Of a DNA stretch of 64,000 bases, positions 1 to 64,000 are shown one piece after another. The notes beneath the pieces were generated by a model that was not told the DNA's origin, did no database searches, and saw only the letters and a list, made by a program, of their open reading frames with translations. This DNA is from Sediminispirochaeta bajacaliforniensis DSM 16054. GTDB taxonomy: Bacteria > Spirochaetota > Spirochaetia > DSM-16054 > Sediminispirochaetaceae. Position 1 is the stretch's first letter. The number at the start of each line of letters is the position of its first letter. A program made the position numbers and the translations under genes. The DNA is taken from positions 47,983 through 111,982 of the forward strand of contig NZ_KB899416.1 of NCBI RefSeq assembly GCF_000378205.1, read 5' to 3'.

Positions 1-1
1 C

Positions 2-1893
2 GTCGCACCCCTCGCGGGTGCGTGGATTGAAACATGCGGGCCGGGAAGAACAAGGCCATGAGGGAGAGTCGCACCCCTCGCGGGTGCGTGGATTGAAACC
101 TTGATATACTCGCCTCTGAGCTCTTCCCATTGGTCGCACCCCTCGCGGGTGCGTGGATTGAAACACTTTTGAAGGAGAAAAACAGCCCGCCGTATTCCAG
201 TCGCACCCCTCGCGGGTGCGTGGATTGAAACTGTCCGAAGGGTCGGAGAGGCCTCCGAGGTATCGTCGCACCCCTCGCGGGTGCGTGGATTGAAACTCAA
301 GATGAGGTAAATAGCTTTCAGAAAGAAGCGGGTCGCACCCCTCGCGGGTGCGTGGATTGAAACCCCATTATTGTAATAATAATTGCTGTATGAGCTTGTC
401 GCACCCCTCGCGGGTGCGTGGATTGAAACTATGCTTAATCCTAATACCTTACGAGAGGGATTAGGTCGCACCCCTCGCGGGTGCGTGGATTGAAACGTGA
501 AGTCCCCAGCCACAGCGAGGAAGGAATCCTTGGTCGCACCCCTCGCGGGTGCGTGGATTGAAACACTCAGTGTGAGCTCAAAAGGTCCAGTGACACGTTG
601 TCGCACCCCTCGCGGGTGCGTGGATTGAAACCCCGTCTGGGGTTGTCCATTGGCGGTATGATCTATGTCGCACCCCTCGCGGGTGCGTGGATTGAAACAA
701 GGAAACGATCGAACGACTATCGAGAGCCAGGAGTCGCACCCCTCGCGGGTGCGTGGATTGAAACCGTGTAATCCGCTCTGACCTCCACCATCCAACGGGT
801 CGCACCCCTCGCGGGTGCGTGGATTGAAACCCATAGCCTTGAGTAGGTCGTTAAAGCCGTCGTGGTCGCACCCCTCGCGGGTGCGTGGATTGAAACTACT
901 ATATGGCAAACGAATAATAATCCTATCTTTAAGTCGCACCCCTCGCGGGTGCGTGGATTGAAACCCATCTCGGCAGCATCTGGAAGGCATCAGTCGGGAG
1001 TCGCACCCCTCGCGGGTGCGTGGATTGAAACATCTGCCACGGCAATAAGTCCCTTGTCTACGGCCGTCGCACCCCTCGCGGGTGCGTGGATTGAAACATC
1101 TGCTTGTATGCCGACAGCTCGTGTCATGTTCGTCGCACCCCTCGCGGGTGCGTGGATTGAAACCGCACCTAAAAGGACTTGGCTCGCTATGACGCCAAGT
1201 CGCACCCCTCGCGGGTGCGTGGATTGAAACAATGCATCCTCTGGCCATGAAGTCGACATAGTAGCTGTCGCACCCCTCGCGGGTGCGTGGATTGAAACCC
1301 AATATTGTCGGGGAATCCATCAACCTCGGTGATGTCGCACCCCTCGCGGGTGCGTGGATTGAAACGACTCCCTGCTTCGTGGAGATAAGAAAAGCAGGGG
1401 TCGCACCCCTCGCGGGTGCGTGGATTGAAACACTCGGGGTAATCTCTGAAGGGGCCCAGTCATACGTCGCACCCCTCGCGGGTGCGTGGATTGAAACGTG
1501 ACTGAAGAGAACAGAGCGTTTGCAAGTTCGGGTCGCACCCCTCGCGGGTGCGTGGATTGAAACTTAACCGTATCACGGAGTATGTTGGCCCTGGTGGTCG
1601 CACCCCTCGCGGGTGCGTGGATTGAAACTTGGGATCGAATGTCGTCATCCGCTTTTTCTTCAGTCGCACCCCTCGCGGGTGCGTGGATTGAAACAACCTC
1701 CACACACAAACAAACATAGCATCTGCGAGTCGCACCCCTCGCGGGTGCGTGGATTGAAACTGGTAGTGCTATTGTTACTAATCCGTTTACTGGTGTCGCA
1801 CCCCTCGCGGGTGCGTGGATTGAAACCTATAGGCGGCCTCTGCCGTTTCTATGATCTCGATGTCGCACCCCTCGCGGGTGCGTGGGGTGAAAT
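2..1893 (+). CRISPR. CRISPR array, type I-C-like repeats, 29 repeats and 28 spacers visible
   Basis: A 32-bp repeat beginning GTCGCACCCC and ending GTGGATTGAAAC recurs every 65-68 bp with unique 33-36-bp spacers. Repeats start at 2, 68, 133, 200, 265 and so on to 1862. The repeat contains the stem CGCACCC/GGGTGCG around CTCGC and the ATTGAAAC tail; both fit subtype I-C repeats, whose RNA is cut by Cas5. The first 28 copies look identical, while the last (1862-1893) has a changed 3' end (GGGGTGAAAT). A degenerate last repeat marks the leader-distal end, so transcription runs left to right and the leader and any cas genes should lie beyond the left edge. The window opens one base before a repeat, so the array probably continues upstream. 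No cas gene lies in the window. Confidence 0.98.
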
Positions 1894-2023
1894 AAAACTG
1901 GAACTGAAAGAGGATGTACGCCTTACATCACTTCCTCGAGTTGAGGAAGATGATAAGAGAATTGGGAAGGAGAATTAAACGGCATCGGGACAGTGAGAGC
2001 TCACTTAGAAGATTACAGCAATT

Positions 2024-2681
2024 AATATTTCCCCATCATCGTTGCATGATGATTGTCTGAGAACTGTACTGGATGCGTTGTATGACTCGGTATAACTGAG
2101 CTCTGTTATCATGGAAATACTTAGGCGATCTTTGAATTGATTACTCTTTGTCTACCTTGAGTTCCACCACTATCGGTTTCAGGAGCCTCCACTATGAAGT
2201 GAGGGAAGAAGATGGTCTTGATAGCGTTACCATCACCAGGAAGGCGGGTACGGGGAAGTTGATAGAAGCGAGAAAAGTGCTTGACGGAGTTGATATTGAA
2301 TCTATAACTCCTTGTCTAAACTGGAATTATTGCTACATTTGCCGGGAGAGCGAATATGGCAATGTCAAACAGTACACGTACGAGAAAGAGTTCTGGTTCC
2401 TGAAAGCCCCGATGTTCTATGCCGAAAGCCTCTATTTCAATTCTCCGAGGCGCATTATGGCTTTGATAATGGTGATGGTGGGCTCTTCTTGTGTTCTTTC
2501 TTATAGAGAAAAAGACTTTTCAATAGAAAACAAAGTCAAAAAAAGTCAAAAGCAGATCGACCACCCAATGATATGTTGTAAAAACCGTATTTTTAGCTTA
2601 AGGGGAGCGGAGAATAGGATGTATATCCCCCTGCCATTTCCCCAAATTTTGTATAACAATCTGTGCCTGCGGCAGCGTTAG
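2024..2681 (+). pseudogene. Decayed IS1634-family (DUF4277-type) transposase
   Basis: Several pieces of an IS1634-type transposase lie in the right order but in different frames. At 2048-2089 the DNA reads DDCLRTVLDALYDS, the family's N-terminal DDCLGRTLDxLYE motif. From about 2155 it reads LSSTTIGFRSLHYEV and then DGLDSVTITR, matching the first catalytic region (HLDSTxxxxHGxY) with the key Asp replaced by Ser. From about 2370 it reads YEKEFWFLKAPMFYAESLYF and then RRIMALIMVM, matching the C-terminal conserved block. The central several hundred bases of a full gene are missing and there are stops between the blocks, so this is a dead remnant. The family assignment rests on remembered motifs. 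No clear terminal inverted repeats were found. It sits about 130 bp beyond the end of the CRISPR array. Confidence 0.65.
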
Positions 2682-2908
2682 GTGATATAATAAAAAGATA
2701 AGAGGCTTTCTGCGTTGTGGATTCTGGCCGATGCATATCGACCACCACAATAAAGAAGGTCTTTTTTGTATCAATACGCTCGACAACTCCAAAAGGTGTG
2801 GTTGAAGCGTGCACAATCACCTTACATCATTCTCATATCTGTTTAACCTTCCCTTCATGAAATCTCCGTATGCTCAGGAAAATTATGTCTGATACTATAG
2901 GAGTTTCT

Positions 2909-4195
2909 ATGAAAAAAGCATGTTCTCTTGGACTGGCCGCGGTCCTTTTGATGTCGCTTGCGGCGTGCACGAGTGTTGATGTTTCAAAGGTTCCGGCGGC
3001 GGGAAGCAGGCTGCCGTATACGGTTTTGACGATTCTGCCTAATGGTACCGAGGTTCGTAACGGCGGATATGGATCGGCCATGACAGGACATCCGACAAAA
3101 GCGGGTCGGTTCTATGCCATTACCGACCGAGGCCCGAACTCCAGTTATACCGGAAACGCCGGCACGGGCAAGAAATTTCCGGTACCCGATTACACCCCTC
3201 GCATCGGAGAGTTCAAGCTGAACGCCGATGGTTCTGTTTCGATGATCAGAAAGATCCTTTTGAAAGATCCCCAGGGAAATCCGATCTCCGGACGGCCGAA
3301 CCCCGAGGGGCTTGGGGCCACCGGCGAGGTTGCATATGATAACGATGGTAATGCCTTGGCGGCCGATCCCTACGGTTTGGATAGTGAAGGGCTGGTCGCC
3401 TTATCCGACGGGACCTTCTGGATCAGTGATGAGTATGGTCCCCATATTGTTCATTACTCCGCCGATGGCGTGGAGCTGGAGCGGATCAGTCCCATGGGGA
3501 TTGATACCAACGGCAGGAAGCTTCCCAGGGTGTTTGCCCGGCGCAGGGCAAATCGCGGTATGGAGGGGCTGGCCGTTACTCCCGACGAAAGGACCCTGGT
3601 CGGTATCATGCAATCGACTCTGTATAACCCCTCCAAAAAGGCTGCAACTAATACGACGCTTGCACGAATTGTCACCTTCAATCTTGAAACGGGCGAAACC
3701 CATCAGTATCTCTACCGCCAGGAAAAAAACAACAACTCCGATTCCGAACTTGCCGCATTAACGGCCACCACGTTTTTGGTGGATGAGCGGGACGGGGCAT
3801 TCTCGGGTGAAGGCGATGCCCAGAAAACTCTCTACAAAATCGATCTTTCCGGTGCCACCGATGTCTCCGGCGATATGGATGAGACCGGCGGTATGCGTAT
3901 CGATGGCCGTACCCTGGAAGAGATGAGCTGGGATGAGATCGATGCCGCCGGTATCAAGCCGGTGAAGAAGGAACTTGTGGCGGATGTCGTGGCTATGCTG
4001 CCCAACCGCTATCCCCACGACAAACTTGAGGGCTTGTGGGTTATTGATGCCAGCACCGTCGGCATATTGAACGACGATGATTTTGCCGTAACTCCCCAGG
4101 GGGATGATGTGGTACAGAAGATTCTTCCCGGAACGACTAACGAGGTCGACGGAGACATCCTTTATATTCTCCATCTTGCAAAGCCGCTTTTTTAG
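2909..4195 (+). CDS. Phytase-like esterase domain lipoprotein
   Basis: A 428-residue protein starting at ATG 2909, eight bases after GGAG; an in-frame ATG at 2870 has no ribosome site. The first 25 residues are a lipoprotein signal (MKKACSLGLAAVLLMSLAAC, lipobox LAAC), so it should be anchored on the periplasmic face of a membrane. The rest resembles the 'esterase-like activity of phytase' family (beta-propeller, PF13449 type): it has ITDRGPNSSY near the N-terminus, SEGLVALSDGTFWISDEYGP in the middle and an Asp-rich C-terminal part. Family members may cleave phosphate or carboxylic esters; the substrate cannot be read here. It appears monocistronic, with a strong terminator right behind it. 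Confidence 0.75.
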   Translation: MKKACSLGLAAVLLMSLAACTSVDVSKVPAAGSRLPYTVLTILPNGTEVRNGGYGSAMTGHPTKAGRFYAITDRGPNSSYTGNAGTGKKFPVPDYTPRIGEFKLNADGSVSMIRKILLKDPQGNPISGRPNPEGLGATGEVAYDNDGNALAADPYGLDSEGLVALSDGTFWISDEYGPHIVHYSADGVELERISPMGIDTNGRKLPRVFARRRANRGMEGLAVTPDERTLVGIMQSTLYNPSKKAATNTTLARIVTFNLETGETHQYLYRQEKNNNSDSELAALTATTFLVDERDGAFSGEGDAQKTLYKIDLSGATDVSGDMDETGGMRIDGRTLEEMSWDEIDAAGIKPVKKELVADVVAMLPNRYPHDKLEGLWVIDASTVGILNDDDFAVTPQGDDVVQKILPGTTNEVDGDILYILHLAKPLF

Positions 4196-4217
4196 ATCAA
4201 AATAATTCGGCACTTGT

Positions 4218-4255
4218 GGCTCGTCTCGGAGATTATTCCGGACGGGCCCTTTTTT
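4218..4255 (+). terminator. Rho-independent terminator
   Basis: GGCTCGTC (4218-4225) pairs with GACGGGCC (4241-4248), with CGGA/TCCG inside the loop, and a run of T follows. It ends the esterase transcript and argues that the downstream chromate gene starts after it. Confidence 0.8.
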
Positions 4256-4354
4256 ATCCCATTGGATTGGCTGGTTCTTCTTTTGCCTGCTCCGGCGGGG
4301 AGTAGGGGCCCCGTACAAGTTGTATGCCTGTGTACATTTTGCCGGCGGCTGTTT

Positions 4355-4915
4355 ATGATGTCTGGCAGTATGAACACCTATCTGGATCTGTTTTTTACCT
4401 TCGCCCGAATCGGCGGGCTCACCTTTGGTGGTGGTTACGCCATGCTTCCCATCCTTCAGCGGGAGGTGGTGGAAAAGCGGCGCTGGGTTACCGATGAAGA
4501 GCTGATGGACTACTATGCAGTGGGCCAGTGCACTCCGGGAATCATTGCCATCAACACCGCGACCTTTATCGGCAACCGGCAGAAAGGCGCTCCTGGCGGG
4601 ATCGTCGCCACCTTGGGAATGATCTTCCCTTCCCTGATTATTATCACCCTGATTGCGGCTTTTATCAGCAATTTTGCCGATTTGCCGCTGGTTAAGAATG
4701 CCTTTGCAGGGATCAGAGTCTGTGTCTTTGTGCTCATTCTCCAGGCCGTTTGGAAATTACAAAAACAGGCCCTGATAGATCGGGTTACGGGGATCATCTT
4801 TGCCTTAGTCTTTCTAATGTCGGTGTTCACCGGCCTTTCACCGATTCTCTTTGTTCTTCTGTCGGGCCTTGCAGGAGTCATCATTCAGGGCAAAAAGGTA
4901 GGGGGCGAACGGTGA
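4355..4915 (+). CDS. Chromate transporter, first half (CHR domain)
   Basis: A protein of about 186 residues, one CHR domain of the ChrA family. Diagnostic motifs are FARIGGLTFGGGYAMLPILQ near the N-terminus, VVEKRRWVTDEELMDYYAVGQCTPGIIAINTATFIG (only key residues matter: the GQxTPGP-like turn, here GQCTPGI) and several hydrophobic segments. Short ChrA proteins work as pairs of homologous halves with opposite membrane orientation, which fits the next gene. They export chromate, or in many anaerobes an unknown anion. The start is taken at ATG 4355, after the terminator; ATG 4358 and 4370 are alternatives. Confidence 0.85.
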   Translation: MMSGSMNTYLDLFFTFARIGGLTFGGGYAMLPILQREVVEKRRWVTDEELMDYYAVGQCTPGIIAINTATFIGNRQKGAPGGIVATLGMIFPSLIIITLIAAFISNFADLPLVKNAFAGIRVCVFVLILQAVWKLQKQALIDRVTGIIFALVFLMSVFTGLSPILFVLLSGLAGVIIQGKKVGGER

Positions 4916-5484
4916 TCTTTCTTCAGCTTTTCTTCGAATACTTTAAAGTTGGCCTTTTTGCCGTCGGTGGAGGTCTTGCAACCCTTCCTTTTCTGTATGC
5001 CATGTCCGATAGCACCGGCTGGTTCACCCACACCCAGCTGGCGGATATGCTTGCCGTTTCGGAATCGACCCCGGGGCCCATCGGCGTTAACATGGCAACC
5101 TACGTGGGTTTTACTACTGCCGGGATTCCGGGGAGCATAGCGGCAACTTTGGGGCTGGTGACTCCTTCGGTTATCATTATTATTGTGGTGGCCCGTTTTT
5201 TGAAGGCCTTTAGCGGAAATAGTCTGGTGCAGGGTGCTTTCTACGGGCTTCGTCCGGCATCGGTGGGGCTTATTGCCGCTGCAGGTTGGGTTGTGCTCAA
5301 AATCTCTCTACTGGATATTCCCCTTTTCCGTGAAAGTGGTGAGCTGTTTCGCCTCTTCCGCTGGAAGGGGCTTGTCCTCGCGTTGGTGGTCTTTGCCATT
5401 CTCAAATTATGGAAGATCCATCCGGTCTTTGTTATCGCCCTTTCCGCCGTGGTCGGCGCCGTGTTTCGTTTCGCAGGAGCATAG
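4912..5484 (+). CDS. Chromate transporter, second half (CHR domain)
   Basis: A 190-residue CHR-domain membrane protein. It starts at GTG 4912 inside the stop codon of the previous gene (GTGA overlap), with the purine-rich GTAGGGGG just upstream, so translation is coupled. Motifs include YFKVGLFAVGGGLATLPFLY, MLAVSESTPGPIGVNMATYVG and a long hydrophobic C-terminal half. It is the partner half of the preceding protein; the two should form one anion transporter. No chromate-responsive regulator is nearby. Confidence 0.85.
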   Translation: MIFLQLFFEYFKVGLFAVGGGLATLPFLYAMSDSTGWFTHTQLADMLAVSESTPGPIGVNMATYVGFTTAGIPGSIAATLGLVTPSVIIIIVVARFLKAFSGNSLVQGAFYGLRPASVGLIAAAGWVVLKISLLDIPLFRESGELFRLFRWKGLVLALVVFAILKLWKIHPVFVIALSAVVGAVFRFAGA

Positions 5485-5563
5485 CCATTTGGGAGAGTGC
5501 TATATTTGTTTTCATGATTCTTGGGAAGCAATAAACCGGGCTGATGCTGTGTTTTTCACTGTT

Positions 5564-6706
5564 CTAATGCAAGAATTCGTCGAAAAGCGTCTGCTCGAAA
5601 ACCATTGATGCAGCTCCTGAAATAACAGGGTATGAGCCTGTTGGGGGTGTTACAGAGATCGGACCAAGATCTGAGGGAAGTGTTTCAAAGAGTTCGGATA
5701 AGCGATCATAGAGTGTCGGGTGCAATTTTTGCGGAATGATGCCGGATAAAATGAATTTTTTTACATCTAAGATTGCGACCAGATTAAAAATCACCGTGCT
5801 TATAAAAGGTACCAGATACCTAACGATGTCGCCGACTGTTTTTTCCGGGATCGTACAATTTTCTTCTATTGCAATATTGAAGCGTTTATTTATGGCACCG
5901 ATGTTGATTTGATCTTCCAAATTATGGATGCCGGGAAGATGTTTTGCATCACTTTCAATTGGGTGAACAAGGAGATTTCCTATTTCTCCTGCACGAAGGC
6001 TTTCTCCTCGCCAGAGATTACCTTCTATGATGATACCTGAACCTAAACCTGTCCCGAGCGAGATATAGACAATACTACTGTCGGCATTGTCACCGGTGAT
6101 AAGATTCTCGCCGGCACATGCCAAATTGACGTCATTGTCGATGAAGAAGGGGAGCTTGAGTTTTGCCTCTATCAACGGGATCAAAGAGTAAAAGCTGATA
6201 GGCTCTGTTATATGCAGGGGGTCATAACTGATGATTTCATTTGTCTGGGGATTTATATTTGCAGGAAAACCAATCCCCACTCCTAGCACAGGAACCGATG
6301 TCTTTGTCATCATGTCCCCAATGATGTCAACGATATGGTGAAAATAGCTTAAGTCATGGAGGTTTTTTATCACGACCGTTTTACATTCTTGAACCTCCCC
6401 TTCCAAATTGACTTTCCCAATCGTTGCTATTTGTCCCTCTATTTCAACTCCAAAGGCGTTGTAGGCGTTCGGGTTGAATTGTAACAATTTACTTCTTCTA
6501 CCAGGGCCTTCGATGATATCAAGTTCCCCAACATCATGAACCACTTCCTTTGAAATGAGAAAATCAACTACTTTCATTGCTGTGGGGAAGCTCATGTTTG
6601 TCAGTTTTGTAATTTGTGATCGCGAGAGCTTTTCGTATTTCTTAAATAAGTCAAAAACCAGTTTTCGATTTTTTGATTTTAAATAGATTGGTTGATATGA
6701 TCCCAC
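5564..6706 (-). CDS. ROK-family transcriptional repressor of the fructosamine-type operon
   Basis: 380 residues. Residues 15-65 form a winged helix-turn-helix (LSRSQITKLTNMSFPTAMKV), and the rest is a ROK sugar-kinase-like domain (IYISLGTGLGSGIIIEG, FIDNDVNLACAGE). The usual ROK zinc site CxCGxxGCxE after GEIGN is absent: the corresponding stretch is GEIGNLLVHPIESDAKHLPG. It therefore differs from NagC/Mlc-type members and from the second ROK protein at 40499. It is transcribed away from the importer operon starting at 7073, and the space between them holds matching A/T-rich operators, so it most likely represses both itself and the operon, with a sugar or sugar phosphate as inducer. Confidence 0.9.
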   Translation of the reverse strand: MGSYQPIYLKSKNRKLVFDLFKKYEKLSRSQITKLTNMSFPTAMKVVDFLISKEVVHDVGELDIIEGPGRRSKLLQFNPNAYNAFGVEIEGQIATIGKVNLEGEVQECKTVVIKNLHDLSYFHHIVDIIGDMMTKTSVPVLGVGIGFPANINPQTNEIISYDPLHITEPISFYSLIPLIEAKLKLPFFIDNDVNLACAGENLITGDNADSSIVYISLGTGLGSGIIIEGNLWRGESLRAGEIGNLLVHPIESDAKHLPGIHNLEDQINIGAINKRFNIAIEENCTIPEKTVGDIVRYLVPFISTVIFNLVAILDVKKFILSGIIPQKLHPTLYDRLSELFETLPSDLGPISVTPPTGSYPVISGAASMVFEQTLFDEFLH

Positions 6707-6727
6707 GGTCCCTAAAACCTCATTTCT

Positions 6728-6741
6728 TTTATTAAAGTTTA
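6728..6741. promoter_or_regulatory. Putative ROK operator, regulator-proximal copy
   Basis: TTTATTAAAGTTTA, 22 bp upstream of the ROK start codon, is the exact reverse complement of 7020-7033 beside the operon promoter. The position suggests autoregulation and possible looping between the two sites. The rest of 6742-6980 shows nothing else that I can identify. Confidence 0.55.
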
Positions 6742-6980
6742 GTATATATTAAGGCGTTGCCTTCGTATAGGTCAAGGTTGAAGACAATGGTGTTGGGGAT
6801 CGGGTTGGCTATTGTAATGTAACATAGGGACGATTCGCTATTCTCCGATATCGTAGTTTATTGTGTAAGGTGAACATTATCCCTTTGTTATATATGAATG
6901 ACCATAATGCCGCTTAATTCCCTCGTATTTGTGGAGCGGCTGCTTAACTGGCCATCGGCATCATGCTGTTTGGTTTTATA

Positions 6981-7033
6981 TTGACGGGTGGGAGAAACTA
7001 TGGTACAGTATTTATTAAATAAACTTTAATAAA
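6981..7033 (+). promoter_or_regulatory. Promoter and operator of the fructosamine-type operon
   Basis: A -35 box TTGACG (6981-6986) and a -10 box TACAGT (7003-7008) are 16 bp apart. Directly after the -10 lies a perfect inverted repeat, TTTATTAAA (7011-7019), five bases, TTTAATAAA (7025-7033). It covers the expected transcription start, where a bound repressor would block RNA polymerase. The palindromic half-site is the same as at 6728. Confidence 0.65.
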
Positions 7034-7072
7034 TAAATAGTGGTAATGCACTATTTATTGGAGGTCATTAGT

Positions 7073-8302
7073 ATGAAGAAAACCTTGCTGATGCTTTTCT
7101 TACCGCTGTTGGTATGTTCGATGGCTTTTGCTAACGGCAATGCTGAGAAAGAGACGAACGGAAAAACAACGATAGTCTTTTCAACAGGTATGCCAGATCA
7201 GGCATGGAAAAACACTTTGGAGCATATGATAGCTGAAGCTAATAAAACATTGGACACTGTTGAAATTGTGCCTGAGTACTATCCGTCTGAAGAAGAGATG
7301 TGGAAGATGTTACCTGCACAAATTGTGTCCGGTGCGGCTCCTGATCTCATCGGACTGAATAATGAAGGTGTTCTTGAGTTAATTGTTAACGGGACACTAA
7401 CACCTCTTGATGATTTAATCGAAAAATCGGGTTTTCCAATATCTGAACTTGATGCAAGCAATGTCAACGGCTGGAGATATAAAGGCGATCTATTCTCAAT
7501 ACCATATACCACGACCGTTAGCGGTCTTGCCGTCAATATGACATTACTTAAGAAAGCAGGTATCGAAAATCCGCCTTCAACCATGGATGAACTGGTAAAG
7601 GCTGCTGTTGCCGTTACTGATAAGGAGAAGGGCGTATACGGTGTATGCGTTAATCTGCATGAGTATCATATTACCCAGTATGTTCATGCACAGGGCGGTA
7701 GTTGGAATTACGGTAACCACATGCTCAATGGGAATAATGAAGCCGGTTTGAACTTCATTGTTGATCTTTTCGACAAATACCAAGTAGCCGCAACCCCTGC
7801 CCAGCTGGGATATAAAGGGGATACCGATGCCTTCGCGTCCGGGAAGTTCGCAATGACGACTGCAGGACCATGGTATATCCCCGCGTTGCGGGAGATGAAC
7901 CTTGATTTCGAATGGGTTGTTGTCCCGATACCTGCCGGAACCGTACAGCGATCTACTGTCTATGGCTGGGGCCTCTGTATCCTTGATTCCTGTAAACATA
8001 AAGAGGCGGCAATGCAGGCGGTTAGTGCCATGCTAAGTGATGAATCATATAAGTATTTAGCCGAGGTACGTGGTGATATACCGGCAATGACGAAATTTGT
8101 TCCTCGATATGAGGAGTTATACCCGGAAATGAAAGTTGTGATGCAAACCGCCAAAGACGGCATTGGCTTTGAATATCCGGCGGCTGCAAATAGGTTCAAA
8201 TCCGATCTTGTCACCGGAATGGAAGCAATCATTTTCCATCGTGGTAATCAGACCGTCGAAAATTTATTACAGAAAATGGAAGACGACGGTTATAAGAAAT
8301 AG
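7073..8302 (+). CDS. Sugar ABC importer, solute-binding protein (family 1)
   Basis: 409 residues from ATG 7073, with GGAGG 12 bases upstream (an in-frame GTG at 7040 lies in the leader). A signal peptide (MKKTLLMLFLPLLVCSMAFA) is followed by NGNAEKE. The body has the layout of family 1 extracellular sugar-binding proteins (PDLIGLNNEGVLELIVNGTL, YSIPYTTTVSGLAVN-like hinge region, GKFAMTTAGPWYIPALREM). It is the first gene of an operon with two permeases, a deglycase and a kinase, which matches FrlO in Bacillus frlBONMD. The predicted ligand is a fructosamine (Amadori compound) or a related sugar amine; this is inferred from the neighbours. Confidence 0.88.
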   Translation: MKKTLLMLFLPLLVCSMAFANGNAEKETNGKTTIVFSTGMPDQAWKNTLEHMIAEANKTLDTVEIVPEYYPSEEEMWKMLPAQIVSGAAPDLIGLNNEGVLELIVNGTLTPLDDLIEKSGFPISELDASNVNGWRYKGDLFSIPYTTTVSGLAVNMTLLKKAGIENPPSTMDELVKAAVAVTDKEKGVYGVCVNLHEYHITQYVHAQGGSWNYGNHMLNGNNEAGLNFIVDLFDKYQVAATPAQLGYKGDTDAFASGKFAMTTAGPWYIPALREMNLDFEWVVVPIPAGTVQRSTVYGWGLCILDSCKHKEAAMQAVSAMLSDESYKYLAEVRGDIPAMTKFVPRYEELYPEMKVVMQTAKDGIGFEYPAAANRFKSDLVTGMEAIIFHRGNQTVENLLQKMEDDGYKK

Positions 8303-8382
8303 GCAGTAGCTGTCTGCAAAAAGATCTACAGCTCTTGTGACATAAAACGAAAAGGGCTGTAGATCAGAAAGGGGTTTATTTG

Positions 8383-9303
8383 ATGCTTCTGAAACGGAAA
8401 CGGCTGACGTTGGAACAACAAGACTATATTGCTGGTTATGTATTCGTTCTTCCAATTTTGATAATGATGTCAATCTGGTTTTATTTTCCTGCAGTAAAAT
8501 CTTTGATATTCAGTTTTCAAGAGGTGAATTTTTTTTCTTTGAATCATCCGACTTTCATCGGTTTGAATAATTTTAAAGAACTCTTTCGTGACCCGAATTT
8601 CATTCAGGCCACAGGAAACACCATTTTCATAACCGTTATCAGCGTGCCTGTTTTATTAATATCCGGTTTCCTTATTGCCTACAATATAGAAAACATAGTT
8701 TCCGGTAGAGCATTATACAGAACATTGTTCTTTATACCTGCAGTAACCTCTGCTGTCGCCTTGACGATGGCCTTGATGTATCTGTTTGTATCAGGGGCTT
8801 TTATCCCTGTATTACTTAATAGATTATTCGGAATTCCGGATGTTACATGGCCGGCTGATCCGAGAACTGCGCTGGCGTTTGTCGCAATATTAGTGATATG
8901 GAAAAATCTCGGTATTTTTGTGGTGTTGTATATCAATGCACTGAATACCATTCCCAAAGAGATTTTTGAAGCAGCTGAATTGGATGGTGCAAAGGGGTTG
9001 AAGAAACTACGGTTTATCACCATCCCTCTCGTCAAACCGACTACTGTTTTGTCATTGCTGTTATGCGTTACATGGTGTATGCAGACCTTCGATGAGCCAT
9101 TTACCTTGGCGAGGTCAGGGAATGTTGTCGGATCTCCTGCAGGAACAACAAGTACATTAATTACATTCTTTTACTCTCAGAATTTTAGATTTTTCAGACC
9201 CGGATATGCTAGTTCTGCTGCTTTTTTTCTGTTCTTAATCCTTTTACTTTTTTCACTTGGTCAGAACGCTATCGAAAAGAGACAAGAGAGAAGGGATACC
9301 TAA
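8383..9303 (+). CDS. Sugar ABC importer, permease (MalF type)
   Basis: 306 residues, six or so membrane spans, with the inner-membrane EAA loop EAAELDGAKGLKKLRFITIPLVKP near residues 195-218, which contacts the ATPase. Start at ATG 8383, 10 bases after AAAGGGG; a TTG one codon earlier is possible. It lies about 80 bp after the binding protein and just before the second permease, in the position of FrlN. No ATPase gene is in the operon, so a shared ATPase encoded elsewhere (as MsmX in Bacillus) is likely to energise it. Confidence 0.9.
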   Translation: MLLKRKRLTLEQQDYIAGYVFVLPILIMMSIWFYFPAVKSLIFSFQEVNFFSLNHPTFIGLNNFKELFRDPNFIQATGNTIFITVISVPVLLISGFLIAYNIENIVSGRALYRTLFFIPAVTSAVALTMALMYLFVSGAFIPVLLNRLFGIPDVTWPADPRTALAFVAILVIWKNLGIFVVLYINALNTIPKEIFEAAELDGAKGLKKLRFITIPLVKPTTVLSLLLCVTWCMQTFDEPFTLARSGNVVGSPAGTTSTLITFFYSQNFRFFRPGYASSAAFFLFLILLLFSLGQNAIEKRQERRDT

Positions 9304-9304
9304 G

Positions 9305-10120
9305 GTGAAATCTGATACGAGGAAAATACGCTTGCTGCGTTACGCTATTTTGTCACTGCTGTCGCTATTGTACCTGATACCATTTCTTTACGCGATCTAT
9401 ACTTCGTTTCTCGGAAAAGCCGATATCGGGAAAATTGTTTTACCGACGAGATGGGTGCTTGAGAATTACAAGGATGTTTTTAATGCCGGTCTGGTGACGT
9501 GGTATAAAAATAGTTTGATTATGACTTCCGGTATTATTCTCGGCAATATTTTTTTTAATACCCTTGCCGGTTATGCACTGGCACGAATCAGGTTCCCGGG
9601 GAGAAATGTAATATTCTTTATTATTATTGGAACAATGATGATCTCTGGGCAAATAACAATTGTACCAATTTATATTATGTGTGTGAACCTTGGATGGATT
9701 AATACCTACAAGGCCCTCATTATTCCCTTTTTAACGAATGGAATGTTGACATTCTTTATGCGTCAATATTTTCTTTCTATTCCTGTTGAGCTGGAAGAAT
9801 CTGCACGTATCGATGGCCTGGGGCGTTTCGGAACTTTTGCCAGAATAGTACTTCCAATTTCGACCATGTCATTGGCAACTCAAATTATATTTCTTTTTCG
9901 GGATTGGTGGAACCAGCTATTATGGCCGGTAACCCTTACGAATCGGTTAAATATGTTTGTTGTTACCGCAGGATTGAATTCACTGAAGGGCCAGTATTAC
10001 GAATGGACAAATCTTTCCATGGCGGGAGTCGTGTGCGCAATACTCCCCATTATCATTATTTTTATCTTCATGCAGAAGCAATTTGCTGAAAGTATTGCAG
10101 TTGTCGGGATAAAGGGATAA
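9305..10120 (+). CDS. Sugar ABC importer, permease (MalG type)
   Basis: 271 residues starting at GTG 9305, one base after the stop of the first permease, with AGAAGGG upstream; an earlier in-frame start overlapping the first permease has no ribosome site. It has six membrane spans and the EAA loop ELEESARIDGLGRFGTFARI. The C-terminus (GIKG) is typical of MalG-type permeases. It corresponds to FrlM in the Bacillus fructosamine operon. Confidence 0.9.
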   Translation: MKSDTRKIRLLRYAILSLLSLLYLIPFLYAIYTSFLGKADIGKIVLPTRWVLENYKDVFNAGLVTWYKNSLIMTSGIILGNIFFNTLAGYALARIRFPGRNVIFFIIIGTMMISGQITIVPIYIMCVNLGWINTYKALIIPFLTNGMLTFFMRQYFLSIPVELEESARIDGLGRFGTFARIVLPISTMSLATQIIFLFRDWWNQLLWPVTLTNRLNMFVVTAGLNSLKGQYYEWTNLSMAGVVCAILPIIIIFIFMQKQFAESIAVVGIKG

Positions 10121-10162
10121 TAGAAATTTTACGCAACAAAATTTTTCACTTCAGGAGGAAAC

Positions 10163-11158
10163 ATGTATCAGAACGAGTATGCTCTTTTAGAAAAACAGTT
10201 AGGCGCTATAAAAGCCGCCTTCTCGGAGAAGCGGATAACAAGCATTTATTTTGTCGCATGTGGTGGTTCCTTGGCGACAATAGCGCCTGGAAAATACCTT
10301 GTTGACCGATTAGCCTGCAACGTGAAGACCGGCTTATATACTGCAGGAGAATTTTATGCAGATCCACCCGTTGATATTTCTGGTGAGACGTTAATAATTC
10401 TGAATTCTCAGAGTGGTAATACACAGGAAACCTGTGATGCCGCCGGTATTGCGAAGGAAAAAGGTGCTCTGCTTTTGGCGTTTACGACAAATTCTGATTC
10501 CAGGATCACTGCATTGGCCGACTATACCGTGCTGTATTATGATACTATATTATACCCTTATCCCTTGGCCCTTTCTATATTTCCGTGCGTCTGGCGAACC
10601 ATCTTCACCATCATAGATGTCTTGGAGCAGAAAACGTATAGCAAAGATGTTTTTCATGCTATGGAGCATTTGGAAGAAATTTGTGATGCTGCTTACACCG
10701 AGCATAAGCAAGAAGCAAAAAAGTTTGCCTCAATGATGCGGAATGAGAAAAATATCTACACCATCGGTGCCGGTATCGATCACTACATATCCTATGTCCT
10801 TTCGAATTGTCTTTTTATGGAGTCGCTTTGGCTTAATTCTTCGGCTGTTCATGCTGGTGAATTCTTTCATGGGGCCTTTGAGGCCTTTGACAACCGGACA
10901 GCGGTATTTGTTTTCTTGGGCTTGGGCAATACAAGATCCCTGGAACAGCGTGCGGTGATTTTTCTGCAAAGAAAGACAGAAAAACTTACGGTGCTCGATG
11001 CGAAGAGGCTTTCGCTTGACCCGGTAGCTTTTTGGTTGCGGCCATATGTAGCTCCGCTTGTTCTTAACTTTCTGGCAGCAAAATATTGTGACGAGTTGTC
11101 GTATGCAAAGGGGCATCCGATTTCATCAAGACGATACATGGGAATAGAGAAATACTGA
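10163..11158 (+). CDS. frlB: FrlB-like sugar-phosphate deglycase (SIS domains)
   Basis: 331 residues after a strong AGGAGG. It has two SIS sugar-phosphate isomerase folds. The first contains YFVACGGSLATIAPGKYLVD, YTAGEFYADPP and NSQSGNTQETCDAA, which follow the fructoselysine-6-phosphate deglycase FrlB motif by motif; the second includes SSAVHAGEFFHGAFEAFD, around the expected catalytic Glu/His. FrlB splits a phosphorylated Amadori product into glucose 6-phosphate and an amine or amino acid. The kinase that would supply its substrate is the next gene, four bases on. GlmS-type or AgaS-type SIS enzymes are the alternatives, but both similarity and context favour FrlB. Confidence 0.78.
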   Translation: MYQNEYALLEKQLGAIKAAFSEKRITSIYFVACGGSLATIAPGKYLVDRLACNVKTGLYTAGEFYADPPVDISGETLIILNSQSGNTQETCDAAGIAKEKGALLLAFTTNSDSRITALADYTVLYYDTILYPYPLALSIFPCVWRTIFTIIDVLEQKTYSKDVFHAMEHLEEICDAAYTEHKQEAKKFASMMRNEKNIYTIGAGIDHYISYVLSNCLFMESLWLNSSAVHAGEFFHGAFEAFDNRTAVFVFLGLGNTRSLEQRAVIFLQRKTEKLTVLDAKRLSLDPVAFWLRPYVAPLVLNFLAAKYCDELSYAKGHPISSRRYMGIEKY

Positions 11159-11162
11159 GCTT

Positions 11163-11999
11163 ATGAACATCATTGGAGTAGGCGACAGCGTATTAGATGA
11201 ATATGTCGATTTTGATATTATGTATCCCGGTGGGAACTCGGTCAATGTTCCGGTCTTGGCGAAGCGATGCGGAGCTGTTCAATCTGCATATATCGGAATA
11301 CTAGGAAATGATTATCCCGGAACCTGTTTTCGTGAAAGCCTGACAAACGAGGGGATTGATATCTCAAGACTTAGGGTTGTGTACGGTCAAACGGCAAGAA
11401 ATAAAGTCCATATCGACGGTAATGGCGACAGAAAATTTATCGGGAACAATGGGTGCGACGTTGCCCAAAAGATGCTTACGCTAACGTTAAATGATAACGA
11501 TATAACGTGTATACGTGCCTATGATATTTTGCATACAAGTTTTCATAGCGAGATCGATGAAATCTTGCATAAAGTTGTTGGAAAGGTAAGAGTTTCACTC
11601 GATTTCTCAGATGCATATGATGAGCAGGCTTTATCTGCATATTGTGGCATGGTCGACTTTGCCTTTTTATCGGCCGGGAAGTATAGTGAACGGGAAGCGG
11701 AGCACTATGCTGGTTATGCGTTAGAATGCGGAGCGAAAACAGTTGTCTTGACAAAAGGAATACGGGGATCGTTAATCCTGACAAGAAATCAAAAACATTC
11801 CGAACATGCCGTTCCTGTCGAGCCGAAGGATACGCTTGGGGCCGGCGATGCATATATTGCTTCGTTTCTTCGTCATTTTTTTGATAGTAGCGGAAATATT
11901 GAGTTAGCGGCTCAGCAAGCCAGTAAATTTGCTTCTTTATCGTGTTTGTCGTCCGGAGCCTTTGGGTATCCAATCAACCTGACGAAAACTATGGGATAA
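11163..11999 (+). CDS. frlD: FrlD-like fructosamine kinase (PfkB family)
   Basis: 278 residues, PfkB/ribokinase fold. N-terminal signature GVGDSVLDEYVDFDIMYPGGN (GN sugar-binding pair) and C-terminal DTLGAGDAYIASFL with the catalytic Asp. It shares with FrlD a short N-terminus, the DFSDAYDEQ stretch in the middle and the FAFLSAG-type region (here FAFLSAGKYSE). It would phosphorylate the imported fructosamine at C6 before FrlB. It ends the operon; copy A of the structured repeat and a terminator follow. Confidence 0.78.
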   Translation: MNIIGVGDSVLDEYVDFDIMYPGGNSVNVPVLAKRCGAVQSAYIGILGNDYPGTCFRESLTNEGIDISRLRVVYGQTARNKVHIDGNGDRKFIGNNGCDVAQKMLTLTLNDNDITCIRAYDILHTSFHSEIDEILHKVVGKVRVSLDFSDAYDEQALSAYCGMVDFAFLSAGKYSEREAEHYAGYALECGAKTVVLTKGIRGSLILTRNQKHSEHAVPVEPKDTLGAGDAYIASFLRHFFDSSGNIELAAQQASKFASLSCLSSGAFGYPINLTKTMG

Positions 12000-12050
12000 T
12001 CAAATGGTCTATTGCAATGCGTTTTCACCTTTGAAAGAACATTTTTACGG

Positions 12051-12142
12051 GGGTCCGGGGCGAAGCCCCGGAGAAGGGGGTGCGGCGAGATCACCGGGGA
12101 CGAAGGACCCGGAAGCTCGCCGCAGGGGGAAGGCTTTCCCCC
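12051..12142. repeat. Structured dispersed repeat, copy A
   Basis: About 92 bp that recur at 55882-55970. Three stems can be drawn: CCGGGGC/GCCCCGG (12055-12071); GCGGCGAG (12082-12089) with CTCGCCGC (12116-12123) enclosing CCGGG/CCCGG (12094-12112); and GGGGGAA/TTTCCCCC (12125-12142). In the other copy one base pair of the long outer stem is swapped (GCGCCGAG/CTCGGCGC), so the pairing, rather than the exact sequence, is kept. It lies between the kinase stop and a terminator and contains no gene. I do not recognise the family. Confidence 0.8.
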
Positions 12143-12185
12143 ACCAGAAAAGAAAGGGGAAAAATTCTTTCTGAGTGTGTTACCG

Positions 12186-12207
12186 CCACCGGGAACGGGT
12201 GGTTTTT
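12186..12207 (+). terminator. Rho-independent terminator after the frl-type operon
   Basis: CCACC (12186-12190) pairs with GGTGG (12198-12202) and is followed by TTTTT. The stem is short but the T-run is clear. It lies downstream of repeat copy A and 45 bp before the next gene. Confidence 0.6.
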
Positions 12208-12251
12208 AGCTATGGTATCTACATCATCCCATATGTGGAAAGGAGAAAACC

Positions 12252-13397
12252 ATGCTAAAACGAATTGCGACACTTCTACTTATCCTGGGAATTGGCGTCA
12301 TGCCGGTGGCCGCCTACGAGGGGCTATCGGTATCAACTGCGTTTCCGTCGATTCATATTTCCGATACCGGAATGATCACCTTCGATCTGAAGGTCCACAA
12401 CTATGGACTTTCACCGCAGCGGGTCAATTTGTCGGTAACACGTATGCCAAAGGGGTGGGATCACCTTTTTGTCGGTGGCGGCGGTATTGTGGATGCGGTG
12501 TTTACGGAACCGGATCAGAGTACCCAGGTTCAGTTATGGGTGACCCCTCCTGCGGATGTTGCAGCGGGAAACTACGATATCGTTGTCCGGGCCCAGGGGC
12601 GTGATGGAAGTTTTTCTCTGCCCCTGACGATCCGCACCGGCGGCGTTCTTCCCGAGCGTCTCTCCCTTGACGCCGATCTTCCTTCGGTCAAGGGCACTCC
12701 CAAGGCGGAGTTTTCGTATGAAGTGGAATTGAAAAATAATAGTGCGGGCCAGGTCCTGGTGAATCTCGATGCTGCTGCTCCAAAGGGGTTTCAGGTTGTG
12801 TTTACCGAAAACTACGGCGACAAGGAGCTTTCGACGATTCCGATAGAGGGGGGCAAGAGTAAGAAGATAAAAGTGAAGGTGAAGCCGCCTCAGGGGGTTG
12901 CCGAGGGCAGCTACGAGATTAACGTGGTTGCCAAGTCCCAGAGTGCCGAGGCTGAGACAACGCTTTCGATGGAGATCAAGGGGCAGCCCGAACTGAATAT
13001 TGCTGGTCCGGAAGGAAGGCTTTCGGGGTCGGCGGTTGCTGGCCGGGATACGGTCTTTGATCTGACATTGAAAAATAGCGGAAGTGCTGCGGCAAAGAAT
13101 ATCAAGCTTTCGGGCTCCGGCCCAAGGAGTTGGAATGTCAAGTTCTCTCCGGAGACGGTGGATGAAGTGGCGGCTGGAGAGAGTGTGAATGTAAAGGCAA
13201 CGGTCCGTCCCTCTTCGGAGGCGATTAGCGGGGATTACAATGTGAGCTTGCGTGGATCCAGCGATGTGGGCAGTTTTTCCGAGACGTTCCGCATTACCGT
13301 TCGGACCTCGACCTTGTGGGGGATTGTCGCCATTCTTATTATTGCCGCGGCGGCGGTGGTGCTGGTAACTGCAGTCCGGAAATTCGGGCGTCGTTAG
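12252..13397 (+). CDS. Exported NEW3-domain protein with C-terminal membrane anchor
   Basis: 381 residues. A signal peptide (first ~21 residues, [21 protein letters not shown]) is followed by three repeated beta-sandwich units of the alpha-galactosidase-associated NEW3 kind: about 25-130 ([20 protein letters not shown]), 135-240 ([20 protein letters not shown]) and 250-350 ([20 protein letters not shown]). One transmembrane helix near 352-372 and a basic tail (RKFGRR) finish the protein. Similar proteins are often encoded beside ABC-2 exporters, as here, where the ATPase gene begins 11 bp later. The exact role is unknown; a periplasmic accessory or sensor domain for the exporter is a reasonable guess. 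GGAAAGGAG lies just upstream of the start. Confidence 0.8.
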
Positions 13398-13408
13398 GGG
13401 GCGTGCCG

Positions 13409-14359
13409 ATGGACGATAGTAGTGTATTAACGATACGGCAGGCGCGGAAACAGTACGGCAACGGTTGTGTGGCGGTCGATGACCTTTCCCTCTCCCTCGG
13501 CAGGGGAGAGGTGTTTGGCTTACTCGGGCCAAATGGTTCGGGAAAGACGACCACGATTTTGATGCTCCTCGGCCTGACCGAACCGACGAGCGGCAGCGTC
13601 GATATGTTGGGGTTTGATCCCCTGCGTTCTCCTCTGGAGATTAAGCGGCGGGTGGCCTATATGCCCGATACCATCGGATTCTACGATGAGCTTAGCGCTT
13701 TTGAGAACCTCGATTATACGGCCCGATTCCTTGGCCTTGATGCCGACGCGCGTCGCGGCAGGATCGAGGAGAGTATCAAGAAGATGCATCTTGAAGAGCG
13801 CATGTACGACAAGGTGAGTACCTTTTCCCACGGCATGCGTCGTCGCCTGGGGCTTGCGGAGGTGCTTGTCAAAAAGCCGGAGATTGCGGTGCTTGATGAA
13901 CCAACTCAGGGCCTGGATCCCGAGAGCGCCGCGGAATTTCTTGATTTGATTCTGGAACTAAAGCAACGTGAGGGTATTACCATCCTTCTCTCTTCCCACC
14001 TGCTCAACCAGGTCCAGGCGGTCTGCGACCGCGTCGGACTCTTTTCCGCAGGGAGGCTCCTGGTCTGTGGTGCGGTAGATGAGCTTGCGGCAGGGATTTT
14101 CGGAGGGAGCGTAAGCACCTTCCTGAAGGCCGGTCCGGATGACCTGAGCGAGACCCTCCGCAGGGTTGAGGGGGTGAGCAGTGTGGAGCGCCATGCCGAC
14201 GGTTCCTACCGCATCGAGAGCAGCGGCGAGGTTCGCCCCGCATTGGCCGAGGCCGTTGTGGCGGGGGGAGGAAAGATCTATGAGCTCTCCAGCAGCGAGC
14301 ATGACCTCGACTCGATTTACCGGGCATATTATAAGGAGGTCTCCCATGCGGCGGCGTGA
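13409..14359 (+). CDS. ABC exporter ATPase (ABC-2 type)
   Basis: 316 residues from ATG 13409 (TAGGGGG upstream; GTG 13403 is an in-frame alternative). Walker [13 protein letters not shown], signature [15 protein letters not shown] (here the degenerate SHGMR instead of LSGGQ), Walker [17 protein letters not shown] and H-loop SSHLL are all present. The SHGM signature is typical of the CcmA/NatA/GldA-like ATPases that work with ABC-2 permeases. The C-terminal 80 residues are the usual small regulatory domain. It overlaps the permease gene by 14 bp. Confidence 0.93.
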
Positions 14360-15287
14360 AGGTTCTGCTTTGACAGGGCTCAGGGTGGTCTTTACCAAGG
14401 AGCTGGAAGATTATACCGGGAGCATTCGTATGATCATCCTCATTGCGCTGATTCTGCTTACCGCAACGGCAAGCCTCTACAGCGCAACCCGGACCATCAG
14501 ATCGCTGGTGGGAGAGGATCCTTTTCTGCTTCTCCGTCTATTCACCATCTCCTCGAATCCGATTCCCTCTTTTGCGGCCTTTCTTGGCTTCTTGGTGCCT
14601 CTCGTTGGTATTGCCCTTGGCTTCGATGCCGTCAACAGTGAATTTCAGAAGAAGACCCTGGGACGAATTTTGTCCCAGCCTATATACCGGGATGCCTTGC
14701 TTTTCGGAAAGGCTTTGGGGGCTTTGACTGCCTTGGCCATTGTGCTGCTTGCATTGTGGCTTTTGGTGATCGGCAGTGCGATGCTCTTTCTTGGAATTCC
14801 TCCCTCTGCCGAGCAGGTGGCCCGGGCGTTATCGTTTTATGTGCTGACGCTTTTATATGCGGCGGTGTGGTTTGTTCTGGCCATGCTCTTTTCCGTTCTC
14901 TTTCGCCAACCCGCGACATCGGCACTGGTTTCCATCGCCTTCTGGCTGCTTTTTACCGTTTTCTGGCCGCTGATTACGAGTATCGTTACTCAAGCCATGG
15001 CCGGTGGACTCGATCAGCTGCATCTTGCCAGGCTTCAGCAGGGAATTTCACGTGTATCCCCAAACACGCTTTACGGGGAGGCAACCCTTGCCTTGCTCAA
15101 TCCGTCGACGCGGGCTCTGGGGCCGGTGATGTTCTCCCAGCTGGAGGGGGCGGTGATGGGATCGCCGCTTCCTTTCGGACAGAGTCTTTTGTTGCTCTGG
15201 CCCCAGGTGTCGGCATTGATCGCCGCCAGCCTTCTGGTGTTTACCGGCGCTTATGTCGGTTTTCAGAGACGGGAGATTCGGACCTGA
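14346..15287 (+). CDS. ABC-2 type permease
   Basis: 313 residues from ATG 14346, preceded by AAGGAGG inside the 3' end of the ATPase gene. About six hydrophobic segments, with [27 protein letters not shown] between the second and third, the loop typical of ABC-2/NosY-type permeases. Together with the ATPase and the NEW3 protein it forms a three-gene export or membrane-remodelling system; the substrate cannot be deduced. Confidence 0.88.
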
Positions 15288-15309
15288 TGGTGTAAGAACA
15301 AGTTGCAAT

Positions 15310-15346
15310 GCCTCCTCTCCCGTTTGTTATGTATGGGAGAGGAGGC
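15310..15346 (+). terminator. Strong hairpin after the ABC-2 operon
   Basis: A perfect 12-bp inverted repeat, GCCTCCTCTCCC (15310-15321) and GGGAGAGGAGGC (15335-15346), with a 13-base loop. There is no long T-run after it, so it may end or protect the mRNA rather than act as a classical terminator. Confidence 0.5.
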
Positions 15347-15487
15347 CCTCCTGCCCCAAAATAAACCTGGACATAAATCTGCTTTTTTCCTATAACTATC
15401 CTGTTGTCCGTTACGCTTGCCATTCGAAAATGTTCTTGAATGCGGATCGCCTTTATTTCTTTCACACATGTACTGAGGAGAAAAATC

Positions 15488-17644
15488 ATGATTGGATTAG
15501 TTGCTGTCGCGGTTATTGCCGCGCTCTCTTTTGCCCTGGTGAATTTCTATGCAGTAAAGAAAAAGGATCCGGGCACCGAAGCAATGAAGGAAATTGCCGG
15601 TGCCATCCAGGAGGGGGCCGATGCCTTCCTGAAACATGAATATAAAGTGATTTTTCTAATTGTCTTATTAATTGCCGCCACGCTTCTTTTGGTGGTTTCC
15701 TGGCAGTCCGGGCTTGCCTTCTTGTTAGGAGCAACTATGAGCGGTACCGCCGGTTGGGTCGGTATGCGTATCGCCACGATCGCCAATGTCAGGGTTTCCA
15801 ACAAGGCGCGGGAGACCCGCAATCTCGGTGCTACCCTGAAGATCGCCTTTCAGGGCGGAAGTGTCATGGGCCTCTGCGTCGGCGGTTTTGCTCTTCTGGG
15901 CCTTCTGATCGTCTATATCGTTTTCGGAAAGGTGATGGGGCAGGCACATGCCGATTCTCTGGTAATTCATAAAAACTGGCTTGGAATCAGCGACATTCCC
16001 TTTACCATGACCGTTTCCTGTTATGCCCTCGGCTGTTCGATCATTGCGATGTTCAACAGGGTAGGGGGAGGCATCTACACCAAGGCGGCCGATATGGGAG
16101 CCGATCTGGTCGGAAAGACAGAAGCCGGTATTCCCGAGGACGATCCCCGTAACCCGGCGACCATCGCCGATAATGTGGGGGACAATGTCGGCGATGTTGC
16201 AGGTTTGGGATCGGACCTGTTGGAGAGTTTTATCGGAGCGCTTATCTCCAGCATCGTACTGGCCGCATACATGTATTACACGGGGTTGAAGACCGGCGAC
16301 GTCATCGATTTCCACCTGGTTTCCAGGATGATGGAGTATCCGATTCTTGTCGCTGCGGTGGGACTGCTTTCCTGTGTTATCGGGATTTTGATGCTTGTGG
16401 TGAAAAAGCCCTCCGACAATCCGCACCGGGAATTGAATGCAACTACCTGGATCTCTGCCGTTCTTACCATCCTCTCCAGCGGCTTCGTGACCTGGTTGCT
16501 GTTCCGGGGAGAAGATGTTGCTCAGGTCGGTTTTCGTGCCGGGTTCATGTCGCCCTGGATTGCCGCGATTTTTGGAATCATCAGCGGCATCATCATCGGA
16601 CAGATGGCCGAGTACTATACCAGTTACGATTATAAGCCCACCCAGGGCATCGCTGCGGCATCCCGTGAGGGAACGGCTCTGACCATCACCGAGGGGATGG
16701 CCGTGGGAATGGGCTCTGTTTTCTTTCCTGTGCTGATTCTTGCCGTTGCGACGATTGCCGCAAATACCGTGGCCGGACTCTACGGAGTGGCCATGGCTGC
16801 TATCGGTATGCTCTCCTTTGTGGCCGCTACGGTATCGGTGGATACCTACGGTCCCATTGCGGACAACGCCGGAGGGATCAGTGAGATGGCGAAGCTTGAT
16901 CCTGAAGTTCGTGAGATTACAGACAAACTTGACTCGGTAGGCAATACCACGGCTGCCATCGGCAAGGGGTTTGCCATCGGCAGCGCCGCCTTTGCCGCCT
17001 TGAGCCTCTTTGCCTCTTTTCTCTACGCCCAAGGGGGAGAAAATATTACAAAGGATTTTTCCCTTGTCCTCAACATGATCAATACCCTGACCCTTGCCGG
17101 GGCCATCGTAGGCGCGGCCCTGCCCTGGCTTTTTTCCGGTATCCTCATCGAGGCTGTTGCAAAGGCTGCAAGTGCCATGGTTACGGAGGTCCGCAGACAG
17201 TTCCACGAGATCCCCGGTATTCTCAGCGGTGAGGCAAAACCCGATTATCGTCAGTGTATTTCGATCTCTTCGGCCGGAGCTCTTCGGGAAATGAAGAAAC
17301 CGGCTCTGATCGCCGTAACCATGCCCTTAATCTGCGGCTTTATCTTCGGCCCTGAATTCGTCGGCGGGCTGCTTATCGGCACGACCCTTTCGTCGATCAT
17401 GCTGGCTCTTTACACCGCTAATGCCGGTGGTGCCTGGGACAATGGGAAAAAGTACATTGAGAACGGACATCACGGTGGAAAGGGCTCGGAGGCACACAAG
17501 GCCGCGGTCGTCGGCGATACCGTGGGAGATCCTCTGAAGGATACCGTCGGCCCCTCTCTCGATATCCTTATCAAGATCATGTCGGTGGTTTCTTTGATTT
17601 TTGTATCGATCTTCGGAAAATACAATCTTTTTGGTCTTTTTTAG
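15488..17644 (+). CDS. hppA: Membrane-bound ion-translocating pyrophosphatase
   Basis: 718 residues from ATG 15488 after GAGGAG (the open frame extends upstream without a ribosome site). It couples pyrophosphate hydrolysis to pumping of H+ or Na+ across the cytoplasmic membrane. The active-site block GGGIYTKAADMGADLVGK and EDDPRNPATIADNVGDNVGD lie at about 200-240, and the C-terminal block DTVGDPLKDTVGPSLDILIK near 675-695. GNTTAAIGKGFAIGSAAF has Ala where K+-independent enzymes have Lys, so it should be K+-dependent. DLLESF has the Glu position shared by Na+ pumps and some K+-dependent H+ pumps, so the ion is undecided. A strong terminator follows. Confidence 0.97.
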   Translation: MIGLVAVAVIAALSFALVNFYAVKKKDPGTEAMKEIAGAIQEGADAFLKHEYKVIFLIVLLIAATLLLVVSWQSGLAFLLGATMSGTAGWVGMRIATIANVRVSNKARETRNLGATLKIAFQGGSVMGLCVGGFALLGLLIVYIVFGKVMGQAHADSLVIHKNWLGISDIPFTMTVSCYALGCSIIAMFNRVGGGIYTKAADMGADLVGKTEAGIPEDDPRNPATIADNVGDNVGDVAGLGSDLLESFIGALISSIVLAAYMYYTGLKTGDVIDFHLVSRMMEYPILVAAVGLLSCVIGILMLVVKKPSDNPHRELNATTWISAVLTILSSGFVTWLLFRGEDVAQVGFRAGFMSPWIAAIFGIISGIIIGQMAEYYTSYDYKPTQGIAAASREGTALTITEGMAVGMGSVFFPVLILAVATIAANTVAGLYGVAMAAIGMLSFVAATVSVDTYGPIADNAGGISEMAKLDPEVREITDKLDSVGNTTAAIGKGFAIGSAAFAALSLFASFLYAQGGENITKDFSLVLNMINTLTLAGAIVGAALPWLFSGILIEAVAKAASAMVTEVRRQFHEIPGILSGEAKPDYRQCISISSAGALREMKKPALIAVTMPLICGFIFGPEFVGGLLIGTTLSSIMLALYTANAGGAWDNGKKYIENGHHGGKGSEAHKAAVVGDTVGDPLKDTVGPSLDILIKIMSVVSLIFVSIFGKYNLFGLF

Positions 17645-17675
17645 ACCGTTTTGTTGCTATCAGGCGTACGGAAAA

Positions 17676-17706
17676 GGGTCGGCCGTTTTGGGGCCGGCCC
17701 TTTTTT
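17676..17706 (+). terminator. Rho-independent terminator of hppA
   Basis: GGGTCGGCC (17676-17684) pairs with GGCCGGCCC (17692-17700), followed by six T. Confidence 0.9.
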
Positions 17707-17806
17707 GCCATATCTATGATGAAATTTCAATTTCCTCATGAAGATATCGCGTATATAATGATGATAGAAAGTATTTCTTTCGCATCCCCGAGTAGAGGAG
17801 GAGCGT

Positions 17807-18577
17807 ATGGCTAATTACTATTATCTGACAGTGTATCCTATGGAAGCTCTTATTGTCTCTGAGCTTGATCCCGAGCAGTTTGCCTCATACATGGCAAACG
17901 GTACGAGAAAGGGTTCGGCAGAGGATCTGATGTTCATCGAGGTTCGGGAGAACTTCAGTGATGTATTCGACTGGGAGTATGCGCGGCAGCGTTGCGTACC
18001 CCATAGCGACGGTAGAGCGAAGAATTCGGTATATCTCGGGGTATACAGAATTCTCGAACATGCCTCTCTGGATGTGCTGGGTGATTTGTACCTGGTAACC
18101 CGTGACGGCAGATCCTTGCGGATAGCTAAAGAGGCCTACACAGAGCCCAAACTCTGGAAGGGATTTGCCCTCTACAAGGAGCTGTGCCCTGTATCGCCCC
18201 TTGTTGTCAGCGCCCTCAATCCAAAGCACTTCGGTCAATATATGACAAGTCCGAAAAATAAGGTCATGATTCCCACTTTGGTATATGCCTCCCTGAAGGT
18301 GATCGATCTGGAAGATCGTGAAAATACCGGGAATGTCGGCGGGCTTTACGATCACAACATCGAACATCTGAAGTCTTGTATCAACGACCTTACATCCGGG
18401 AAAGGAAAGATGACCAAGGTGGTGGACCGTTCCTATTCCGCCGTCTTCAGCTATCAGGTCATTAGAGAAGGGATCTATGTCGCTTCGAATGAAGAGGTGG
18501 TTTTTTATCCCATGCCGGACCGTGAAACCCTCAAACAGCAGCACTATGACTGGGCACGTTCGGCTTTGATATTCTAG
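17807..18577 (+). CDS. Conserved-looking protein of unknown function with internal duplication
   Basis: 256 residues after GAGGAGGAG, with TATAAT at 17754-17759 as a possible -10. I do not recognise the family. It has no signal peptide or membrane span. The two halves resemble each other: residues 14-46 (ALIVSELDPEQFASYMANG) and about 130-165 (PLVVSALNPKHFGQYMTSP), both followed by a similar beta-rich stretch. This points to a duplicated domain of roughly 110-120 residues. It is flanked by a terminator on the left and a converging phosphatase gene on the right, so it is probably transcribed alone. Confidence 0.8.
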   Translation: MANYYYLTVYPMEALIVSELDPEQFASYMANGTRKGSAEDLMFIEVRENFSDVFDWEYARQRCVPHSDGRAKNSVYLGVYRILEHASLDVLGDLYLVTRDGRSLRIAKEAYTEPKLWKGFALYKELCPVSPLVVSALNPKHFGQYMTSPKNKVMIPTLVYASLKVIDLEDRENTGNVGGLYDHNIEHLKSCINDLTSGKGKMTKVVDRSYSAVFSYQVIREGIYVASNEEVVFYPMPDRETLKQQHYDWARSALIF

Positions 18578-18592
18578 TCGGTTTCCATCGCT

Positions 18593-19210
18593 CTAAGGCT
18601 GGTGAACAAAATCCCTGCTGTTGCCCAACAGCAGGGATTCTATTTCATGAACCTTTCCTGTCTTGGTGAAATCGACTTTCCATATCTCGCCATTATTCGG
18701 AAATGTGGCCGGATAGTGGGGCAGTGTATGTTTCAGGACGGCATGAATGAGCCTGAGGGCAACGGCGTGGGTCACGATAAGGACCTTCTGATTCGCCGGG
18801 AGCTCTTCCACGGAGTGGAGAAAATCTTTTACCCTGGCGGCTATCATGGCATAGGATTCTCCCCCTTCGGGACACCAATCCCATCGATTAAGCGGATCGC
18901 TTTCGTATGATTCGATGGTCTTTACCTCGTCATACCCTTTTCCCGAAAAAATCCCAAGGTCGTATTCCGATAATCGATCGTCGGTTTCGATAGGGAGTGA
19001 GAAGGCTTTGCCGAAGGATTCTGCCGTTTCGACCGCCCGTACAAGCGGCGACGAGATGATCCTGTCCAGAGAGGTCTCCCGTTTCAATTCCGATGCTATC
19101 AAATCTGCATCGTGTTTTCCCTCGGCGGTGAGGTGATACGGAAGCCTGCTCGCCAGGATGCGTTTCTTATTTGCAACACTCTCCGCATGGCGGATAAAAT
19201 AGAGTATCAT
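18593..19210 (-). CDS. Histidine phosphatase (phosphoglycerate mutase-like)
   Basis: 205 residues from the ATG at 19210, with GGAGG just upstream (an upstream extension overlaps the DeoR gene and lacks a site). The RHG signature is present as YFIRHAESVANKKRIL, with the second catalytic His in VLIVTHAVALRLIHAV and the Glu in SEYDLGIFSGKGYDEV. It should remove phosphate from a small phosphorylated substrate through a phosphohistidine. It lies 22 bp downstream of the DeoR regulator and is probably co-transcribed with it, so it may act on sugar phosphates of the neighbouring locus. A 14-bp hairpin forms its last codons. Confidence 0.88.
   Translation of the reverse strand: MILYFIRHAESVANKKRILASRLPYHLTAEGKHDADLIASELKRETSLDRIISSPLVRAVETAESFGKAFSLPIETDDRLSEYDLGIFSGKGYDEVKTIESYESDPLNRWDWCPEGGESYAMIAARVKDFLHSVEELPANQKVLIVTHAVALRLIHAVLKHTLPHYPATFPNNGEIWKVDFTKTGKVHEIESLLLGNSRDFVHQP
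18610..18639. terminator. Hairpin in the 3' end of the phosphatase gene, probably a shared terminator
   Basis: A perfect 14-bp inverted repeat (18610-18623 with 18626-18639, GC-rich core CCCTGCTGTTG) lies inside the last 15 codons of the phosphatase and 30 bp after the stop of the converging gene at 18577. It is followed by TTTTGTT on the minus strand and TCTATTTC on the plus strand, so it could stop both transcripts. Confidence 0.6.
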
Positions 19211-19232
19211 TGGTATTCCTCCGTTGTTTTTT

Positions 19233-19994
19233 CTACATGTCGGCGATGGTAAGCTCGACGCCTGCCGATGCAAGCTGCAAACGAAATTCCGGGGCTAAAC
19301 CCGGATCGGTAAAAAGTTTGTTTACATCGGAAATCGGCGCTATGACGGCCGGGGCTACCCTGCCTACCTTGCTGTGATCGGTGACGACCCAAACGCTTTT
19401 TGCCTGGGTTACATAAAGCGATGCTGTATGGGCTTCCTGCATAGTATACGTCGAAATTCCTCGATTGATGTCTATGCCGTCTACGCCGATGATCGCAATA
19501 TCGAGATTCAGCTCCGACAGCGTCCGGTCCGCCACGTGTCCGACTAATTCATAGGATCTTGATCGCAGGGATCCTCCCGTCACGATTACCTGGGCCTTTT
19601 GCGAAGGGGCGAGTTCCATGGCAATATTGATGGCGTTCGTTATAATGGTGACCTCTTTCCCTTTTAAGTGTTTCACTACGGACATAAGGGTGGTCCCGCC
19701 GGTACAACCGATGACGCTTCCTTCCGGGATTGCTTCGGCTGTGGCAATTCCAATGGCCCGTTTTTCCCGGGCATAGGCTAATAGTTTTGAATGAAAGGGC
19801 AGCTCTTCGTCGGAATCCACCAGACGTGCTCCTCCATGGGTCCGCTGCAAGGAGCCTCTCTCCTCCAGCACATCCAGGTCGCGTCGTATCGTTGCTCTCG
19901 AAACCCCGAGCAGTACCGCTAATTCATCTCCATCGACGATTTCCCGTTTCCCTAATTCACTTAGAATAAGTTCGAATCGTTTTTCCCGAATCAT
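19233..19994 (-). CDS. DeoR-family repressor (AgaR/GlpR type)
   Basis: 253 residues. N-terminal DeoR helix-turn-helix ELAVLLGVSRATIRRDLDVLEERG with the classic THGGA joint, then a ribose-5-phosphate-isomerase-like sensor domain (GCTGGTTLMSVVKHL, TNAINIAMELA, GVDGIDINRGIST). Such proteins bind a sugar phosphate and leave the operator. It is transcribed away from the AgaS operon, with repeated AACGAT(T/C) sites in the 160-bp gap, so that operon is the likely target. It is similar in kind to AgaR; the effector is inferred only. Confidence 0.92.
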   Translation of the reverse strand: MIREKRFELILSELGKREIVDGDELAVLLGVSRATIRRDLDVLEERGSLQRTHGGARLVDSDEELPFHSKLLAYAREKRAIGIATAEAIPEGSVIGCTGGTTLMSVVKHLKGKEVTIITNAINIAMELAPSQKAQVIVTGGSLRSRSYELVGHVADRTLSELNLDIAIIGVDGIDINRGISTYTMQEAHTASLYVTQAKSVWVVTDHSKVGRVAPAVIAPISDVNKLFTDPGLAPEFRLQLASAGVELTIADM

Positions 19995-20063
19995 GTTTCC
20001 TCTCTCTTCAAAAGCATAACCGAAATCTTGATTTGATACAATATGTGCTCATTGATAAGTTAA

Positions 20064-20128
20064 AACGATCAAAAACGATTAAAAATTGTGTAATTTTTAT
20101 TGACAAATGATCGTTTGCTCCGTAGTAT
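20064..20128 (+). promoter_or_regulatory. Promoter and DeoR-type operator of the agaS operon
   Basis: TTGACA (20100-20105) and TAGTAT (20123-20128) are 17 bp apart. AACGATC (20064-20070) and AACGATT (20074-20080) repeat at a 10-bp period upstream, and the inverted form GATCGTT (20109-20115) lies between the promoter boxes. Phased repeats of this kind are what DeoR-family repressors bind. Confidence 0.65.
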
Positions 20129-20157
20129 ATCAAATAACAACGAAAAAAGAGGAGCAT

Positions 20158-21354
20158 ATGGCAATTCCTATTAATACGCTGACAAAGCATCTCGATGAGT
20201 ATCATCGCGAACTATACGGGTGTGTTCATACCGCAACAGAAATTACGGCTCAGCCTGCGCTATGGCGGCAGACCGGAGCCTTAATAGAGAAGCTCCTTCC
20301 CAAGCTTGTTTCTTTTTGGGGTACGAGCTCGAACCTCCTTTTCTCCGGGGCCGGAAGTTCTCACTATGTCGGAATGTCGATCACCCCGGCATTGAAAAGA
20401 GTTTTTTCAACGGTAGAAGCTATTTCATCGACCGAAATTGTGATGGATCCCGAATCCTCCTTTCCCCGAGAAGAATTTGTCCTTATCTCTTTTGCACGTT
20501 CGGGAGAAAGCCCTGAAACCAATGCCGTCATAGCGTTGGCCGAGAAGCTGCGTCCCGGCTCTGTTAAGCACGTGGCTATCACCTGTAATCCCGATGGCAC
20601 ATTGGCACACATTGTCGATGGCTTGGGAGAAAGAGGATTTGTCATAGCCCTGCCGGAAGGAACAAATGATAAGGGGCTGGCGATGACCTCTTCCTTTACC
20701 TCAATGGCTGTGGCTGGTTTCATGCTGCCTGCCGTGGTGCATGGTGATGTCGGCAGGTACCGGGAAAAGGTCGATGCTTTGGCGAACATAGGGGAACGGT
20801 TTCTGAATGATTTTCCTGAACTGGCATCGCGTATGGTGCGGGAAGGTTTCCAGAGAATCTTTTTTGTGGCGTCCAGGCCTTGTTTCGGGGGAGCCTTGGA
20901 GGCCCACCTAAAAGTTCAGGAGCTCTCCGGGGGGGAGGTCATGGCAAAAGCCGAGGATACGTTAGGATTTCGTCACGGTTTTATGGCAGCCGTCGATTCG
21001 GAAAGCTTACTTGTTCTTCTCTTTTCATCCGACCCCTATCGGCGATTGTATGAAATTGATTTGGCAAAAGAACTACACAGAAAAAAGATGGGAAAAAAGA
21101 TAGTGGCAATCTGTAATAAGAGGGAGGATGTAGAGGGCCTTGCCGATTATATCTTTCAGACCGATTCAGCCATTGATTCCGATGATGATAACCGTGCCAT
21201 GGTGATAACCCTGGCAGGCCAGATCATCGGATTTTTTGTTGCATTATCATTGGGCCTCAACCCCGATGCCCCTTCGCCGGAAGGGGTGATACATCGAGTG
21301 GTGAGCGGCGTTACGATCTATCCCTATTCAGATGTCTGTGAGAATAAAGCGTAA
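20158..21354 (+). CDS. agaS: AgaS-like sugar-phosphate isomerase/deaminase (SIS domains)
   Basis: 398 residues from ATG 20158 after AGAGGAG. Two SIS domains: LLFSGAGSSHYVGMSI and LISFARSGESPETNAVIALAE in the first, KVQELSGGEVMAKAEDTLGFRHGFMAAVD in the second, the latter being the AgaS hallmark. AgaS converts galactosamine 6-phosphate to tagatose 6-phosphate and ammonia. With GatZ, a PfkB kinase and an importer in the same operon, the locus should consume an amino sugar or tagatose-type sugar. It overlaps the GatZ gene by one base (TAATG). Confidence 0.85.
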   Translation: MAIPINTLTKHLDEYHRELYGCVHTATEITAQPALWRQTGALIEKLLPKLVSFWGTSSNLLFSGAGSSHYVGMSITPALKRVFSTVEAISSTEIVMDPESSFPREEFVLISFARSGESPETNAVIALAEKLRPGSVKHVAITCNPDGTLAHIVDGLGERGFVIALPEGTNDKGLAMTSSFTSMAVAGFMLPAVVHGDVGRYREKVDALANIGERFLNDFPELASRMVREGFQRIFFVASRPCFGGALEAHLKVQELSGGEVMAKAEDTLGFRHGFMAAVDSESLLVLLFSSDPYRRLYEIDLAKELHRKKMGKKIVAICNKREDVEGLADYIFQTDSAIDSDDDNRAMVITLAGQIIGFFVALSLGLNPDAPSPEGVIHRVVSGVTIYPYSDVCENKA

Positions 21355-22688
21355 TGCGTGACATTTTTGAAGAACTCATAGCGGCCCGAGAAACCGATGA
21401 TCCTTTTAGCCTCTATTCGGTATGCTCGGCAAATCAACTTGTTCTTGAAACTGCGGTACGTCGTTCCGTACGTAGCGGACTGCCGCTCCTTATCGAGGCT
21501 ACGGCCAACCAGGTAAACCAGGAAGGCGGTTATACGGGTATGCAACCTTCCGATTTTGTCGCAAGGCTCCAGGGGCTATGCGACCGTTACGGAGCAGACC
21601 GGGAAAGCATCGTTTTCGGCGGCGACCACCTGGGACCTTATCCCTGGAGGAAACTGGCAGCGGAAAAAGCCATGCAATCGGCTGAGACACTTGTGCGGGC
21701 CTTTGTTGCTGCGGGGGCCCGTAAAATACACCTCGACGCAAGTATGCATTTGGGAGGGGATACCACCGCAGTTCCTGATCCGAGAATCGCTGCGTCGCGG
21801 GCGGCACAGCTTTGCAGGGCCGCGGAAGATGAATATGAAAAGGCAACCACAAAGGGCAAGCCTTTTCTTCCTCCCGTCTATGTTATAGGAACGGAGGTGC
21901 CCGTTCCCGGGGGGACCCTGGATGACGACTCGGAACCCGGGGCGGGGCCTGCCCCTACAAGCTATGCATCGCTGCTTTCCACCCTTGAGCTTCATGAAGA
22001 GGCCTTTTACTCGTTTGGGCTTCATGATGCCTGGAAGCGGGTCATCGGGGTTGTTGTGCAGCCCGGATTGGAGTTCGGCTCGGAGATCGTCCATCCGTAC
22101 GAAAGAAAGCATGCCGAAGAGCTCAAGCAAATTTTCTCGATAAAAGCACATCTCTTTTTCGAGGCACACTCTACCGATTACCAGAGCAGTGAGGCGCTGC
22201 GCTCTCTGACCCGTGATGGGTTTGCTTTTTTAAAGGTTGGTCCGGCCCTGACCTTTGCGTATCGTGAAGCTCTTGTCGGTCTTGCCTATATCGAACAACG
22301 ACTTCATGGAAGAAGCAAAAATCGAATTCTCGAATCCTTGTCCCATATCATGCGCCGTGACGACAGATACTGGCGTGACTACTACGCCAAAGGGGATGAT
22401 ACCGAACTCATCTTTTCCTTATCGGACCGGGTCCGATACTACTGGGACGATCCTTCGTTGGTGCAGGAGGTCGAACAGCTTTTTCAATCCATTGATGCTC
22501 ACGAAAGAGTTACACCGGGGCTATTTTCGCAATATCTACCCCGTTTTTCCGGTCCTCACACTACATCAATGTTTCTTTCTTCGGGCCTTCATGATCCCCG
22601 TGAATTCGTTATGTACGCCATTGATGCCGAATTATCACGCTATGAACAGGCGTGCTTTTCGAACAGAGGATGTGTTCATGCCAAATAA
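21354..22688 (+). CDS. gatZ: GatZ/KbaZ-family protein, without a GatY partner here
   Basis: 444 residues, a TIM-barrel of the tagatose-bisphosphate aldolase non-catalytic subunit family. Typical stretches are EATANQVNQEGGYTGMQPSDF, FGGDHLGPYPW, KIHLDASMHLGGD, YVIGTEVPVPGG and FEAHSTDYQSSEAL. In enteric bacteria GatZ or KbaZ stabilises the catalytic aldolase GatY or KbaY. No GatY-like gene lies in the window, although the kinase that could supply tagatose 1,6-bisphosphate does. Some members of this family have been reported to act alone as ketose (phosphate) 4-epimerases, so it may have its own activity here. It overlaps the next gene by 11 bp. Confidence 0.88.
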   Translation: MRDIFEELIAARETDDPFSLYSVCSANQLVLETAVRRSVRSGLPLLIEATANQVNQEGGYTGMQPSDFVARLQGLCDRYGADRESIVFGGDHLGPYPWRKLAAEKAMQSAETLVRAFVAAGARKIHLDASMHLGGDTTAVPDPRIAASRAAQLCRAAEDEYEKATTKGKPFLPPVYVIGTEVPVPGGTLDDDSEPGAGPAPTSYASLLSTLELHEEAFYSFGLHDAWKRVIGVVVQPGLEFGSEIVHPYERKHAEELKQIFSIKAHLFFEAHSTDYQSSEALRSLTRDGFAFLKVGPALTFAYREALVGLAYIEQRLHGRSKNRILESLSHIMRRDDRYWRDYYAKGDDTELIFSLSDRVRYYWDDPSLVQEVEQLFQSIDAHERVTPGLFSQYLPRFSGPHTTSMFLSSGLHDPREFVMYAIDAELSRYEQACFSNRGCVHAK

Positions 22689-23589
22689 GCTCGTTTCTTC
22701 CGACTTTTTCGAAAGGGAATCAGTCCTTGCCGCCATCCTTTTAACTCCCGCTTTGCTGATTGTTTTGGGGGTACTTATATTTCCAATGGTTACTTCTCTG
22801 GGCCTAAGCTTTACCGATTTGAAGCTCACGAAACCGGGAAGCGGACTTTTTATCGGCTTTAAAAATTATGTTGCGGCCCTCAAAGCTCCTCTGTTTTGGG
22901 CTTCGATGTTGCGTACGACTATCTTTGGTGTTTCGACTGTTCTAACGGAAACCTGCTTGGGAGTGGCAATCGCCATGCTGCTTAATCAGAAATTTCTGGG
23001 GCGGGGATTCGTACGGGGGCTTGTCATTCTTCCCTGGGCATTGCCCTATGTGGTAAACGGCATCATGTGGAAGTGGATTTTTGATGCGAATTACGGAGCT
23101 TTCAATGCAGCATTGACCCAGCTTGGTCTTATCGATACATACAAAATCTGGTTGGGCAATCCCAAGGCCGCGATGGTCATCGTCATTTGCGCAAATATAT
23201 GGAAGGAGACCCCTGTTGCCGTTATTCTCATACTTGCCGCTTTGCAGTCTATACCGGCAGAACTCTATGAAGCCGCAGCTATTGACGGGGCAAGAAGCAT
23301 AAGACGTTTTTTTCGAATAACATTTCCTTTGCTCAAACCGATCATTATTACCTTGATCATTATAAAAACAGTATGGGCACTTAAAGAATTTGATCTTATC
23401 TATATCATCACAAAGGGCGGACCGGCAAATGGTACCAACATGTTTTCGTACTACATATATCAGAATACCTTTCAGTTCCTTAATTTCGGTTATGGCTCTG
23501 CCCTTGCGTATTTACTCACAATCCTGACGATAGGACTCTCCATGCTTTACATGAAAAGTTTGAAAGGAGGCTTGGATGTCGAAGGGTAA
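22678..23589 (+). CDS. Sugar ABC importer, permease (MalF type)
   Basis: 303 residues from ATG 22678, overlapping the end of the GatZ gene; the open frame runs further upstream but only as a shadow of gatZ. It has six membrane spans and the EAA loop ELYEAAAIDGARSIRRFFRITFPLLKP. It forms the importer with the next two genes. No ATPase gene is present in the operon. Confidence 0.9.
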   Translation: MPNKLVSSDFFERESVLAAILLTPALLIVLGVLIFPMVTSLGLSFTDLKLTKPGSGLFIGFKNYVAALKAPLFWASMLRTTIFGVSTVLTETCLGVAIAMLLNQKFLGRGFVRGLVILPWALPYVVNGIMWKWIFDANYGAFNAALTQLGLIDTYKIWLGNPKAAMVIVICANIWKETPVAVILILAALQSIPAELYEAAAIDGARSIRRFFRITFPLLKPIIITLIIIKTVWALKEFDLIYIITKGGPANGTNMFSYYIYQNTFQFLNFGYGSALAYLLTILTIGLSMLYMKSLKGGLDVEG

Positions 23590-23630
23590 GCACAAACCCT
23601 GCCCCGGCACGGAACAGAACGGGGAGGTAA

Positions 23631-24485
23631 ATGATGGTTGGCGAACATAAAAAGGGCGGCCGGGTGTTGCTCTATGCTGCGGTGTTGTTTGTCTGTTTAA
23701 GCATATTGATTCCATATCTCTGGCTTGTCATCAGTAGTGTCTCCCATCGGGTGGAGTTAACCTCCATACCGCTAAAATGGATACCCGATTCGTTAAATCT
23801 GGAGAATTACCGCCAGATTGCGGCCGGTAGCAGCGGGATCAATGCTTCGCTGAAATATGGATTACTCAACAGCCTGATCATCGCGGGGGTTGCTACCTTG
23901 TTTTGCCTTTTTGCGGGCTCCCTGGCAGCTTATGCCTTTTCACGGTTGCGCTTTCGGGGAAAGAATGTCGTCTTTTCTTTTATCCTTGTAACACAGGTCA
24001 TGCCGATGATCGTGCTGATCATTCCGATCTATATCATCATGAGCAAGATCGGATTGCTGAATACCATACCGGCCCTTATTATAGCGGACTGTGCGTTTAT
24101 TCTCCCCCTTGTGATTTGGCTGATGCGCAGCTTTTTTGAGTCTATTCCCAGAAGTCTGGAAGAGATGGCGTGCATCGATGGTTGCTCACGTTTCGGAACA
24201 ATTTTTAGGATTGTTATGCCCCTCTCTACGCCGGGGCTGGCGGCAAGCGGAATATTTGCCTTTATCATTGCCTGGAATGAGTTTTTCTCCGCTCTTATTC
24301 TTAGTTCCACAATCAAGTCGAAAACCATCAGCGTGATTATTTCCGAATACTCAAGCAAAGTCGGCGTAGATTATGTTGCGATGGCCGCGGCAGGTGTTGT
24401 CGCCAGCATTCCTCCCGTCATTTTGGCCTTATTGTTTCAAAAGTATATTGTTCAAGGTTTAACTGCAGGATCTGTAAAGGGATAG
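23631..24485 (+). CDS. Sugar ABC importer, permease (MalG type)
   Basis: 284 residues from ATG 23631 (GGGGAGG six bases upstream; ATG 23634 is equally possible). It has six membrane spans, the EAA loop SLEEMACIDGCSRFGTIFRIVMPLS and the C-terminal SVKG. It pairs with the preceding permease. Confidence 0.9.
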   Translation: MMVGEHKKGGRVLLYAAVLFVCLSILIPYLWLVISSVSHRVELTSIPLKWIPDSLNLENYRQIAAGSSGINASLKYGLLNSLIIAGVATLFCLFAGSLAAYAFSRLRFRGKNVVFSFILVTQVMPMIVLIIPIYIIMSKIGLLNTIPALIIADCAFILPLVIWLMRSFFESIPRSLEEMACIDGCSRFGTIFRIVMPLSTPGLAASGIFAFIIAWNEFFSALILSSTIKSKTISVIISEYSSKVGVDYVAMAAAGVVASIPPVILALLFQKYIVQGLTAGSVKG

Positions 24486-24536
24486 TCTTTTCGACTTTCT
24501 AAAAACAATACCCGTGAAGGGAAAGGAGTGTTTAGT

Positions 24537-25823
24537 ATGAAAAGGAAGGTAATTGCTTTTCTTCTGGCCTTTATGCTGGTTGGCGGAGCGCTTTTCGCAT
24601 CTGGGGATGCCGAGAGTGCGGAAAAGATCACGGTGATCATGCCCCGACATGAGATGGACTTGGTGGGCATTTGGGAGCGACAGACAAGAGAGTTCGAGGA
24701 GTCCACGGGAATTCAGGTGGAGTTTATTCAGATGTCATGGGATGAGGTCCAGACCAAGGTTATGACCGATCTTGCGGCAGGCGGCAATTCCTATGACGTG
24801 ATTGAATTCGACAATGGCTGGATTGAGAAATTCGCGGCTGCCGGTTGGGTGGAACCGCTGAACGATTACGGTGACAGCAATTATTTTAGCACCCTTTTGC
24901 CCGGCTTACTGAATACCTTTACGGTAGACGGGAAAATTCTCGGTGTCAGCTGGAATAACGATACCCGATTTTTCTTCTACAACAAAGCAATGTTGGAAAA
25001 GGCAGGAATTGCTGCTCCTCCCAGAACATGGGCGGATGTTGTGGTACAGTCCGAGAAGGTGAAACGCGCAGGACTTACCGATTACCCGATAGCCGAATAC
25101 TGGAACCAGGAATGGGCCCTTGCAAACTCTTTGGCTTTTTATCTTTACAGCTTTGGGGCGAACTACTTTGATAAGGATGGAAACATCACGATTAATAAGC
25201 CGGAGGCTGTGGAGGCCCTTCAGTTTATGTACGACATGCTGTATAAACAGAAGATTGTCAATCCTTCCAGCATTACCCTCTCTCAGGAGGCCGCAGCCGA
25301 CCTCTTCTACCGCGGTTCGTCGGCATTCTTCTTTCAGGGACCTCCCAGTACATTCAGCTATGCCAATGACCCCACGAAGTCACAAGTCGTCGGAGATGTA
25401 GAGGTGTCCGAATGGCTTCCTGCAAAGGCCGTTGGTCTGCAGGCTACCCTGACCCTTCCCGAGGCCTTTGCCATTCCAAAGGCGAGCAATAATAAAGAGG
25501 CTGCATGGAAGTATATTCGCTATATGATCTCTCCAGAGCGCGATAAAGAGCGGGCCATGGAGATCGGAAGTCTGCCGCTGTTTAAGAGTTCCTACAATGA
25601 TCCTGATCTGCTTGAAAAGTACCCGTACTGGGTTCAGTTTGGAAAGCAGTCCGCCGTTGCTCAAGCTCTTCCGCTCGTGGACTGGTATGATGAACTTGTA
25701 CAAAAAACAATTGTTGCGGTGCAGCAGATGTTCCAGGGAACAAAGAGTGCACAGGCTGTTGGGGACGAAATCGCCGAATTTCTAAAAGGCAGAGAATACA
25801 ACGGCATGACCCTGCATGAGTAG
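24537..25823 (+). CDS. Sugar ABC importer, solute-binding protein (family 1)
   Basis: 428 residues from ATG 24537, after GAAAGGAG. The signal peptide MKRKVIAFLLAFMLVGGALFA ends before SGDAES. The mature part has family 1 features (VEFIQMSWDEVQTKVMTDLA, YDVIEFDNGWIEKFAAAGW, FRGSSAFFFQGPPS-like segment). It probably captures the amino sugar or tagatose-type sugar consumed by this operon. Placing the binding protein after the permeases is unusual but seen in other sugar operons. Confidence 0.9.
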   Translation: MKRKVIAFLLAFMLVGGALFASGDAESAEKITVIMPRHEMDLVGIWERQTREFEESTGIQVEFIQMSWDEVQTKVMTDLAAGGNSYDVIEFDNGWIEKFAAAGWVEPLNDYGDSNYFSTLLPGLLNTFTVDGKILGVSWNNDTRFFFYNKAMLEKAGIAAPPRTWADVVVQSEKVKRAGLTDYPIAEYWNQEWALANSLAFYLYSFGANYFDKDGNITINKPEAVEALQFMYDMLYKQKIVNPSSITLSQEAAADLFYRGSSAFFFQGPPSTFSYANDPTKSQVVGDVEVSEWLPAKAVGLQATLTLPEAFAIPKASNNKEAAWKYIRYMISPERDKERAMEIGSLPLFKSSYNDPDLLEKYPYWVQFGKQSAVAQALPLVDWYDELVQKTIVAVQQMFQGTKSAQAVGDEIAEFLKGREYNGMTLHE

Positions 25824-25844
25824 CGTATAATTTCGGTCGTGGGG

Positions 25845-25866
25845 GGAGCCTTAGGGATAAGGCTCC
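25845..25866 (+). terminator. Hairpin between binding protein and kinase genes
   Basis: GGAGCCTT (25845-25852) pairs with AAGGCTCC (25859-25866) over a six-base loop. There is no T-run, so it is more likely an mRNA-stabilising or partial stop signal that lowers kinase expression relative to the binding protein. Confidence 0.45.
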
Positions 25867-25940
25867 TCTGAATATTTCCGTAGAAAGAAATTACGTTCCT
25901 TCAATCACCAGGATTCGGAACAGTAGGTAAGGAGATCCCT

Positions 25941-26885
25941 GTGCCAGAAAAAGTGCTTTTCGCCGGTGATGCAAACATTGATTTCATTTTTTCCGATCTC
26001 GATACCCCGCCTCAGGAGGATAGGGAGGTCTTCTGCAAAGGATATACAGCCGCGCTCGGCGGTTCCGGTACCATAACCGCTGCCGCATATGCCCGTCTGG
26101 GAGGATCGTGTGATTTCTGCGGCCTGTTGGGAGATGACGCGAACGGCCGTCAGGTCATGGAGTATCTCCGGACTGCGGGTGTCGGGCTTACGCTCCTGCG
26201 CCGCATAGAAAGCGTAGAGACAGGTATCACGGTAAGCATGATACATGGCTCGACTCGCACCCAGGTGACCTATCGTGGAAACCTTGATGTAGTGGATGAA
26301 ACAGAGACCCTCAAGCAGGAAATGCACTGCTACGGCCATCTCCACCTCTCCGGGATATACGGGACAACGCAATTTCTTCCGAATGTCACCCAGGTTCTGC
26401 AAGCCGCACATGATGGGGGATTGACGACTTCTCTTGATACACAGTGGGATCCTTCCCAAACATGGCCGTTTGCCGACCAATGGCTGCCGTATATCACGTG
26501 GTTATTTGTCAACGAATCGGAAGCGATATCCCTTGCAGTCAGGCACTGCGGGATATCGGATAGAAAGCCTGATTGGAAAATGGCATGGGAGGCACTTGTT
26601 AAGCAGACTCCTTGTCCAATCATTAAACTGGGACCAAAGGGAAGCTATATGGGGGGGGAACTCTACCCTCCCGTGGATATCGATCACGTATACGATCCTA
26701 CAGGTGCCGGAGACAGCTTTGCCGCGGCGTTTCTGTATGCAACGATCGAAGCGGGACAGGATGCCTGTCGGGCAATTCACCTTGCTCAGGCAGCAGGGGC
26801 CCTGGCCTGTACCTTTCCCGGCGGTAATTCCGAAAGCTTTACCCGTGAGAAACTCTATTCGATGGTGGCCCCCCCCCTCCTTTAA
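25941..26885 (+). CDS. PfkB-family sugar (phosphate) kinase
   Basis: 314 residues from GTG 25941, after AAGGAG. Ribokinase-fold markers: FAGDANIDFIFSDL at the start, AALGGSGTITAAAYARLGG (sugar-binding GG), and DPTGAGDSFAAAFLYA with the catalytic Asp near residue 255. In this operon a tagatose 6-phosphate kinase step (between AgaS and an aldolase) is the obvious role, but PfkB substrates are hard to predict. The coding sequence contains G8 (26651-26658) and C9 (26869-26877) runs; the C9 run lies only three codons before the stop. Confidence 0.88.
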   Translation: MPEKVLFAGDANIDFIFSDLDTPPQEDREVFCKGYTAALGGSGTITAAAYARLGGSCDFCGLLGDDANGRQVMEYLRTAGVGLTLLRRIESVETGITVSMIHGSTRTQVTYRGNLDVVDETETLKQEMHCYGHLHLSGIYGTTQFLPNVTQVLQAAHDGGLTTSLDTQWDPSQTWPFADQWLPYITWLFVNESEAISLAVRHCGISDRKPDWKMAWEALVKQTPCPIIKLGPKGSYMGGELYPPVDIDHVYDPTGAGDSFAAAFLYATIEAGQDACRAIHLAQAAGALACTFPGGNSESFTREKLYSMVAPPLL

Positions 26886-26997
26886 ACTTTCCGCATACAA
26901 TTTTCTCTATGCCTATGGTATCATAGAGAGGCGAGGGATCATCATAGATGAGATCGACAAGGTCTCCCTCTTCCTCTCATTATGATTGGAGTGCTGT

Positions 26998-28698
26998 ATG
27001 ACGGAAAATCTTCAACTCCTTGAACTGGTTGAAAAGGACCAGCTGGACGAAGTGCTGCGCGGTTTTACCCAGATCACGGGGGTTTCGAGTTTCATCATCA
27101 GTCCCGAAGGCGAACCAATCAGTGAACAGTACAATTGGACGCATCTGTGTAGTGACTATTGTCGGTCCACGGAGAAGGGAAAGCAGCTCTGTTATAAAAG
27201 CGATCGCTACGGGGCAGAGATGTCGGCGAAGCTGAAAAAGCGTGTCAGTTATACCTGCCTGAATGCAGGATTGATCGATTGTACCTCGCCTATCATTGTT
27301 GGAAACTATCATATCGCCAGTTTTATGTGCGGCCAAATCCTCTATAAGCCCATCGATGAGGATTGTGCCCGGCGGCATGCCTGTGCGATAGGAATCAAAG
27401 ATCTTGATGGCTATCTTCAGGCCGTCGGCAGTATTCCGATTATCAGCCCCGAACGGATGGATGCCATTGTCGATTTCCTGCAGGTGATAACCCGGACGAT
27501 AAGTGAGCTTGCTTGGAATACGTATGTGCATTCCAAACAGACGCGGCGTTACCTGGATCGGATCATCAATATGGTTAGTGATGGAATTGTCTCGATTGAT
27601 ACGCACGGACGAATTTCCATGGCAAATGATGCCGTCGGTTACATGACGGGCTTTAACAAGCATGAGATCATTGGTCAGGACTTTTCCGAATTTCTCGGTG
27701 ATGATGATTCCCTGTCGACCTATGAAAAGATGCTTTCCACCGTCAGGGAAAAAGGACATGGCAGGGCGGCAATACAACTTGCCACTGCCTCAGATAAAAA
27801 AATCCCCGTCCAGGTCTCCTTTGATAAGGATAAAGAGCAGCAGGCCCACCTTGCCTGTGTGGCGGTATTACGGGATGTTTCTCAGGAGTTTGCCATTGAG
27901 CAGTTGAAGGAAGATCTCATCGGTATGATGACGCATGACCTGAAAAACCCTGTTTTTTCCATCCAGAAGGCGATGCAGCTTTTATCCTCCGGTGTTCTCG
28001 GGACCCTGAATCCCGAACAGGATGAGGTGGTAAGGCTTTCTCTTGGTACGACACAACAGCTTTCGCGAATGGTCATGGATTATCTTGATATCTATCAGCA
28101 TGAAAACGGCGAACTGCGGCTTCGTAAGGAGATCTTGGATATGCGAACGATACTCAGGCAGAGTATCGATCAGATCGAATTAATTGCGCAGGAGAAGGAA
28201 GTCGCTATTGTGTACAATCCGCCGACGGGGGCGTTAAATTTTATGGGCGACCGTTTGCGTCTTATTCGCATATGTCTGAACCTATTGGAAAATGCCATAA
28301 AATTCAGTCCTTTCGGCGGAACGATTCACATAGAGACTCGCTATGTTTCTCTCCGTGATTGTCCCTATCTTTCGGAATGCCTGCTTGATCGGAAAAAGGA
28401 TGAACAACACTACGTCTTGACGGAAATTAGCGACCAGGGGCCCGGTATTAAAAAGGGTGCCGAATACGCCATTTTTGATAAATTTTCTACTTCCAGATGC
28501 CGGGATTCCTGCATCCCGGGAGGGGGGGGGCTTGGGCTTGCCTTCTGCAAACTGGCGGTAACGGCACATCATGGTGTGATCGGGGTTGCTTCGCCTGTCT
28601 GTTCGGATCGGAAAGGAGAGCTCTACGGAAGCCGTTTCTACTTTCTTCTCCCTGCCGATACGAAGATCAAATTTCAAACGGCGGGTATCGAACTATAG
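26998..28698 (+). CDS. Sensor histidine kinase with PocR and PAS domains
   Basis: 566 residues from ATG 26998 (TGGAG upstream). Residues 1-165 form a PocR ligand-binding domain with its conserved cysteines (CSDYCRSTEKGKQLC, SYTCLNAGLIDC, SFMCGQIL). A PAS domain follows at about 185-300 (RIINMVSDGIVSIDTHGRIS), then HisKA with the phosphorylated His near residue 313 (MMTHDLKNPVF), and a HATPase domain with N-box LNLLENAIKFSP, DQGPGI and GGGGLGLAFC. There are no membrane spans, so it senses a cytoplasmic small molecule; PocR domains bind small hydrocarbon-like metabolites. The partner response regulator is next. A G8 tract (28522-28529) encodes the G2 box. Confidence 0.93.
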   Translation: MTENLQLLELVEKDQLDEVLRGFTQITGVSSFIISPEGEPISEQYNWTHLCSDYCRSTEKGKQLCYKSDRYGAEMSAKLKKRVSYTCLNAGLIDCTSPIIVGNYHIASFMCGQILYKPIDEDCARRHACAIGIKDLDGYLQAVGSIPIISPERMDAIVDFLQVITRTISELAWNTYVHSKQTRRYLDRIINMVSDGIVSIDTHGRISMANDAVGYMTGFNKHEIIGQDFSEFLGDDDSLSTYEKMLSTVREKGHGRAAIQLATASDKKIPVQVSFDKDKEQQAHLACVAVLRDVSQEFAIEQLKEDLIGMMTHDLKNPVFSIQKAMQLLSSGVLGTLNPEQDEVVRLSLGTTQQLSRMVMDYLDIYQHENGELRLRKEILDMRTILRQSIDQIELIAQEKEVAIVYNPPTGALNFMGDRLRLIRICLNLLENAIKFSPFGGTIHIETRYVSLRDCPYLSECLLDRKKDEQHYVLTEISDQGPGIKKGAEYAIFDKFSTSRCRDSCIPGGGGLGLAFCKLAVTAHHGVIGVASPVCSDRKGELYGSRFYFLLPADTKIKFQTAGIEL

Positions 28699-28734
28699 CA
28701 GGACAATAAGAGGCGTATCAGAAAGGGGAAGGGT

Positions 28735-29379
28735 ATGGAAGGAGAAAATCAATCAACAATTTTTATCTGCGATGACCATCCTCTCTTTCGTTGCGGTCTG
28801 CGTTTAAGTCTGAAGCAGCTGTCGAATTTTGAGGTCGTCGGTGAGGCGGAGAACGGCTTTGACGCGGTGGAACGTATCATTGCTTGTAAGCCGGATATGG
28901 CATTGGTCGATGTCGATATGCCGGGGCTCTCCGGAATCAGTGCCATCAAGGTTCTTCGCAAGGCCCTGCCGAAGTTGAGAATTCTTGTATTGTCGGCACT
29001 CGAGGATGATCACTATGTCCGTGATGCCATGGCTGCCGGTGCCGACGGCTACCTCCTTAAGTGTGTTGATATCGATGCCTTGGTTCAGATTATCGGCAGC
29101 CTCTGTAAAGGGATTCCCGCGGTTTCTCCCTACTTACTGAATCTGACCATTGATGATCTTTCTGGTGCAAAGGATTCCGCTTCTTCTCTGACCACAAGAG
29201 AGAAGGATGTTTTACGATGTATACTGGAAGGAAAAGAGAATAAAGAGATAGCGGATGAGCTTTTCATCAGCTGCGAGACGGTGAAGAGTCATATAAAACA
29301 CATTTTCAGCAAGTTGGAGGTGACCAACCGGGTCCAGGCCGTTCAGGTTGCCGCAGAAAAAAAGATTCTTAACTCTTAG
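28735..29379 (+). CDS. Response regulator, NarL/LuxR type
   Basis: 214 residues after AAGGGGAAGGG. The receiver domain has the phosphorylated Asp at residue 59 (LVDVDMPGLSG), conserved Lys in LLKCVD, and a LuxR-type helix-turn-helix at about 150-210 (LTTREKDVLRCILEGKENKEIADELFIS). It lies 36 bp after the sensor kinase. The catabolic operon starting at 29529 is only 150 bp downstream in the same direction and is its most likely target. Confidence 0.94.
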   Translation: MEGENQSTIFICDDHPLFRCGLRLSLKQLSNFEVVGEAENGFDAVERIIACKPDMALVDVDMPGLSGISAIKVLRKALPKLRILVLSALEDDHYVRDAMAAGADGYLLKCVDIDALVQIIGSLCKGIPAVSPYLLNLTIDDLSGAKDSASSLTTREKDVLRCILEGKENKEIADELFISCETVKSHIKHIFSKLEVTNRVQAVQVAAEKKILNS

Positions 29380-29420
29380 TATAGTCAATTAATTACTGCA
29401 GAGACCATATCCTCTTAAAA

Positions 29421-29436
29421 TCCCCCTTTTGGGGGA
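29421..29436 (+). terminator. Short hairpin before the molybdenum hydroxylase operon
   Basis: TCCCCC (29421-29426), TTTT, GGGGGA (29431-29436). It may separate the two-component transcript from the operon, but there is no T-run right behind it. I cannot find a convincing -35/-10 pair in 29380-29528. Confidence 0.4.
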
Positions 29437-29528
29437 TAATCTTCCCCCCTTTTGCGCGATTTACCGCTGTTAGTACCCCATCTATAGTGTAGACAGATAT
29501 GTAGGGAAACAAGGGAGGTGCGGAAATT

Positions 29529-30029
29529 ATGGTTAAGGTCGACGAAGAGGGCGGCGCCAGAAGGATAACGCTTCACATAAACGATGATGAGCACCATTTG
29601 GTCGTCGAACCCCAAGAGACCCTGCGTGAGGTTTTGCACGACAGGATCGGCTTAACAGGAACGAAGGAGATGTGCGATAGAGGTGCCTGCGGCTCCTGTA
29701 CCGTAATCATGGACGGCAGACCGGTGCTTTCCTGCATGACGCTGGCGATTGAATGCGAGGGACACCGGATTGAAACCATCGAACAGATCAACAAAATGGG
29801 GCACCCGTTGGTACAGGCGTATGCCGACAACCATGCAATGCAGTGCGGCTATTGTACGCCGGGTTTTGTGGTAACGGCGAAGGCCTTGTTGGACCGAAAT
29901 GCAAATCCGTCGAAGGAAGAGATTATTTCGGCTCTGGAGGGCAACATCTGCAGATGCGGAACATATCCGGCACATGTAAGAGCGGTGCAGGACGCAGCCA
30001 AAAGATTACAGGAGAAGGAGGCAGTCTGA
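29529..30029 (+). CDS. Molybdenum hydroxylase, [2Fe-2S] subunit
   Basis: 166 residues after GGGAGG. It is the small subunit of the xanthine dehydrogenase family. The plant-type ferredoxin cluster ligands are in CDRGACGSCTVIMDGRPVLSC (about 53-73) and the second cluster in QCGYCTPGFV and GNICRCGTYP (about 108-148). It passes electrons from the molybdenum site to the FAD subunit. It lies one base before the large subunit, and three subunits in the order S-L-M are encoded. Confidence 0.95.
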   Translation: MVKVDEEGGARRITLHINDDEHHLVVEPQETLREVLHDRIGLTGTKEMCDRGACGSCTVIMDGRPVLSCMTLAIECEGHRIETIEQINKMGHPLVQAYADNHAMQCGYCTPGFVVTAKALLDRNANPSKEEIISALEGNICRCGTYPAHVRAVQDAAKRLQEKEAV

Positions 30030-30030
30030 A

Positions 30031-32514
30031 ATGTCCGACGAACCGAAAATCATGGAATATGAGCCCCAGGTTCATGACAGATACATCCCGGAATCCTTTG
30101 AGTTTCTTGGAAAACGGGGCATAGCGCGAATGGACGGCAGGGAAAAAGCGGGCGGTACGGCTCAATACACCCGTGATGTGAGCCTGCCCGGCATGCTCTA
30201 TTGCAAGATCATGATGTCGCCTTATGCGAATGCCGTTATCAAGAGTCTCGATACATCAAAGGCTGAGGCCTTGCCCGGAGTACGTGCGATCTTACGTTTC
30301 GATGACCCGGAATTGCAGAACAAGGCGCTGCTCGGGACGAATACGAAGTTTAATGCGGGCCACCTCGCTTCTGACGGGCAGGCCTTTTACAAAGGCAAGG
30401 AAGAACTTGCCGTTACCCAGGAACAGTGGATGCAGGGGGGGGGCCGGGTCCTTGACGGCTTTGCATGGTGGGAAGGTGCCCATTCGGGTGTCGCCGTCGC
30501 CGCCGAAAGCCTTCAAATAGCAGAAGAGGCTATCAATCTGGTGGAGGTTGAATGGGAAGAGCGGGATGTGGTTCTCAATCCCATAGAGGCCCTTAAACCC
30601 GGTGCTCCTCCCGCTGCTCCGGAGCTGAACGACAAAAACAACATCCTCAGAAAGGTACGCATCGAGCACGGGGATGTGGAGAAAGGCTTCCAGGAAGCGG
30701 ATAAAGTTATCGAATTCAGCATCAAGCGGAACCCCTATTCGGTAGCCGACGCCGAACCCATGAGTGATGTCATCCTCTGGAGGGGAGACAACATGGAGAT
30801 TTGGGCCCATCAGCAGCAAGCCTATGACGGGAAGTGCCTGCTGAGCGCGGTAACGGGCGTTCCTCTCAATAAGATAAAACTCCATGTCCCGTATCAGGGC
30901 TGCCACTTCGGCGGAGGCGGAAACCCCATGATGCACCATACCCACGGGGTGCATGTGGTCAGCGCCATCCTGTCGAAGCGCACAGGGCGGCCGGTCAAAA
31001 CCCTCTACAATCGACGGGACAATTTTTATTCCCTTTCTCAGGATGCGGATTCCAATGCCCACTTCAAGGTCGGTTTTACGAATGACGGAACCATCACTGC
31101 GGTCAAGATCGATAATATTGTGGCGAAGATGGGACAGTACGGTATCGATCATTTTGAAGACAACACCCGTATTCCTAACCTGCTTCTTAACTACGTAGAG
31201 GCCCAAACAAATGTTGCACCGGCCTGGTGGTTCCGCTGCGAGCAGAACCACAACTGTTTCTGCTTTAGTGCGGTCTTCGCTCACGTTGCTGAAGCAACGG
31301 GCCTGGATCCGACGGTCGTTGCCCTGAAGAACGATGGTGTAGGCGGCAAGGACATGAAGTATCTTTCCAAATTCAAGAAAGAACACGGATTTCCGGATCG
31401 GGACAGCCTCGCCGAAATCATTAAGAAGGGTAAAGCGGCCATAGAGTGGGACAAGAAGTGGCATGAACCTGGAAACAAGATGCTGCCGAATGGAAAGCTG
31501 CACGGCATCGGTTTTACCTGGGACCATGAATGGGACGATAACAGAGGATCTGCAAGTGCCGGCCTCATCATGCATTGTGACGGTACGGTGGACATTCTGG
31601 CACAAAAGTCGGACGACGGCGTCAATCCCATGACTACCCACTGTGAGATCGTTGCAGAGGAGCTCGGGCTGAAACTGGAAGATGTGAACTGGCGCTTTTT
31701 TGAAGAGACCGGTTTCCAGATGATGACCCCGGACGGTTCCTGCAACTTGTGTACCGACGCATATGTGAGCTGCAACATGGCAAGGAAAGCCAAGAAGAAA
31801 CTCCTCGAATATGCCACAACGCCCATCAAACTTATTGAAATTGAATATCCACCTGCGTTTCCCAACCGAAAACCGGAAGAACTTGACGTCAAGGACAGTA
31901 TGGTTTTTGTAAAGGCTGATCCGAGTATCAGTGTACCTGTAGCGGAAGTGGTCAAACGGACCGTATTGAATCAGGCCGGTAGTCGGGCTCCGCTCTTTGA
32001 GTGGGCCTATCACCGCCAGGGCCGCTATGGTTGTGAAGAGGGACGGCACCGCCTATGTCGGCAGGGATATTTTTCAGAGGTTGAGGTCGATCCAGAAACG
32101 GGTGAAGTGGATATCAAGAAAATCGTCAATATCAACGACGTAGGCAAGGCCCTAAGTCCCGACACCTGCGAAGGCCAGCAATACGGTGGTGCATATATGG
32201 GAGCAGGTCGAGGCATGGCGGAAGAGGTTGTGTACGACCCGAAGACCGGTGTCAAACTGAATGGTAATTTGATCGACTACAAGGTTTGGACATTTCGCGA
32301 TATCGAAGCCACGGAAAACATTCTTGTAGAGACCGGAATGGGCTACGGCCCCTATGGATTGGTCGGTATAGGAGAGGATTGTGCTACTGTCGTTCCTTTT
32401 GTAATCGGGAATGCGATCCATAACGCTATTGGGGAATGGGTCGATGAACATCCGATGACGCCGAATAAGGTCATCAAAGCAATCCAAAAAGCCAAAGAAA
32501 AGGGGGTCTTCTAA
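30031..32514 (+). CDS. Molybdenum hydroxylase, molybdopterin-binding subunit
   Basis: 827 residues. N-terminal small domain RMDGREKAGGTAQYTRDVSLPGMLYCKIMMSPYANA, then the Mo-cofactor part with YQGCHFGGGG near 287-296 and the C-terminal catalytic glutamate in GIGEDCATVVPF near 780. It hydroxylates (or reductively dehydroxylates) an aromatic, N-heterocyclic or aldehyde substrate; the substrate cannot be told from the sequence. A G9 run (30435-30443) lies in the coding region. No XdhC-type maturation gene or cofactor gene is present in the window. The family similarity to HcrA or XdhA would need alignment. Confidence 0.95.
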   Translation: MSDEPKIMEYEPQVHDRYIPESFEFLGKRGIARMDGREKAGGTAQYTRDVSLPGMLYCKIMMSPYANAVIKSLDTSKAEALPGVRAILRFDDPELQNKALLGTNTKFNAGHLASDGQAFYKGKEELAVTQEQWMQGGGRVLDGFAWWEGAHSGVAVAAESLQIAEEAINLVEVEWEERDVVLNPIEALKPGAPPAAPELNDKNNILRKVRIEHGDVEKGFQEADKVIEFSIKRNPYSVADAEPMSDVILWRGDNMEIWAHQQQAYDGKCLLSAVTGVPLNKIKLHVPYQGCHFGGGGNPMMHHTHGVHVVSAILSKRTGRPVKTLYNRRDNFYSLSQDADSNAHFKVGFTNDGTITAVKIDNIVAKMGQYGIDHFEDNTRIPNLLLNYVEAQTNVAPAWWFRCEQNHNCFCFSAVFAHVAEATGLDPTVVALKNDGVGGKDMKYLSKFKKEHGFPDRDSLAEIIKKGKAAIEWDKKWHEPGNKMLPNGKLHGIGFTWDHEWDDNRGSASAGLIMHCDGTVDILAQKSDDGVNPMTTHCEIVAEELGLKLEDVNWRFFEETGFQMMTPDGSCNLCTDAYVSCNMARKAKKKLLEYATTPIKLIEIEYPPAFPNRKPEELDVKDSMVFVKADPSISVPVAEVVKRTVLNQAGSRAPLFEWAYHRQGRYGCEEGRHRLCRQGYFSEVEVDPETGEVDIKKIVNINDVGKALSPDTCEGQQYGGAYMGAGRGMAEEVVYDPKTGVKLNGNLIDYKVWTFRDIEATENILVETGMGYGPYGLVGIGEDCATVVPFVIGNAIHNAIGEWVDEHPMTPNKVIKAIQKAKEKGVF

Positions 32515-32515
32515 C

Positions 32516-33487
32516 ATGGTACGGTTCAAACATTTTGACGCTTCAACAGTAGAAGAAGCGGTTGAGCTCCTCTACAGGTTCGAAGGCAAGGCAAAAGTGA
32601 TAGCAGGCGGTACGGATATCGTCGGCTTTTACAAAGACAATATCCTACCGACACCCTACGAGGCGTTGATCAATATCAAGACCATTCCGGGGCTCGAGGA
32701 GATAAAGGAAGAGGATGGGTTTTTACGAATCGGAACTCTGGTTAGGCTTGAAGATATCGCACACAATACAGCGATCCAGGAGAACTATACCGCGCTGGCT
32801 CTTGCCGCACGGCATGCGGCCTCTCCCCACATCCGAGAGATGGGGACTATCGGCGGAAATGTCTGCCAGAATTCGCGGTGCTGGTATTTCAGAACCCCGA
32901 ATAACCGTTTTTCCTGTGCCAGAAAGGGTGGAGATGAGTGCTTTGCTTCAGAAGGAGATAATCGCTATCACTCGATTTTTGGCGATGTAAAGGATTGTCT
33001 GGCGGTGAATCCGAGCGATACGCTTCCTGCACTGATTGCCCTCGGGACAAAGATCGTAACCTCCAAGCGGACCCTTGATATCACAGAGATGTTCCCGGAA
33101 AAGGATCCGACGAGAATGCATATTCTCGATCCGGATGAGATTATTACCGAATTTCAGATTCCGGCCCCTGCTGCCGGAATGAAGAGTTCATGGAAAAAGT
33201 TTGCTATTCGTAAGTCCATCGATTTCCCGATTGTCAACTGTGCAGCCGCCGTTACCATAGCGGACGGCAAGGTTGAGGATGCGATGCTTTGCCTTAATGC
33301 TGTTTACTACAAACCCTACGTTCCTGCGAGGGCAGTTGCCTATCTTAAGGGAAAGGTCCTGGACGAAGAAGTCGCCGAAACAACGGGAGAGGCGGCCGTT
33401 TGGGGGGCAAAGCCTCTGGCCATGAACGAGTACAAAATTCAGATTGCAAAAGGTCTTATTAAACAGACCCTGTTGGCCTGCAGATAG
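32516..33487 (+). CDS. Molybdenum hydroxylase, FAD subunit with four-cysteine insertion
   Basis: 323 residues, one base after the large subunit. FAD-binding CO-dehydrogenase flavoprotein fold: VIAGGTDIVGFYKDN (29-43) and MGTIGGNVCQN (109-119). Between the two flavin motifs and the rest lies an insertion with cysteines 122, 134, 142 and 161 (RCWYF, FSCAR, DECFA, KDCLA). 4-Hydroxybenzoyl-CoA reductase has such an insertion in its FAD subunit, holding an extra [4Fe-4S] cluster; ordinary xanthine dehydrogenases lack it. That suggests electrons at a lower potential than NAD, or an unusual partner such as the ETF encoded downstream. Confidence 0.93.
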   Translation: MVRFKHFDASTVEEAVELLYRFEGKAKVIAGGTDIVGFYKDNILPTPYEALINIKTIPGLEEIKEEDGFLRIGTLVRLEDIAHNTAIQENYTALALAARHAASPHIREMGTIGGNVCQNSRCWYFRTPNNRFSCARKGGDECFASEGDNRYHSIFGDVKDCLAVNPSDTLPALIALGTKIVTSKRTLDITEMFPEKDPTRMHILDPDEIITEFQIPAPAAGMKSSWKKFAIRKSIDFPIVNCAAAVTIADGKVEDAMLCLNAVYYKPYVPARAVAYLKGKVLDEEVAETTGEAAVWGAKPLAMNEYKIQIAKGLIKQTLLACR

Positions 33488-33498
33488 CCGGTTCATGA

Positions 33499-33522
33499 GG
33501 TCCGGCCGGTGTCGGCCGGGCC
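33499..33522 (+). terminator. GC-rich hairpin inside the operon
   Basis: GGTCCGGCCG (33499-33508) pairs with CGGCCGGGCC (33513-33522) over GTGT. It lies between the hydroxylase genes and the 361-residue unknown gene. With no T-run behind it, it may set a boundary of mRNA stability rather than stop transcription. Confidence 0.45.
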
Positions 33523-33556
33523 GTTTCGATGTAATAACGCCCAAGGAGGAAGCCCT

Positions 33557-34642
33557 GTGTCGACATTGTGGAATACCCGGTATGAAGAATTAACTGAATT
33601 TATAAAAGAAAAGCCGCAGGTCGTTATAAAGGAGGACAGCGTCAGCATCGATGAGGCTGTACGGCAGGATTTTTATAAAAAGTTCAACAACACGCGGAGC
33701 TCCTTCCTCGCCGAATACTATTCAGATTGGTTGGATGAGGCCCAGTTTCTCAGCACAAAATATAGCAGGGTCGAAGGAGTGCTACGGCAACGACTTCAGC
33801 TGGAATCTATTCTCATGCCTGTTTCTTTACGACGATTTCTTTCCGACCCGATAAACGAGGTTACCAGGGAGCTGTTTGATCCTCTTTTTGAATTACTTCA
33901 GGAAAAAATCGAACCGGAGGAGTTCGAGATAGAGGCGCATGAAAATCTTCGTGACTCTTTTCGTAAGCTGTATCAGACAGGGTATATCAATTGGTTTGTT
34001 CTCTCGCTTATGGAAAAAATCGAGCCTGAAACCCTTTTTTTCGTGCCCCTTCCCGAGCCTTCATCCAAGCAGATTATTAAACATCGTGATGAGGTCAGAG
34101 AGCACGTGCCTACGCCTTCTCCTACACGGACATTGGGATTTGGGGTGGAGCGTCGGGAGATTGTTTCGGTTCCCGATTTCATTGTCCATAGTGCACGTCT
34201 CGGTAAGTATGTTGCATTTCGGACAAAACTTGGAAAGGCAATCTGGAAGGCATCATACTACAGCGAAAATCGAAACTGGTTTTCCATCGCCGACATGATT
34301 GACTCCTACGGAGTCTCAGAGTTACAGCCGGATCTTTTACTCTACACAGGTGACGATCTTGAGGACCTCTCTCTTGTAGCTGATGCCGAGAAATTTTGTC
34401 GCCCGGATATGGCGATTTTCTTTACCGATCAACTGACTGGAGAGAGGTATCGCATAAACAAAAAAATGGATGATGTAAGAATCGACCATAAAATTCTCAA
34501 ACCAGCTAAAGGGAGTGTTGTCATTGCAAAAGATCATTTGCCTCCTGAGACAATAAAGGATCTGGACCGGCATACGGAAGTAATCCATTTCGGCTTTAAT
34601 AATCTAAAGTGGGAGACAATGCTGCACCTGCTTGAAGTATGA
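33557..34642 (+). CDS. Unknown protein between hydroxylase and ETF genes
   Basis: 361 residues from GTG 33557, after a strong AAGGAGGAAG; the frame is open further upstream through the intergenic hairpin. I do not recognise the family. It has no signal peptide, no membrane span and no clear cofactor motif. The N-terminal 150 residues are helical and charged (LAEYYSDWLDEAQFLSTKYS), and the C-terminal half looks like mixed alpha/beta (VPDFIVHSARLGKYVAFRTK). Its place in the operon, 69 bp after the FAD subunit and 18 bp before etfB, suggests a role in assembly or in the same pathway. Confidence 0.75.
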   Translation: MSTLWNTRYEELTEFIKEKPQVVIKEDSVSIDEAVRQDFYKKFNNTRSSFLAEYYSDWLDEAQFLSTKYSRVEGVLRQRLQLESILMPVSLRRFLSDPINEVTRELFDPLFELLQEKIEPEEFEIEAHENLRDSFRKLYQTGYINWFVLSLMEKIEPETLFFVPLPEPSSKQIIKHRDEVREHVPTPSPTRTLGFGVERREIVSVPDFIVHSARLGKYVAFRTKLGKAIWKASYYSENRNWFSIADMIDSYGVSELQPDLLLYTGDDLEDLSLVADAEKFCRPDMAIFFTDQLTGERYRINKKMDDVRIDHKILKPAKGSVVIAKDHLPPETIKDLDRHTEVIHFGFNNLKWETMLHLLEV

Positions 34643-34660
34643 GAAATCACGGAGGAAACC

Positions 34661-35461
34661 ATGTCTCTTAACATCGTTGTATGTATAAAACAGGTCCCAA
34701 ACCCCGACTATTTTTCAAAGATCACCCTGGATCCGGAAACCGGGGCGATTAGTCGGAAAAATATTCCCACGATACTGAACCCGGTAGATGAAAACGCCAT
34801 AGAAGAAGCGCTCAGGCTTCGCGAGCAGTTTTCGGGTAAGGTGACGGCTCTCAGCATGGGGCCGCCCCAGGCAAAGGAGGTCCTCGATTGGGCGTTGACA
34901 TTGGGAGCCGATGAATCGGTGCTCCTTTGTGATCGGGCCTTTGCCGCAGCCGATTCGCTTGCCACCGCCTATGTTCTGGCCGCAGGTATCAGAAAGATCG
35001 GTAATGTCGACATCGTCTTGTGCGGAAACGAATCGGTAGATGGTGCCACCGAGCAGGTGGGACCCCAGGTTGCCGAGTTACTGGATATTCCCCACATCTG
35101 TAATGCGACGGATATCTCTTTGCCGAATGGCAGGCAGGCTGTGGTCAGGCGGAATATCGAGTATGGCCATCTGACAATTGAAGGGCGATTGCCGCTCCTT
35201 ATCACCGTGTCGAGGGAAATAAACCAACCGAGAACGGCCACGGCCGAAGGTATCCTTACCTTGATGGATAAAGTGTCGCGAACATGGGGGCTAAGGGTCA
35301 TTGAGGTGGACAAAGAGGCCATCGGTCTCTCTGGTTCTCCGACGCGGGTAGGAAAGAGCTATGAGCAGAAACTCGAACGGGAGCGAATGATTCTTACTGG
35401 TTCCGTGGATGAGATGGTCGCAGCCGCCATCAAAAAGCTCAAGGCCGAGGCGCTTGTTTAG
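34661..35461 (+). CDS. etfB: Electron transfer flavoprotein, beta subunit
   Basis: 266 residues after GGAGG. FixA/EtfB family: VVCIKQVPNPDYFSKITLDP, LNPVDENAIEEALRLRE, SMGPPQAKEVLDWALTLGADE and LCGNESVDGATEQVGPQVAELL, the nucleotide-binding signature. It pairs with EtfA 16 bp downstream. ETFs accept electrons from flavin dehydrogenases; here the hydroxylase FAD subunit is the obvious partner, which would be an unusual pairing. Whether it bifurcates electrons cannot be judged by eye. Confidence 0.94.
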   Translation: MSLNIVVCIKQVPNPDYFSKITLDPETGAISRKNIPTILNPVDENAIEEALRLREQFSGKVTALSMGPPQAKEVLDWALTLGADESVLLCDRAFAAADSLATAYVLAAGIRKIGNVDIVLCGNESVDGATEQVGPQVAELLDIPHICNATDISLPNGRQAVVRRNIEYGHLTIEGRLPLLITVSREINQPRTATAEGILTLMDKVSRTWGLRVIEVDKEAIGLSGSPTRVGKSYEQKLERERMILTGSVDEMVAAAIKKLKAEALV

Positions 35462-35477
35462 AAAAGGGAGCGAAAGC

Positions 35478-36476
35478 ATGAATGCAATACACGAGGTGTG
35501 GATCTGGGCGGAACAACGAGATGGAAGGCTGATGGAAGTTTCTCTTGAGATTCTTGGAAAGGCCTCCGAGCTTGCAGAAGCGATAGGAGGGGGTACTGCC
35601 GCGATACTCATTGGTGACGAGCTTTCGCCCTTGGCCCGGGAGTTGCTCGCCTATGGTGCGGATAAAGTCTATCTTTTCAGCGATCCCCGACTTACCTATT
35701 ATCAAAGCGATGCATACACAAGGCTCATTAGCGATCTCCTTGAGAAACAGCGGCCGGAAATCTTGCTTTTGGGTGGTACCACCATTGGGATGGATCTGGC
35801 TCCCAGCGTTGCGGCAAGGATAAAGACCGGTTTAACAGCCCATAGCTGCAAACTCGAGATTGATAAAAGCGGAGACAAACCGCTATTGATGGCGGCCGTC
35901 CCCGGTTGGGGCGGCGGGATGATTGTCAATATCGCCTGTCCGGAACATCGGCCTCAAATGGTTACGGTGCGGCAGGGCGTGATGGAGAAACCTCCGCGGG
36001 ATGACCATCATTCCGGAGAACTCATCCCCATGGAGGTACAACTCAACGAACGTGATTTTCGGGTGAAGTGCATCGAAATGGTTGAAACCATTCCGAAGGG
36101 GCCGCAAATCGATACCTCGGATGTTGTGGTCGCCGTGGGATACGGCATGAAATGCCAGGGCTCCTTACTGCTCCTGGAGGAGCTGACTGATCTGCTCCAC
36201 GGTGCCTTAGGCGGTACGCGTCCGGCCCTGGACGAGGGTTGGATCCCCGAATGCAGCATGATCGGGGTAAACGGGAAGGCTATAGGCCCAAAGTTGTTGA
36301 TTACCGTCGGAACATCGGGTGCAAATCATTATACAGCCGGATTTGTCAAAGCAGGTACGGTAGTGGCCATAAACAGCGATCCGGATGCGCCGATATTCGA
36401 TGTCTGCGATATCGGTATTGTCGGAGACGCTTTGGAGGTGATTCCTGCGATGGTAAAGGCCTTGAAGGCCCTGTAG
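35478..36476 (+). CDS. etfA: Electron transfer flavoprotein, alpha subunit
   Basis: 332 residues from ATG 35478 after AAGGGAG; an earlier frame overlaps etfB without a ribosome site. The N-terminal half is alpha/beta (IGDELSPLARELLAYGADKVYLF), and the C-terminal FAD domain has ALGGTRPALDEGWIPECSMIG, KLLITVGTSGANHYTAGF and INSDPDAPIFDVCDIGIVGD. The usual GQTGK and ISGAIQH motifs read GVNGK and TSGANHY here, so the flavin pocket is a variant. Confidence 0.93.
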   Translation: MNAIHEVWIWAEQRDGRLMEVSLEILGKASELAEAIGGGTAAILIGDELSPLARELLAYGADKVYLFSDPRLTYYQSDAYTRLISDLLEKQRPEILLLGGTTIGMDLAPSVAARIKTGLTAHSCKLEIDKSGDKPLLMAAVPGWGGGMIVNIACPEHRPQMVTVRQGVMEKPPRDDHHSGELIPMEVQLNERDFRVKCIEMVETIPKGPQIDTSDVVVAVGYGMKCQGSLLLLEELTDLLHGALGGTRPALDEGWIPECSMIGVNGKAIGPKLLITVGTSGANHYTAGFVKAGTVVAINSDPDAPIFDVCDIGIVGDALEVIPAMVKALKAL

Positions 36477-36515
36477 CCAAGAAGGCGATTACCGCCTGGG
36501 AGGATAGGTTTTCAG

Positions 36516-36821
36516 ATGAAACAAGATGCCATTTTGATTACAAGTCTGGATAATGTTGCCACCGCTTTGCGGGATATGGAAGCGGGGCAGGCCTGCCATT
36601 TCCTGAAAGGAGAACAGGCGGTGAGTGTGGTTGTACAAGATGCCATTGTCTATGGCCATAAATTTGCCGTTGTGGATATTCTCAAGGGAGCCGACATCAT
36701 AAAGTACGGCGAGGTAATGGGGCGGGCCACCGCAGACATTCCCCGGGGAGCCCATGCTCATGTCCAGAATATCGAAAGCCTTCGCGGTCGCGGTGATCTG
36801 AAACATAAGGGAGGTACATGA
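36516..36821 (+). CDS. UxaA-type dehydratase, small subunit (SAF domain)
   Basis: 101 residues, matching only the N-terminal SAF domain of altronate/galactarate dehydratases (DNVATALRDMEAGQA, VVQDAIVYGHKFAVVDILKGADIIKYGEVMG, PRGAHAHVQNIE). In this arrangement the domain is a separate polypeptide, as in sulfolactate sulfo-lyase SuyAB and in many UxaA-family hydrolases. It lies one base before the large subunit gene. The substrate is likely a hydroxy acid made or used by the hydroxylase pathway. Confidence 0.88.
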   Translation: MKQDAILITSLDNVATALRDMEAGQACHFLKGEQAVSVVVQDAIVYGHKFAVVDILKGADIIKYGEVMGRATADIPRGAHAHVQNIESLRGRGDLKHKGGT

Positions 36822-36822
36822 G

Positions 36823-37983
36823 ATGGATTTCCTCGGATATGCACGAAAGGATGGCGGCGTGGGAACTCGAAACGATGTAGGAATCCTTTCAACGGTGATT
36901 TGTGCGAATGAGGTGGCGGAAAGAATCGCTCGGCAGGTCTCCGGAACAACATCCTTTTTGCATCATCAGGGATGCTGCCAGACCCCCGTTGATATTAATA
37001 GAGTCACCGATGTCCTTATCGGATTGGGGAAGAACCCCAATCTGGCGGCAGTTTTGTTGGTCAGTCTTGGTTGCGAAAGTACAAACGTCGGCCGGGTTGC
37101 AAAGTCCATTGCGGCAACGGGCAAGCCTGTTGAAATCGTTACAATCCAGGAAGGGGGCGGGGCAGCCAAGGCTGTCGCAAAAGGAATTCTACTGGCCCAA
37201 GCTATGGTAACGGCGGCAAGCGAGCTAAAACGGGAACTCTTTCCCATCTGTAAACTGGTGCTTGGTCTCAAATGCGGCAGTTCCGATACCACATCGGGGC
37301 TCTCTTCAAACCCGGTTGTTGGAATCCTTTCCGATCTCATTGTAAAAGCAGGAGGCACATCCATTTTGGGCGAGGTAACCGAATTTATCGGTGCCGAACA
37401 CCTTTTGGCGCGTCATGCAAAGGATCAAGAGACTGCCGATGCAATTTTCTCCCTGGTGAACCAGATGGAAAACCGTGCCATGCAGATGGGCTTTGATATC
37501 CGGGGAGGTCAGCCAACCGGTGGAAATATCAAGGGTGGGCTCACGACCATCGAAGAAAAGTCTTTGGGAGCCATCGCCAAGGCGGGATCTGCAAAAATTC
37601 AGGCGGTGTATGAATATGGTGTTCGTCCCGATGTCGAAGGTTTGGTCGTCATGAACTCTCCCGGACGGGAACCGGAACTTCTCACCGGTTTGGCGGCGGC
37701 GGGAGCTACCCTTATCACATTTACAACGGGACGGGGGGCACCTCAGGGGTTTCCCTTCGTCCCTGTGATCAAGGTGACCGGAAACGAAAAGACCTGGGAT
37801 AACCTGAAAGACCACATGGATTTCAACGTCTCCTCGGTGATAGACGGCAGCGAGAGCCTTGCGGATGCAGGAAACCGCCTCCTTGATGAGGTGGTTCGGG
37901 TCGCTTCCGGCAAGAAGACAAAGGCGGAAATATCGGGTTACACTAGTTCCATGGACATTTATATGGTGGGGCCGGTTATATAG
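36823..37983 (+). CDS. UxaA-type dehydratase, large subunit
   Basis: 386 residues, the C-terminal domain of the UxaA/GarD family: GYARKDGGVGTRNDVGILSTV at the start, HHQGCCQTP, LVSLGCESTN, LGLKCGSSDTTSGLSSNP, LGEVTEFIGAEHLLARHA and TFTTGRGAPQGFPFVPVIKV. These enzymes use Fe2+ to eliminate water (or sulfite in SuyB) from an acid substrate. It ends the operon, 12 bp from the stop codon of the converging URO-D gene. Confidence 0.92.
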   Translation: MDFLGYARKDGGVGTRNDVGILSTVICANEVAERIARQVSGTTSFLHHQGCCQTPVDINRVTDVLIGLGKNPNLAAVLLVSLGCESTNVGRVAKSIAATGKPVEIVTIQEGGGAAKAVAKGILLAQAMVTAASELKRELFPICKLVLGLKCGSSDTTSGLSSNPVVGILSDLIVKAGGTSILGEVTEFIGAEHLLARHAKDQETADAIFSLVNQMENRAMQMGFDIRGGQPTGGNIKGGLTTIEEKSLGAIAKAGSAKIQAVYEYGVRPDVEGLVVMNSPGREPELLTGLAAAGATLITFTTGRGAPQGFPFVPVIKVTGNEKTWDNLKDHMDFNVSSVIDGSESLADAGNRLLDEVVRVASGKKTKAEISGYTSSMDIYMVGPVI

Positions 37984-37995
37984 CCGAACCTCCTT

Positions 37996-39264
37996 TTATC
38001 CGACGAGACGCTTCGCCATGTTCACCCAGTCGGTTATGTTGGATGGATTCCCTCCGAGGGTATGGTTGTCTTTCATGATGATCTCGACAACGTTGTTGTC
38101 CCGCGATATTTCCAGCTTCCTTTTGAGTTCTTTTTCTGCCGATTCCATGTCCATCTCAGACTGGGCCAAAGGGGTGGGTGAGGGTTTCATGGAATAGATG
38201 TACTTTTTCTGTAAAAGCTCACTCATTTTTTCCGGATCGGCCCAGGGAGAAACCGAAACGCGTCTGAGATTTCTTGCGGCCTTAACAATATGGAATCGGG
38301 GGTCCATGCCTTCACAGCACCCGTAGCAGGTAAGCCCGAAGCGCTCCATGATCTCTTTCTGATACGGGAAGATAAACTCGGCGAACATATCCGGAGAGAT
38401 CCCTACGGTGATCTGACTCTCTGCCAATCCCCACATCGTAGAGAGTTTCGCCGGTTCAATGGACGGCAGTTCATCGGTATATCCGAGTCCGCCGGAACCG
38501 ATAAATGTATAATTATTATTGGGATAGAGGAGCCCCCCCTGCTCCAGGAATTCCAGTTTTTTGAGTGTCCCCTGCTGTAGTCGTTTCATTAAGGCGTGAA
38601 TAGCGTCCGGCCGATCAAAGAAATCAAGCATCATCTTGTCCATTCCCCGCAGCTGAGCGAACTCGTCGGTCATGCCAAAGGACCAGAACCATACGGTTCT
38701 GTTTTGTATTTTCAGAAAGGCGCCCATGATCTTTTCGGCAAGCTCCAGTAGCCTTTCCGTGGTGCCGTAATCCACGACGATTTCCGGATCCAAGAGGTTA
38801 TCGATTTCATCATAGGAATCCATGATGGATTCGATGTGGTAGGCTCCCCCGTCCAGTTGCGTGGTAAAGGCATGACTCTTTTCTTCCTTGCCGCGGATTC
38901 TCCAGGGTGTTTCCGTATACACGTGGGGAAGATCAAAGACCGGTTCGACAACATAATCGTCGTTCATCTCGTCTCCCCAGAAGATTTGCTTTCGTAACGT
39001 AAGCTCCCAATGCCGAGCAATATCGTTTCGGCAGACCAGGCTTTCCTCCGGAATGATCTCATGCCAGCCGTTTTCAGGATCGGCAAAAATCATGGGGCGT
39101 TCATTATCCAAGCGGTTATGTCGGCTCCAGAGCCTCTTCCTCTCTTCCATTTCCGGCCTTTCCGCAATCTCCCTGACCCGTACCGCAAGGTGAGCCAGAC
39201 ACTCCTTGTCCTGAGTGCTCATATGTAAATCACTGTAATCGCAGTCCGTATAATCGACACGCAC
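37996..39264 (-). CDS. Uroporphyrinogen decarboxylase-family protein (methyltransferase-like)
   Basis: 422 residues if begun at GTG 39264; ATG 39222 would give 408. TIM barrel of the URO-D/MtaA superfamily. C-terminal motifs CYGCCEGMDPR and SVSPWADPEK, and middle part MLDFFDRPDAIHALMKRL. Members without the heme-biosynthesis Arg/Asp set are usually methyl- or demethyl-transferases acting on corrinoid proteins; no corrinoid protein gene is present here. The best Shine-Dalgarno (AAGGAGAAGATC) sits before an ATG in another frame (see 39230-39283). It is divergent from the LacI gene at 39462, with a perfect palindrome in the gap, so LacI control is likely. Confidence 0.75.
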   Translation of the reverse strand: MRVDYTDCDYSDLHMSTQDKECLAHLAVRVREIAERPEMEERKRLWSRHNRLDNERPMIFADPENGWHEIIPEESLVCRNDIARHWELTLRKQIFWGDEMNDDYVVEPVFDLPHVYTETPWRIRGKEEKSHAFTTQLDGGAYHIESIMDSYDEIDNLLDPEIVVDYGTTERLLELAEKIMGAFLKIQNRTVWFWSFGMTDEFAQLRGMDKMMLDFFDRPDAIHALMKRLQQGTLKKLEFLEQGGLLYPNNNYTFIGSGGLGYTDELPSIEPAKLSTMWGLAESQITVGISPDMFAEFIFPYQKEIMERFGLTCYGCCEGMDPRFHIVKAARNLRRVSVSPWADPEKMSELLQKKYIYSMKPSPTPLAQSEMDMESAEKELKRKLEISRDNNVVEIIMKDNHTLGGNPSNITDWVNMAKRLVG

Positions 39265-39283
39265 ATTTAAGATGACGATACAT
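39230..39283 (-). other. Possible 17-codon leader peptide upstream of the URO-D gene
   Basis: The only good ribosome site before the URO-D gene (AAGGAG at 39290-39295) leads to ATG 39283, which opens a 17-codon frame, MYRHLKCACRLYGLRLQ, ending in TGA at 39230. Seven bases later is ATG 39222, an in-frame start of the URO-D gene. This is a layout seen in translational coupling. It could also reflect a sequencing error or a start I have misjudged. Confidence 0.35.
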
Positions 39284-39332
39284 GATCTTCTCCTTATCGT
39301 GTTTGTATTATTTTACACTTATAAATAATTTT

Positions 39333-39352
39333 TATCGTGTACGTACACGATA
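39333..39352. promoter_or_regulatory. LacI-type operator, perfect 20-bp palindrome
   Basis: TATCGTGTACGTACACGATA is fully self-complementary, with the central CG typical of LacI-family sites. It lies between the divergent LacI (39462) and URO-D genes. A nine-base half-site TTATCGTGT recurs at 39294-39302, over the ribosome site of the leader. Confidence 0.75.
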
Positions 39353-39401
39353 CGGTATCATAGTTTATGAAAAAGTCAAGAGATGTGCGGAAGATCTTTT
39401 A

Positions 39402-39429
39402 TTGATATGTGACAACATCATGATATCAT
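39402..39429 (+). promoter_or_regulatory. Promoter of the LacI regulator gene
   Basis: TTGATA (39402-39407) and TATCAT (39424-39429), 16 bp apart, 33 bp before the start codon. The -10 lies within the palindrome CATGATATCATG (39419-39430). Confidence 0.5.
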
Positions 39430-39461
39430 GGCAATGATGTTCCTATGAGAAGAGGATTCCA

Positions 39462-40493
39462 TTGAAGAAGCTAACAGTTAAGGATATTGCCCGACTATGT
39501 GGTGTTTCTATCGGTAGTGTCGACCGGGCATTGCATAATCGAAGCGGTATAAACGCAGATACACGGGCACGTATCCTGCAGGTTTGTGAACAACAGGGAT
39601 TTCGGATAAACCGTTTTGCCCAATCGCTTTCCCGGCAGCAGTATCGGCTGGCGGCTATCATCCCAGAGAAGGGGGATGAATTCTATCGGATCGTTGAACA
39701 GGGGCTTCGAACTGCGGCGGAAGAGCTGAAAGATCTTAATGTTCACCTTGAGATCACAAAGACGAAAAAACTGGGCTATGAGGAAGAGAATGCATGGATG
39801 GAAACCTATCTTGCAGAAGGGTTCCATGGTGTTGCCGTCTGTGCCGGGCACATAAGTCGCCTTAATGTGGTTATTGATAAATTAGTGAGTTCAGGCGTTC
39901 CTGTCGTCACCATGGCTACCGATGCTCCGGAAAGTAAGCGGACCGCGACGGTTGCTGTTCCTCCGCAGAAGACCGGAGCAATTGTAGCATCCTACATGGG
40001 GCGATTCATTCACACTCCCGGAACAGTATGTGTCCTGACCGGAAGCAATCAGATAATGGACCATGCGTACAAGGCCGAAGGCTTTAAAGCTGCAATTAAC
40101 CGTTACTGGCCACAGCTCAGGCTGGGAGAAATCCTGGAGACCGATGAAGATCCCTGCAGATTGAAGGCTGCGGTGAAAACACTCTGGGAGCGATATCCTG
40201 ATTTGAAGGGTTTGTATTTGGTGACCTACGGCGGCCACTTTTGCGGAGAGGCAATGGAAGAGCTTGGAATTCAGAAGAAGGTCACCTTTATCGCAACCGA
40301 CATCTATCGTCGTCTATGGCCCTATCTGGAGCGGGGAACTATCGACATGCTGGTTCATCAGAATCCTTTTCGGCAGGGCTATGAAGCCGTACAGCTTCTT
40401 TTTGACGGTCTTACCGGTAAGGAACAAGATCGAAAAGCATATAGGGTTTTTCCCGAATTCGTTATCAAAGAAACCCTGGAATTCTATCAATAA
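39462..40493 (+). CDS. LacI-family transcriptional regulator
   Basis: 343 residues from TTG 39462, after AGAGGA. Helix-turn-helix KKLTVKDIARLCGVSIGSVDRALHNRSGINADTRARIL at residues 1-40, hinge to about 60, then a periplasmic-binding-protein-like sensor (LAAIIPEKGDEFYRIVEQGL) of the type that binds sugars (VCVLTGSNQIMDHAYKAEGFKAAINRYWP). DNA-binding residues sit in SIGSVDRAL. It ends five bases from the ROK gene that converges on it. The adjacent palindrome and the divergent URO-D gene are its most likely targets. Confidence 0.93.
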   Translation: MKKLTVKDIARLCGVSIGSVDRALHNRSGINADTRARILQVCEQQGFRINRFAQSLSRQQYRLAAIIPEKGDEFYRIVEQGLRTAAEELKDLNVHLEITKTKKLGYEEENAWMETYLAEGFHGVAVCAGHISRLNVVIDKLVSSGVPVVTMATDAPESKRTATVAVPPQKTGAIVASYMGRFIHTPGTVCVLTGSNQIMDHAYKAEGFKAAINRYWPQLRLGEILETDEDPCRLKAAVKTLWERYPDLKGLYLVTYGGHFCGEAMEELGIQKKVTFIATDIYRRLWPYLERGTIDMLVHQNPFRQGYEAVQLLFDGLTGKEQDRKAYRVFPEFVIKETLEFYQ

Positions 40494-40498
40494 GCTTT

Positions 40499-41719
40499 TT
40501 ACATCGTATAAAATTTATCGACTCCGAGGATTGCCGCACCCTTGAGGGTAGGAACGGATTGTCCGTCGCTGAATAGCAAAGCTGTTTGACGTGTTAGGCG
40601 GGGAAGGGAGAGTTCCCATACTCGCTTATCGATTCCCTTTTCCATGTAGCGACATTTTGAGGCGTATTCGCCCTCGATCAAGATGATTTCGGGATCGAAG
40701 AACATAATAATATTGGAGATTGCAATCGCAAACCAATTAATAACCTCGTCCAAAACGATTCTGGCCAGAGAATCACCTTCGTCGGCAGCATCGAAAACGG
40801 AAAGCAGACCCAACCCTTTACCTTCTTTAGCCAATGTGGAGCCCGGGTAATGCTCCAGCAAAGTGCGTACCCTGGTGAGTACTCTTTTTTCCGATATTTG
40901 CTGCTCGAAACAGCCGGAACTTCCACAGGCACAAAGTTCTGTCTCCTGCGGATTAATCAGGCTGTGTCCTATCTCACCGGAGAGAAAATGCTTACCCGCA
41001 TAAATTTTCCCTCCGATGAGGATTCCTGAAGTGACCCCATGCCAGCCTGCGTCGATCAGCACAACGGTATCGTAGTTTTTTGCAAGACCAATCTTGCTCT
41101 CCCCATACGCCTTATAGCGTATCCAGTTGTCAAGATAGATGGGACAGTCCAAACCAAGCACGGGGGTAAGCTGTTCTTTTAGATTATTGTAGGTTCCCCA
41201 GGATGGGAAATAGGTTGAATGGATGCAGATGCCGCTTTCCGAGTCCACATTACCGTGAATTGCCACCATGCAAGCCAGGACTGTGGATTGCCTCTCCTCT
41301 GGCCTGCTGTTCCTTTCAATCAATATCTTCATTTTTTTTGCGATTTCCGGGAAGACCTCGTTTTCCCGTATGGATATTTCGTCTTTTTTCAGGCTTTTAT
41401 AGGTAAGATCAGAGAGACGAAAATGAATTCGATCATATTTTATATGAAGCGAAATGATGAGCTTATTCTGAGCGTTGAAACGGTACAGCGAAGGCTTCTT
41501 TCCCCCTTCGTCCGTTGAAGAGCCCTTACCCGCAGCAACGATAATCCCCTCTTGCAGAAGATCCTCGTTAATTTTCATGACGGTCGTACGGCTCAGGTGG
41601 ATTTTTTGTGCAATTGATGAGACCGATAGCATCTCTTTGCTGCGATACAACTCAACAATCAGTTTTTTGTTCTTTGATCGAATATTCTTGGGCTTGTTTC
41701 CATGCTCAGTCGTCTTCAT
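40499..41719 (-). CDS. ROK-family regulator of the inositol-type locus
   Basis: 406 residues from ATG 41719; the frame is open upstream to 41806, but that extension would overlap the promoter. Winged helix-turn-helix at about 20-65 (MLSVSSIAQKIHLSRTTVMKI), then the ROK domain with the zinc ligands intact in CACGSSGCFEQQ. Sugar-binding motifs are VLIDAGWHGVTSGILIGG and GEIGHSLI. Divergent from the isomerase gene at 41875, it is the likely repressor of the isomerase-dehydrogenase-importer operon. Confidence 0.9.
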   Translation of the reverse strand: MKTTEHGNKPKNIRSKNKKLIVELYRSKEMLSVSSIAQKIHLSRTTVMKINEDLLQEGIIVAAGKGSSTDEGGKKPSLYRFNAQNKLIISLHIKYDRIHFRLSDLTYKSLKKDEISIRENEVFPEIAKKMKILIERNSRPEERQSTVLACMVAIHGNVDSESGICIHSTYFPSWGTYNNLKEQLTPVLGLDCPIYLDNWIRYKAYGESKIGLAKNYDTVVLIDAGWHGVTSGILIGGKIYAGKHFLSGEIGHSLINPQETELCACGSSGCFEQQISEKRVLTRVRTLLEHYPGSTLAKEGKGLGLLSVFDAADEGDSLARIVLDEVINWFAIAISNIIMFFDPEIILIEGEYASKCRYMEKGIDKRVWELSLPRLTRQTALLFSDGQSVPTLKGAAILGVDKFYTM

Positions 41720-41777
41720 GTGTGGAAGAGTAGGATGTTTTCTTCCGAAAGTCAAGGTTAATAGATAATAAAGTATT

Positions 41778-41827
41778 GATACAAAGTATCGAAATAAAGT
41801 TGACAAACAAAAAAACTATGATACCCT
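41778..41827 (+). promoter_or_regulatory. Promoter and possible ROK operator of the inositol-type operon
   Basis: GATAC AAA GTATC (41778-41790) is a perfect 13-bp palindrome just upstream of TTGACA (41800-41805). A -10-like TACCCT (41822-41827) follows after 16 bp. The palindrome position fits a repressor from the divergent ROK gene. Confidence 0.5.
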
Positions 41828-41874
41828 ATTCCCATGGGGATGAAAAAATTTACAAAAGCTATAAAGGAGAACAT

Positions 41875-42699
41875 ATGACTCACGCTAACAGGCTTGGCCT
41901 TAACAGAATTATACAACCGGGTCTCTCTGTTACGGAATTCATCAAATTTGCCGCCGATTGTGATTGTACCGGCATTGAGCTGAGAAACGACCTGAAAGAC
42001 AGCCGGGTTCTCGGTGGTGAACGTGCTGCCGATATCATTGCCGCCTGTCACGGCTTGGGGGGCGATATACTTACCATCAATGCCTTACAGCGGTTTAATG
42101 ATCCCGTTTTATTTGAACAGAAGAAGGAGGAACTGCTGCTTTTGATGGCAGAGGCGGAAAAGGTCGGATGTAAGAATATCGTTCTTTGTCCGGTAAATGA
42201 TCCGAAGGATGCTCGGGGAACGGAACAGCAACGAGAGGATTTCGTGCAGGCACTAAAAACATATGGACCGCTTTTTGAAAAGAAAAATATGGTGGGTTTG
42301 ATCGAGCCTTTGGGTTTCCCTATCTGCAGTGTTCGATATAAGCAAGAAGCCGTCGCAGCAATTCAAAATAGCGGCTTCGATGCCCTCTACCGCATTGTGC
42401 ACGACACCTTTCATCATTTTCTTTCCGAAGAAAAACAGGTTTTTCCTGAATGGACGGGCATGGTCCATATTTCAGGTGTATATGCCGGTAAGGAAAAAGA
42501 TGCAATCACCGATGATGATCGTGTCTTGGTGGATGAACAGGACATAATGGATAACAAGAACCAGATTGCGCGGCTGCTTGACGGCGGTTGTGATTCCCCG
42601 ATTTCCTTTGAACCCTTCTCTTCTTCTGTTCAGAAGCTTGGATTATCAGAGCTGAAGCAGAAGCTTACAAAAAGTATTCATTACATCTTCAATACATAA
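41875..42699 (+). CDS. IolI-like sugar isomerase/epimerase (TIM barrel)
   Basis: 274 residues from ATG 41875, after AAAGGAG; upstream in-frame ATGs lie in the promoter. AP-endonuclease-2-like TIM barrel of the IolI/xylose-isomerase-like group: CDCTGIELRNDLKD, DILTINALQRFNDP (IolI has a similar LALNAL), VHDTFHHF, and a metal-ligand pattern of Glu, Asp, His and Glu. IolI equilibrates 2-keto-myo-inositol with 1-keto-D-chiro-inositol. With an IolG-like dehydrogenase next door, a ketoinositol isomerase is the best guess, though other keto-sugars are possible. Confidence 0.75.
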   Translation: MTHANRLGLNRIIQPGLSVTEFIKFAADCDCTGIELRNDLKDSRVLGGERAADIIAACHGLGGDILTINALQRFNDPVLFEQKKEELLLLMAEAEKVGCKNIVLCPVNDPKDARGTEQQREDFVQALKTYGPLFEKKNMVGLIEPLGFPICSVRYKQEAVAAIQNSGFDALYRIVHDTFHHFLSEEKQVFPEWTGMVHISGVYAGKEKDAITDDDRVLVDEQDIMDNKNQIARLLDGGCDSPISFEPFSSSVQKLGLSELKQKLTKSIHYIFNT

Positions 42700-42778
42700 T
42701 ATTTCGTTCGGGAAAATAGTTTGCCATAACCTTTGGCACAATTTTGATCGCATGATCTGACTAAGGAGAAAATGGAAA

Positions 42779-43789
42779 ATGCGAAAATTGAATTTAGGAA
42801 TTATTGGGGCGGGAAGAATTGCCTATGTGCATGCACGAAGCATTACCTACAATATTCCACATGCGGAAATTAAGATCATCGCCGATCCCTATATGACGGA
42901 TGAGGCAAAAAAATGGATTGCGGAATTTAATATCCAAACCATATCGAAAGACTATAAGGATGTGATCAACGATCCGGAAGTAGATGCTGTCTTGGTTTGT
43001 TCTTCTACCAATACGCACGCCCAATGTACCAGGGAAGCTGCCATTGCCGGGAAACATGTTTTCTGTGAGAAGCCGATCGATCTTGATATCCGGGAAATAA
43101 AAAAAACAATTGATGTCGTTGAAAAATCGGGAGTGAAATTCCAGGTTGGGTTCAATAGAAGATTCGACCACAATTTTATGGCTCTCCGCGAGGCTGTTGC
43201 CAAAAAAAGGATTGGAGAACTGCACCTGGTAAAAATAACTTCACGGGATCCGTCTCCGCCGCCCCTCGACTATGTCAAAGTGTCGGGCGGCCTTTTTATG
43301 GATATGACAATTCATGATTTTGATATGGTGCGATATCTCACCGGAAGCGAAGTCGATGAAATTTTTGCATACGGAAATGTCCTGGTCGACAACGCGATTG
43401 GGTCCGCAGGTGATATTGATACTGCCATCATAAGTATGAAGATGAAGAACGGGGCCATGGCCGTTATTGATAATTCCAGAAAAGCAGCATACGGATACGA
43501 TCAGCGGGGTGAGGTCTTCGGTTCTCTGGGAATGATGGTGACCGGAAATGACACTCCTCATACCGGGACCTTTTGGGGTGAAGAGGGCGTCGTCGCGCAA
43601 AAGCCGTTGTATTTCTTTCTTGAGCGCTATAGGGAGGCCTTTTCTCATGAGATGATCGAATTTGTTCATGCCGTTGCCGAGGGGCGACCTGTTCCGGTTG
43701 GAGGAATTGATGGGCTGAATTCTGTTATTTTGGCTGCTGCTGCGGCTGAATCCTTGAAGCAGGGAAAGAGTATTACAGTATCGTACTAA
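42779..43789 (+). CDS. iolG: IolG-like inositol 2-dehydrogenase (Gfo/Idh/MocA family)
   Basis: 336 residues after AAGGAG. N-terminal Rossmann domain LGIIGAGRIAYVHARSITYN (1-20 region) and EKPIDLD, with the second domain holding GGLFMDMTIHDFDMVRYLTGSEVDEI (catalytic Asp/His) and GDIDTAIISMKMKNGAMAVIDNSRKAAYGYDQRGEVFG. The last stretch is very like inositol 2-dehydrogenases. It should oxidise myo-inositol or a related cyclitol with NAD(+). The operon lacks iolB, iolC, iolD, iolE and iolJ, so the rest of the pathway must be elsewhere or the substrate is different. Confidence 0.88.
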   Translation: MRKLNLGIIGAGRIAYVHARSITYNIPHAEIKIIADPYMTDEAKKWIAEFNIQTISKDYKDVINDPEVDAVLVCSSTNTHAQCTREAAIAGKHVFCEKPIDLDIREIKKTIDVVEKSGVKFQVGFNRRFDHNFMALREAVAKKRIGELHLVKITSRDPSPPPLDYVKVSGGLFMDMTIHDFDMVRYLTGSEVDEIFAYGNVLVDNAIGSAGDIDTAIISMKMKNGAMAVIDNSRKAAYGYDQRGEVFGSLGMMVTGNDTPHTGTFWGEEGVVAQKPLYFFLERYREAFSHEMIEFVHAVAEGRPVPVGGIDGLNSVILAAAAAESLKQGKSITVSY

Positions 43790-43805
43790 GTCCGAATTGA
43801 TAATT

Positions 43806-43824
43806 CTACCATTCTAAATGGTAG
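43806..43824 (+). terminator. Hairpin between dehydrogenase and binding-protein genes
   Basis: CTACCATT (43806-43813), CTA, AATGGTAG (43817-43824), then CATATTTATTT. This looks like a leaky terminator or RNA stabiliser ahead of the highly expressed binding protein. Confidence 0.5.
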
Positions 43825-43854
43825 CATATTTATTTAATACAGAAGGGGGATCTT

Positions 43855-44820
43855 ATGGAAAAAAGATTCGGTATGGTTTTGGTTCTTCTCTCATTATTAT
43901 TGACACCAATTTTTGCCAATGGGAGTCAGGAGAGCTCATCCTCTCAGGAAGGCGGTAAAAGCTATAGGATCGCTTTTACCATGGCACTGCGTGATCAGTT
44001 CCTGTCGACCATGGAAAATGCATGCCTTGCAGAAGCAAAAAAAGAAGGGGTAAAGGTTGCTTCACAAGATGCACAACAAAGCAGTAATGCACAGCTTTCG
44101 CAAGTTCAGCAGTTTGCAGCCCAGGATTATGATGCTTTGATTGTCAACCTCGTCACTACTGACAATTCACAGACCGTTCTTAATGCAGCGGGGGATATGC
44201 CGGTGGTATTTGTCAACAGGGCCCCGGATGTCGATCTGGTAAAAGGTAAACAGACATATGTTGGCTCGGATGAACATAAATCCGGTGCATTCCAGGCTCA
44301 GGCATTGGCAAAGTTTTTTACGGAACGAAATGTAAAGACAATCAACTACGTCCTGTTACAGGGTACACTTGGACTGCAGCATACCACCCTGAGGACTTCT
44401 TCTGTGAAAAAAGGGCTTGAAGATGCCGGTTTTACCCTGAATCAGGTGTATCAGGATACTGCAGAGTATGATCGTGCAAAGGCCCTGAATAAAATGCAGC
44501 AGTTCATTGCCAGCGGCAAGAAGTTTGATTGCGTAATCTGTAACAACGATGAAATGGCATTAGGCGCGATTGCGGCTATGAAACAGGCTGGTTTGGATCC
44601 GAAAGAGATTCCCGTGGTAGGTATCGATGCAACAGCGGCCGGACTTACTGCAATGGAAAACGGAGAACTTTATGCCACCGTTTTTCAGGATGCAAAAGGG
44701 CAAGGAGAAGGGGCTCTCAAAGCTGCAATGGCATTGGCTTCTGGTCAGGAAATAGATACCTATATCGATATTCCATTTCAGCTGGTTGATCAAAGCAACT
44801 ATAAAAATTACATGAAGTAG
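43855..44820 (+). CDS. Sugar/polyol ABC importer, solute-binding protein (RbsB type)
   Basis: 321 residues after AAGGGGG. Signal peptide (MEKRFGMVLVLLSLLLTPIFA) then NGSQESS. Periplasmic-binding-protein-1 fold: AFTMALRDQFLSTMENACLAEAKKEGV, VFVNRAPDVDL, YVGSDEHKSGAFQAQALAKFF, VVGIDATAAGLTAMENG. It belongs with the ribose/inositol/xylose binding proteins. Given the upstream genes it probably binds an inositol. Confidence 0.9.
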   Translation: MEKRFGMVLVLLSLLLTPIFANGSQESSSSQEGGKSYRIAFTMALRDQFLSTMENACLAEAKKEGVKVASQDAQQSSNAQLSQVQQFAAQDYDALIVNLVTTDNSQTVLNAAGDMPVVFVNRAPDVDLVKGKQTYVGSDEHKSGAFQAQALAKFFTERNVKTINYVLLQGTLGLQHTTLRTSSVKKGLEDAGFTLNQVYQDTAEYDRAKALNKMQQFIASGKKFDCVICNNDEMALGAIAAMKQAGLDPKEIPVVGIDATAAGLTAMENGELYATVFQDAKGQGEGALKAAMALASGQEIDTYIDIPFQLVDQSNYKNYMK

Positions 44821-44847
44821 CATCAAATTCTACTTCTTTATTTATGC

Positions 44848-44880
44848 TGAGCCCAATTGCCGGACGGCTTTTCGGGCTCA
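44848..44880 (+). terminator. Hairpin after the binding-protein gene
   Basis: TGAGCCC (44848-44854) pairs with GGGCTCA (44874-44880) around a 19-base loop. There is no T-run. Structures here often protect the binding-protein mRNA. Confidence 0.4.
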
Positions 44881-44924
44881 ACATAATGCTCCTGCTCACA
44901 TAGGAATAACTGGAGGAACGAACG

Positions 44925-46415
44925 GTGAATGGAAGCGAATATGTTCTTGAAATCCATGATGTGGTCAAAAGATTTCCAGGGGTTCTGGCGCTTGATCAAG
45001 TTAATTTTTCGTTACGCAAAGGGACTGTTCATGCACTAATGGGTGAAAATGGGGCAGGAAAATCTACATTGATGAAGTGCTTGTTAGGAGTGTATCATAT
45101 GGATTCCGGCCAAGTCTCTTTGCATGGAGAACCTGTTACCATTTTAAACCCGGCAGATGCAATCAGACATGGCCTCTCGATGATTCACCAAGAACTGAAT
45201 CCGATTCCAAAGCGAAGTGTCTGCGATAACATATGGCTCGGAAGGGAATTGCGAAAGGGAATACATCTTGATCAACGGGAAATGATGCGACAGGCCAGAG
45301 ATATTCTCTCGCGCTTGCATATTAAAGTGAATCCTGCAAAGTTGATGGGCTCCTTATCGGTTGCGCAAATGCAAATGGTGGAAATCGCCAAAGCCGTTTC
45401 ATATAATGCCGAAATAATCATCATGGACGAACCGACATCGGCGTTGACTGAGGCGGAAATTCGTTCTTTATTTACGGTTATTGAAGAACTGAAGGCAGCA
45501 AACAAGGCCGTAATTTATATTTCCCACAAAATTGATGAAATCTTTGAAATTTGTGATGACGTTACTGTTTTCCGTGACGGCAAAAATGCAGGATTTACTA
45601 CGGTTGAAGATGCCACGCCTCAGGATCTGATCAGCATGATGGTTGGAAGGAAAGTGAACAATATCTATCCGAAGGTCGATTGCCCTATTAAGGAGCCGGT
45701 ATTACAAGTCGAACATCTAAGTTCGGGAGAAACATTCCAGGATATCAGCTTTACCGTGCATGCGGGAGAGATCTTTGGCTTCTACGGATTAGTTGGAGCA
45801 GGTAGGACTGAAGTCTGTGAAACGCTTTTCGGAATGAGAGAAAAAAGCGCTGGAACTATTCAGTTGAATGGGAAGAACGTCAAGATAAAGTCACCCAAGG
45901 ATGCTATCCGCCATGGCATAGGAATGGTAACGGAGGACCGTAGGGCCTCAGGTATTTTTCCCGTTCTTAGTGTGCTTGACAATATCAGCATCGCGAATCT
46001 AAGAACATACTGCAATCGTTTGTATAAAATAAATCATGTAGCATTAAAGAAAGAGGCCATAGCTTTCGGTGATGAATTACGCATAAAAATGCCGGGTTAT
46101 GGAGCACGGATAATGAACCTCAGCGGTGGAAACCAACAGAAAACCATCGTTGCACGTTGGCTGATGACGCAACCGGATATCTTGATTGTCGATGAACCTA
46201 CACGGGGAATAGATGTAGGGGCAAAAGCAGAAATTCACTCATTAATTACGAAACTGGCTGGAGAAGGAAAGGCAATAATCATGATCTCTTCTGAAATGCC
46301 GGAAGTTATGGGCATGAGCGACAGAATTTTAGTTATGCATGAGGGTAAGATGACCGGAATCATTAAGCGACCCGATTTCACACAAGAAAGAATAATGGAA
46401 TTGGCAATTAAGTAA
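44925..46415 (+). CDS. Sugar/polyol ABC importer, double ATPase (RbsA type)
   Basis: 496 residues from GTG 44925, after TGGAGGAA. Two ATPase domains: the first with Walker A GENGAGKST, signature SVAQMQMVEIAKA and Walker B IIMDEPTSALT; the second with signature LSGGNQQKTIVARWL and Walker B ILIVDEPTRGIDVGAK, while its P-loop is the usual degenerate GLVGAGRTE of this family. It drives the importer with the permease gene that follows 19 bp later. Confidence 0.95.
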   Translation: MNGSEYVLEIHDVVKRFPGVLALDQVNFSLRKGTVHALMGENGAGKSTLMKCLLGVYHMDSGQVSLHGEPVTILNPADAIRHGLSMIHQELNPIPKRSVCDNIWLGRELRKGIHLDQREMMRQARDILSRLHIKVNPAKLMGSLSVAQMQMVEIAKAVSYNAEIIIMDEPTSALTEAEIRSLFTVIEELKAANKAVIYISHKIDEIFEICDDVTVFRDGKNAGFTTVEDATPQDLISMMVGRKVNNIYPKVDCPIKEPVLQVEHLSSGETFQDISFTVHAGEIFGFYGLVGAGRTEVCETLFGMREKSAGTIQLNGKNVKIKSPKDAIRHGIGMVTEDRRASGIFPVLSVLDNISIANLRTYCNRLYKINHVALKKEAIAFGDELRIKMPGYGARIMNLSGGNQQKTIVARWLMTQPDILIVDEPTRGIDVGAKAEIHSLITKLAGEGKAIIMISSEMPEVMGMSDRILVMHEGKMTGIIKRPDFTQERIMELAIK

Positions 46416-46434
46416 CGAACGGAGGAACTCACAA

Positions 46435-47475
46435 ATGGAATCCCTGAAGAAACAGAATGACAACCTACCCTCGGTTACCAGTAGAAAGGAGAGTCTGATA
46501 AGTCTGCTTTCCGAAAATAAGATGTTTGTAATCTTAGCCATGGCATATCTATTGCTCGGAATATTAACCAAAGGTGCCTATTTTGCTCCGGATAACTTTC
46601 TTTATATGGTACAGGCAGAATCGGGAGTAGGCATATTAACGTTCGGTGTAACGTTTTGTATCATTTCCGGAGGAATCGATTTATCTCTTGGATCTGTTGT
46701 TTCCTTGTCGTCGGTTGTGGCTGGGAGCTTTGCGCAAAAATTAGCATATTCTGCCAAGATCTTTCCCGGCATAGCCCCTTACCCTGCGGTCGTTGCACTG
46801 CTGATCGGCCTTGCCGTCGGTTTGGCCGTCGGATTTACAAACGGCATGTTTATTGCTTATACGAGAATCCATCCGTTTATCGCAACCTTAGGCAGTATGT
46901 GTATCGCAAGAGGCCTTGCTTTGGTCTATACAAAAGGACAACCTGTTTCACAATTGACCGACAGCTTTAACAAGTTCGGCAATATCCATATTTGGGGCGA
47001 TGTAACCGGTATTATGGTTTTCTTCATTATATGCGGCGCCGTATCATGGTACCTGTTGAATCAAACACGGTTCGGCAGAAGTGTATATGCAATAGGGGGT
47101 AACTTGGCGGGAAACAGCGCTGCCGCACGTGTAGTCGGAATCAATGTCGAACATAACCTGGTCAAGGTATATGCCCTTTCAGGGCTTTTTGCAGGCCTTG
47201 GCGGAGTCCTGATCGCAGCAAGGACGGGCGCCGGAAATCCAACCCTGGGACTGAACATGGAACTGGATGCAATTGCTGCTGCGACCATAGGCGGAGTTTC
47301 TCAGAGAGGAGGAATAGGGCGTATCAGCGGTGTTTTTGCCGGTATATTAATTTTAGGTATCGTGAAAAGTGCCTTAATTTATCTTGGTATTTCTTCCTAT
47401 TTCCAGGACATCGTCAAGGGTGTGATTATCATTTTTGCTGTTGTTCTTGATATGATGGGACAGAAAAACAGTTAA
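46435..47475 (+). CDS. Sugar/polyol ABC importer, permease (RbsC type)
   Basis: 346 residues after CGGAGG. About ten hydrophobic segments, with the family motifs FCIISGGIDLSLGSVVSLSSV, GMFIAYTRIHPFIATLGSMCIARGL, YAIGGNLAGNSAAARVVGINV and ATIGGVSQRGGIGRISG. It completes the binding protein-ATPase-permease set; the locus ends here. Confidence 0.95.
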   Translation: MESLKKQNDNLPSVTSRKESLISLLSENKMFVILAMAYLLLGILTKGAYFAPDNFLYMVQAESGVGILTFGVTFCIISGGIDLSLGSVVSLSSVVAGSFAQKLAYSAKIFPGIAPYPAVVALLIGLAVGLAVGFTNGMFIAYTRIHPFIATLGSMCIARGLALVYTKGQPVSQLTDSFNKFGNIHIWGDVTGIMVFFIICGAVSWYLLNQTRFGRSVYAIGGNLAGNSAAARVVGINVEHNLVKVYALSGLFAGLGGVLIAARTGAGNPTLGLNMELDAIAAATIGGVSQRGGIGRISGVFAGILILGIVKSALIYLGISSYFQDIVKGVIIIFAVVLDMMGQKNS

Positions 47476-47512
47476 ACCAGGATCTTTATCCATTTTTCGC
47501 GATCGTCATTAT

Positions 47513-47562
47513 AGTGTACAATATTTAATATGTACTGACAATATGTACAAATATTGTACACT
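47513..47562. promoter_or_regulatory. 14-bp inverted repeat at the start of a dead ATPase gene
   Basis: AGTGTACAATATTT (47513-47526) and AAATATTGTACACT (47549-47562) are exact reverse complements separated by 22 bp, with further TGTAC copies between. The right arm overlaps the first codons of the DUF4143-type remnant. It may be an operator or the end of an inserted element; I cannot tell which. Confidence 0.45.
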
Positions 47563-47955
47563 GGTCTATAGGATAGATAGAGAAGTACAATCAGAATTGT
47601 TCCTGCTCAGCAAAGAATTTCCAATTACAGCAATATTAGGTCCATGTCAGTCAGGGAAGACGAAACTTTCGCAAAAAGTGTTTTCAGGCTATGAATATGT
47701 CTCATCGGAAGACATAGACCACAGAGAATTTGCTCAAAATGCCCCCCGGGGATTTTTTTTGCGGTATGACGGAACGGTCATCTTGATGGAACAAATCAGT
47801 CAATCATTATCCGGGTGTTGGCTGGGAGAACGGGACAAGAGTTACATCTTGCACCAATAGGAGAGGAATGTGGAATATCTCATAACACAGTAAACGAATG
47901 GAGTGGAGATACTTCCTGGCTTCTTGACAAAATAACCAAAAGGTTAAAAACATAG
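47543..47955 (+). pseudogene. Broken AAA ATPase of the DUF4143 type
   Basis: The first 105 codons read like the start of COG1373/DUF4143 ATPases: PITAILGPCQSGKTKLSQKVF (Walker A, with GPRQSGKT expected), YEYVSSEDIDHREFAQNAPRGFF, VILMEQISQ. Most of the middle is missing. From 47848 the next frame reads LAPIGEECGISHNTVNEW and ends at TAG 47955, which matches the family's LAxxCGISHNTVxxW region. A deletion and a frameshift have therefore destroyed the gene. It lies between the inositol-type locus and the MoxR operon. Confidence 0.7.
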
Positions 47956-47987
47956 TTTAGAATGTTTAGCATCTCCAGGAGTTATAC

Positions 47988-49565
47988 ATGAAGCCAGTTC
48001 CTTTTCCTCGACACATTCCGGCGGCTCCGACCAATCCGGCGGATAAAAGCGGCAAAAAAGCTCCTTTTCGTATCAGAGACCTCTTTGATGACCAGACCGA
48101 AGGTTCGGAGGACAAAAAGGCCTCAGGTCTTGATGAGAAATTGCGGCAGGCCTATTTCTGGATTACCAATACGGCGATCATCAGTCCGTTTTATGATATC
48201 GAATACCATGAGCAGCCTCCACAATCCTTTTTCTTCGGAGATTCCAAGGTACAAGTAGATTTGCCCACAGGGCAAAGTTATTCCAGTTTCGTTCTAATTC
48301 CCTTACTGACCCTGGCCGTTCGTAAACGCTGCCTTATTGTGGGCGGACCGGGACGCGGAAAAACGGCGACCTCCATCCTCATGGGGCTTTTGGCAGGTTA
48401 TGATCTGAAGGATATGAAAAGGGCCATTCAGCATGGTCAGCCCCAGATGACGGTGGCAGATCTGCTGGGGCACCCTTTTCCCGGTGATCTCATGAAATCG
48501 GAAGATCCCAGCCAGATTCGTATCTCATGGCGAAAGTGGCTCGGCATGCGGGTCAAGATCATCGATGAATATAACAGGATACCCACCAGAACCCAGTCGG
48601 CGCTCTTAACGGTCCTTGCCGACAATTACGCGGAAATCATGGACCAGATCTACGAATGTCCCGAGGCGGCCTGGTATCTGACCGCCAATGACGATGCAGG
48701 GGGAGGCACATACCAGGTGATCGAGGCCTTGAAAGACCGGATTGATGTGGTTGTCAGGGCCCTCCATTTCAACACCCGGTTTCTGGAGGATTTGCAGCAT
48801 CGTATAGAAACGGGATTCCAACCGGAAAAGAACATCCCCGGTGAGATTGTATTTACCGAGGAAGAGCTGGATACCCTGTATCAGGAGATTCTGGCAATTC
48901 GGATTCCTGTGCTTATACGGAAGAAAATAGAGTTCTTCGCCCGGCAGTTTGAGTTTTTCGAGCCGGCCTCCACCAAGCTGGAGTACATGACAAAGGATAC
49001 GGCAAAGCTTTCCGGGCTTGATTTCCAGGAATTGATGAGTCAGGAGAGTGGTAAAGATCAGATACGGGACCTCGGCAGCCAGGCAAAGAACGGCCTGTCC
49101 GTACGAAAACTGATGACCATACTTCTGTTCACCAAGGCTCTGGCCTACTTTCGGGGCCACGGAGAGGTCGAGGATGAGGATGTCAGGCAGATTATTCCCT
49201 TCGTACTTCATGACTCACTTTCCCCCTATCTGGAATCACCCTACTTTGACAGCGAGGAAAATGGTCCCTACCGGGTGGACAGAATCACCTGGATTCGCAA
49301 GACCTATGATCTCTCCTGCCAGGAATTTGAGCGTCTGAAGCTTCAGAAACACGATCCGGTGGAAGAGACGGAAAAGCTGTTTCGCATGGGGCTTGAAGAT
49401 CTAAGCATAAAAGAGGTGGAAAAGCGGATGTTTCAGATCGAGCAGATTCTGAAGGAGATGAGCAAGACGCAAAAACTCTACGGCCATATGGCCGATGATA
49501 TTCTTAAATTGAAGTATTTCCATCAGAGATACACCAATTATCGACGATGGCTGCAATGGAAATAG
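47988..49565 (+). CDS. MoxR-type AAA+ ATPase
   Basis: 525 residues after AGGAG. Walker A LIVGGPGRGKTATSILMGLL near residue 118 and Walker B VKIIDEYNRIPTRTQSALL near residue 190, both of MoxR/RavA style, then sensor-1 WYLTANDD and an arginine-rich region (EALKDRIDVVVRALHF). The N-terminal 90 residues and the long helical C-terminus (about 330-525) are extensions. MoxR ATPases usually remodel a partner with a VWA domain; the VWA gene is two genes downstream. It begins a seven-gene run in which every gene overlaps the next, here by 19 bp. Confidence 0.85.
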   Translation: MKPVPFPRHIPAAPTNPADKSGKKAPFRIRDLFDDQTEGSEDKKASGLDEKLRQAYFWITNTAIISPFYDIEYHEQPPQSFFFGDSKVQVDLPTGQSYSSFVLIPLLTLAVRKRCLIVGGPGRGKTATSILMGLLAGYDLKDMKRAIQHGQPQMTVADLLGHPFPGDLMKSEDPSQIRISWRKWLGMRVKIIDEYNRIPTRTQSALLTVLADNYAEIMDQIYECPEAAWYLTANDDAGGGTYQVIEALKDRIDVVVRALHFNTRFLEDLQHRIETGFQPEKNIPGEIVFTEEELDTLYQEILAIRIPVLIRKKIEFFARQFEFFEPASTKLEYMTKDTAKLSGLDFQELMSQESGKDQIRDLGSQAKNGLSVRKLMTILLFTKALAYFRGHGEVEDEDVRQIIPFVLHDSLSPYLESPYFDSEENGPYRVDRITWIRKTYDLSCQEFERLKLQKHDPVEETEKLFRMGLEDLSIKEVEKRMFQIEQILKEMSKTQKLYGHMADDILKLKYFHQRYTNYRRWLQWK

Positions 49566-50467
49566 GCACAAAGCTGGCTTGTTTCCTTCAAAAAGAGGAA
49601 CCGGTCCTCCAAGCTTCTTTGGACACGCTACTTGAATCACACCCCCTTGTGCGGGAGCTTGATTTGGAAGGGCTGCTGAGTCACCTGTTTTCCGCTCTGT
49701 TTGAGACATTCTCATCCTCCCCTGACCAGGAGTGCCTGCGCGTGCTTTTCCTGCACGGCATGAGGCACTATCTGCCTGCCCTGCTTAAAGAGGGAGAAAC
49801 GACGATCCCTGCCGAGATGCTTCTTGAAAGCTGGCTTCTGCTAAGGCCCCTGATCTCTGGCCAGCGCCTGCTTTCGGCGGATAGGCTGCCGGGGGTTCTC
49901 GAGCGGTGGGAGCTTGCCTTGAGGCGGCTCCCCGATAATTCCATGCGCCGGAGCTGGCTGGATCATATGGCCCGGTACCTCGATCAATGTACCCGACTTG
50001 AGCAGGTCTTTGCCCTGGGTCGTCTGGCCGCCTGGATTCTGGGGCTGGCCGAACAGCGGCAAGCGGCCCTGGAGAGTGCTGATCTTCTACCTGAAAAGCT
50101 TATCGGTGAGCTTCTTCACATAGAGAAGAGTGGGCTGAAAGAGGCCCGGGATAACCCCTGGTTTTTCAAAGGCTCCTTCACCGAGGGTCGTATCGGCGGT
50201 TTCGCCGGTTACGGAGGGCCCTTCCTCCAGCCGCCTACATGCCGAAGGCTGGAAGGGGGGGCTTTGCCTGCCTCCAGCGGCCTTGTGGCCCATGACCGGA
50301 AAAATGGTTTTCATCTCTTTGCCGATTCCTTCGGCTGCCGTCTGGTTTACGATCCCGCCCTCCTGACCCTGTCCCAAAATCTTCCCGAGGCGCATGAGAC
50401 CGAGCGGCTCCTTGTCGACTATCGGAGGGACAGCCACTACCTATGGGTCCGGAGGAAGGGGGCATGA
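49547..50467 (+). CDS. Unknown protein of the MoxR-VWA operon (306 residues)
   Basis: Starts at ATG 49547 inside the end of the MoxR gene (ATG 49556 is also possible) and stops inside the start of the next gene (ATGA). I do not recognise the family. It is mostly helical and Leu-rich over residues 1-200 (LDLEGLLSHLFSALFETFSS, RRLPDNSMRRSWLDHMARYL), followed by a Gly-rich turn (IGGFAGYGGPFLQPPTC) and a short beta-rich tail. There are no membrane spans. Being placed between the ATPase and the VWA protein, it may bridge the two. Confidence 0.75.
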   Translation: MAAMEIGTKLACFLQKEEPVLQASLDTLLESHPLVRELDLEGLLSHLFSALFETFSSSPDQECLRVLFLHGMRHYLPALLKEGETTIPAEMLLESWLLLRPLISGQRLLSADRLPGVLERWELALRRLPDNSMRRSWLDHMARYLDQCTRLEQVFALGRLAAWILGLAEQRQAALESADLLPEKLIGELLHIEKSGLKEARDNPWFFKGSFTEGRIGGFAGYGGPFLQPPTCRRLEGGALPASSGLVAHDRKNGFHLFADSFGCRLVYDPALLTLSQNLPEAHETERLLVDYRRDSHYLWVRRKGA

Positions 50468-52197
50468 ACGGGAAAGAGCTGTGCGAAGCCTGGGATGAAC
50501 GGTGGGAAGAGGCCTTGGGGCTTTGGAGCCGTCTGGTCATGATGCGTTCTCCCCACTGGTGTTTTTTTACGGAGGAGGCAAAGGCCCAGGGACTGGAGGG
50601 CAGTTTCGCCATGATCCGTCTGAAGGATCACCGAGTCGTTCTCGATGCTTCCCTCATCTCGTATTATCGCTTGGAAGACTTTCCTCTGGAAATACTCGCC
50701 CACGAAATCGGCCATCATGTCTATGTCCCGGCAAATCTTCAGGACAACGGGCGTTTGCTAAGCCTCGTGCGCAGGGCCCTGACGGAAAAAGAAAGCTATG
50801 CACCCCAGTTCATGAATCTCTACGCCGATCATCTGATTAACTACCACCTTCAGAAACAGAAGGGACTGGCCATGGCGGAGATTTACCAGCGTATTCTGGC
50901 CAAGCAGAAGGATACCTCTTCTGCGGTGTGGAATCTTTACCTGGCCGTCTACGAGCGGCTTTTTTCTCTAAAACCCGGCACCCTGGCACGAGTTCCAGGC
51001 AAGAAAGCGGAGTCCCAGAGGCTGGAACAGGATAGTGAAATAGGGGCCCAGATCATTCGTTCCTATTGTGAAGATTGGCTCTCCGGGGCTTACTCCTATG
51101 CTTCCCTCTACTACCCCTATCTCTGGGAAGCAGACCAGAAAAGTGCTTCGATTACGCTCCTCCTTGATACCCTGCATGCCTCGGACGGAGCCTCCGGGGA
51201 GGGGGGCGACCTACAGAAGGTTTCTGCCGATGGGGTGGGTATGCTGTCCGATCACTCCATCTCCGGCGATGGAAGAACAGAGATCGCTTCACCTCAATCT
51301 GAGGGAGAAGGGCCGGCTCAGCGCTATACATCGCCCCGTGAGTATTTGGATTACATGAGTCAGCTGGAACCGGGGAGCTTTGATTCCCACAAGGCGCTGG
51401 CCCGCTATTATACGCAGATTGCGTCCCCGTATGTGATCCCATTTCCCATGGAAGTCATGCCGGAAAAAGAGGCCATCATCCCCGAAGGGCTGGAGTCTTG
51501 GGATATCGGTGATAATCCCGGTGAGATCGACTGGCTCGGGACCCTCATCCGAAGCCCGGAAGTGGTTCCGGGAATGACAACGGTCAAAAAAGTCTATGGA
51601 TGGGATGATGATCAGAACGGCAACGAAAGGGTTCCTGACTTGTATATCGGTATCGATTGTTCCGGTTCCATGAGAAATCCTGCTCTGAGATTTAGCTGGC
51701 CTGTTCTTGCAGGGACCATCATCGCACAATCGGCCTTGCGGGCCGGGGCCAGGGTAAAGGTCGTTCTTTCCGGTGAACCTGGTTCTTTCATGGAGACCCG
51801 TGATTTTGTAAAGAGTCGGCAGGAGGTCATGAATGTGCTGATTTCCTATCTTGGAACGGGTTTTGCTTTCGGAATTCCCCGTCTTGCCGATGATTTTTCC
51901 CGTCCCAGGAAGGATCGGACCCACATTCTTCTTTTAACCGATGACGATATCTTTGCCATGCTGAACGACGGCCCCCATTATGATCAAAAGCACTCTACCT
52001 GGGAGGTCGCAGACAAGGCCATTAAAAACGGCAGAGGCGGCGGCTCCTTGGTCCTCTATTCGAAGCCTGAGTACCATGCGAAAGAGGCTGCCCGTTTGAA
52101 AAAAGAGGGCTGGGACCTCTTCTACGTATCCAATGACGAGGAGTTGTCCCGTTTTGCCAAAGCCTTTGCCCGCAAAAAGTTTGGAGCCAAGCGATGA
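50464..52197 (+). CDS. Predicted metallopeptidase with C-terminal VWA domain
   Basis: 577 residues from ATG 50464, with GGAGGAAGGGGG upstream, overlapping the stop of the previous gene. Residues 75-90 contain ILAHEIGHHVYVP, an HExxH zinc site (His80, Glu81, His84). The C-terminal 190 residues form a VWA domain with the metal-binding DxSGS motif in YIGIDCSGSMRNPALRF (Asp near 398) and TDDD further on. The middle is low in conserved features. The combination resembles the predicted metal-dependent peptidases of the COG3864/DUF2201 kind, which also sit next to MoxR genes. The MoxR protein probably remodels it. Confidence 0.8.
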   Translation: MNGKELCEAWDERWEEALGLWSRLVMMRSPHWCFFTEEAKAQGLEGSFAMIRLKDHRVVLDASLISYYRLEDFPLEILAHEIGHHVYVPANLQDNGRLLSLVRRALTEKESYAPQFMNLYADHLINYHLQKQKGLAMAEIYQRILAKQKDTSSAVWNLYLAVYERLFSLKPGTLARVPGKKAESQRLEQDSEIGAQIIRSYCEDWLSGAYSYASLYYPYLWEADQKSASITLLLDTLHASDGASGEGGDLQKVSADGVGMLSDHSISGDGRTEIASPQSEGEGPAQRYTSPREYLDYMSQLEPGSFDSHKALARYYTQIASPYVIPFPMEVMPEKEAIIPEGLESWDIGDNPGEIDWLGTLIRSPEVVPGMTTVKKVYGWDDDQNGNERVPDLYIGIDCSGSMRNPALRFSWPVLAGTIIAQSALRAGARVKVVLSGEPGSFMETRDFVKSRQEVMNVLISYLGTGFAFGIPRLADDFSRPRKDRTHILLLTDDDIFAMLNDGPHYDQKHSTWEVADKAIKNGRGGGSLVLYSKPEYHAKEAARLKKEGWDLFYVSNDEELSRFAKAFARKKFGAKR

Positions 52198-52808
52198 GAG
52201 CCCCGCAAAACAATGAGCAAACAGGGCCCCAACTTGAGGATCTGCTCCACCATCTTTCCGAATGCCCCGGTGTGTTTCTGGAAGAACCTCTGTTCGGCAA
52301 CTCTGCTTCCGGGCACGGTGTCCATAGCTTAGCTCTGATTTTTGATCTGTTTCTGCTCCAGAACGTGAAGCTCCCGACAGGCGTAAAAAGGAAGCTGGAA
52401 ACATCCTGGGAAAGCCCCCGCTTATCGGAACGCTGCTGGCAGGGCTGGCAGCTTCTGGCCTACCTCTTTTCCCACAGCTGGTTTTATGAGAAAAAGGTTT
52501 TGGCAAAGGGCTTTGCCCGTGGCCTTGATCATATGCACAAGCTTACCGATGTTGTGGAGGCTTCCGCTTTTATCGCCAATCCGGCACGGAGGGAGGAACT
52601 CTGTCGGCTTGCACTATTTTGGTGCAACCTGAGGCCGCAGGGAGAGAGCCCCGAGCAGGCCGAGGATAGGCTGAAGGCTTTGGACACCCTTTTCAGGAAA
52701 GACATCGAAGCGAAAAGCAGCCGGAACAGGAGCAGGGCAGAGGAGATACGACGAAAAATCCAGGAAGCCAGGGCCAGGGAGGCGGCCAATACCTATGCAA
52801 GGGAATAA
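52194..52808 (+). CDS. Unknown protein of the MoxR-VWA operon (204 residues)
   Basis: ATGA overlap with the metallopeptidase gene. All-helical; a Trp/Leu-rich core (RCWQGWQLLAYLFSHSWFYEKKVL) and a strongly charged C-terminal helix (RKDIEAKSSRNRSRAEEIRR) that could be a coiled coil. I find no known domain. Its role in the operon is unknown. Confidence 0.72.
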   Translation: MRAPQNNEQTGPQLEDLLHHLSECPGVFLEEPLFGNSASGHGVHSLALIFDLFLLQNVKLPTGVKRKLETSWESPRLSERCWQGWQLLAYLFSHSWFYEKKVLAKGFARGLDHMHKLTDVVEASAFIANPARREELCRLALFWCNLRPQGESPEQAEDRLKALDTLFRKDIEAKSSRNRSRAEEIRRKIQEARAREAANTYARE

Positions 52809-54144
52809 GACGATCCGTCCTGTTCTGGACGATTCAGAGCGATTCCCTGGACTTGAGGATTTGAGATGGGTCTACTACCTTAGGCAGCATCCAAAGGCGC
52901 CTCTGTACAATTTCAAATCGGGAGACCGTCTCGATTCAGATGGGGTGGGGCGGCTGCACGGCTATAAGGGGTCGTTGCGGAAGCTTAGCGGTTCTTCACC
53001 CCTCTCCTTTATACGGGCGTTCTACAAAGAGGCCCGTTCGGATGTTCCCGCATACCGGAACTATCCGGCGGATTTTAACGATACTCCTTCCATGAATCGT
53101 GACGACCTGCGCAAGGCCCCCTGGGACTATGTGAAAGATAGTGCTTCGTTGGAAAATATCCTCTGTTATGCCACCTCGGGAACCACCGGAGCGCCCCTCG
53201 AGGTTATCTTTGATGCCACATGTGCCTCTTCCTGGTTGCCTCAGGTGGAATTGATGCTGGAGAAGGAAGGCTTCAGCCTGGAAAGGGGAGCAGGAACGAC
53301 AGCCGTCGCCCTGATCTGCCACCAACTGGAGACCCTGACCTATGCCTCCGCTTCATCCTATCTGGAAGGCTCCGGCTTCATCAAGGTGAACCTCCATCCC
53401 AAACAGTGGAGAGCCCCCTCGGATGCAAGCGACTACCTTCAGGGCTTAAATCCGGGACTTTTGACGGGAGACCCTCTGGCCTTTTCCGCCCTCATGGAGC
53501 TTGAGATTCCCTTACGCCCCCGTGCCGTGATCTCCAGTGCCATGTCCTTGAGCGAGGGATTAGCCGCCAAACTGGAAGAATACTTTCATTGTCCCGTCTA
53601 TGATGTCTACTCTATGACCGAATGCCGAAACATAGCCTTCAAGAGACAGGGAATCATGGAGAAGATGAGACCTGACCTCTATCTGGAAATTCTGGACCCC
53701 GAAGCGGAGCGTGTTTTGGGAGAAGGAGCGTGGGGAGAGCTGGCGGTCAGCGGCGGCAACAATCCCTATCTTCCCCTGGTCCGCTATCGGACGGGAGATT
53801 TCTGCCGTTTGAGAAACCAGGGGGGGCGGCAGTTTCTGGAAGATTTTCAGGGACGACTTCCCGTTCGCTTTTCCCTGCCCCACGGCGGCTGGATAAACAC
53901 GATAGATTTTTCCCGGGCCCTGGCTCCCTTGGCCCTGGCCTCCTTTCAAATTGCCCAGCAAAGGGATTTTTCTCTGGTCGTTCGTCATCAGGGGAGGGGA
54001 GAACTCTCCAGAAAAATCGAAGAGGCCGTCAGGGGCGTTTTGGAACAATACGGTGCAGAGAATCTTCCCATTTTCTTTGGAGATCCCTTGCCGGAAGATA
54101 CAGGACAGAAAACCTGTTCCTTTGTGACGGAGTTTGAGCGTTGA
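52795..54144 (+). CDS. PaaK-like adenylating enzyme (ANL superfamily)
   Basis: 449 residues, overlapping the previous gene by 14 bp. The ANL phosphate-binding loop is CYATSGTTGAPLEV near residue 125; further motifs are YDVYSMTECRNIAF (near 275) and LPLVRYRTGDFCRL (near 345), all like phenylacetate-CoA ligase. It should activate a carboxylate with ATP to an acyl-AMP, then pass it to CoA or another acceptor. The C-terminal region is short (449 residues in all) and lacks an obvious catalytic Lys block. What it activates is unknown; nicotinate or an acid linked to the neighbouring NAD genes is only a guess. Confidence 0.82.
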   Translation: MQGNKTIRPVLDDSERFPGLEDLRWVYYLRQHPKAPLYNFKSGDRLDSDGVGRLHGYKGSLRKLSGSSPLSFIRAFYKEARSDVPAYRNYPADFNDTPSMNRDDLRKAPWDYVKDSASLENILCYATSGTTGAPLEVIFDATCASSWLPQVELMLEKEGFSLERGAGTTAVALICHQLETLTYASASSYLEGSGFIKVNLHPKQWRAPSDASDYLQGLNPGLLTGDPLAFSALMELEIPLRPRAVISSAMSLSEGLAAKLEEYFHCPVYDVYSMTECRNIAFKRQGIMEKMRPDLYLEILDPEAERVLGEGAWGELAVSGGNNPYLPLVRYRTGDFCRLRNQGGRQFLEDFQGRLPVRFSLPHGGWINTIDFSRALAPLALASFQIAQQRDFSLVVRHQGRGELSRKIEEAVRGVLEQYGAENLPIFFGDPLPEDTGQKTCSFVTEFER

Positions 54145-55136
54145 AAAAAGTCGGCTTGTGTTTGGGCAAATACGCTCCCTTCCATCGGGGCCACGGCCTT
54201 GTCATAGAGACAGCTCTGAGCGAAATGGATCTGGTTCTTGTGTTGATTTACAACAGTCATGTGACATCCATCCCCCTGAAAAAGCGGGCGGACTGGATTC
54301 GCCGCATCTATCCCGAGCGGGTGAAGGTGATCGAGGCCTACGACGGTCCGGAAGCGACCGGTTACAGCCCCGAGATCAAAAGAAAGCAGGAAGACTATGT
54401 TTTGAAGAAGCTGGCAGGGTGGCAGATTCACAGCTTCTATTCCTCGGAACCCTACGGGGAACATATGAGCCGGGCCTTGGACTGTCGAAATCGTCAGGTT
54501 GATTGCCAGAGGCTACAGTTCCCCATATCGGCCACACTCCTGCGAGAGGATCCCTACACATACCGCTGCTTCCTCCGTCCCGAGGTCTACTTTGACCACG
54601 TGATCAAGGTCGTATTTCACGGAGCACCCAGTACGGGAAAGACCACCATTTCGGAGGCTCTGGCCCGGAAATTCCACACGGCCTGGATGCCTGAGTACGG
54701 TCGGGAATACTGGGAAAAACATGAAGTGGACCGAAGGCTAAGCCCCCGTCAGCTTCTGGAGATAGCCTGCGAACACAGAAAACGGGAACTGAGGGCTGTG
54801 TATGGGGCAAGGGATTTCTATTTTATCGATACCTGCGCACTTTCCACCTACCACTTTGCCCTGGATTATCACGGCACGGCCCTTCCCGAGTTATGCAGCC
54901 TGGCCGATGAGGCTGGAAGCCGCTACGATCTGCATATTCTTTGCGGCGATGATATCCCCTACGATGATACGCCCGACCGTTCGGGTGAGGTGTATAGATC
55001 AAGATTTCAAAAGAGATTTGAAAAAGATCTTCAAAAACGGCAGATCCCCTACATTCTGCTTACCGGTTCCCTGGAAGAGCGGATAGATAAGGTCTCCATA
55101 CTTTTGAAGCATACCAAGGAGTTCCATTCATGCTGA
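54141..55136 (+). CDS. nadR: NadR-like NMN adenylyltransferase / ribosylnicotinamide kinase
   Basis: 331 residues from TTG 54141 (TTGA overlap with the ANL gene). The N-terminal nucleotidyltransferase has GKYAPFHRGHGLVIETAL (residues 9-26) and ISATLLREDP (the SxTxxR motif). The C-terminal kinase has the P-loop VVFHGAPSTGKTTISEAL near residue 160-175. It lacks the helix-turn-helix of enteric NadR. It phosphorylates nicotinamide riboside and joins the product to ATP to make NAD; PnuC, encoded next, imports the riboside. Confidence 0.92.
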   Translation: MKKVGLCLGKYAPFHRGHGLVIETALSEMDLVLVLIYNSHVTSIPLKKRADWIRRIYPERVKVIEAYDGPEATGYSPEIKRKQEDYVLKKLAGWQIHSFYSSEPYGEHMSRALDCRNRQVDCQRLQFPISATLLREDPYTYRCFLRPEVYFDHVIKVVFHGAPSTGKTTISEALARKFHTAWMPEYGREYWEKHEVDRRLSPRQLLEIACEHRKRELRAVYGARDFYFIDTCALSTYHFALDYHGTALPELCSLADEAGSRYDLHILCGDDIPYDDTPDRSGEVYRSRFQKRFEKDLQKRQIPYILLTGSLEERIDKVSILLKHTKEFHSC

Positions 55137-55828
55137 ACTTTTTTTCCATCAACCATGTAGCCTTCACCGTCCTTCAGTATCCCATGAGCTATGTGGAGTT
55201 TCTGGGGACCATCTTTTATATATGGTCGGTCTGGCTGATTGCTCAAAAAAAGATGCTCACCTGGCCGGTCGGTATTATATCGGTCATCCTGTATGCATTT
55301 CTTTTCTATCAGATTCGTCTCTATTCTGATTTTCTGGAACAGCTCTACTACTTGGGGGCCAGTGTCTATGGATGGTGGTTTTGGGATAAAAAGAAAAAAG
55401 AGGATCAGGAGATCGCTGTTGTCCGCGGCACTCTAAAGAATAATATATTCTGGCTGGCCGGTATTCTCATCGTTTCGGGATTCACCGGCCTTTTGATGGG
55501 AAGAATCCATCTGATTTTTCCGAATGTCTTTCCCCAGCCGGCTGATTTTCCTTTCTGGGATGCCTTTACCACCATAAGTAGTTTTGCCGCCATGTTTCTT
55601 TTGGCCCGAAAACGATTTGAAAGCTGGTTTCTCTGGATTGTGGTTGATGTGATAGGAATCGTGCTCTATTACGTCAAGGGGGTGAAATTCCTTTCGCTGC
55701 TGTACGTCTTTCTGTTGCTTATCGCCCTTAAGGGCTTCTTAAGCTGGTGGTCCTCTTTGCGTAGTGTTCCGAATCCTGGTGATGGTCGGAACCCCACCCA
55801 TCTTGGGAGAGACCGTGATGGTATGTGA
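55130..55828 (+). CDS. pnuC: Nicotinamide riboside transporter PnuC
   Basis: 232 residues, overlapping nadR by 7 bp. Seven or so membrane helices with PnuC landmarks: SYVEFLGTIFYIWSVWLIAQ, LYSDFLEQLYYLGASVYGWW and WIVVDVIGIVLYYVKG. It brings nicotinamide riboside into the cell for NadR. The last 20 residues or so (SVPNPGDGRNPTHLGRDRDG) do not look like PnuC. They are encoded by the repeat that begins at 55762, so the original stop was probably lost when the repeat region arrived. It is the last gene of the overlapping run. Confidence 0.92.
   Translation: MLNFFSINHVAFTVLQYPMSYVEFLGTIFYIWSVWLIAQKKMLTWPVGIISVILYAFLFYQIRLYSDFLEQLYYLGASVYGWWFWDKKKKEDQEIAVVRGTLKNNIFWLAGILIVSGFTGLLMGRIHLIFPNVFPQPADFPFWDAFTTISSFAAMFLLARKRFESWFLWIVVDVIGIVLYYVKGVKFLSLLYVFLLLIALKGFLSWWSSLRSVPNPGDGRNPTHLGRDRDGM
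55762..55781 (+). repeat. 20-bp direct repeat, left copy (within the pnuC tail)
   Basis: TAGTGTTCCGAATCCTGGTG occurs here and, unchanged, at 56055-56074. The pair flanks copy B of the structured repeat. Confidence 0.85.
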
Positions 55829-55881
55829 CCGGCTGCTGCAAGAAAAAGGTCGGGGTAGAAAGGTCCCGTAATCTTTGGGGC

Positions 55882-55970
55882 CCGGGGCGAAGAGCCCCGG
55901 AGAAGGGGGTGCGCCGAGATCGCCGGGGGCTTCCCCCGGAAGCTCGGCGCAGGGGGAAGGCGTTCCCCCC
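55882..55970. repeat. Structured dispersed repeat, copy B
   Basis: Matches copy A at 12051-12142 over its whole length. Stems: CCGGGGC/GCCCCGG (55882-55900); GCGCCGAG (55911-55918) with CTCGGCGC (55943-55950) around CCGGGGG/CCCCCGG (55923-55939); and GGGGGAA/TTCCCCC (55952-55970). The rest of 55829-56210 has no gene that I can support. The strand is not known. Confidence 0.8.
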
Positions 55971-56054
55971 ACCAAAAAAGAGAAAGTCTGAAGGTCGAAA
56001 TTTATATGACAGGCAGGTATTCCTCTGCATTACCATTCGGCTGTTTCACGAGGA

Positions 56055-56074
56055 TAGTGTTCCGAATCCTGGTG
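56055..56074 (+). repeat. 20-bp direct repeat, right copy, and left end of a possible 149-bp element
   Basis: Identical to 55762-55781. Extended to 56077, it also matches, in inverted orientation, 18 of 23 bases at 56181-56203 (CACCACCAAT then ATTCCTGACACTA). The segment 56055-56203 therefore has imperfect terminal inverted repeats, as in a miniature transposable element. No target-site duplication is obvious. Confidence 0.6.
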
Positions 56075-56210
56075 GTGATATGCTGTTTTTGCCGAAGAAA
56101 ATCTTGATTTTTCCTTCTTGTCCCGATTTTTATACGTGTGTCTTTGTAAGGACTGAATAACAAAGGAATTATACTCTTTACACCACCAATATTCCTGACA
56201 CTATTTTGTA

Positions 56211-56289
56211 TTGACAAAAAAAAGAAATATGCGTTAGTATGCTTTAACCATATTAGTTAAGGCTAATTAAATTTTAGAAACCTAATATG
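56211..56289 (+). promoter_or_regulatory. Promoter and DtxR/TroR-like operator of the iron/heme operon
   Basis: TTGACA (56211-56216), then TTAGTA at 56234-56239 after 17 bp (or TAGTAT after 18). Just downstream, ATTAG (56252-56256), six bases, CTAAT (56263-56267) form a palindrome like the TTAGG-N-CCTAA sites of DtxR/IdeR/TroR metalloregulators. An outer pair CATATTAG (56249-56256) and CTAATATG (56282-56289) encloses the region. No GATAATGAT-type Fur box is visible. Binding by a manganese/iron regulator is inference. Confidence 0.5.
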
Positions 56290-56309
56290 ATGTTTGAAAG
56301 GAGTAAAGC

Positions 56310-56834
56310 ATGGATACCACCGGTGAAACCGGCTTGATCATATATTCAAGTAAAACAGGCAATACACGTACGCTGGCCCGGGGTGTGGTTCAGGGGCTTG
56401 ATATGCGGGTCAAACTGGCAGCAGTGGAAGAGAATGTAGACGCTTCATCCTACTCGTGGGTGATTGTCGGTTTTTGGGTGGATAGGGGAAATCTTGATGC
56501 CAAGGCTCGTTCATATGTAGAGGGGCTTTCTGGGTGTAAGGTAGGCCTTATCGGGACCCTCGGGGCCTATCCAGATTCGCCTCATGCCAAGGATGTCGAG
56601 AATCATGTAAGGGATGTCATATCTGCGAGAAACAAATATCTGGGATGCTTTTTATGCCAGGGACGGATTGATCCGGCCCTGACAAGGAAGTTTGAACAGC
56701 TGCCGCCTGATCATCCTCACGCTATGAATGAAGAACGTCGAAAGCGGCACACAGAGGCCGCACTCCATCCCAATGATGCAGATATTGCGGCTGCTACTGC
56801 AGCATGTGCGGAAATGATAAAGGCCGCAAGATAA
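56310..56834 (+). CDS. Flavodoxin-family protein
   Basis: 174 residues after AAAGGAG. FMN phosphate loop IIYSSKTGNTRTLARGVVQGL (12-32) and SYSWVIVGFWVDRGNLD for the ring-binding region; residues 90-100 (GTLGAYPDSPHAKDV) are also typical. It is the first gene of the heme-type operon. Flavodoxin-like proteins deliver electrons to ChuW/HutW-type radical SAM enzymes during anaerobic heme breakdown, which fits the gene at 58646. Confidence 0.85.
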   Translation: MDTTGETGLIIYSSKTGNTRTLARGVVQGLDMRVKLAAVEENVDASSYSWVIVGFWVDRGNLDAKARSYVEGLSGCKVGLIGTLGAYPDSPHAKDVENHVRDVISARNKYLGCFLCQGRIDPALTRKFEQLPPDHPHAMNEERRKRHTEAALHPNDADIAAATAACAEMIKAAR

Positions 56835-56836
56835 TC

Positions 56837-57841
56837 ATGAAACATATAGCCTCCAGCAGGATGCGCTTACTCCTGTGGGTACTCGTGATTGTCTTGGTGA
56901 TACTGCTTCTTGTGGGCGTTGCCTCCGGGAGTGTCCGAATTCCTCTGCGGACCGTCATCTCCGTGCTTACCGGTCATGCCGAAGCCGATGCCAATGCCAC
57001 GATTATTTTAGGAATACGTCTGCCCCGCTTACTTATGGCAATTTTGGTGGGGATGATGCTCTCTATGGCGGGAACGGTGGCACAGGCGGTGTTCCGGAAT
57101 CCTCTGGCGGATCCCTATATTATCGGTATTAGCGCGGGTGCCGTAGCAGGTGCAATTCTTGCGTTCTTTTTGGGATTGCCCGATGTCTACTACGGGATTT
57201 TTGCTTTCTTTACTGCACTGGCTACGGCGTTTCTCATTTTCCGTCTGGCGGGACGAAAAGGAAAAGCCGACACGGCAATGCTTCTCATTGTAGGGATAGC
57301 CGTGTCGTCGTTCTTGAGTGCCTTAACCTCCTTTGTCATGTATTCGGCTGGCGAGGATTCATACCGAGTGATGGTGTGGACCATGGGTTACTTGGGGGCG
57401 GCTACATGGGGCCGGGTAGGGCTACTGGTCGTGCCGCTTATCGCGTCGTCAGCCTACTTCCTCTATCTTCGACAGGATATTGATGCCTTGCTGATGGGGG
57501 ACGAAGAGGCGTATTCGCTTGGCATCGATGTTGGCCAGCTTAAGCGACGGTTATTACTGGTTACCAGCTTGATAGTCTCTTTTTCGGTGGCATTTACCGG
57601 TATGATTGGTTTTGTGGGACTCATTGTGCCCCATGCCATACGGCTCATTATCGGAAATAGTCACGCTCGTCTTTTACCTCTTGCTGCCTTTTCCGGTGGT
57701 GTCTTCCTGCTTTTTGCCGATACCCTGGCTCGTACACTGCTTGCGCCGACAGAGGTTCCTATAGGGGTGGTAACGGCTTTTTTCGGGGCCCCGTTCTTTC
57801 TGGTTTTAGCCGTTCGGGCCGGCCGGGGAGGCGCGGTATGA
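56837..57841 (+). CDS. Iron/heme ABC importer, permease (FecCD/BtuC type)
   Basis: 334 residues from ATG 56837 three bases after the flavodoxin stop. About ten helices; motifs SGSVRIPLRTV, LPRLLMAILVGMMLSMAGTVAQAVFRNPLADPYIIG and FVGLIVPHAIRLIIGNSHARLLPLAAFSGG are those of FecD, BtuC and HemU. It forms an importer with the ATPase behind it (ATGA overlap) and the binding lipoprotein at 59972. Confidence 0.94.
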   Translation: MKHIASSRMRLLLWVLVIVLVILLLVGVASGSVRIPLRTVISVLTGHAEADANATIILGIRLPRLLMAILVGMMLSMAGTVAQAVFRNPLADPYIIGISAGAVAGAILAFFLGLPDVYYGIFAFFTALATAFLIFRLAGRKGKADTAMLLIVGIAVSSFLSALTSFVMYSAGEDSYRVMVWTMGYLGAATWGRVGLLVVPLIASSAYFLYLRQDIDALLMGDEEAYSLGIDVGQLKRRLLLVTSLIVSFSVAFTGMIGFVGLIVPHAIRLIIGNSHARLLPLAAFSGGVFLLFADTLARTLLAPTEVPIGVVTAFFGAPFFLVLAVRAGRGGAV

Positions 57842-58656
57842 GTCTATGTGCGGAACATATCCATTTTTCCTACCGGGATAAGACGGTTCTTGCCGGTGTC
57901 GACTTTGCATTGCAACAGGGCGAGGTTTTTGGTTTGTTGGGCCCCAACGGATCGGGGAAATCGACCTGTCTGAAAACTGTATTGGGGTATCTCAAACCCT
58001 CCTCTGGTCGGATAGTTTTTGCAAGGTTCGGTTCTTTGCCCTACGGTTTACTGGTTGGTAAAGAGGTTGCCCGGCGGGTTGCCTTTGTACCGCAGCAGAC
58101 TGCATTACATTCGGCAATTACCGTTTTTGAAGCGATTCTTATGGGACGCTTGCCACATCTTGCCGATCGCTGGAGCGGTTACGGGGCGGAAGACAAAAAG
58201 ATCGTTCGTGAGGTGGTAGAGGCCTTGGGCCTGTGCCACTTAGTAGATCGAAATGTGACCTGTCTCTCTGGAGGCGAGTTGCAAAAAGTCATTATTGCCC
58301 GCTGCCTTGTACAGGAGAGCGATATTCTCCTGCTGGATGAAGCTACGGCAGGTCTCGACTTAAATCACGCTGTAGAAATCATGGAGTTTATGCGGCGAAA
58401 AGCGAAAGAAGAGTCGAAAAGCATCGTCGCAGTACTTCACGATGTGAATCTCGCTTCTCAATATTGCGATCGTATAGCGCTGCTTAAAAAAGGCCGTTTA
58501 CGCTACATCGGTACTCCTGAAGAGGTTATAAGCGAAACGGTACTGGAAGAGATCTACGGTATTCGGGCGAAGATCGGCTACGATGATGGCGGCAAGCCTT
58601 TCGTTTTGCCGCGGCGGATAAAAACTGCTGAAAGAGAGGTTGCCAATGTTTGCTGA
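57838..58656 (+). CDS. Iron/heme ABC importer, ATPase (FecE/HmuV type)
   Basis: 272 residues, overlapping the permease by 4 bp. Walker [22 protein letters not shown], signature LSGGELQKVIIARCLVQ, Walker B ILLLDEATAGLDLNHA, H-loop VLHDVNLAS. The segment at 60-75 (RFGSLPYGLLVGKEVARRV) is slightly longer than usual. It energises the FecCD-type permease. Confidence 0.94.
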   Translation: MSLCAEHIHFSYRDKTVLAGVDFALQQGEVFGLLGPNGSGKSTCLKTVLGYLKPSSGRIVFARFGSLPYGLLVGKEVARRVAFVPQQTALHSAITVFEAILMGRLPHLADRWSGYGAEDKKIVREVVEALGLCHLVDRNVTCLSGGELQKVIIARCLVQESDILLLDEATAGLDLNHAVEIMEFMRRKAKEESKSIVAVLHDVNLASQYCDRIALLKKGRLRYIGTPEEVISETVLEEIYGIRAKIGYDDGGKPFVLPRRIKTAEREVANVC

Positions 58657-59920
58657 ACGTTATCGCTCACACCATGATGCAGAAGCAAAATTAGCTTCTA
58701 TTTTGGGACTGTATGCCCATTCGCGTTCCGGAACAGTGAACTGGGAGGATGTGGAGCGGCCTCTCTACTCTGCGCCACCATCCGGGAGACGCTGCATCTA
58801 TATCCATATCCCGTATTGCGATAGAATTTGTGAATTTTGCAATCTTAATCGTACCGCTCGGGGACATACCGATTTAGATGCGTATACAGAGTATCTAATA
58901 AAGGAAATCGAGTGGTATGCCCGATATCCGTATATCAGGGATGGTCAGTTCGACGCCATATATTTTGGCGGCGGCACGCCCACCATTTTACAGACGGAGC
59001 AGCTTAGCCTGGTACTTCGAGCCTTACGCGACTCTTTTCATTTGTCAGAGGATTGTGAAATAACATTGGAATCGACACTTCATAATCTGCCGGCTGAAAA
59101 AAGCGCCCGCCTCCAGGAGGAGGGGGTGAACCGTTTGAGCCTTGGTGTTCAAACCTTTTCGTCCCGCGGAAGATCATTTCTCGGCAGAACAGGGGATGCA
59201 GAATATGCTATCGCTCGGCTACAGGCGATCCGGCAGCTCTTTTCCGGTGTCCTTGGAATAGACATTATTTACAGCTACTTCGATCAAAGTCTGGAAGAGG
59301 TAGCTCATGATGCTTCTCTTTGTTCTGATTTTTCCATTGACGGTGTGAGTTTTTATTCTCTCATGATTCACGACGGTTCCTCCTTGGGGCAGCGCATTGC
59401 GAAAGGTGAAATTCCCTTTGGCCGGAGCCTGGAAGATGATCGACAACGGCATAATCATTTTTATGAGGATATGCATGCGGGTGGATACGAAATGCTGGAG
59501 CTCTCCAAGCTTGTTCGTCCCGGCCGTGATGAATATCGGTACATACGAATTCGATATGAGAATGGTGATGTTCTTCCTATCGGGGCAGGGGCCGGGGGAC
59601 AGTTGGCTGGATACCGCATCTATTCCATGGCGCAGGGCCGCCGCTTTGCTTCGAAGATAGAACCTGCTTATGCGCAATACCACCGCGTGTTAGGCCATTT
59701 ACAGTTTGGTTGCTACGACCTTACAACCCTCTCGGAGGAATTAGGGCCGGATTCGTATGCTCCTTTGCGGGAACGAATGGACTATTTTGTCCGCAATGGG
59801 ATGCTGGTACCGGAAACGGATGATCTGTATACGTTAACCACCGATGGAATTTTCTGGGGAAATAATATTGCGGTGGACATATTGAAAGCGGCGATAGATG
59901 GGACGAAAGAACATCACTAG
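58646..59920 (+). CDS. ChuW/HutW-like radical SAM enzyme (anaerobic heme degradation)
   Basis: 424 residues from ATG 58646 (GAGAGG upstream), overlapping the ATPase by 11 bp. The radical SAM cluster motif CDRICEFC (CxxxCxxC) lies near residue 58 in YIHIPYCDRICEFC, followed by IYFGGGTPTIL and LSLGVQTFSSRGRSFLGR. The layout is that of HemN/HemW, with the C-terminal domain extended as in ChuW/HutW, which opens the heme ring without oxygen. Placement within a TonB/ABC iron operon with a flavodoxin supports ChuW/HutW over coproporphyrinogen oxidase; a HemW-type role is not excluded. Confidence 0.82.
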   Translation: MFAERYRSHHDAEAKLASILGLYAHSRSGTVNWEDVERPLYSAPPSGRRCIYIHIPYCDRICEFCNLNRTARGHTDLDAYTEYLIKEIEWYARYPYIRDGQFDAIYFGGGTPTILQTEQLSLVLRALRDSFHLSEDCEITLESTLHNLPAEKSARLQEEGVNRLSLGVQTFSSRGRSFLGRTGDAEYAIARLQAIRQLFSGVLGIDIIYSYFDQSLEEVAHDASLCSDFSIDGVSFYSLMIHDGSSLGQRIAKGEIPFGRSLEDDRQRHNHFYEDMHAGGYEMLELSKLVRPGRDEYRYIRIRYENGDVLPIGAGAGGQLAGYRIYSMAQGRRFASKIEPAYAQYHRVLGHLQFGCYDLTTLSEELGPDSYAPLRERMDYFVRNGMLVPETDDLYTLTTDGIFWGNNIAVDILKAAIDGTKEHH

Positions 59921-59971
59921 GCTTTCGCCTCTCGGCAAGAGAGGTCCTGGGCAGAAAAAAGGAGAAATATT

Positions 59972-60946
59972 ATGCGAAAGATAGTATATCTTGTTGCCGT
60001 TATCCTCGCTTTTGCAGGATGCGGAAATGAAAAGTCGTCTCATACGGATGCTGCATCTTCAGCTTCATCGGCAGATACCGGAAAGCAGCTCGCATCCGTT
60101 ACCATGGATGAAACGACGGGACATGCACGTGATGCATATGGTCATACCATTGAGGTTCGTCCATATCAAAGAATGGTAGTAGCTTCGCTGGGAGCCGTAG
60201 AAACACTGTATCTTATTGGGGGCGAAGATGCCATTGCTGCTATAGCAACCAGTCGTGGGGGTGTCTGGCCCGAGGAGAAGACAGCCGCGCTTCCCAGTGT
60301 GGGGAATGTGGCCCGTCCAAGTTTTGAGACGATTATATCCTTTGATCCCGACATCGTTATTCTCAGCGCCATGTCTTTGGATATCGCCGAGAGCCTATCC
60401 GGGCATAATATCCCCGTATTCATCCACGACGCCACCTCAATCGAAGATATTTTCGCTTCCGTAGAGCTTTTGGGCGATCTTTCGGCTAAAGAATCGGCAG
60501 CAGAGGCCTTGATAGCCGAAAAACGGGCTCGCCTGGCGGAAGTGGCATCCGCGGTTGCCAAGCGGACGGTTCGGCTAAAAGGTGCATTTCTCTATTCAGC
60601 TAATCCCGTCATGGGGTTTACCAACGAATCGCTTCCTGGCGAGATACTGAATCTCTTAGGGGTAACGAATATAGCCGTGGGGCTAAGCGGGAAGCGTCCT
60701 ATTATCTCATCTGAGCTCCTCGTATCAGAAAATCCCGATTTTCTTTTTATCTCCATGTCGATTGAGAATCCCGAAGCCTTGCTTAGTGCAGAATCTGCCG
60801 TTGCAAGAACTCGTGCAGGAAGAGAAGGCCACATCAGCACGATTCCTTCCTCTTTGATTCTGCGCCCCTCCCCACGTATTGTGGACGGAATTTCGACGCT
60901 CCAAGAGATTCTTGCGGAGATTCCTCCGGCCTCGGAAGAGGGATGA
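59972..60946 (+). CDS. Iron/heme ABC importer, substrate-binding lipoprotein
   Basis: 324 residues after AAAGGAG. Lipoprotein signal MRKIVYLVAVILAFAGC (lipobox AFAGC), a low-complexity Ser/Ala linker, then the two-lobed class III (BtuF/FhuD) fold: VVASLGAVETLYLIGGEDAIAAIATS, LPSVGNVARPSFETIISFDPDIVILSAMS and INVPVFIH-like IPVFIHDATS. It ferries the ligand from the outer-membrane receptor to the permease. It lies 51 bp after the radical SAM gene. Confidence 0.9.
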   Translation: MRKIVYLVAVILAFAGCGNEKSSHTDAASSASSADTGKQLASVTMDETTGHARDAYGHTIEVRPYQRMVVASLGAVETLYLIGGEDAIAAIATSRGGVWPEEKTAALPSVGNVARPSFETIISFDPDIVILSAMSLDIAESLSGHNIPVFIHDATSIEDIFASVELLGDLSAKESAAEALIAEKRARLAEVASAVAKRTVRLKGAFLYSANPVMGFTNESLPGEILNLLGVTNIAVGLSGKRPIISSELLVSENPDFLFISMSIENPEALLSAESAVARTRAGREGHISTIPSSLILRPSPRIVDGISTLQEILAEIPPASEEG

Positions 60947-60956
60947 GGAGCTTGTG

Positions 60957-61652
60957 ATGTTTTTGGGAACCTTTCACCATATTGTTGCATTCATTCAATT
61001 GGGAGGTATCCTTAACTGGATTCTTGTCGGGCTATACCTGGTTGTTCTTGTGCTTGCAGTGGATCGTTGTTCTTACTTTATTCGCACAGGATACCGGCGT
61101 AAGCGTCTCGTTTCAGGTATTGATTCGGCTTTTCTTGCATCCATATCGAATGATGGCCCCAATGGCCAAGAGATGGTTTTCCCTTGGCCAAAGCATTACA
61201 TCAGAAGCCAGCCGGTACGCATGATTGCCCTTGTCTTTGAAGATCGGCGGTCGACGAAAGAGTCTTTGGACGAGGCTGTGGATCGTGAAGGCTCCTCCAT
61301 ACGGAGGGAGATGGATCGTGGCATAGAGGCGCTTTCGGTCATTGGTAACATTGCTCCTCTGATGGGTTTACTTGGCACGGTGACGGGGCTTATGAGGGCT
61401 TTCCATCGCATCGAGTCCCTCGGCGGTACCGTCGATATTGCCGCTTTTTCCGGTGGTATCTGGGAGGCAATGATCACGACAGCCATCGGATTAGTCGTGG
61501 CTATTCCGGCCGTAGTTTTCTGCAGAGTCTTCGAAAAGATTGTAGAACATCGTGGTGAAGATATGGGGTATGTCGTTTCTCTCGTATCGGAAAGCTTGTA
61601 TGAGGAAACTACCGAGAAACCTCGGGCGAGGCAAAGCAGAGAGAGTGCCTAA
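60957..61652 (+). CDS. exbB: ExbB-like proton channel of the TonB motor
   Basis: 231 residues from ATG 60957 (GAGGAG upstream; GTG 60954 possible). MotA/TolQ/ExbB family: an N-terminal helix (ILVGLYLVVLVLAVDRCSYF), a cytoplasmic loop, and the conserved block IEALSVIGNIAPLMGLLGTVTGLMRAFHRIESLGG followed by GIWEAMITTAIGLVVAIPAVVF. It uses the proton gradient to drive TonB. One-base TAATG overlap with exbD. Confidence 0.94.
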   Translation: MFLGTFHHIVAFIQLGGILNWILVGLYLVVLVLAVDRCSYFIRTGYRRKRLVSGIDSAFLASISNDGPNGQEMVFPWPKHYIRSQPVRMIALVFEDRRSTKESLDEAVDREGSSIRREMDRGIEALSVIGNIAPLMGLLGTVTGLMRAFHRIESLGGTVDIAAFSGGIWEAMITTAIGLVVAIPAVVFCRVFEKIVEHRGEDMGYVVSLVSESLYEETTEKPRARQSRESA

Positions 61653-62053
61653 TGAAAACCTTTGGTGCCGTTCGATCTCGCCAAAACGGCTTGAATATGA
61701 CATCCCTCATCGATGTTGTTTTTATTCTTCTTATTTTTTTCATGATCGGATCAAGGTTTGAGAAGCCTGCAATTTCTCTTACTCTTCCGAACGCAACGAC
61801 GGGAGAACGGGTGGAGCGTAAAATAATCACCGTCTCTATGGATTCCGAGGGAAATTTGTATGTAGAGGGGAAAGCAATTGAATCGGCAGCCTTGGAGTCA
61901 TACCTTGCACCGTTGGCAACGGCCGATCCCGAGTTAACGGCATCTTTGGAATGCGACGGGGCAGTCCCTTTTGCAAAGGTGACGAAGGTTCTGGATTCTT
62001 TGAAGCGGACGGGAATTCTCAATGTGGCGGTTCGGCACGAATTCCCTCACTGA
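61652..62053 (+). CDS. exbD: ExbD-like component of the TonB motor
   Basis: 133 residues: short cytoplasmic N-terminus, one membrane helix with the key Asp in LNMTSLIDVVFILLIFFMIGS, and a periplasmic domain with EGNLYVEGKAI. It works with ExbB and TonB. Confidence 0.94.
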   Translation: MKTFGAVRSRQNGLNMTSLIDVVFILLIFFMIGSRFEKPAISLTLPNATTGERVERKIITVSMDSEGNLYVEGKAIESAALESYLAPLATADPELTASLECDGAVPFAKVTKVLDSLKRTGILNVAVRHEFPH

Positions 62054-62807
62054 TCGTCTTACCCCTATTGCACTCTGTGCGGTGGTGATCTTTGTTCACG
62101 GGGTTATTTGGGGAAGCTTTGATTTTTCTTTTGAAGCAGCTCAAAAACAACCTGAGCCCATGACCGTTAGTTTTACCACCCTTGAGGGGCTGGATGCTAC
62201 GCCTGCGGGCAGTGAGATTATCCCCCTTGAAGGTGATCCTGTGGTAGTGCAGAAGCCTCAGGAAACTCGCATAAAGGAGCCTTCCATGATGCCCGAAGTT
62301 TCAGCATCGGAGATAGAGGAGCTTCCCCTGACTGAGGTTCTCGAGACCGAAGTGAAGCCGGTTGAAAGCCCTCAAAGGAGCCTGGAGAAACCTCCGGAGA
62401 CTGCCCGGCACGTTCGAGAGGAGGCAAGCCCGGCTGAAGCCGCTTCCGTAGCTTCCGTTTTAAAAAGTGAAGCCGGTGTTTCTGCACCTCCCGGCAGGGA
62501 AGGGGGGGCGGCTTACGGTGAAAGCCTGTCCCTTGATTACCGGGCCATCATTCTTCGCCAGTTGGAAGAAGGGAAGGTTTACCCCGCGGCGGCTCGAAAA
62601 CGGGGAATAGCAGGCCCCGTAACCCTTTGTTTTTCTGTTGCTCCCGACGGAACAGTGTCCATGCTTTCCGTAGAAGAAGCCTCACATCGATTTTTGCGGC
62701 AGGCCGCTCTGGAATCTGTACGAAAGGCAGCGCCCTTTTCTTTTCCTGAGCGTCCTACTGGAAGGATCGATATGCAGGTAACGCTTGAATATCGGTTGGA
62801 AGAGTAG
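62022..62807 (+). CDS. tonB: TonB-family energy-transducing protein
   Basis: 261 residues, overlapping exbD by 32 bp. N-terminal membrane helix (LTPIALCAVVIFVHGVIWG), a long periplasmic linker rich in Glu, Pro and Val (about 40-160) and the C-terminal TonB domain YPAAARKRGIAGPVTLCFSVAPDGTVSMLSVEEASHRFLRQAALES. It links the ExbBD motor to the receptor encoded next. An internal start would shorten the helix, so the overlap seems real. Confidence 0.92.
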   Translation: MWRFGTNSLTDRLTPIALCAVVIFVHGVIWGSFDFSFEAAQKQPEPMTVSFTTLEGLDATPAGSEIIPLEGDPVVVQKPQETRIKEPSMMPEVSASEIEELPLTEVLETEVKPVESPQRSLEKPPETARHVREEASPAEAASVASVLKSEAGVSAPPGREGGAAYGESLSLDYRAIILRQLEEGKVYPAAARKRGIAGPVTLCFSVAPDGTVSMLSVEEASHRFLRQAALESVRKAAPFSFPERPTGRIDMQVTLEYRLEE

Positions 62808-62823
62808 AAATGAGGAGGATTTT

Positions 62824-64000
62824 ATGCGATATCCATCGGCGTTAGCATACGCCATAATTCTTAGTGTTGTTGGGACTCTTTCTGTCTTTGCACAGGAAGA
62901 AACAGAAAAGGAGCCTGCCGTTATTGTTGTAACAGGTGCCAAGGCCGCACAGGATATTGAGGAGACCGTCGAAGCGGTAGAAGTCGTTACGGCTGAAGAG
63001 ATCCAGGAGATGGGGGCAAAAAATGTCAAGGAAGTTATGGAAAACATCCCTGGTGTCATCATCTATAATCATCCTGTTTCAACGCTTATGATGCAAGGCT
63101 TTGCGCCGGAATATGTGAAGCTCCTTGTCAACGGCATTGAGATAGCAGGGGACGTCGGCGGGGCCACTCCTATAGCTCAATTACCCGCTTCTGAAATCGA
63201 ACGAATAGAGGTTGTCCGGGGAGCCTCATCAGTGCTCTATGGATCAGATGCCATGGGAGGCGTCATCAATATCATCACCAAGAAAGCGGAAAAAGAAAAG
63301 ATCTCCGCTTCTGTGGCCCAGGAAATTGCATCAAACTTACGATATTACGGGGAAGGATCTGCATCGTATGCAAATGATCTTTTTGCCCTCTCGGTGATGG
63401 GCTCCTTTGACTACGACGATGGTAAATCTGTTGACGAGGAAAACAATCTTGGTCGTGAAATTTCGATCTACGAGGTTCCCTACGCTTGTCTGGGATCCGT
63501 CAGAGGAAGCGCCACCTGGTTTCATCCCGGAGGTGAGCTTGAACTATACGGAACCTGGGCCGACTCATCACGGGAGTCCAGTACTAACCTGGAAGGAGGT
63601 GTCTCCTACGATGATACCAAACTGGAAGGGGGGCTACGGGAGCGTTATTCCTTTTCCGATTTTCTTTCGTTGGAAGGGTTTTTTAGCGTTAAGAGCTATG
63701 ATCACTACGTGGACCAACTTAACTATACCTATGATACATCCAGTGAGGAGAAGAGTCTCTTTGACGATATGGAAAGTGAGGTTACTGTTTCTTGGGAGCC
63801 TTCTATTTCCCATTCATTGCTGGTCGGAGTAAACGGGAAACGCGAAAACATGGAGGGCGATGCTTTCGATGAGCAGAAATCAGCGTCACAAATGAGCGTT
63901 TTTACTCAGGATACGTGGAATATTGGTGGTGTCGATCGATTTCGTATTGTTCCGGGGCTGCGCTTTGACTATAGCGTGCCGGAAGAGTCGGAAGATGATC
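62824..64000 (+). CDS. TonB-dependent outer-membrane receptor (cut by window end)
   Basis: The first 392 codons of an open frame that runs off the right edge. ATG 62824 after GAGGA; signal peptide MRYPSALAYAIILSVVGTLSVFAQ; then a TonB-box-like PAVIVVTGA and the plug domain (VEVVTAEEIQEMGAKNVKEVMENIPGV, ASSVLYGSDAMGGVINIITKKA). The beta-barrel begins at about residue 165. As the operon holds ChuW-like and FecCD-type genes, heme or an iron chelate is the probable ligand; a cobalamin receptor would also fit the plug. The C-terminal half is missing, so the ligand cannot be read here. Confidence 0.93.
   Translation, partial: MRYPSALAYAIILSVVGTLSVFAQEETEKEPAVIVVTGAKAAQDIEETVEAVEVVTAEEIQEMGAKNVKEVMENIPGVIIYNHPVSTLMMQGFAPEYVKLLVNGIEIAGDVGGATPIAQLPASEIERIEVVRGASSVLYGSDAMGGVINIITKKAEKEKISASVAQEIASNLRYYGEGSASYANDLFALSVMGSFDYDDGKSVDEENNLGREISIYEVPYACLGSVRGSATWFHPGGELELYGTWADSSRESSTNLEGGVSYDDTKLEGGLRERYSFSDFLSLEGFFSVKSYDHYVDQLNYTYDTSSEEKSLFDDMESEVTVSWEPSISHSLLVGVNGKRENMEGDAFDEQKSASQMSVFTQDTWNIGGVDRFRIVPGLRFDYSVPEESEDD

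Follow-up and report, generated by a model that had tools for sequence, protein, structure and literature searches.

In the 64,000-nucleotide stretch of DNA analyzed here (the window), two copies of a short non-coding dispersed repeat (~75–130 bp, roughly 95 bases) represent an apparently unnamed family in which, in most copies, a purine linker and the third hairpin vary together as an antiparallel purine-motif DNA triplex would require. We consider it probable that the repeat is defined by the fold of its + strand, an intrastrand triplex of single-stranded DNA, and that it is a selfish, non-autonomous element, distinct in its present-day hosts from both REP/RAYT repeats and retro-elements.

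The two copies, read directly from the sequence, occupy positions 12049–12146 and 55877–55974 on the + strand and are 85% identical over 101 bases (E 3.1e-24). An earlier, sequence-only reading of this DNA had described two similar copies with the same three hairpins lying outside genes, and both points hold: each copy folds alone into these hairpins, with minimum free energies of −59.3 and −65.2 kcal/mol (z ∼ −3.9; no more than one shuffle in 200 gave so low an energy), and each lies ∼50 bp past a gene end, copy 1 downstream (3′) of a pfkB-like gene ending at 11999 and copy 2 downstream of an NMN-transporter gene ending at 55828. The element runs slightly past the coordinates first given because a 5′ G-run ahead of hairpin 1 belongs to it.

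In copy 1, all on the + strand, this G-run (12049–12053) is the proposed third strand of a first triplex module, on the basis of sequence and run lengths. It is followed by hairpin 1 (TCCGGGGC-GAA-GCCCCGGA; 12054–12072), seen in the fold and with covariation in 7 of 8 pairs, and by the linker GAAGGGGG (12073–12080), which mirrors the purine arm of hairpin 3 and is proposed as the reverse-Hoogsteen strand of a second module. Hairpin 2 (12081–12124) folds with an outer stem at 12081–12089/12116–12124, an internal loop ATCA/AAG and an inner stem at 12094–12098/12108–12112, and has double changes in 13 of 14 pairs (alignment helices 2 and 3); hairpin 3 (GGGGGAAGGCTTTCCCCC; 12125–12142), the proposed duplex of the second module, has 6 of its 7 pairs doubly changed. 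The same parts recur on the + strand in copy 2: the 5′ G-run (55877–55880), hairpin 1 (CCGGGGC-GAAGA-GCCCCGG; 55882–55900), the linker GAAGGGGG (55902–55909; same basis as in copy 1), hairpin 2 (55910–55951; outer stem TGCGCCGAG/CTCGGCGCA, inner stem CCGGGGG/CCCCCGG) and hairpin 3 (GGGGGAAGGCGTTCCCCC; 55952–55969), the hairpins being drawn from the fold.

The compensatory swap that first drew attention to the repeat is a real double change in the outer stem of hairpin 2 (12085:12120 against 55914:55947), which reads GCGGCGAG/CTCGCCGC in copy 1 and GCGCCGAG/CTCGGCGC in copy 2; a T:G intermediate, GCGTCGAG/CTCGGCGC, is present in a near relative's orthologue of copy 2 (locus L009). One swapped pair in two copies proves little about structure, and it is the wider family that supplies the proof. 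The window also contains a CRISPR array (1–1941; ∼29 repeats of GTCGCACCCCTCGCGGGTGCGTGGATTGAAAC at a spacing of 65–68, the final one degenerate), a region that aligns with a related array in the congeneric genome G001. A second dispersed repeat, ∼150 bp and MITE-like with inverted ends TA(C/G)TGTTCCGAATCCTGGTG, is found at ∼20 places in G001 (e.g. locus L016 9611/9736 and locus L013 2126/2251) and in the window at 25906 (−), 55766 (+) and 56059 (+), so that copy 2 is flanked by two end copies of it.

That the element forms a repeat family was borne out by covariance-model searches and by a cross-phylum pattern scan. The first covariance model was built from 4 copies and the second from 34; the first detected relatives in 38 of the 395 genomes of the class, and the second returned 68, 48, 32, 27 and 18 copies in single genomes (48 in G312, 32 in G346, 27 in G113, and 18 in G352). 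Two copies in the window's own genome (G000) are clear and a third is divergent; in G001, a single contig of 4,653,970 bp, copies lie at 1137319, 1188108, and 3194515, with a 3′ half at 1145003. Elsewhere we counted 67 copies in Treponema bryantii, 55 in Treponema ruminis, 48 in a Fibrobacter succinogenes MAG and 1–5 in each alphaproteobacterial genome searched. The pattern-scan matches listed include Treponema, Fibrobacter, many Alphaproteobacteria, Prosthecobacter, Nitrospirae, a deltaproteobacterium, and Bryobacterales, with an identical layout among those listed for species genomes; because the scan demands one linker/hairpin-3 form, its matches were excluded from the covariation tests. 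The element is also carried by 14 plasmid records, and phage records gave no match.

Some copies depart from the full form. Half copies are broken within hairpin 2, with 5′ halves at L007 (G008) and L008 (G033) and the 3′ half of G001 at L010. In a divergent, long version in G000 (C11:43286–43415; L003) and G001 (C1:4613765; L328), the hairpin-2 region is extended, the linker is G-rich and hairpin 3 is of the GGGGGAG form. The element had not been recognized as a described family, and no Rfam family matched it at the gathering cut-off; nor did the openly readable part of the literature on Treponema, Fibrobacter, REP sequences, and palindromes hold a description of it.

The suggestion that the structure is under selection called for an excess of paired over unpaired changes among further copies, and this excess is strongly present. 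Across 34 diverse copies, 95.4% of cells were paired compared with 74.9% after shuffling, 26 of the 29 pairs had changes on both sides, and the covariation signal disappeared when partners were slid by one to three columns. Judged by covariation, the three hairpins are conserved. The alignment used here had been fitted to the model, so the evidence from the linker and hairpin 3 counts for more.

The purine linker between hairpins 1 and 2, read backwards, gives the 5′ (purine) arm of hairpin 3. This mirror relation takes several forms (GAAGGGGG/GGGGGAAG, GAAGGGG/GGGGAAG, GAGGGGG/GGGGGAG, GAGAGGGG/GGGGAGAG, and GAAAGGGG/GGGGAAAG), and departures from it place T opposite A (GAATGGGG/GGGGAAAG, GATGGGGG/GGGGGAAG, and GAGTGGGG/GGGGAGAG). 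A third strand of the antiparallel purine motif obeys G.GC, A.AT, and T.AT (PMC4666352), and in most copies the sequences of the third, purine, and pyrimidine strands agree with G.GC and A(T).AT in antiparallel order.

We quantified agreement with this code by reassigning hairpin 3 within genomes. It was satisfied by 119 of 148 copies (shuffle mean 63, maximum 77), three of whose linkers were set by hand from the sequence after mis-parsing, and by 63 of 82 distinct types (34 shuffled, maximum 47), among which T stood opposite A 10 times and opposite G never. The code had been spotted in the 148-copy set before it was tested there, so the independent test is that on 55 further copies from Fibrobacter, T. 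ruminis, T. bryantii, alphaproteobacterial, and Prosthecobacter genomes outside the first test; this set, which partly shares a genus with the first, gave 46 of 55 (22 shuffled, maximum 32). Copies within a genome are related, and the shuffle figures are thus not exact probabilities. Where the G-runs are of equal length, the flanking letters obeyed the code in 119 of 122 copies. About one-fifth of copies break it, mainly with A opposite G (GAGAGGG with GGGGGAG), a non-standard triad.

Run lengths are consistent with two separate modules. Nearly every full copy has four G-runs. The run in the linker is as long as that in hairpin 3 in 82% of copies (39% shuffled), and the 5′ run is as long as the G:C run of hairpin 1 in 69% (38% shuffled; 74% vs 40% in the further copies) and matches no other run. 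The four cross-comparisons lie near chance, with the same specificity in the further copies, a pattern that speaks against both a general effect of subfamilies and a quadruplex built from the four runs. The 5′ G-run may form a triplex on hairpin 1 as well.

Non-Watson–Crick pairs bear on which strand folds. Read on the + strand, they comprise 60 G.T against 14 A.C, most of the G.T excess falling in the two outermost pairs of hairpin 1, which may be unpaired, together with many G.A and few C.T; this predominance of G.T and G.A makes the + strand the likelier folded strand. RNA is reported not to form purine-motif triplexes (PMC4666352), and the orientation of the element relative to neighboring genes is mixed (++ 23, −− 18, −+ 17, and +− 11), so single-stranded DNA is the likelier molecule. 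In the mechanism we propose, the + strand would turn single-stranded during replication, repair, or transfer, and the linker would occupy the major groove of hairpin 3 in antiparallel orientation, giving an intrastrand triplex of the class I purine-motif type in which hairpin 2 is the connecting loop; the 5′ G-run may pair likewise with hairpin 1. The folded strand would be the unit that is copied or tolerated, allowing the element to spread as a selfish, non-autonomous repeat via a putative enzyme, and the element may also serve as a fragile site for the exchange of DNA blocks. A broader version, which we offer tentatively, is that these are cross-phylum mobile DNA repeats transmitted as a single strand, folded into two purine-motif triplexes of class I that flank a variable hairpin.

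The sequence-only reading had called the repeat “REP-like or RNA-level”. A structured RNA (a small RNA or cis-regulator) selected as RNA, with the linker matches incidental or reflecting an RNA tertiary contact, would account for the strong pair covariation and the strand asymmetry of G.T pairs, and at relaxed thresholds the only Rfam match was a weak but full-length one to the Clostridiales-2 RNA (RF02937), across hairpin 1, the linker, and hairpin 2 of two copies. These matches scored 29.0 and 22.7 bits, far under the gathering score of 58.6, and the RF02937 model lacks the hairpin 3 of the present element, so membership of that family was rejected. With copies also lying within coding sequence in either orientation, and with the linker and hairpin 3 covarying by a code reported not to operate in RNA, we give an RNA element a small share of the probability, below that of single-stranded DNA. 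Watson–Crick pairing offers another account of the G-runs, in which the C-runs would pair instead with the linker or the 5′ G-run in competing hairpins, as a switch or a slippage product. The G-run lengths do match those of the neighboring C-runs, and at hairpin 1, where only lengths are informative, such competition is indistinguishable from a triplex and is still to be reckoned with. At hairpin 3, by contrast, 119 of 148 copies have flanking letters that fit the mirror, whereas only 17 of 148 contain the reverse complement, a Watson–Crick partner of the linker; because a mirror relation cannot arise from Watson–Crick pairing, we rejected the latter as its source and regard competing hairpins as unlikely overall. 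A four-run G-quadruplex on the + strand could draw on the four G-runs, and quadruplexes can compete with such triplexes (PMC4666352), yet it would need four like runs, contrary to the near-chance cross-module lengths in both data sets, and would leave the A/T letters unexplained; we consider it highly improbable.

The other suggestion made from the sequence, a REP/IS200-type repeat with single-stranded DNA hairpins that a Y1 (RAYT) transposase would mobilize in trans, fared worse. The element is short, palindromic, intergenic, and present in many copies, and its linker is often preceded by GTAG or GGAG (also GCAG, CTAG, and others). However, a search for PF01797 (Y1/RAYT) that gave matches in control genomes found none in 16 of the 20 genomes searched, including both genomes of the window's genus (G000 and G001) and six with 12–48 copies each (G312, G346, G352, G113, G344, and G099). 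When the ORFs of ∼145 loci were clustered, the Treponema loci shared no mobility gene, nor any other neighboring gene. The REP/IS200 reading is already largely refuted for the present hosts, and we judge it quite unlikely. Derivation from a retro-element or group II intron was not supported in present hosts either, as reverse transcriptase (PF00078) is absent from several copy-rich hosts (G346, G113, G080, and G167, with 14–32 copies each).

Treponema copies sit in the gaps between housekeeping genes that are unrelated to one another and often abut stop codons, and some enter reading frames. Of 30 Treponema, at least 8 have the element in-frame in the inter-domain linker of CarB; these are scattered over the carB gene tree so that at least four changes are forced, and the element therefore probably spreads. 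The carB copies share one position and orientation, and a single old insertion followed by losses and gene conversion is a possible explanation of the pattern. The in-frame peptide (e.g. GVAGATPAERVATNEVGAKGETSPS) is found at L329, L332, L333, L335, L339, L341, L345, and L354; an element-like peptide is also seen at L330 and L344, both labeled element-free in the CarB set. CarA has a copy as well, in-frame between its two domains and in reverse orientation. A strict empty site with a target duplication, as expected of a MITE or other transposed element, was sought at orthologous loci and among the scattered carB insertions, and none was found; one orthologue proved to be a copy eroding by internal deletion.

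Copy 1 lies at the edge of a 6.5-kb block (window 5485–12049) that is absent from G001 at this place, and G001 has a different 7.6-kb block (C1 1137420–1145003) between a full and a half copy. In this single case, block exchange beside the element would fit the instability reported for TMECO loci (PMC4666352). An integration site was considered for the block swap and rejected, since inspection by eye of the ORFs in the 7.6-kb block revealed no integrase. At the alphaproteobacterial loci, the ORF clustering showed a recurrent ArdC-like gene, and the element adjoins the leader of this or another conserved gene, with the sequence CTCAACCCGTCACGG...CACTCTCACTCT; these loci include L157, L160, L164, L167, L179, and L189, apparently in plasmid or island regions.

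The existence and role of DNA triplexes in cells is a long-standing question, and in vivo footprinting of TMECO in Escherichia coli did not find a stable triplex (PMC4666352). The ∼200 natural variants described here, in which third strand and duplex change together by the triplex code, are evolutionary evidence independent of footprinting, and matched and mismatched variants form a ready-made test set. If the two-triplex mobile family is real, it would be natural comparative evidence that selection acts on a DNA triple helix in living bacteria; it would also imply that some undescribed enzyme recognizes the folded strand. The element is abundant in cultured Treponema and Fibrobacter, and adds peptide linkers to enzymes such as CarB.

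Several known repeats resemble the present element in part. Rickettsia palindromic elements are short palindromic repeats found in-frame inside protein genes; compared by description, the present element also enters reading frames, but differs in its triplex code and phylum range. REP/RAYT repeats are likewise small, palindromic, mostly intergenic, and present in many copies, whereas the present element has three hairpins and a conserved purine linker, and several of its copy-rich hosts lack a Y1 transposase. BoxC (PIT element, TMECO) is closest in kind and in its probable way of working, being a short GC-rich dispersed intergenic repeat found on either strand without an associated transposase, with the triads G.GC, A.AT, and T.AT and an antiparallel third strand (in the present element by sequence alone), and tied to variable loci (PMC4666352). 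TMECO is class II, with the pattern CCCTCNCCC-N3-6-GGGNGAGGG-N3-GGGNGAGGG and loops of 3–6 bases (PMC4666352). Assignment to this pattern was rejected, as the present copies read GAAGGGG-[hairpin 2]-GGGGAAG-loop-CTTTCCCC with the third strand 5′, and the published search could not have detected them, as it admitted only loops of 1–6 bases (PMC4666352). The present element would instead be class I, with a hairpin region of ∼22–80 bases between the 5′ third strand and the duplex, an added module of G-run and hairpin 1, and different hosts.

What the first reader, a model, noticed from the sequence alone, without database searches (positions are those of the whole stretch)
56211..64000. Anaerobic heme acquisition operon with a DtxR/TroR-like, not Fur-like, operator
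Seen: flavodoxin, FecCD permease and ATPase, CxxxCxxC radical SAM enzyme, lipoprotein, ExbBD-TonB and receptor in one direction; ATTAG-N6-CTAAT follows the promoter. Known: ChuW/HutW opens heme without oxygen using a flavodoxin. Inference: a complete import-and-break-down unit under a manganese/iron sensor like the spirochaete TroR.
Basis: partly seen in the sequence, partly recalled or inferred. Interest (0 to 1): 0.5.

Follow-up and report, generated by a model that had tools for sequence, protein, structure and literature searches.

The report
Spirochaete heme-iron operon with IdeR-type operator
This is a complete bacterial gene set for importing heme and probably breaking it open without oxygen, and it carries the same iron-type control site as the iron-uptake genes of many related spirochaetes, which points to an overlooked small iron sensor rather than to the known spirochaete manganese sensor TroR.

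Summary
Observation confirmed. Window 56211-64000 holds a one-direction operon: flavodoxin, FecCD permease, ATPase, radical SAM enzyme, binding lipoprotein, ExbB, ExbD, TonB, receptor; just past the window end follows a lipoprotein with two HmuY (hemophore) domains. The radical SAM protein falls in one clade with proteins of Fusobacteria hmu-type loci, sister to ChuW, apart from HemW/HemN. The flavodoxin's only PDB relative is heme-bound FldH and its heme-ligand histidine is kept: probably a heme carrier/anaerobilin reductase (HmuF), not the electron donor. Similar operons are published for Treponema denticola.

The operator TTAG-N6-CTAA is real. Of 3328 dyads tested it ranks first before feoB (19 of 28 regions, next best 8) and before hmu operons (7 of 15 in uniform 300-nt regions, next best 6). 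It is the frame of the IdeR 'half site', not TroR's operator (TTTGAT-N2-ATCAAA), which sits with one mismatch at this genome's own troA. G001 lacks TroR and three Treponema genomes lack Fur, yet all keep the box. The candidate they share is a short DtxR-family protein without SH3 domain and with an Asp/Cys metal site. So: DtxR-like yes, TroR no. Binding and iron response are untested.

The parts
56211..56240 (+). sigma-70-like promoter TTGACA-N18-TAGTAT
   Evidence: 10 of 12 consensus; also present in G001 (read)
56253..56266 (+). operator TTAGTTAAGGCTAA (TTAG-N6-CTAA; ATTAG..CTAAT 56252-56267), 12 nt behind the -10, i.e. over the likely start site
   Evidence: same dyad before orthologous hmu operons and feo genes
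56274..56285 (+). possible second, N4-spaced dyad TTAGAAACCTAA; weak, one base different in G001
   Evidence: read; no test
56310..56834 (+). flavodoxin-fold protein, HmuF/FldH type (PF12641)
   Evidence: BilS model NF045594 101 bits, below its cut-off of 155; only PDB match 8g64, E 3.1e-22, with the heme-ligand His aligned (numbering)
56838..57841 (+). HmuU-type FecCD permease (ATG 56804 also possible)
   Evidence: PF01032
57838..58656 (+). HmuV-type ABC ATPase
   Evidence: PF00005; heme ABC ATPase model NF010068 216 bits, below its cut-off of 261
58646..59920 (+). HmuW-type radical SAM enzyme, probable heme-degrading methyltransferase
   Evidence: TIGR04107 254 bits (cut-off 400), HemW model 146; tree
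59972..60946 (+). HmuT-type periplasmic binding lipoprotein
   Evidence: PF01497; lipobox by eye
60957..61652 (+). ExbB
   Evidence: PF01618
61652..62053 (+). ExbD
   Evidence: PF02472
62022..62807 (+). TonB
   Evidence: PF03544, TIGR01352 over its cut-off
62824..64000 (+). HmuR-type TonB-dependent receptor, continuing to window-equivalent 64818 (L006:7807-9801)
   Evidence: best NCBIfam model TonB-hemin 137.9 bits, all but equal to B12 receptor 137.5, both below cut-off. A tandem-HmuY lipoprotein gene follows outside the window at L006:9920-10972

Best explanation
An hmu-type heme-iron operon (hmuF-U-V-W-T-exbB-exbD-tonB-hmuR-hmuY). An outer-membrane receptor powered by its own ExbBD-TonB, with a tandem HmuY hemophore lipoprotein, takes in heme; HmuT-HmuUV carry it into the cell; HmuF holds it and passes it to HmuW, which opens the ring without oxygen and frees Fe(II), and HmuF then reduces the anaerobilin. 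Transcription is switched off when iron is plentiful by a small DtxR-family repressor (154 aa, G000:C13:156815-157276, no SH3 domain, Asp/Cys/Glu/His metal site) that binds one dimer per TTAG-N6-CTAA half-site box lying over the transcription start; the same protein controls feoA-feoA-feoB and a flavodoxin gene. Shown here by sequence: gene content, kinship, box conservation, candidate regulator. Inferred: substrates, chemistry, binding, metal, direction of control.
For: Heme unit; chemistry of relatives in PMC10404700 (passages). Box: first of 3328 dyads in 28 feo upstream regions (19; next best 8); in hmu upstream regions first too, 9 of 13 (next 6) with longer regions for two loci or 7 of 15 (next 6) with 300 nt for all. 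In G000 11 sites in 4.57 Mb, among them hmu, feoA, feoA, fldA. Regulator: of the two families searched, a short DtxR protein is the type found in all ten genomes with an exact box in the hmu stretch and in all 19 genomes with a box at feo. G001's only PF02742 protein is the short one; G027, G155, G185 have no Fur-family match, and the TroR operator differs. Short-regulator gene within 1.2 kb of feoB in 7 of 46 genomes with both (coordinates; gaps). Exact box starting 20 nt before the short-regulator gene in G008, G033, G068. Cys at the IdeR Cys102 position, where TroR-type proteins have Glu. Half-site binding by one IdeR dimer is published (PMC10317159 passages).
Against: No binding or expression data. 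In this genome and G001 the short-regulator gene has no TTAG-N6-CTAA box; a perfect 7-nt-arm palindrome (TAGTATA-N4-TATACTA) covers its start instead. Only 4 of 30 short-regulator loci (one with no upstream sequence) have an exact box. 9 of 28 feo regions and 8 of 15 uniform hmu regions have no exact box, and at hmu the lead over the next dyad (AAAA-N6-TTTT, 6) is small. G263 has boxes but its short regulator has Gly in place of the Cys. Box against intact metal site at hmu: 9 of 11 to 1 of 4, Fisher p 0.077. Box against presence of a short regulator at feo: p 0.041 on 30 loci but 0.095 (19 of 26 to 0 of 2) after dropping two badly set loci. Genomes are related. The hmu box has 8 of the 10 half-site letters. 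TIGR04107 is below its curated cut-off. The receptor scores alike for heme and B12 models; permease and ATPase score highest for B12/corrinoid models.
Confidence: 0.68

Rival explanations
1. TroR, the long DtxR-family protein of the tro operon, reads the box.
For: G000 has a TroR-type gene at the end of a tro operon; T. denticola TroR answers to both Mn and Fe (PMC2628430 abstract and passages).
Against: TroR's known operator is TTTGAT-N2-ATCAAA, found with 1 mismatch at G000's own troA and not up to 2 mismatches before hmu in 12 of 13 genomes scanned, G000, G001 and the Treponema genomes among them (G216 has two 2-mismatch matches). G001 has no TroR-type protein but keeps the boxes.
Confidence: 0.08
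2. A Fur-family protein reads the box.
For: G000 has two clear Fur-family genes and one borderline match that reads like another HTH type.
Against: No match in G027, G155 and G185 (one contig each, 99% complete), which have the box before hmu. In G000 one of the two lies beside a peroxiredoxin gene, PerR-like (by eye). The dyad is not the classical Fur box (recalled; not scored).
Confidence: 0.05
3. The box is a true iron-regulon site, but is read by a regulator of another family that was not searched for.
For: Only PF02742 and PF01475 were searched; the short-regulator gene of G000 lacks the box.
Against: TTAGG-N4-CCTAA is the published IdeR half site, and short DtxR genes sit next to feoB in several genomes.
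Confidence: 0.16
4. The operon imports another tetrapyrrole, such as a cobamide, and the radical SAM enzyme acts on that.
For: Permease and ATPase score highest for B12/corrinoid models and the receptor all but equally for heme and B12.
Against: Place beside ChuW in the tree, kept heme ligand in the flavodoxin, HmuY domains, iron-type box, and no Rfam match in 54000-64000.
Confidence: 0.06

Closest known systems
hmu operons of Fusobacterium nucleatum (hmuTRUVWF) and of Treponema denticola and T. pedis (PMC10404700, passages)
   Same: Same core: binding protein, permease, ATPase, HmuW-type radical SAM enzyme, HmuF-type flavodoxin; ExbBD, TonB and receptor are listed for such clusters too. G185, whose length is that recalled for T. 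denticola ATCC 35405, has SBP-FecCD-ATPase-Fld-rSAM.
   Different: Flavodoxin first instead of last; own ExbB-ExbD-TonB-receptor inside the unit; a tandem-HmuY gene at the end. Fusobacterium regulation was not compared.
ChuW / HutW systems of enterobacteria and Vibrio
   Same: Radical SAM enzyme of the sister clade in a heme-uptake locus (ChuW; HutW not tested).
   Different: ChuX/ChuS/ChuY instead of an HmuF-type flavodoxin (PMC10404700 passages); TIGR04107 567 bits for ChuW against 254 here.
IdeR/DtxR iron regulon of Actinobacteria
   Same: Half site TTAGG-N4-CCTAA has the frame TTAG-N6-CTAA; box over the start/-10 region; Cys102, Glu105, His106 equivalents.
   Different: Single half site instead of the 19-bp four-repeat box; regulator of MntR size without SH3 domain, Asp instead of Met10, ancillary residues 83 and 98 not kept, Gly at the Gln43 place.
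TroR of Treponema
   Same: DtxR family, spirochaete, metal uptake.
   Different: Different operator; Asp, Asn or Gln with Glu in the metal site; long C-terminal domain in the relatives here.

Membership tests
HmuW/ChuW/HutW anaerobic heme-degrading radical SAM enzymes | CxxxCxxC cluster motif | tested here: met
   C60, C64, C67 invariant in six orthologues
HmuW/ChuW/HutW anaerobic heme-degrading radical SAM enzymes | groups with ChuW/HmuW-type proteins, not HemW/HemN | tested here: met
   22 rows in one clade 100/98, joined to the ChuW clade at 96/96; HemW and HemN outside but on long branches; HutW and F. nucleatum HmuW not included
NCBIfam equivalog TIGR04107 (strict ChuW/HutW) | score over the curated cut-off of 400 | tested here: not met
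   254; two Cetobacterium proteins 215 and 208, G185 254, G217 229, ChuW 567: the strict model leaves this branch out, so no membership of the equivalog is claimed
HmuW/ChuW/HutW anaerobic heme-degrading radical SAM enzymes | SAM-dependent opening of heme | not testable with these tools
   -
HmuF/FldH heme-binding flavodoxins | kinship to FldH and heme-ligand His134 | tested here: met
   8g64 the only PDB match at E <= 0.001, E 3.1e-22; query His137 aligned with chain His137 = His134; Ala147, His150, Pro151, Asp155 equivalents kept
HmuF/FldH heme-binding flavodoxins | no stable semiquinone; anaerobilin reduction | not testable with these tools
   -
IdeR/DtxR operator | 10-letter half site TTAGG-N4-CCTAA | tested here: not met
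   hmu box has 8 of 10 letters (TTAGT-TAAG-GCTAA); both feoA boxes of G000 have 10 of 10
IdeR/DtxR operator | 19-bp box TTAGGTTAGSCTAACCTAA | tested here: not met
   by eye 14 of 19 at 56253-56271 (sequence, consensus)
TroR operator | TTTGAT-N2-ATCAAA | tested here: not met
   none before hmu of G000 up to 2 mismatches; 1 mismatch at troA
Fur regulon | a Fur-family gene in each genome with the box | tested here: not met
   no match in G027, G155, G185, G217; 8 of 12 genomes have one
DtxR family (candidate regulator) | PF02742 over cut-off and primary metal site | tested here: met
   50.4 bits, cut-off 27; Asp, Cys, Glu, His
HmuY hemophores (gene after the window) | PF14064 over cut-off | tested here: met
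   41.4 and 40.0 bits for the two halves, cut-off 27; heme binding not testable

The most novel reading that the evidence does not exclude
Many Spirochaetia run their iron regulon (feo, heme import and breakdown, flavodoxin, and new members such as an MMPL exporter operon and a methyltransferase pair) without Fur or TroR, by an MntR-sized DtxR-family repressor with a hybrid Asp/Cys metal site and no kept ancillary site or SH3 domain, working as a single dimer on IdeR half sites. This would be a minimal iron-sensing form of the DtxR family, and would give the Fur-less treponemes their missing iron regulator.
Probability: 0.55. Interest if true: 0.65.

Novelty: new variant of a known kind. Interest (0 to 1): 0.46.

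Why it matters
The heme operon itself is a new member of a published kind. The newer part is the control: an IdeR-half-site operator recurring across the class, also before the heme operon of the genome whose length matches T. denticola, where no Fur-family match was found. It names one small protein as the probable iron sensor, separates it from the Mn/Fe sensor TroR, and gives a testable case of the question raised in PMC10317159, whether IdeR half sites are used in other species.

Tried and rejected
TroR as reader of the box. Fur as reader. Cobalamin riboswitch or other known RNA upstream: no Rfam match at gathering score in 54000-64000. Autoregulatory box as general proof: only 4 of 30 short-regulator loci have one, so it is used only as support. 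A statistical link between regulator and box: at hmu 9 of 11 against 1 of 4 (p 0.077); at feo 19 of 27 against 0 of 3 (p 0.041), which falls to 19 of 26 against 0 of 2 (p 0.095) once G063 and G067, whose upstream regions were badly set, are dropped; both have no box. Not claimed as shown, and my confidence was lowered from 0.70 to 0.68 for it. The 9 of 13 at hmu used 1010-nt regions for G050 and G113, chosen after their boxes had been seen, and left out G079 and G090 (no box) and G080 and G151 (cut at contig ends); with 300 nt for 15 loci it is 7 of 15. G079 and G090 have no exact box anywhere in their 18 and 17 kb stretches. G217 and G216 have 1 mismatch, G008 2. In G050 and G113 the box lies about 1.0 and 0.4 kb before the gene counted as first; in G129 the exact box lies before the receptor and a 1-mismatch box at the operon head. 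Of 38 sites in G185 only the 15 given as loci and the hmu one were looked at; 11 of the 15 were inside genes, so in that AT-rich genome the bare 14-mer alone is a poor predictor. The hairpin behind the HmuY gene was first taken as the operon's terminator, but no T-run follows it on this strand. No structure was predicted.
Full report
What is there. The window is G000:C11:47983-111982 of a 4.57 Mb, 75-contig genome. Its nearest relative, G001, is one contig of 4,653,970 bases, the length given for Spirochaeta (now Sediminispirochaeta; renaming recalled) smaragdinae in PMC3035371 (passages), so the window most likely comes from the same genus. From 56310 nine genes run in one direction with overlaps or gaps of at most 51 nt: flavodoxin, FecCD permease, ATPase, radical SAM enzyme, binding lipoprotein, ExbB, ExbD, TonB, receptor. 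The receptor runs past the window end (to L006:9801) and is followed 118 nt later by a 350-aa lipoprotein whose two halves each match PF14064 HmuY over its cut-off (41.4 and 40.0 bits, cut-off 27). A 10-pair hairpin lies behind that gene (L006:10996-11019), but it is listed for the opposite strand and no T-run follows it on this one, so the end of the operon is not fixed.

What the enzyme is. NCBIfam gives TIGR04107 ChuW/HutW 254 bits, HemW 146, HemN 104. The curated cut-off of 400 is not reached, but neither do two Cetobacterium proteins (215, 208), G185 (254) or G217 (229) reach it, while ChuW scores 567. In a maximum-likelihood tree of 42 rows, 22 proteins (spirochaetes, two Cetobacterium, Leptotrichiaceae, one Clostridiales) form one clade (100/98), joined to the clade of E. 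coli ChuW (96/96); HemW, HemN and four other spirochaete proteins of unknown kind lie outside. HemN and HemW have long branches, and HutW and F. nucleatum HmuW themselves were not included; 'HmuW-type' rests on locus content (one Cetobacterium locus has exbB-exbD-rSAM-receptor-FecCD-ATPase-SBP with the flavodoxin divergent). An orthologue occurs in 17 of 297 genomes of the class at E <= 1e-70. The core Fld-FecCD-ATPase-rSAM-SBP is kept in G001, G008, G049, G129, G216 and G217; G001 and the last three also have ExbB-ExbD-TonB-receptor, and G216 and G217 have a following gene that looks like the HmuY-type lipoprotein (by eye, not scanned). PMC10404700 (passages) reports such clusters in Treponema denticola and T. 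pedis, so the operon is of a published kind.

What the flavodoxin does. Its only PDB match at E <= 0.001 is 8g64 (E 3.1e-22), whose numbering and residues fit the heme-bound FldH of F. nucleatum described in PMC10404700. With the paper's numbering (chain minus 3), His134, the heme ligand, aligns with His137 here, and the equivalents of Ala147, His150, Pro151 and Asp155 are kept. In F. nucleatum HmuF carries heme to HmuW and reduces anaerobilin, while another flavodoxin gives the electrons.

The operator. TTAGTTAAGGCTAA lies at 56253-56266, 12 nt behind the -10 hexamer. ATTAG-N6-CTAAT occurs once in the window with 0.01 expected. The 14-mer occurs 11 times in the genome: before hmu, before feoA1 and feoA2 of a feoA-feoA-feoB operon, between fldA and a divergent gene, before an MMPL-LolA-DUF1302 set, at the start of an O-methyltransferase frame, 101 nt before a gene that reads like phosphoglycerate mutase, behind one gene, and inside three genes. 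G001 keeps the first six of these. In 28 regions upstream of feoB (G000 and relatives) it is present in 19, the next of 3328 dyads (256 half sites by 13 spacers) in 8. Upstream of hmu it is in 9 of 13 regions (next 6) or, with 300 nt for all and G079 and G090 put back, in 7 of 15 (next 6); it ranks first each time, but the lead at hmu is small and several genomes are near kin. Exact boxes were seen in 10 of 17 hmu stretches. In G185, whose contig length of 2,843,201 is that recalled for T. denticola ATCC 35405, the box is TTAGCTATGGCTAA just before the first gene. In G049 boxes also precede two FeoA genes and a FecCD permease; four of its 13 sites lie near transposase-like, intron-like or unrelated genes (by eye).

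Who reads it. IdeR/DtxR bind TTAGGTTAGSCTAACCTAA as two dimers; [quoted passage not shown] TroR's operator, read from the oligos of PMC2628430, is ATTTTGATATATCAAAAT in T. denticola. G000's troA promoter has TTTGATTATTCAAA, and no such site up to 2 mismatches precedes hmu in G000. G000 has two PF02742 proteins: a TroR-type one at the end of a tro operon and a 154-aa one. G001 has only the short one; G050, G080 and G113 likewise, but these are drafts. G027, G155 and G185 have no Fur-family match. The short type is present in each of the ten genomes with an exact box in the hmu stretch and in each of the 19 with a box at feo (TroR and Fur were not searched in most of these). Its gene lies within 1.2 kb of feoB in 7 of the 46 genomes that have both (G010 and G035 5 nt, G053 64, G040 400, G055 452, G054 629, G026 1118; many are drafts). 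Three genomes of one genus (G008, G033, G068) have an exact box starting 20 nt before the short-regulator gene; 4 of 30 loci have one in the stretch scanned. Of 21 short proteins aligned, 17 carry Asp or Met at IdeR position 10, Cys at 102, Glu105 and His106; TroR-type proteins carry Asp, Asn or Gln with Glu. Per PMC10317159 Met/Cys favours iron, and MntR has Asp or Asn with Glu, so the hybrid makes iron plausible but not certain. Gln43, the one residue of IdeR that hydrogen-bonds the first C of CCTAA, aligns with Gly in the G000 protein (my placing), in keeping with the loose letters next to TTAG in the site table (position +5: G 0.38, T 0.34); this is inference.

Against. G000 and G001 have no box at the short-regulator gene but a different palindrome over its start. 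G263 has boxes and a short regulator without the Cys. G079, G090 and G217 have short proteins that lost the ligands; the first two have no box, G217 has one with 1 mismatch. The links between regulator and box are not significant once corrected (p 0.077 and 0.095), and genomes are related, so counts overstate independence. Other regulator families were not searched.

Prior print. Five searches with DtxR, TroR, spirochaete, Treponema, feo, IdeR or heme terms listed, beside the TroR paper, no paper whose title or shown abstract start describes a DtxR-family iron regulon in spirochaetes; one search showed 15 of 332 papers, the others their full lists of 8, 6, 10 and 9. This covers only the open-licence library, and only listings were read. 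The pathway is known; the operator assignment and its candidate reader were not found in print.

Noticed in passing
L006:9920-10972 (just past the window end): Last gene in line encodes a lipoprotein with two tandem HmuY domains (PF14064 in each half), a possible double hemophore in a spirochaete.
   Followed up: partly
L056:4740-9241 (box at L056:9276); G001 counterpart L308: An MMPL exporter, LolA-like protein and DUF1302 protein behind an exact TTAG-N6-CTAA box, kept in G001: possible new members of the iron regulon.
   Followed up: partly
L055:2293-4911; G001 counterpart L309: Two Methyltransf_2/Dimerisation-type O-methyltransferases flanking a small protein, with an exact box at the start of the first frame, kept in G001; function unclear.
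   Followed up: partly
L054:3684-8066: A lipoprotein-like protein with no Pfam match, a TonB receptor and a CbiK chelatase with a lipoprotein-like start, next to the fldA/HD-GYP box: possibly an exported metal chelatase.
   Followed up: partly
L002:1283-1300 and the same place in L064 (short DtxR gene start): A palindrome TAGTATA-GTGT-TATACTA overlaps the start codon of the short regulator in G000 and G001: a different, perhaps autoregulatory, site.
   Followed up: no
G079, G090, G217 (L291, L292, L293): Short DtxR homologues with the metal ligands replaced (Arg, Ala, Glu, Gln): possible metal-blind forms.
   Followed up: no
window 55910-55951 and 56054-56204: GC-rich inverted repeat (19-nt arms, 79%) and a longer imperfect one (24-nt arms, 103 nt apart) upstream of the hmu promoter.
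   Followed up: no
window 54141-55828: NadR-like and PnuC-like genes (names by recall, no family search) form a pair upstream of the heme operon.
   Followed up: no
L141 and L146 (G151 and G263): Nearly identical radical SAM genes in two draft genomes placed in different families (tree distance about 0.005): contamination or recent transfer.
   Followed up: no
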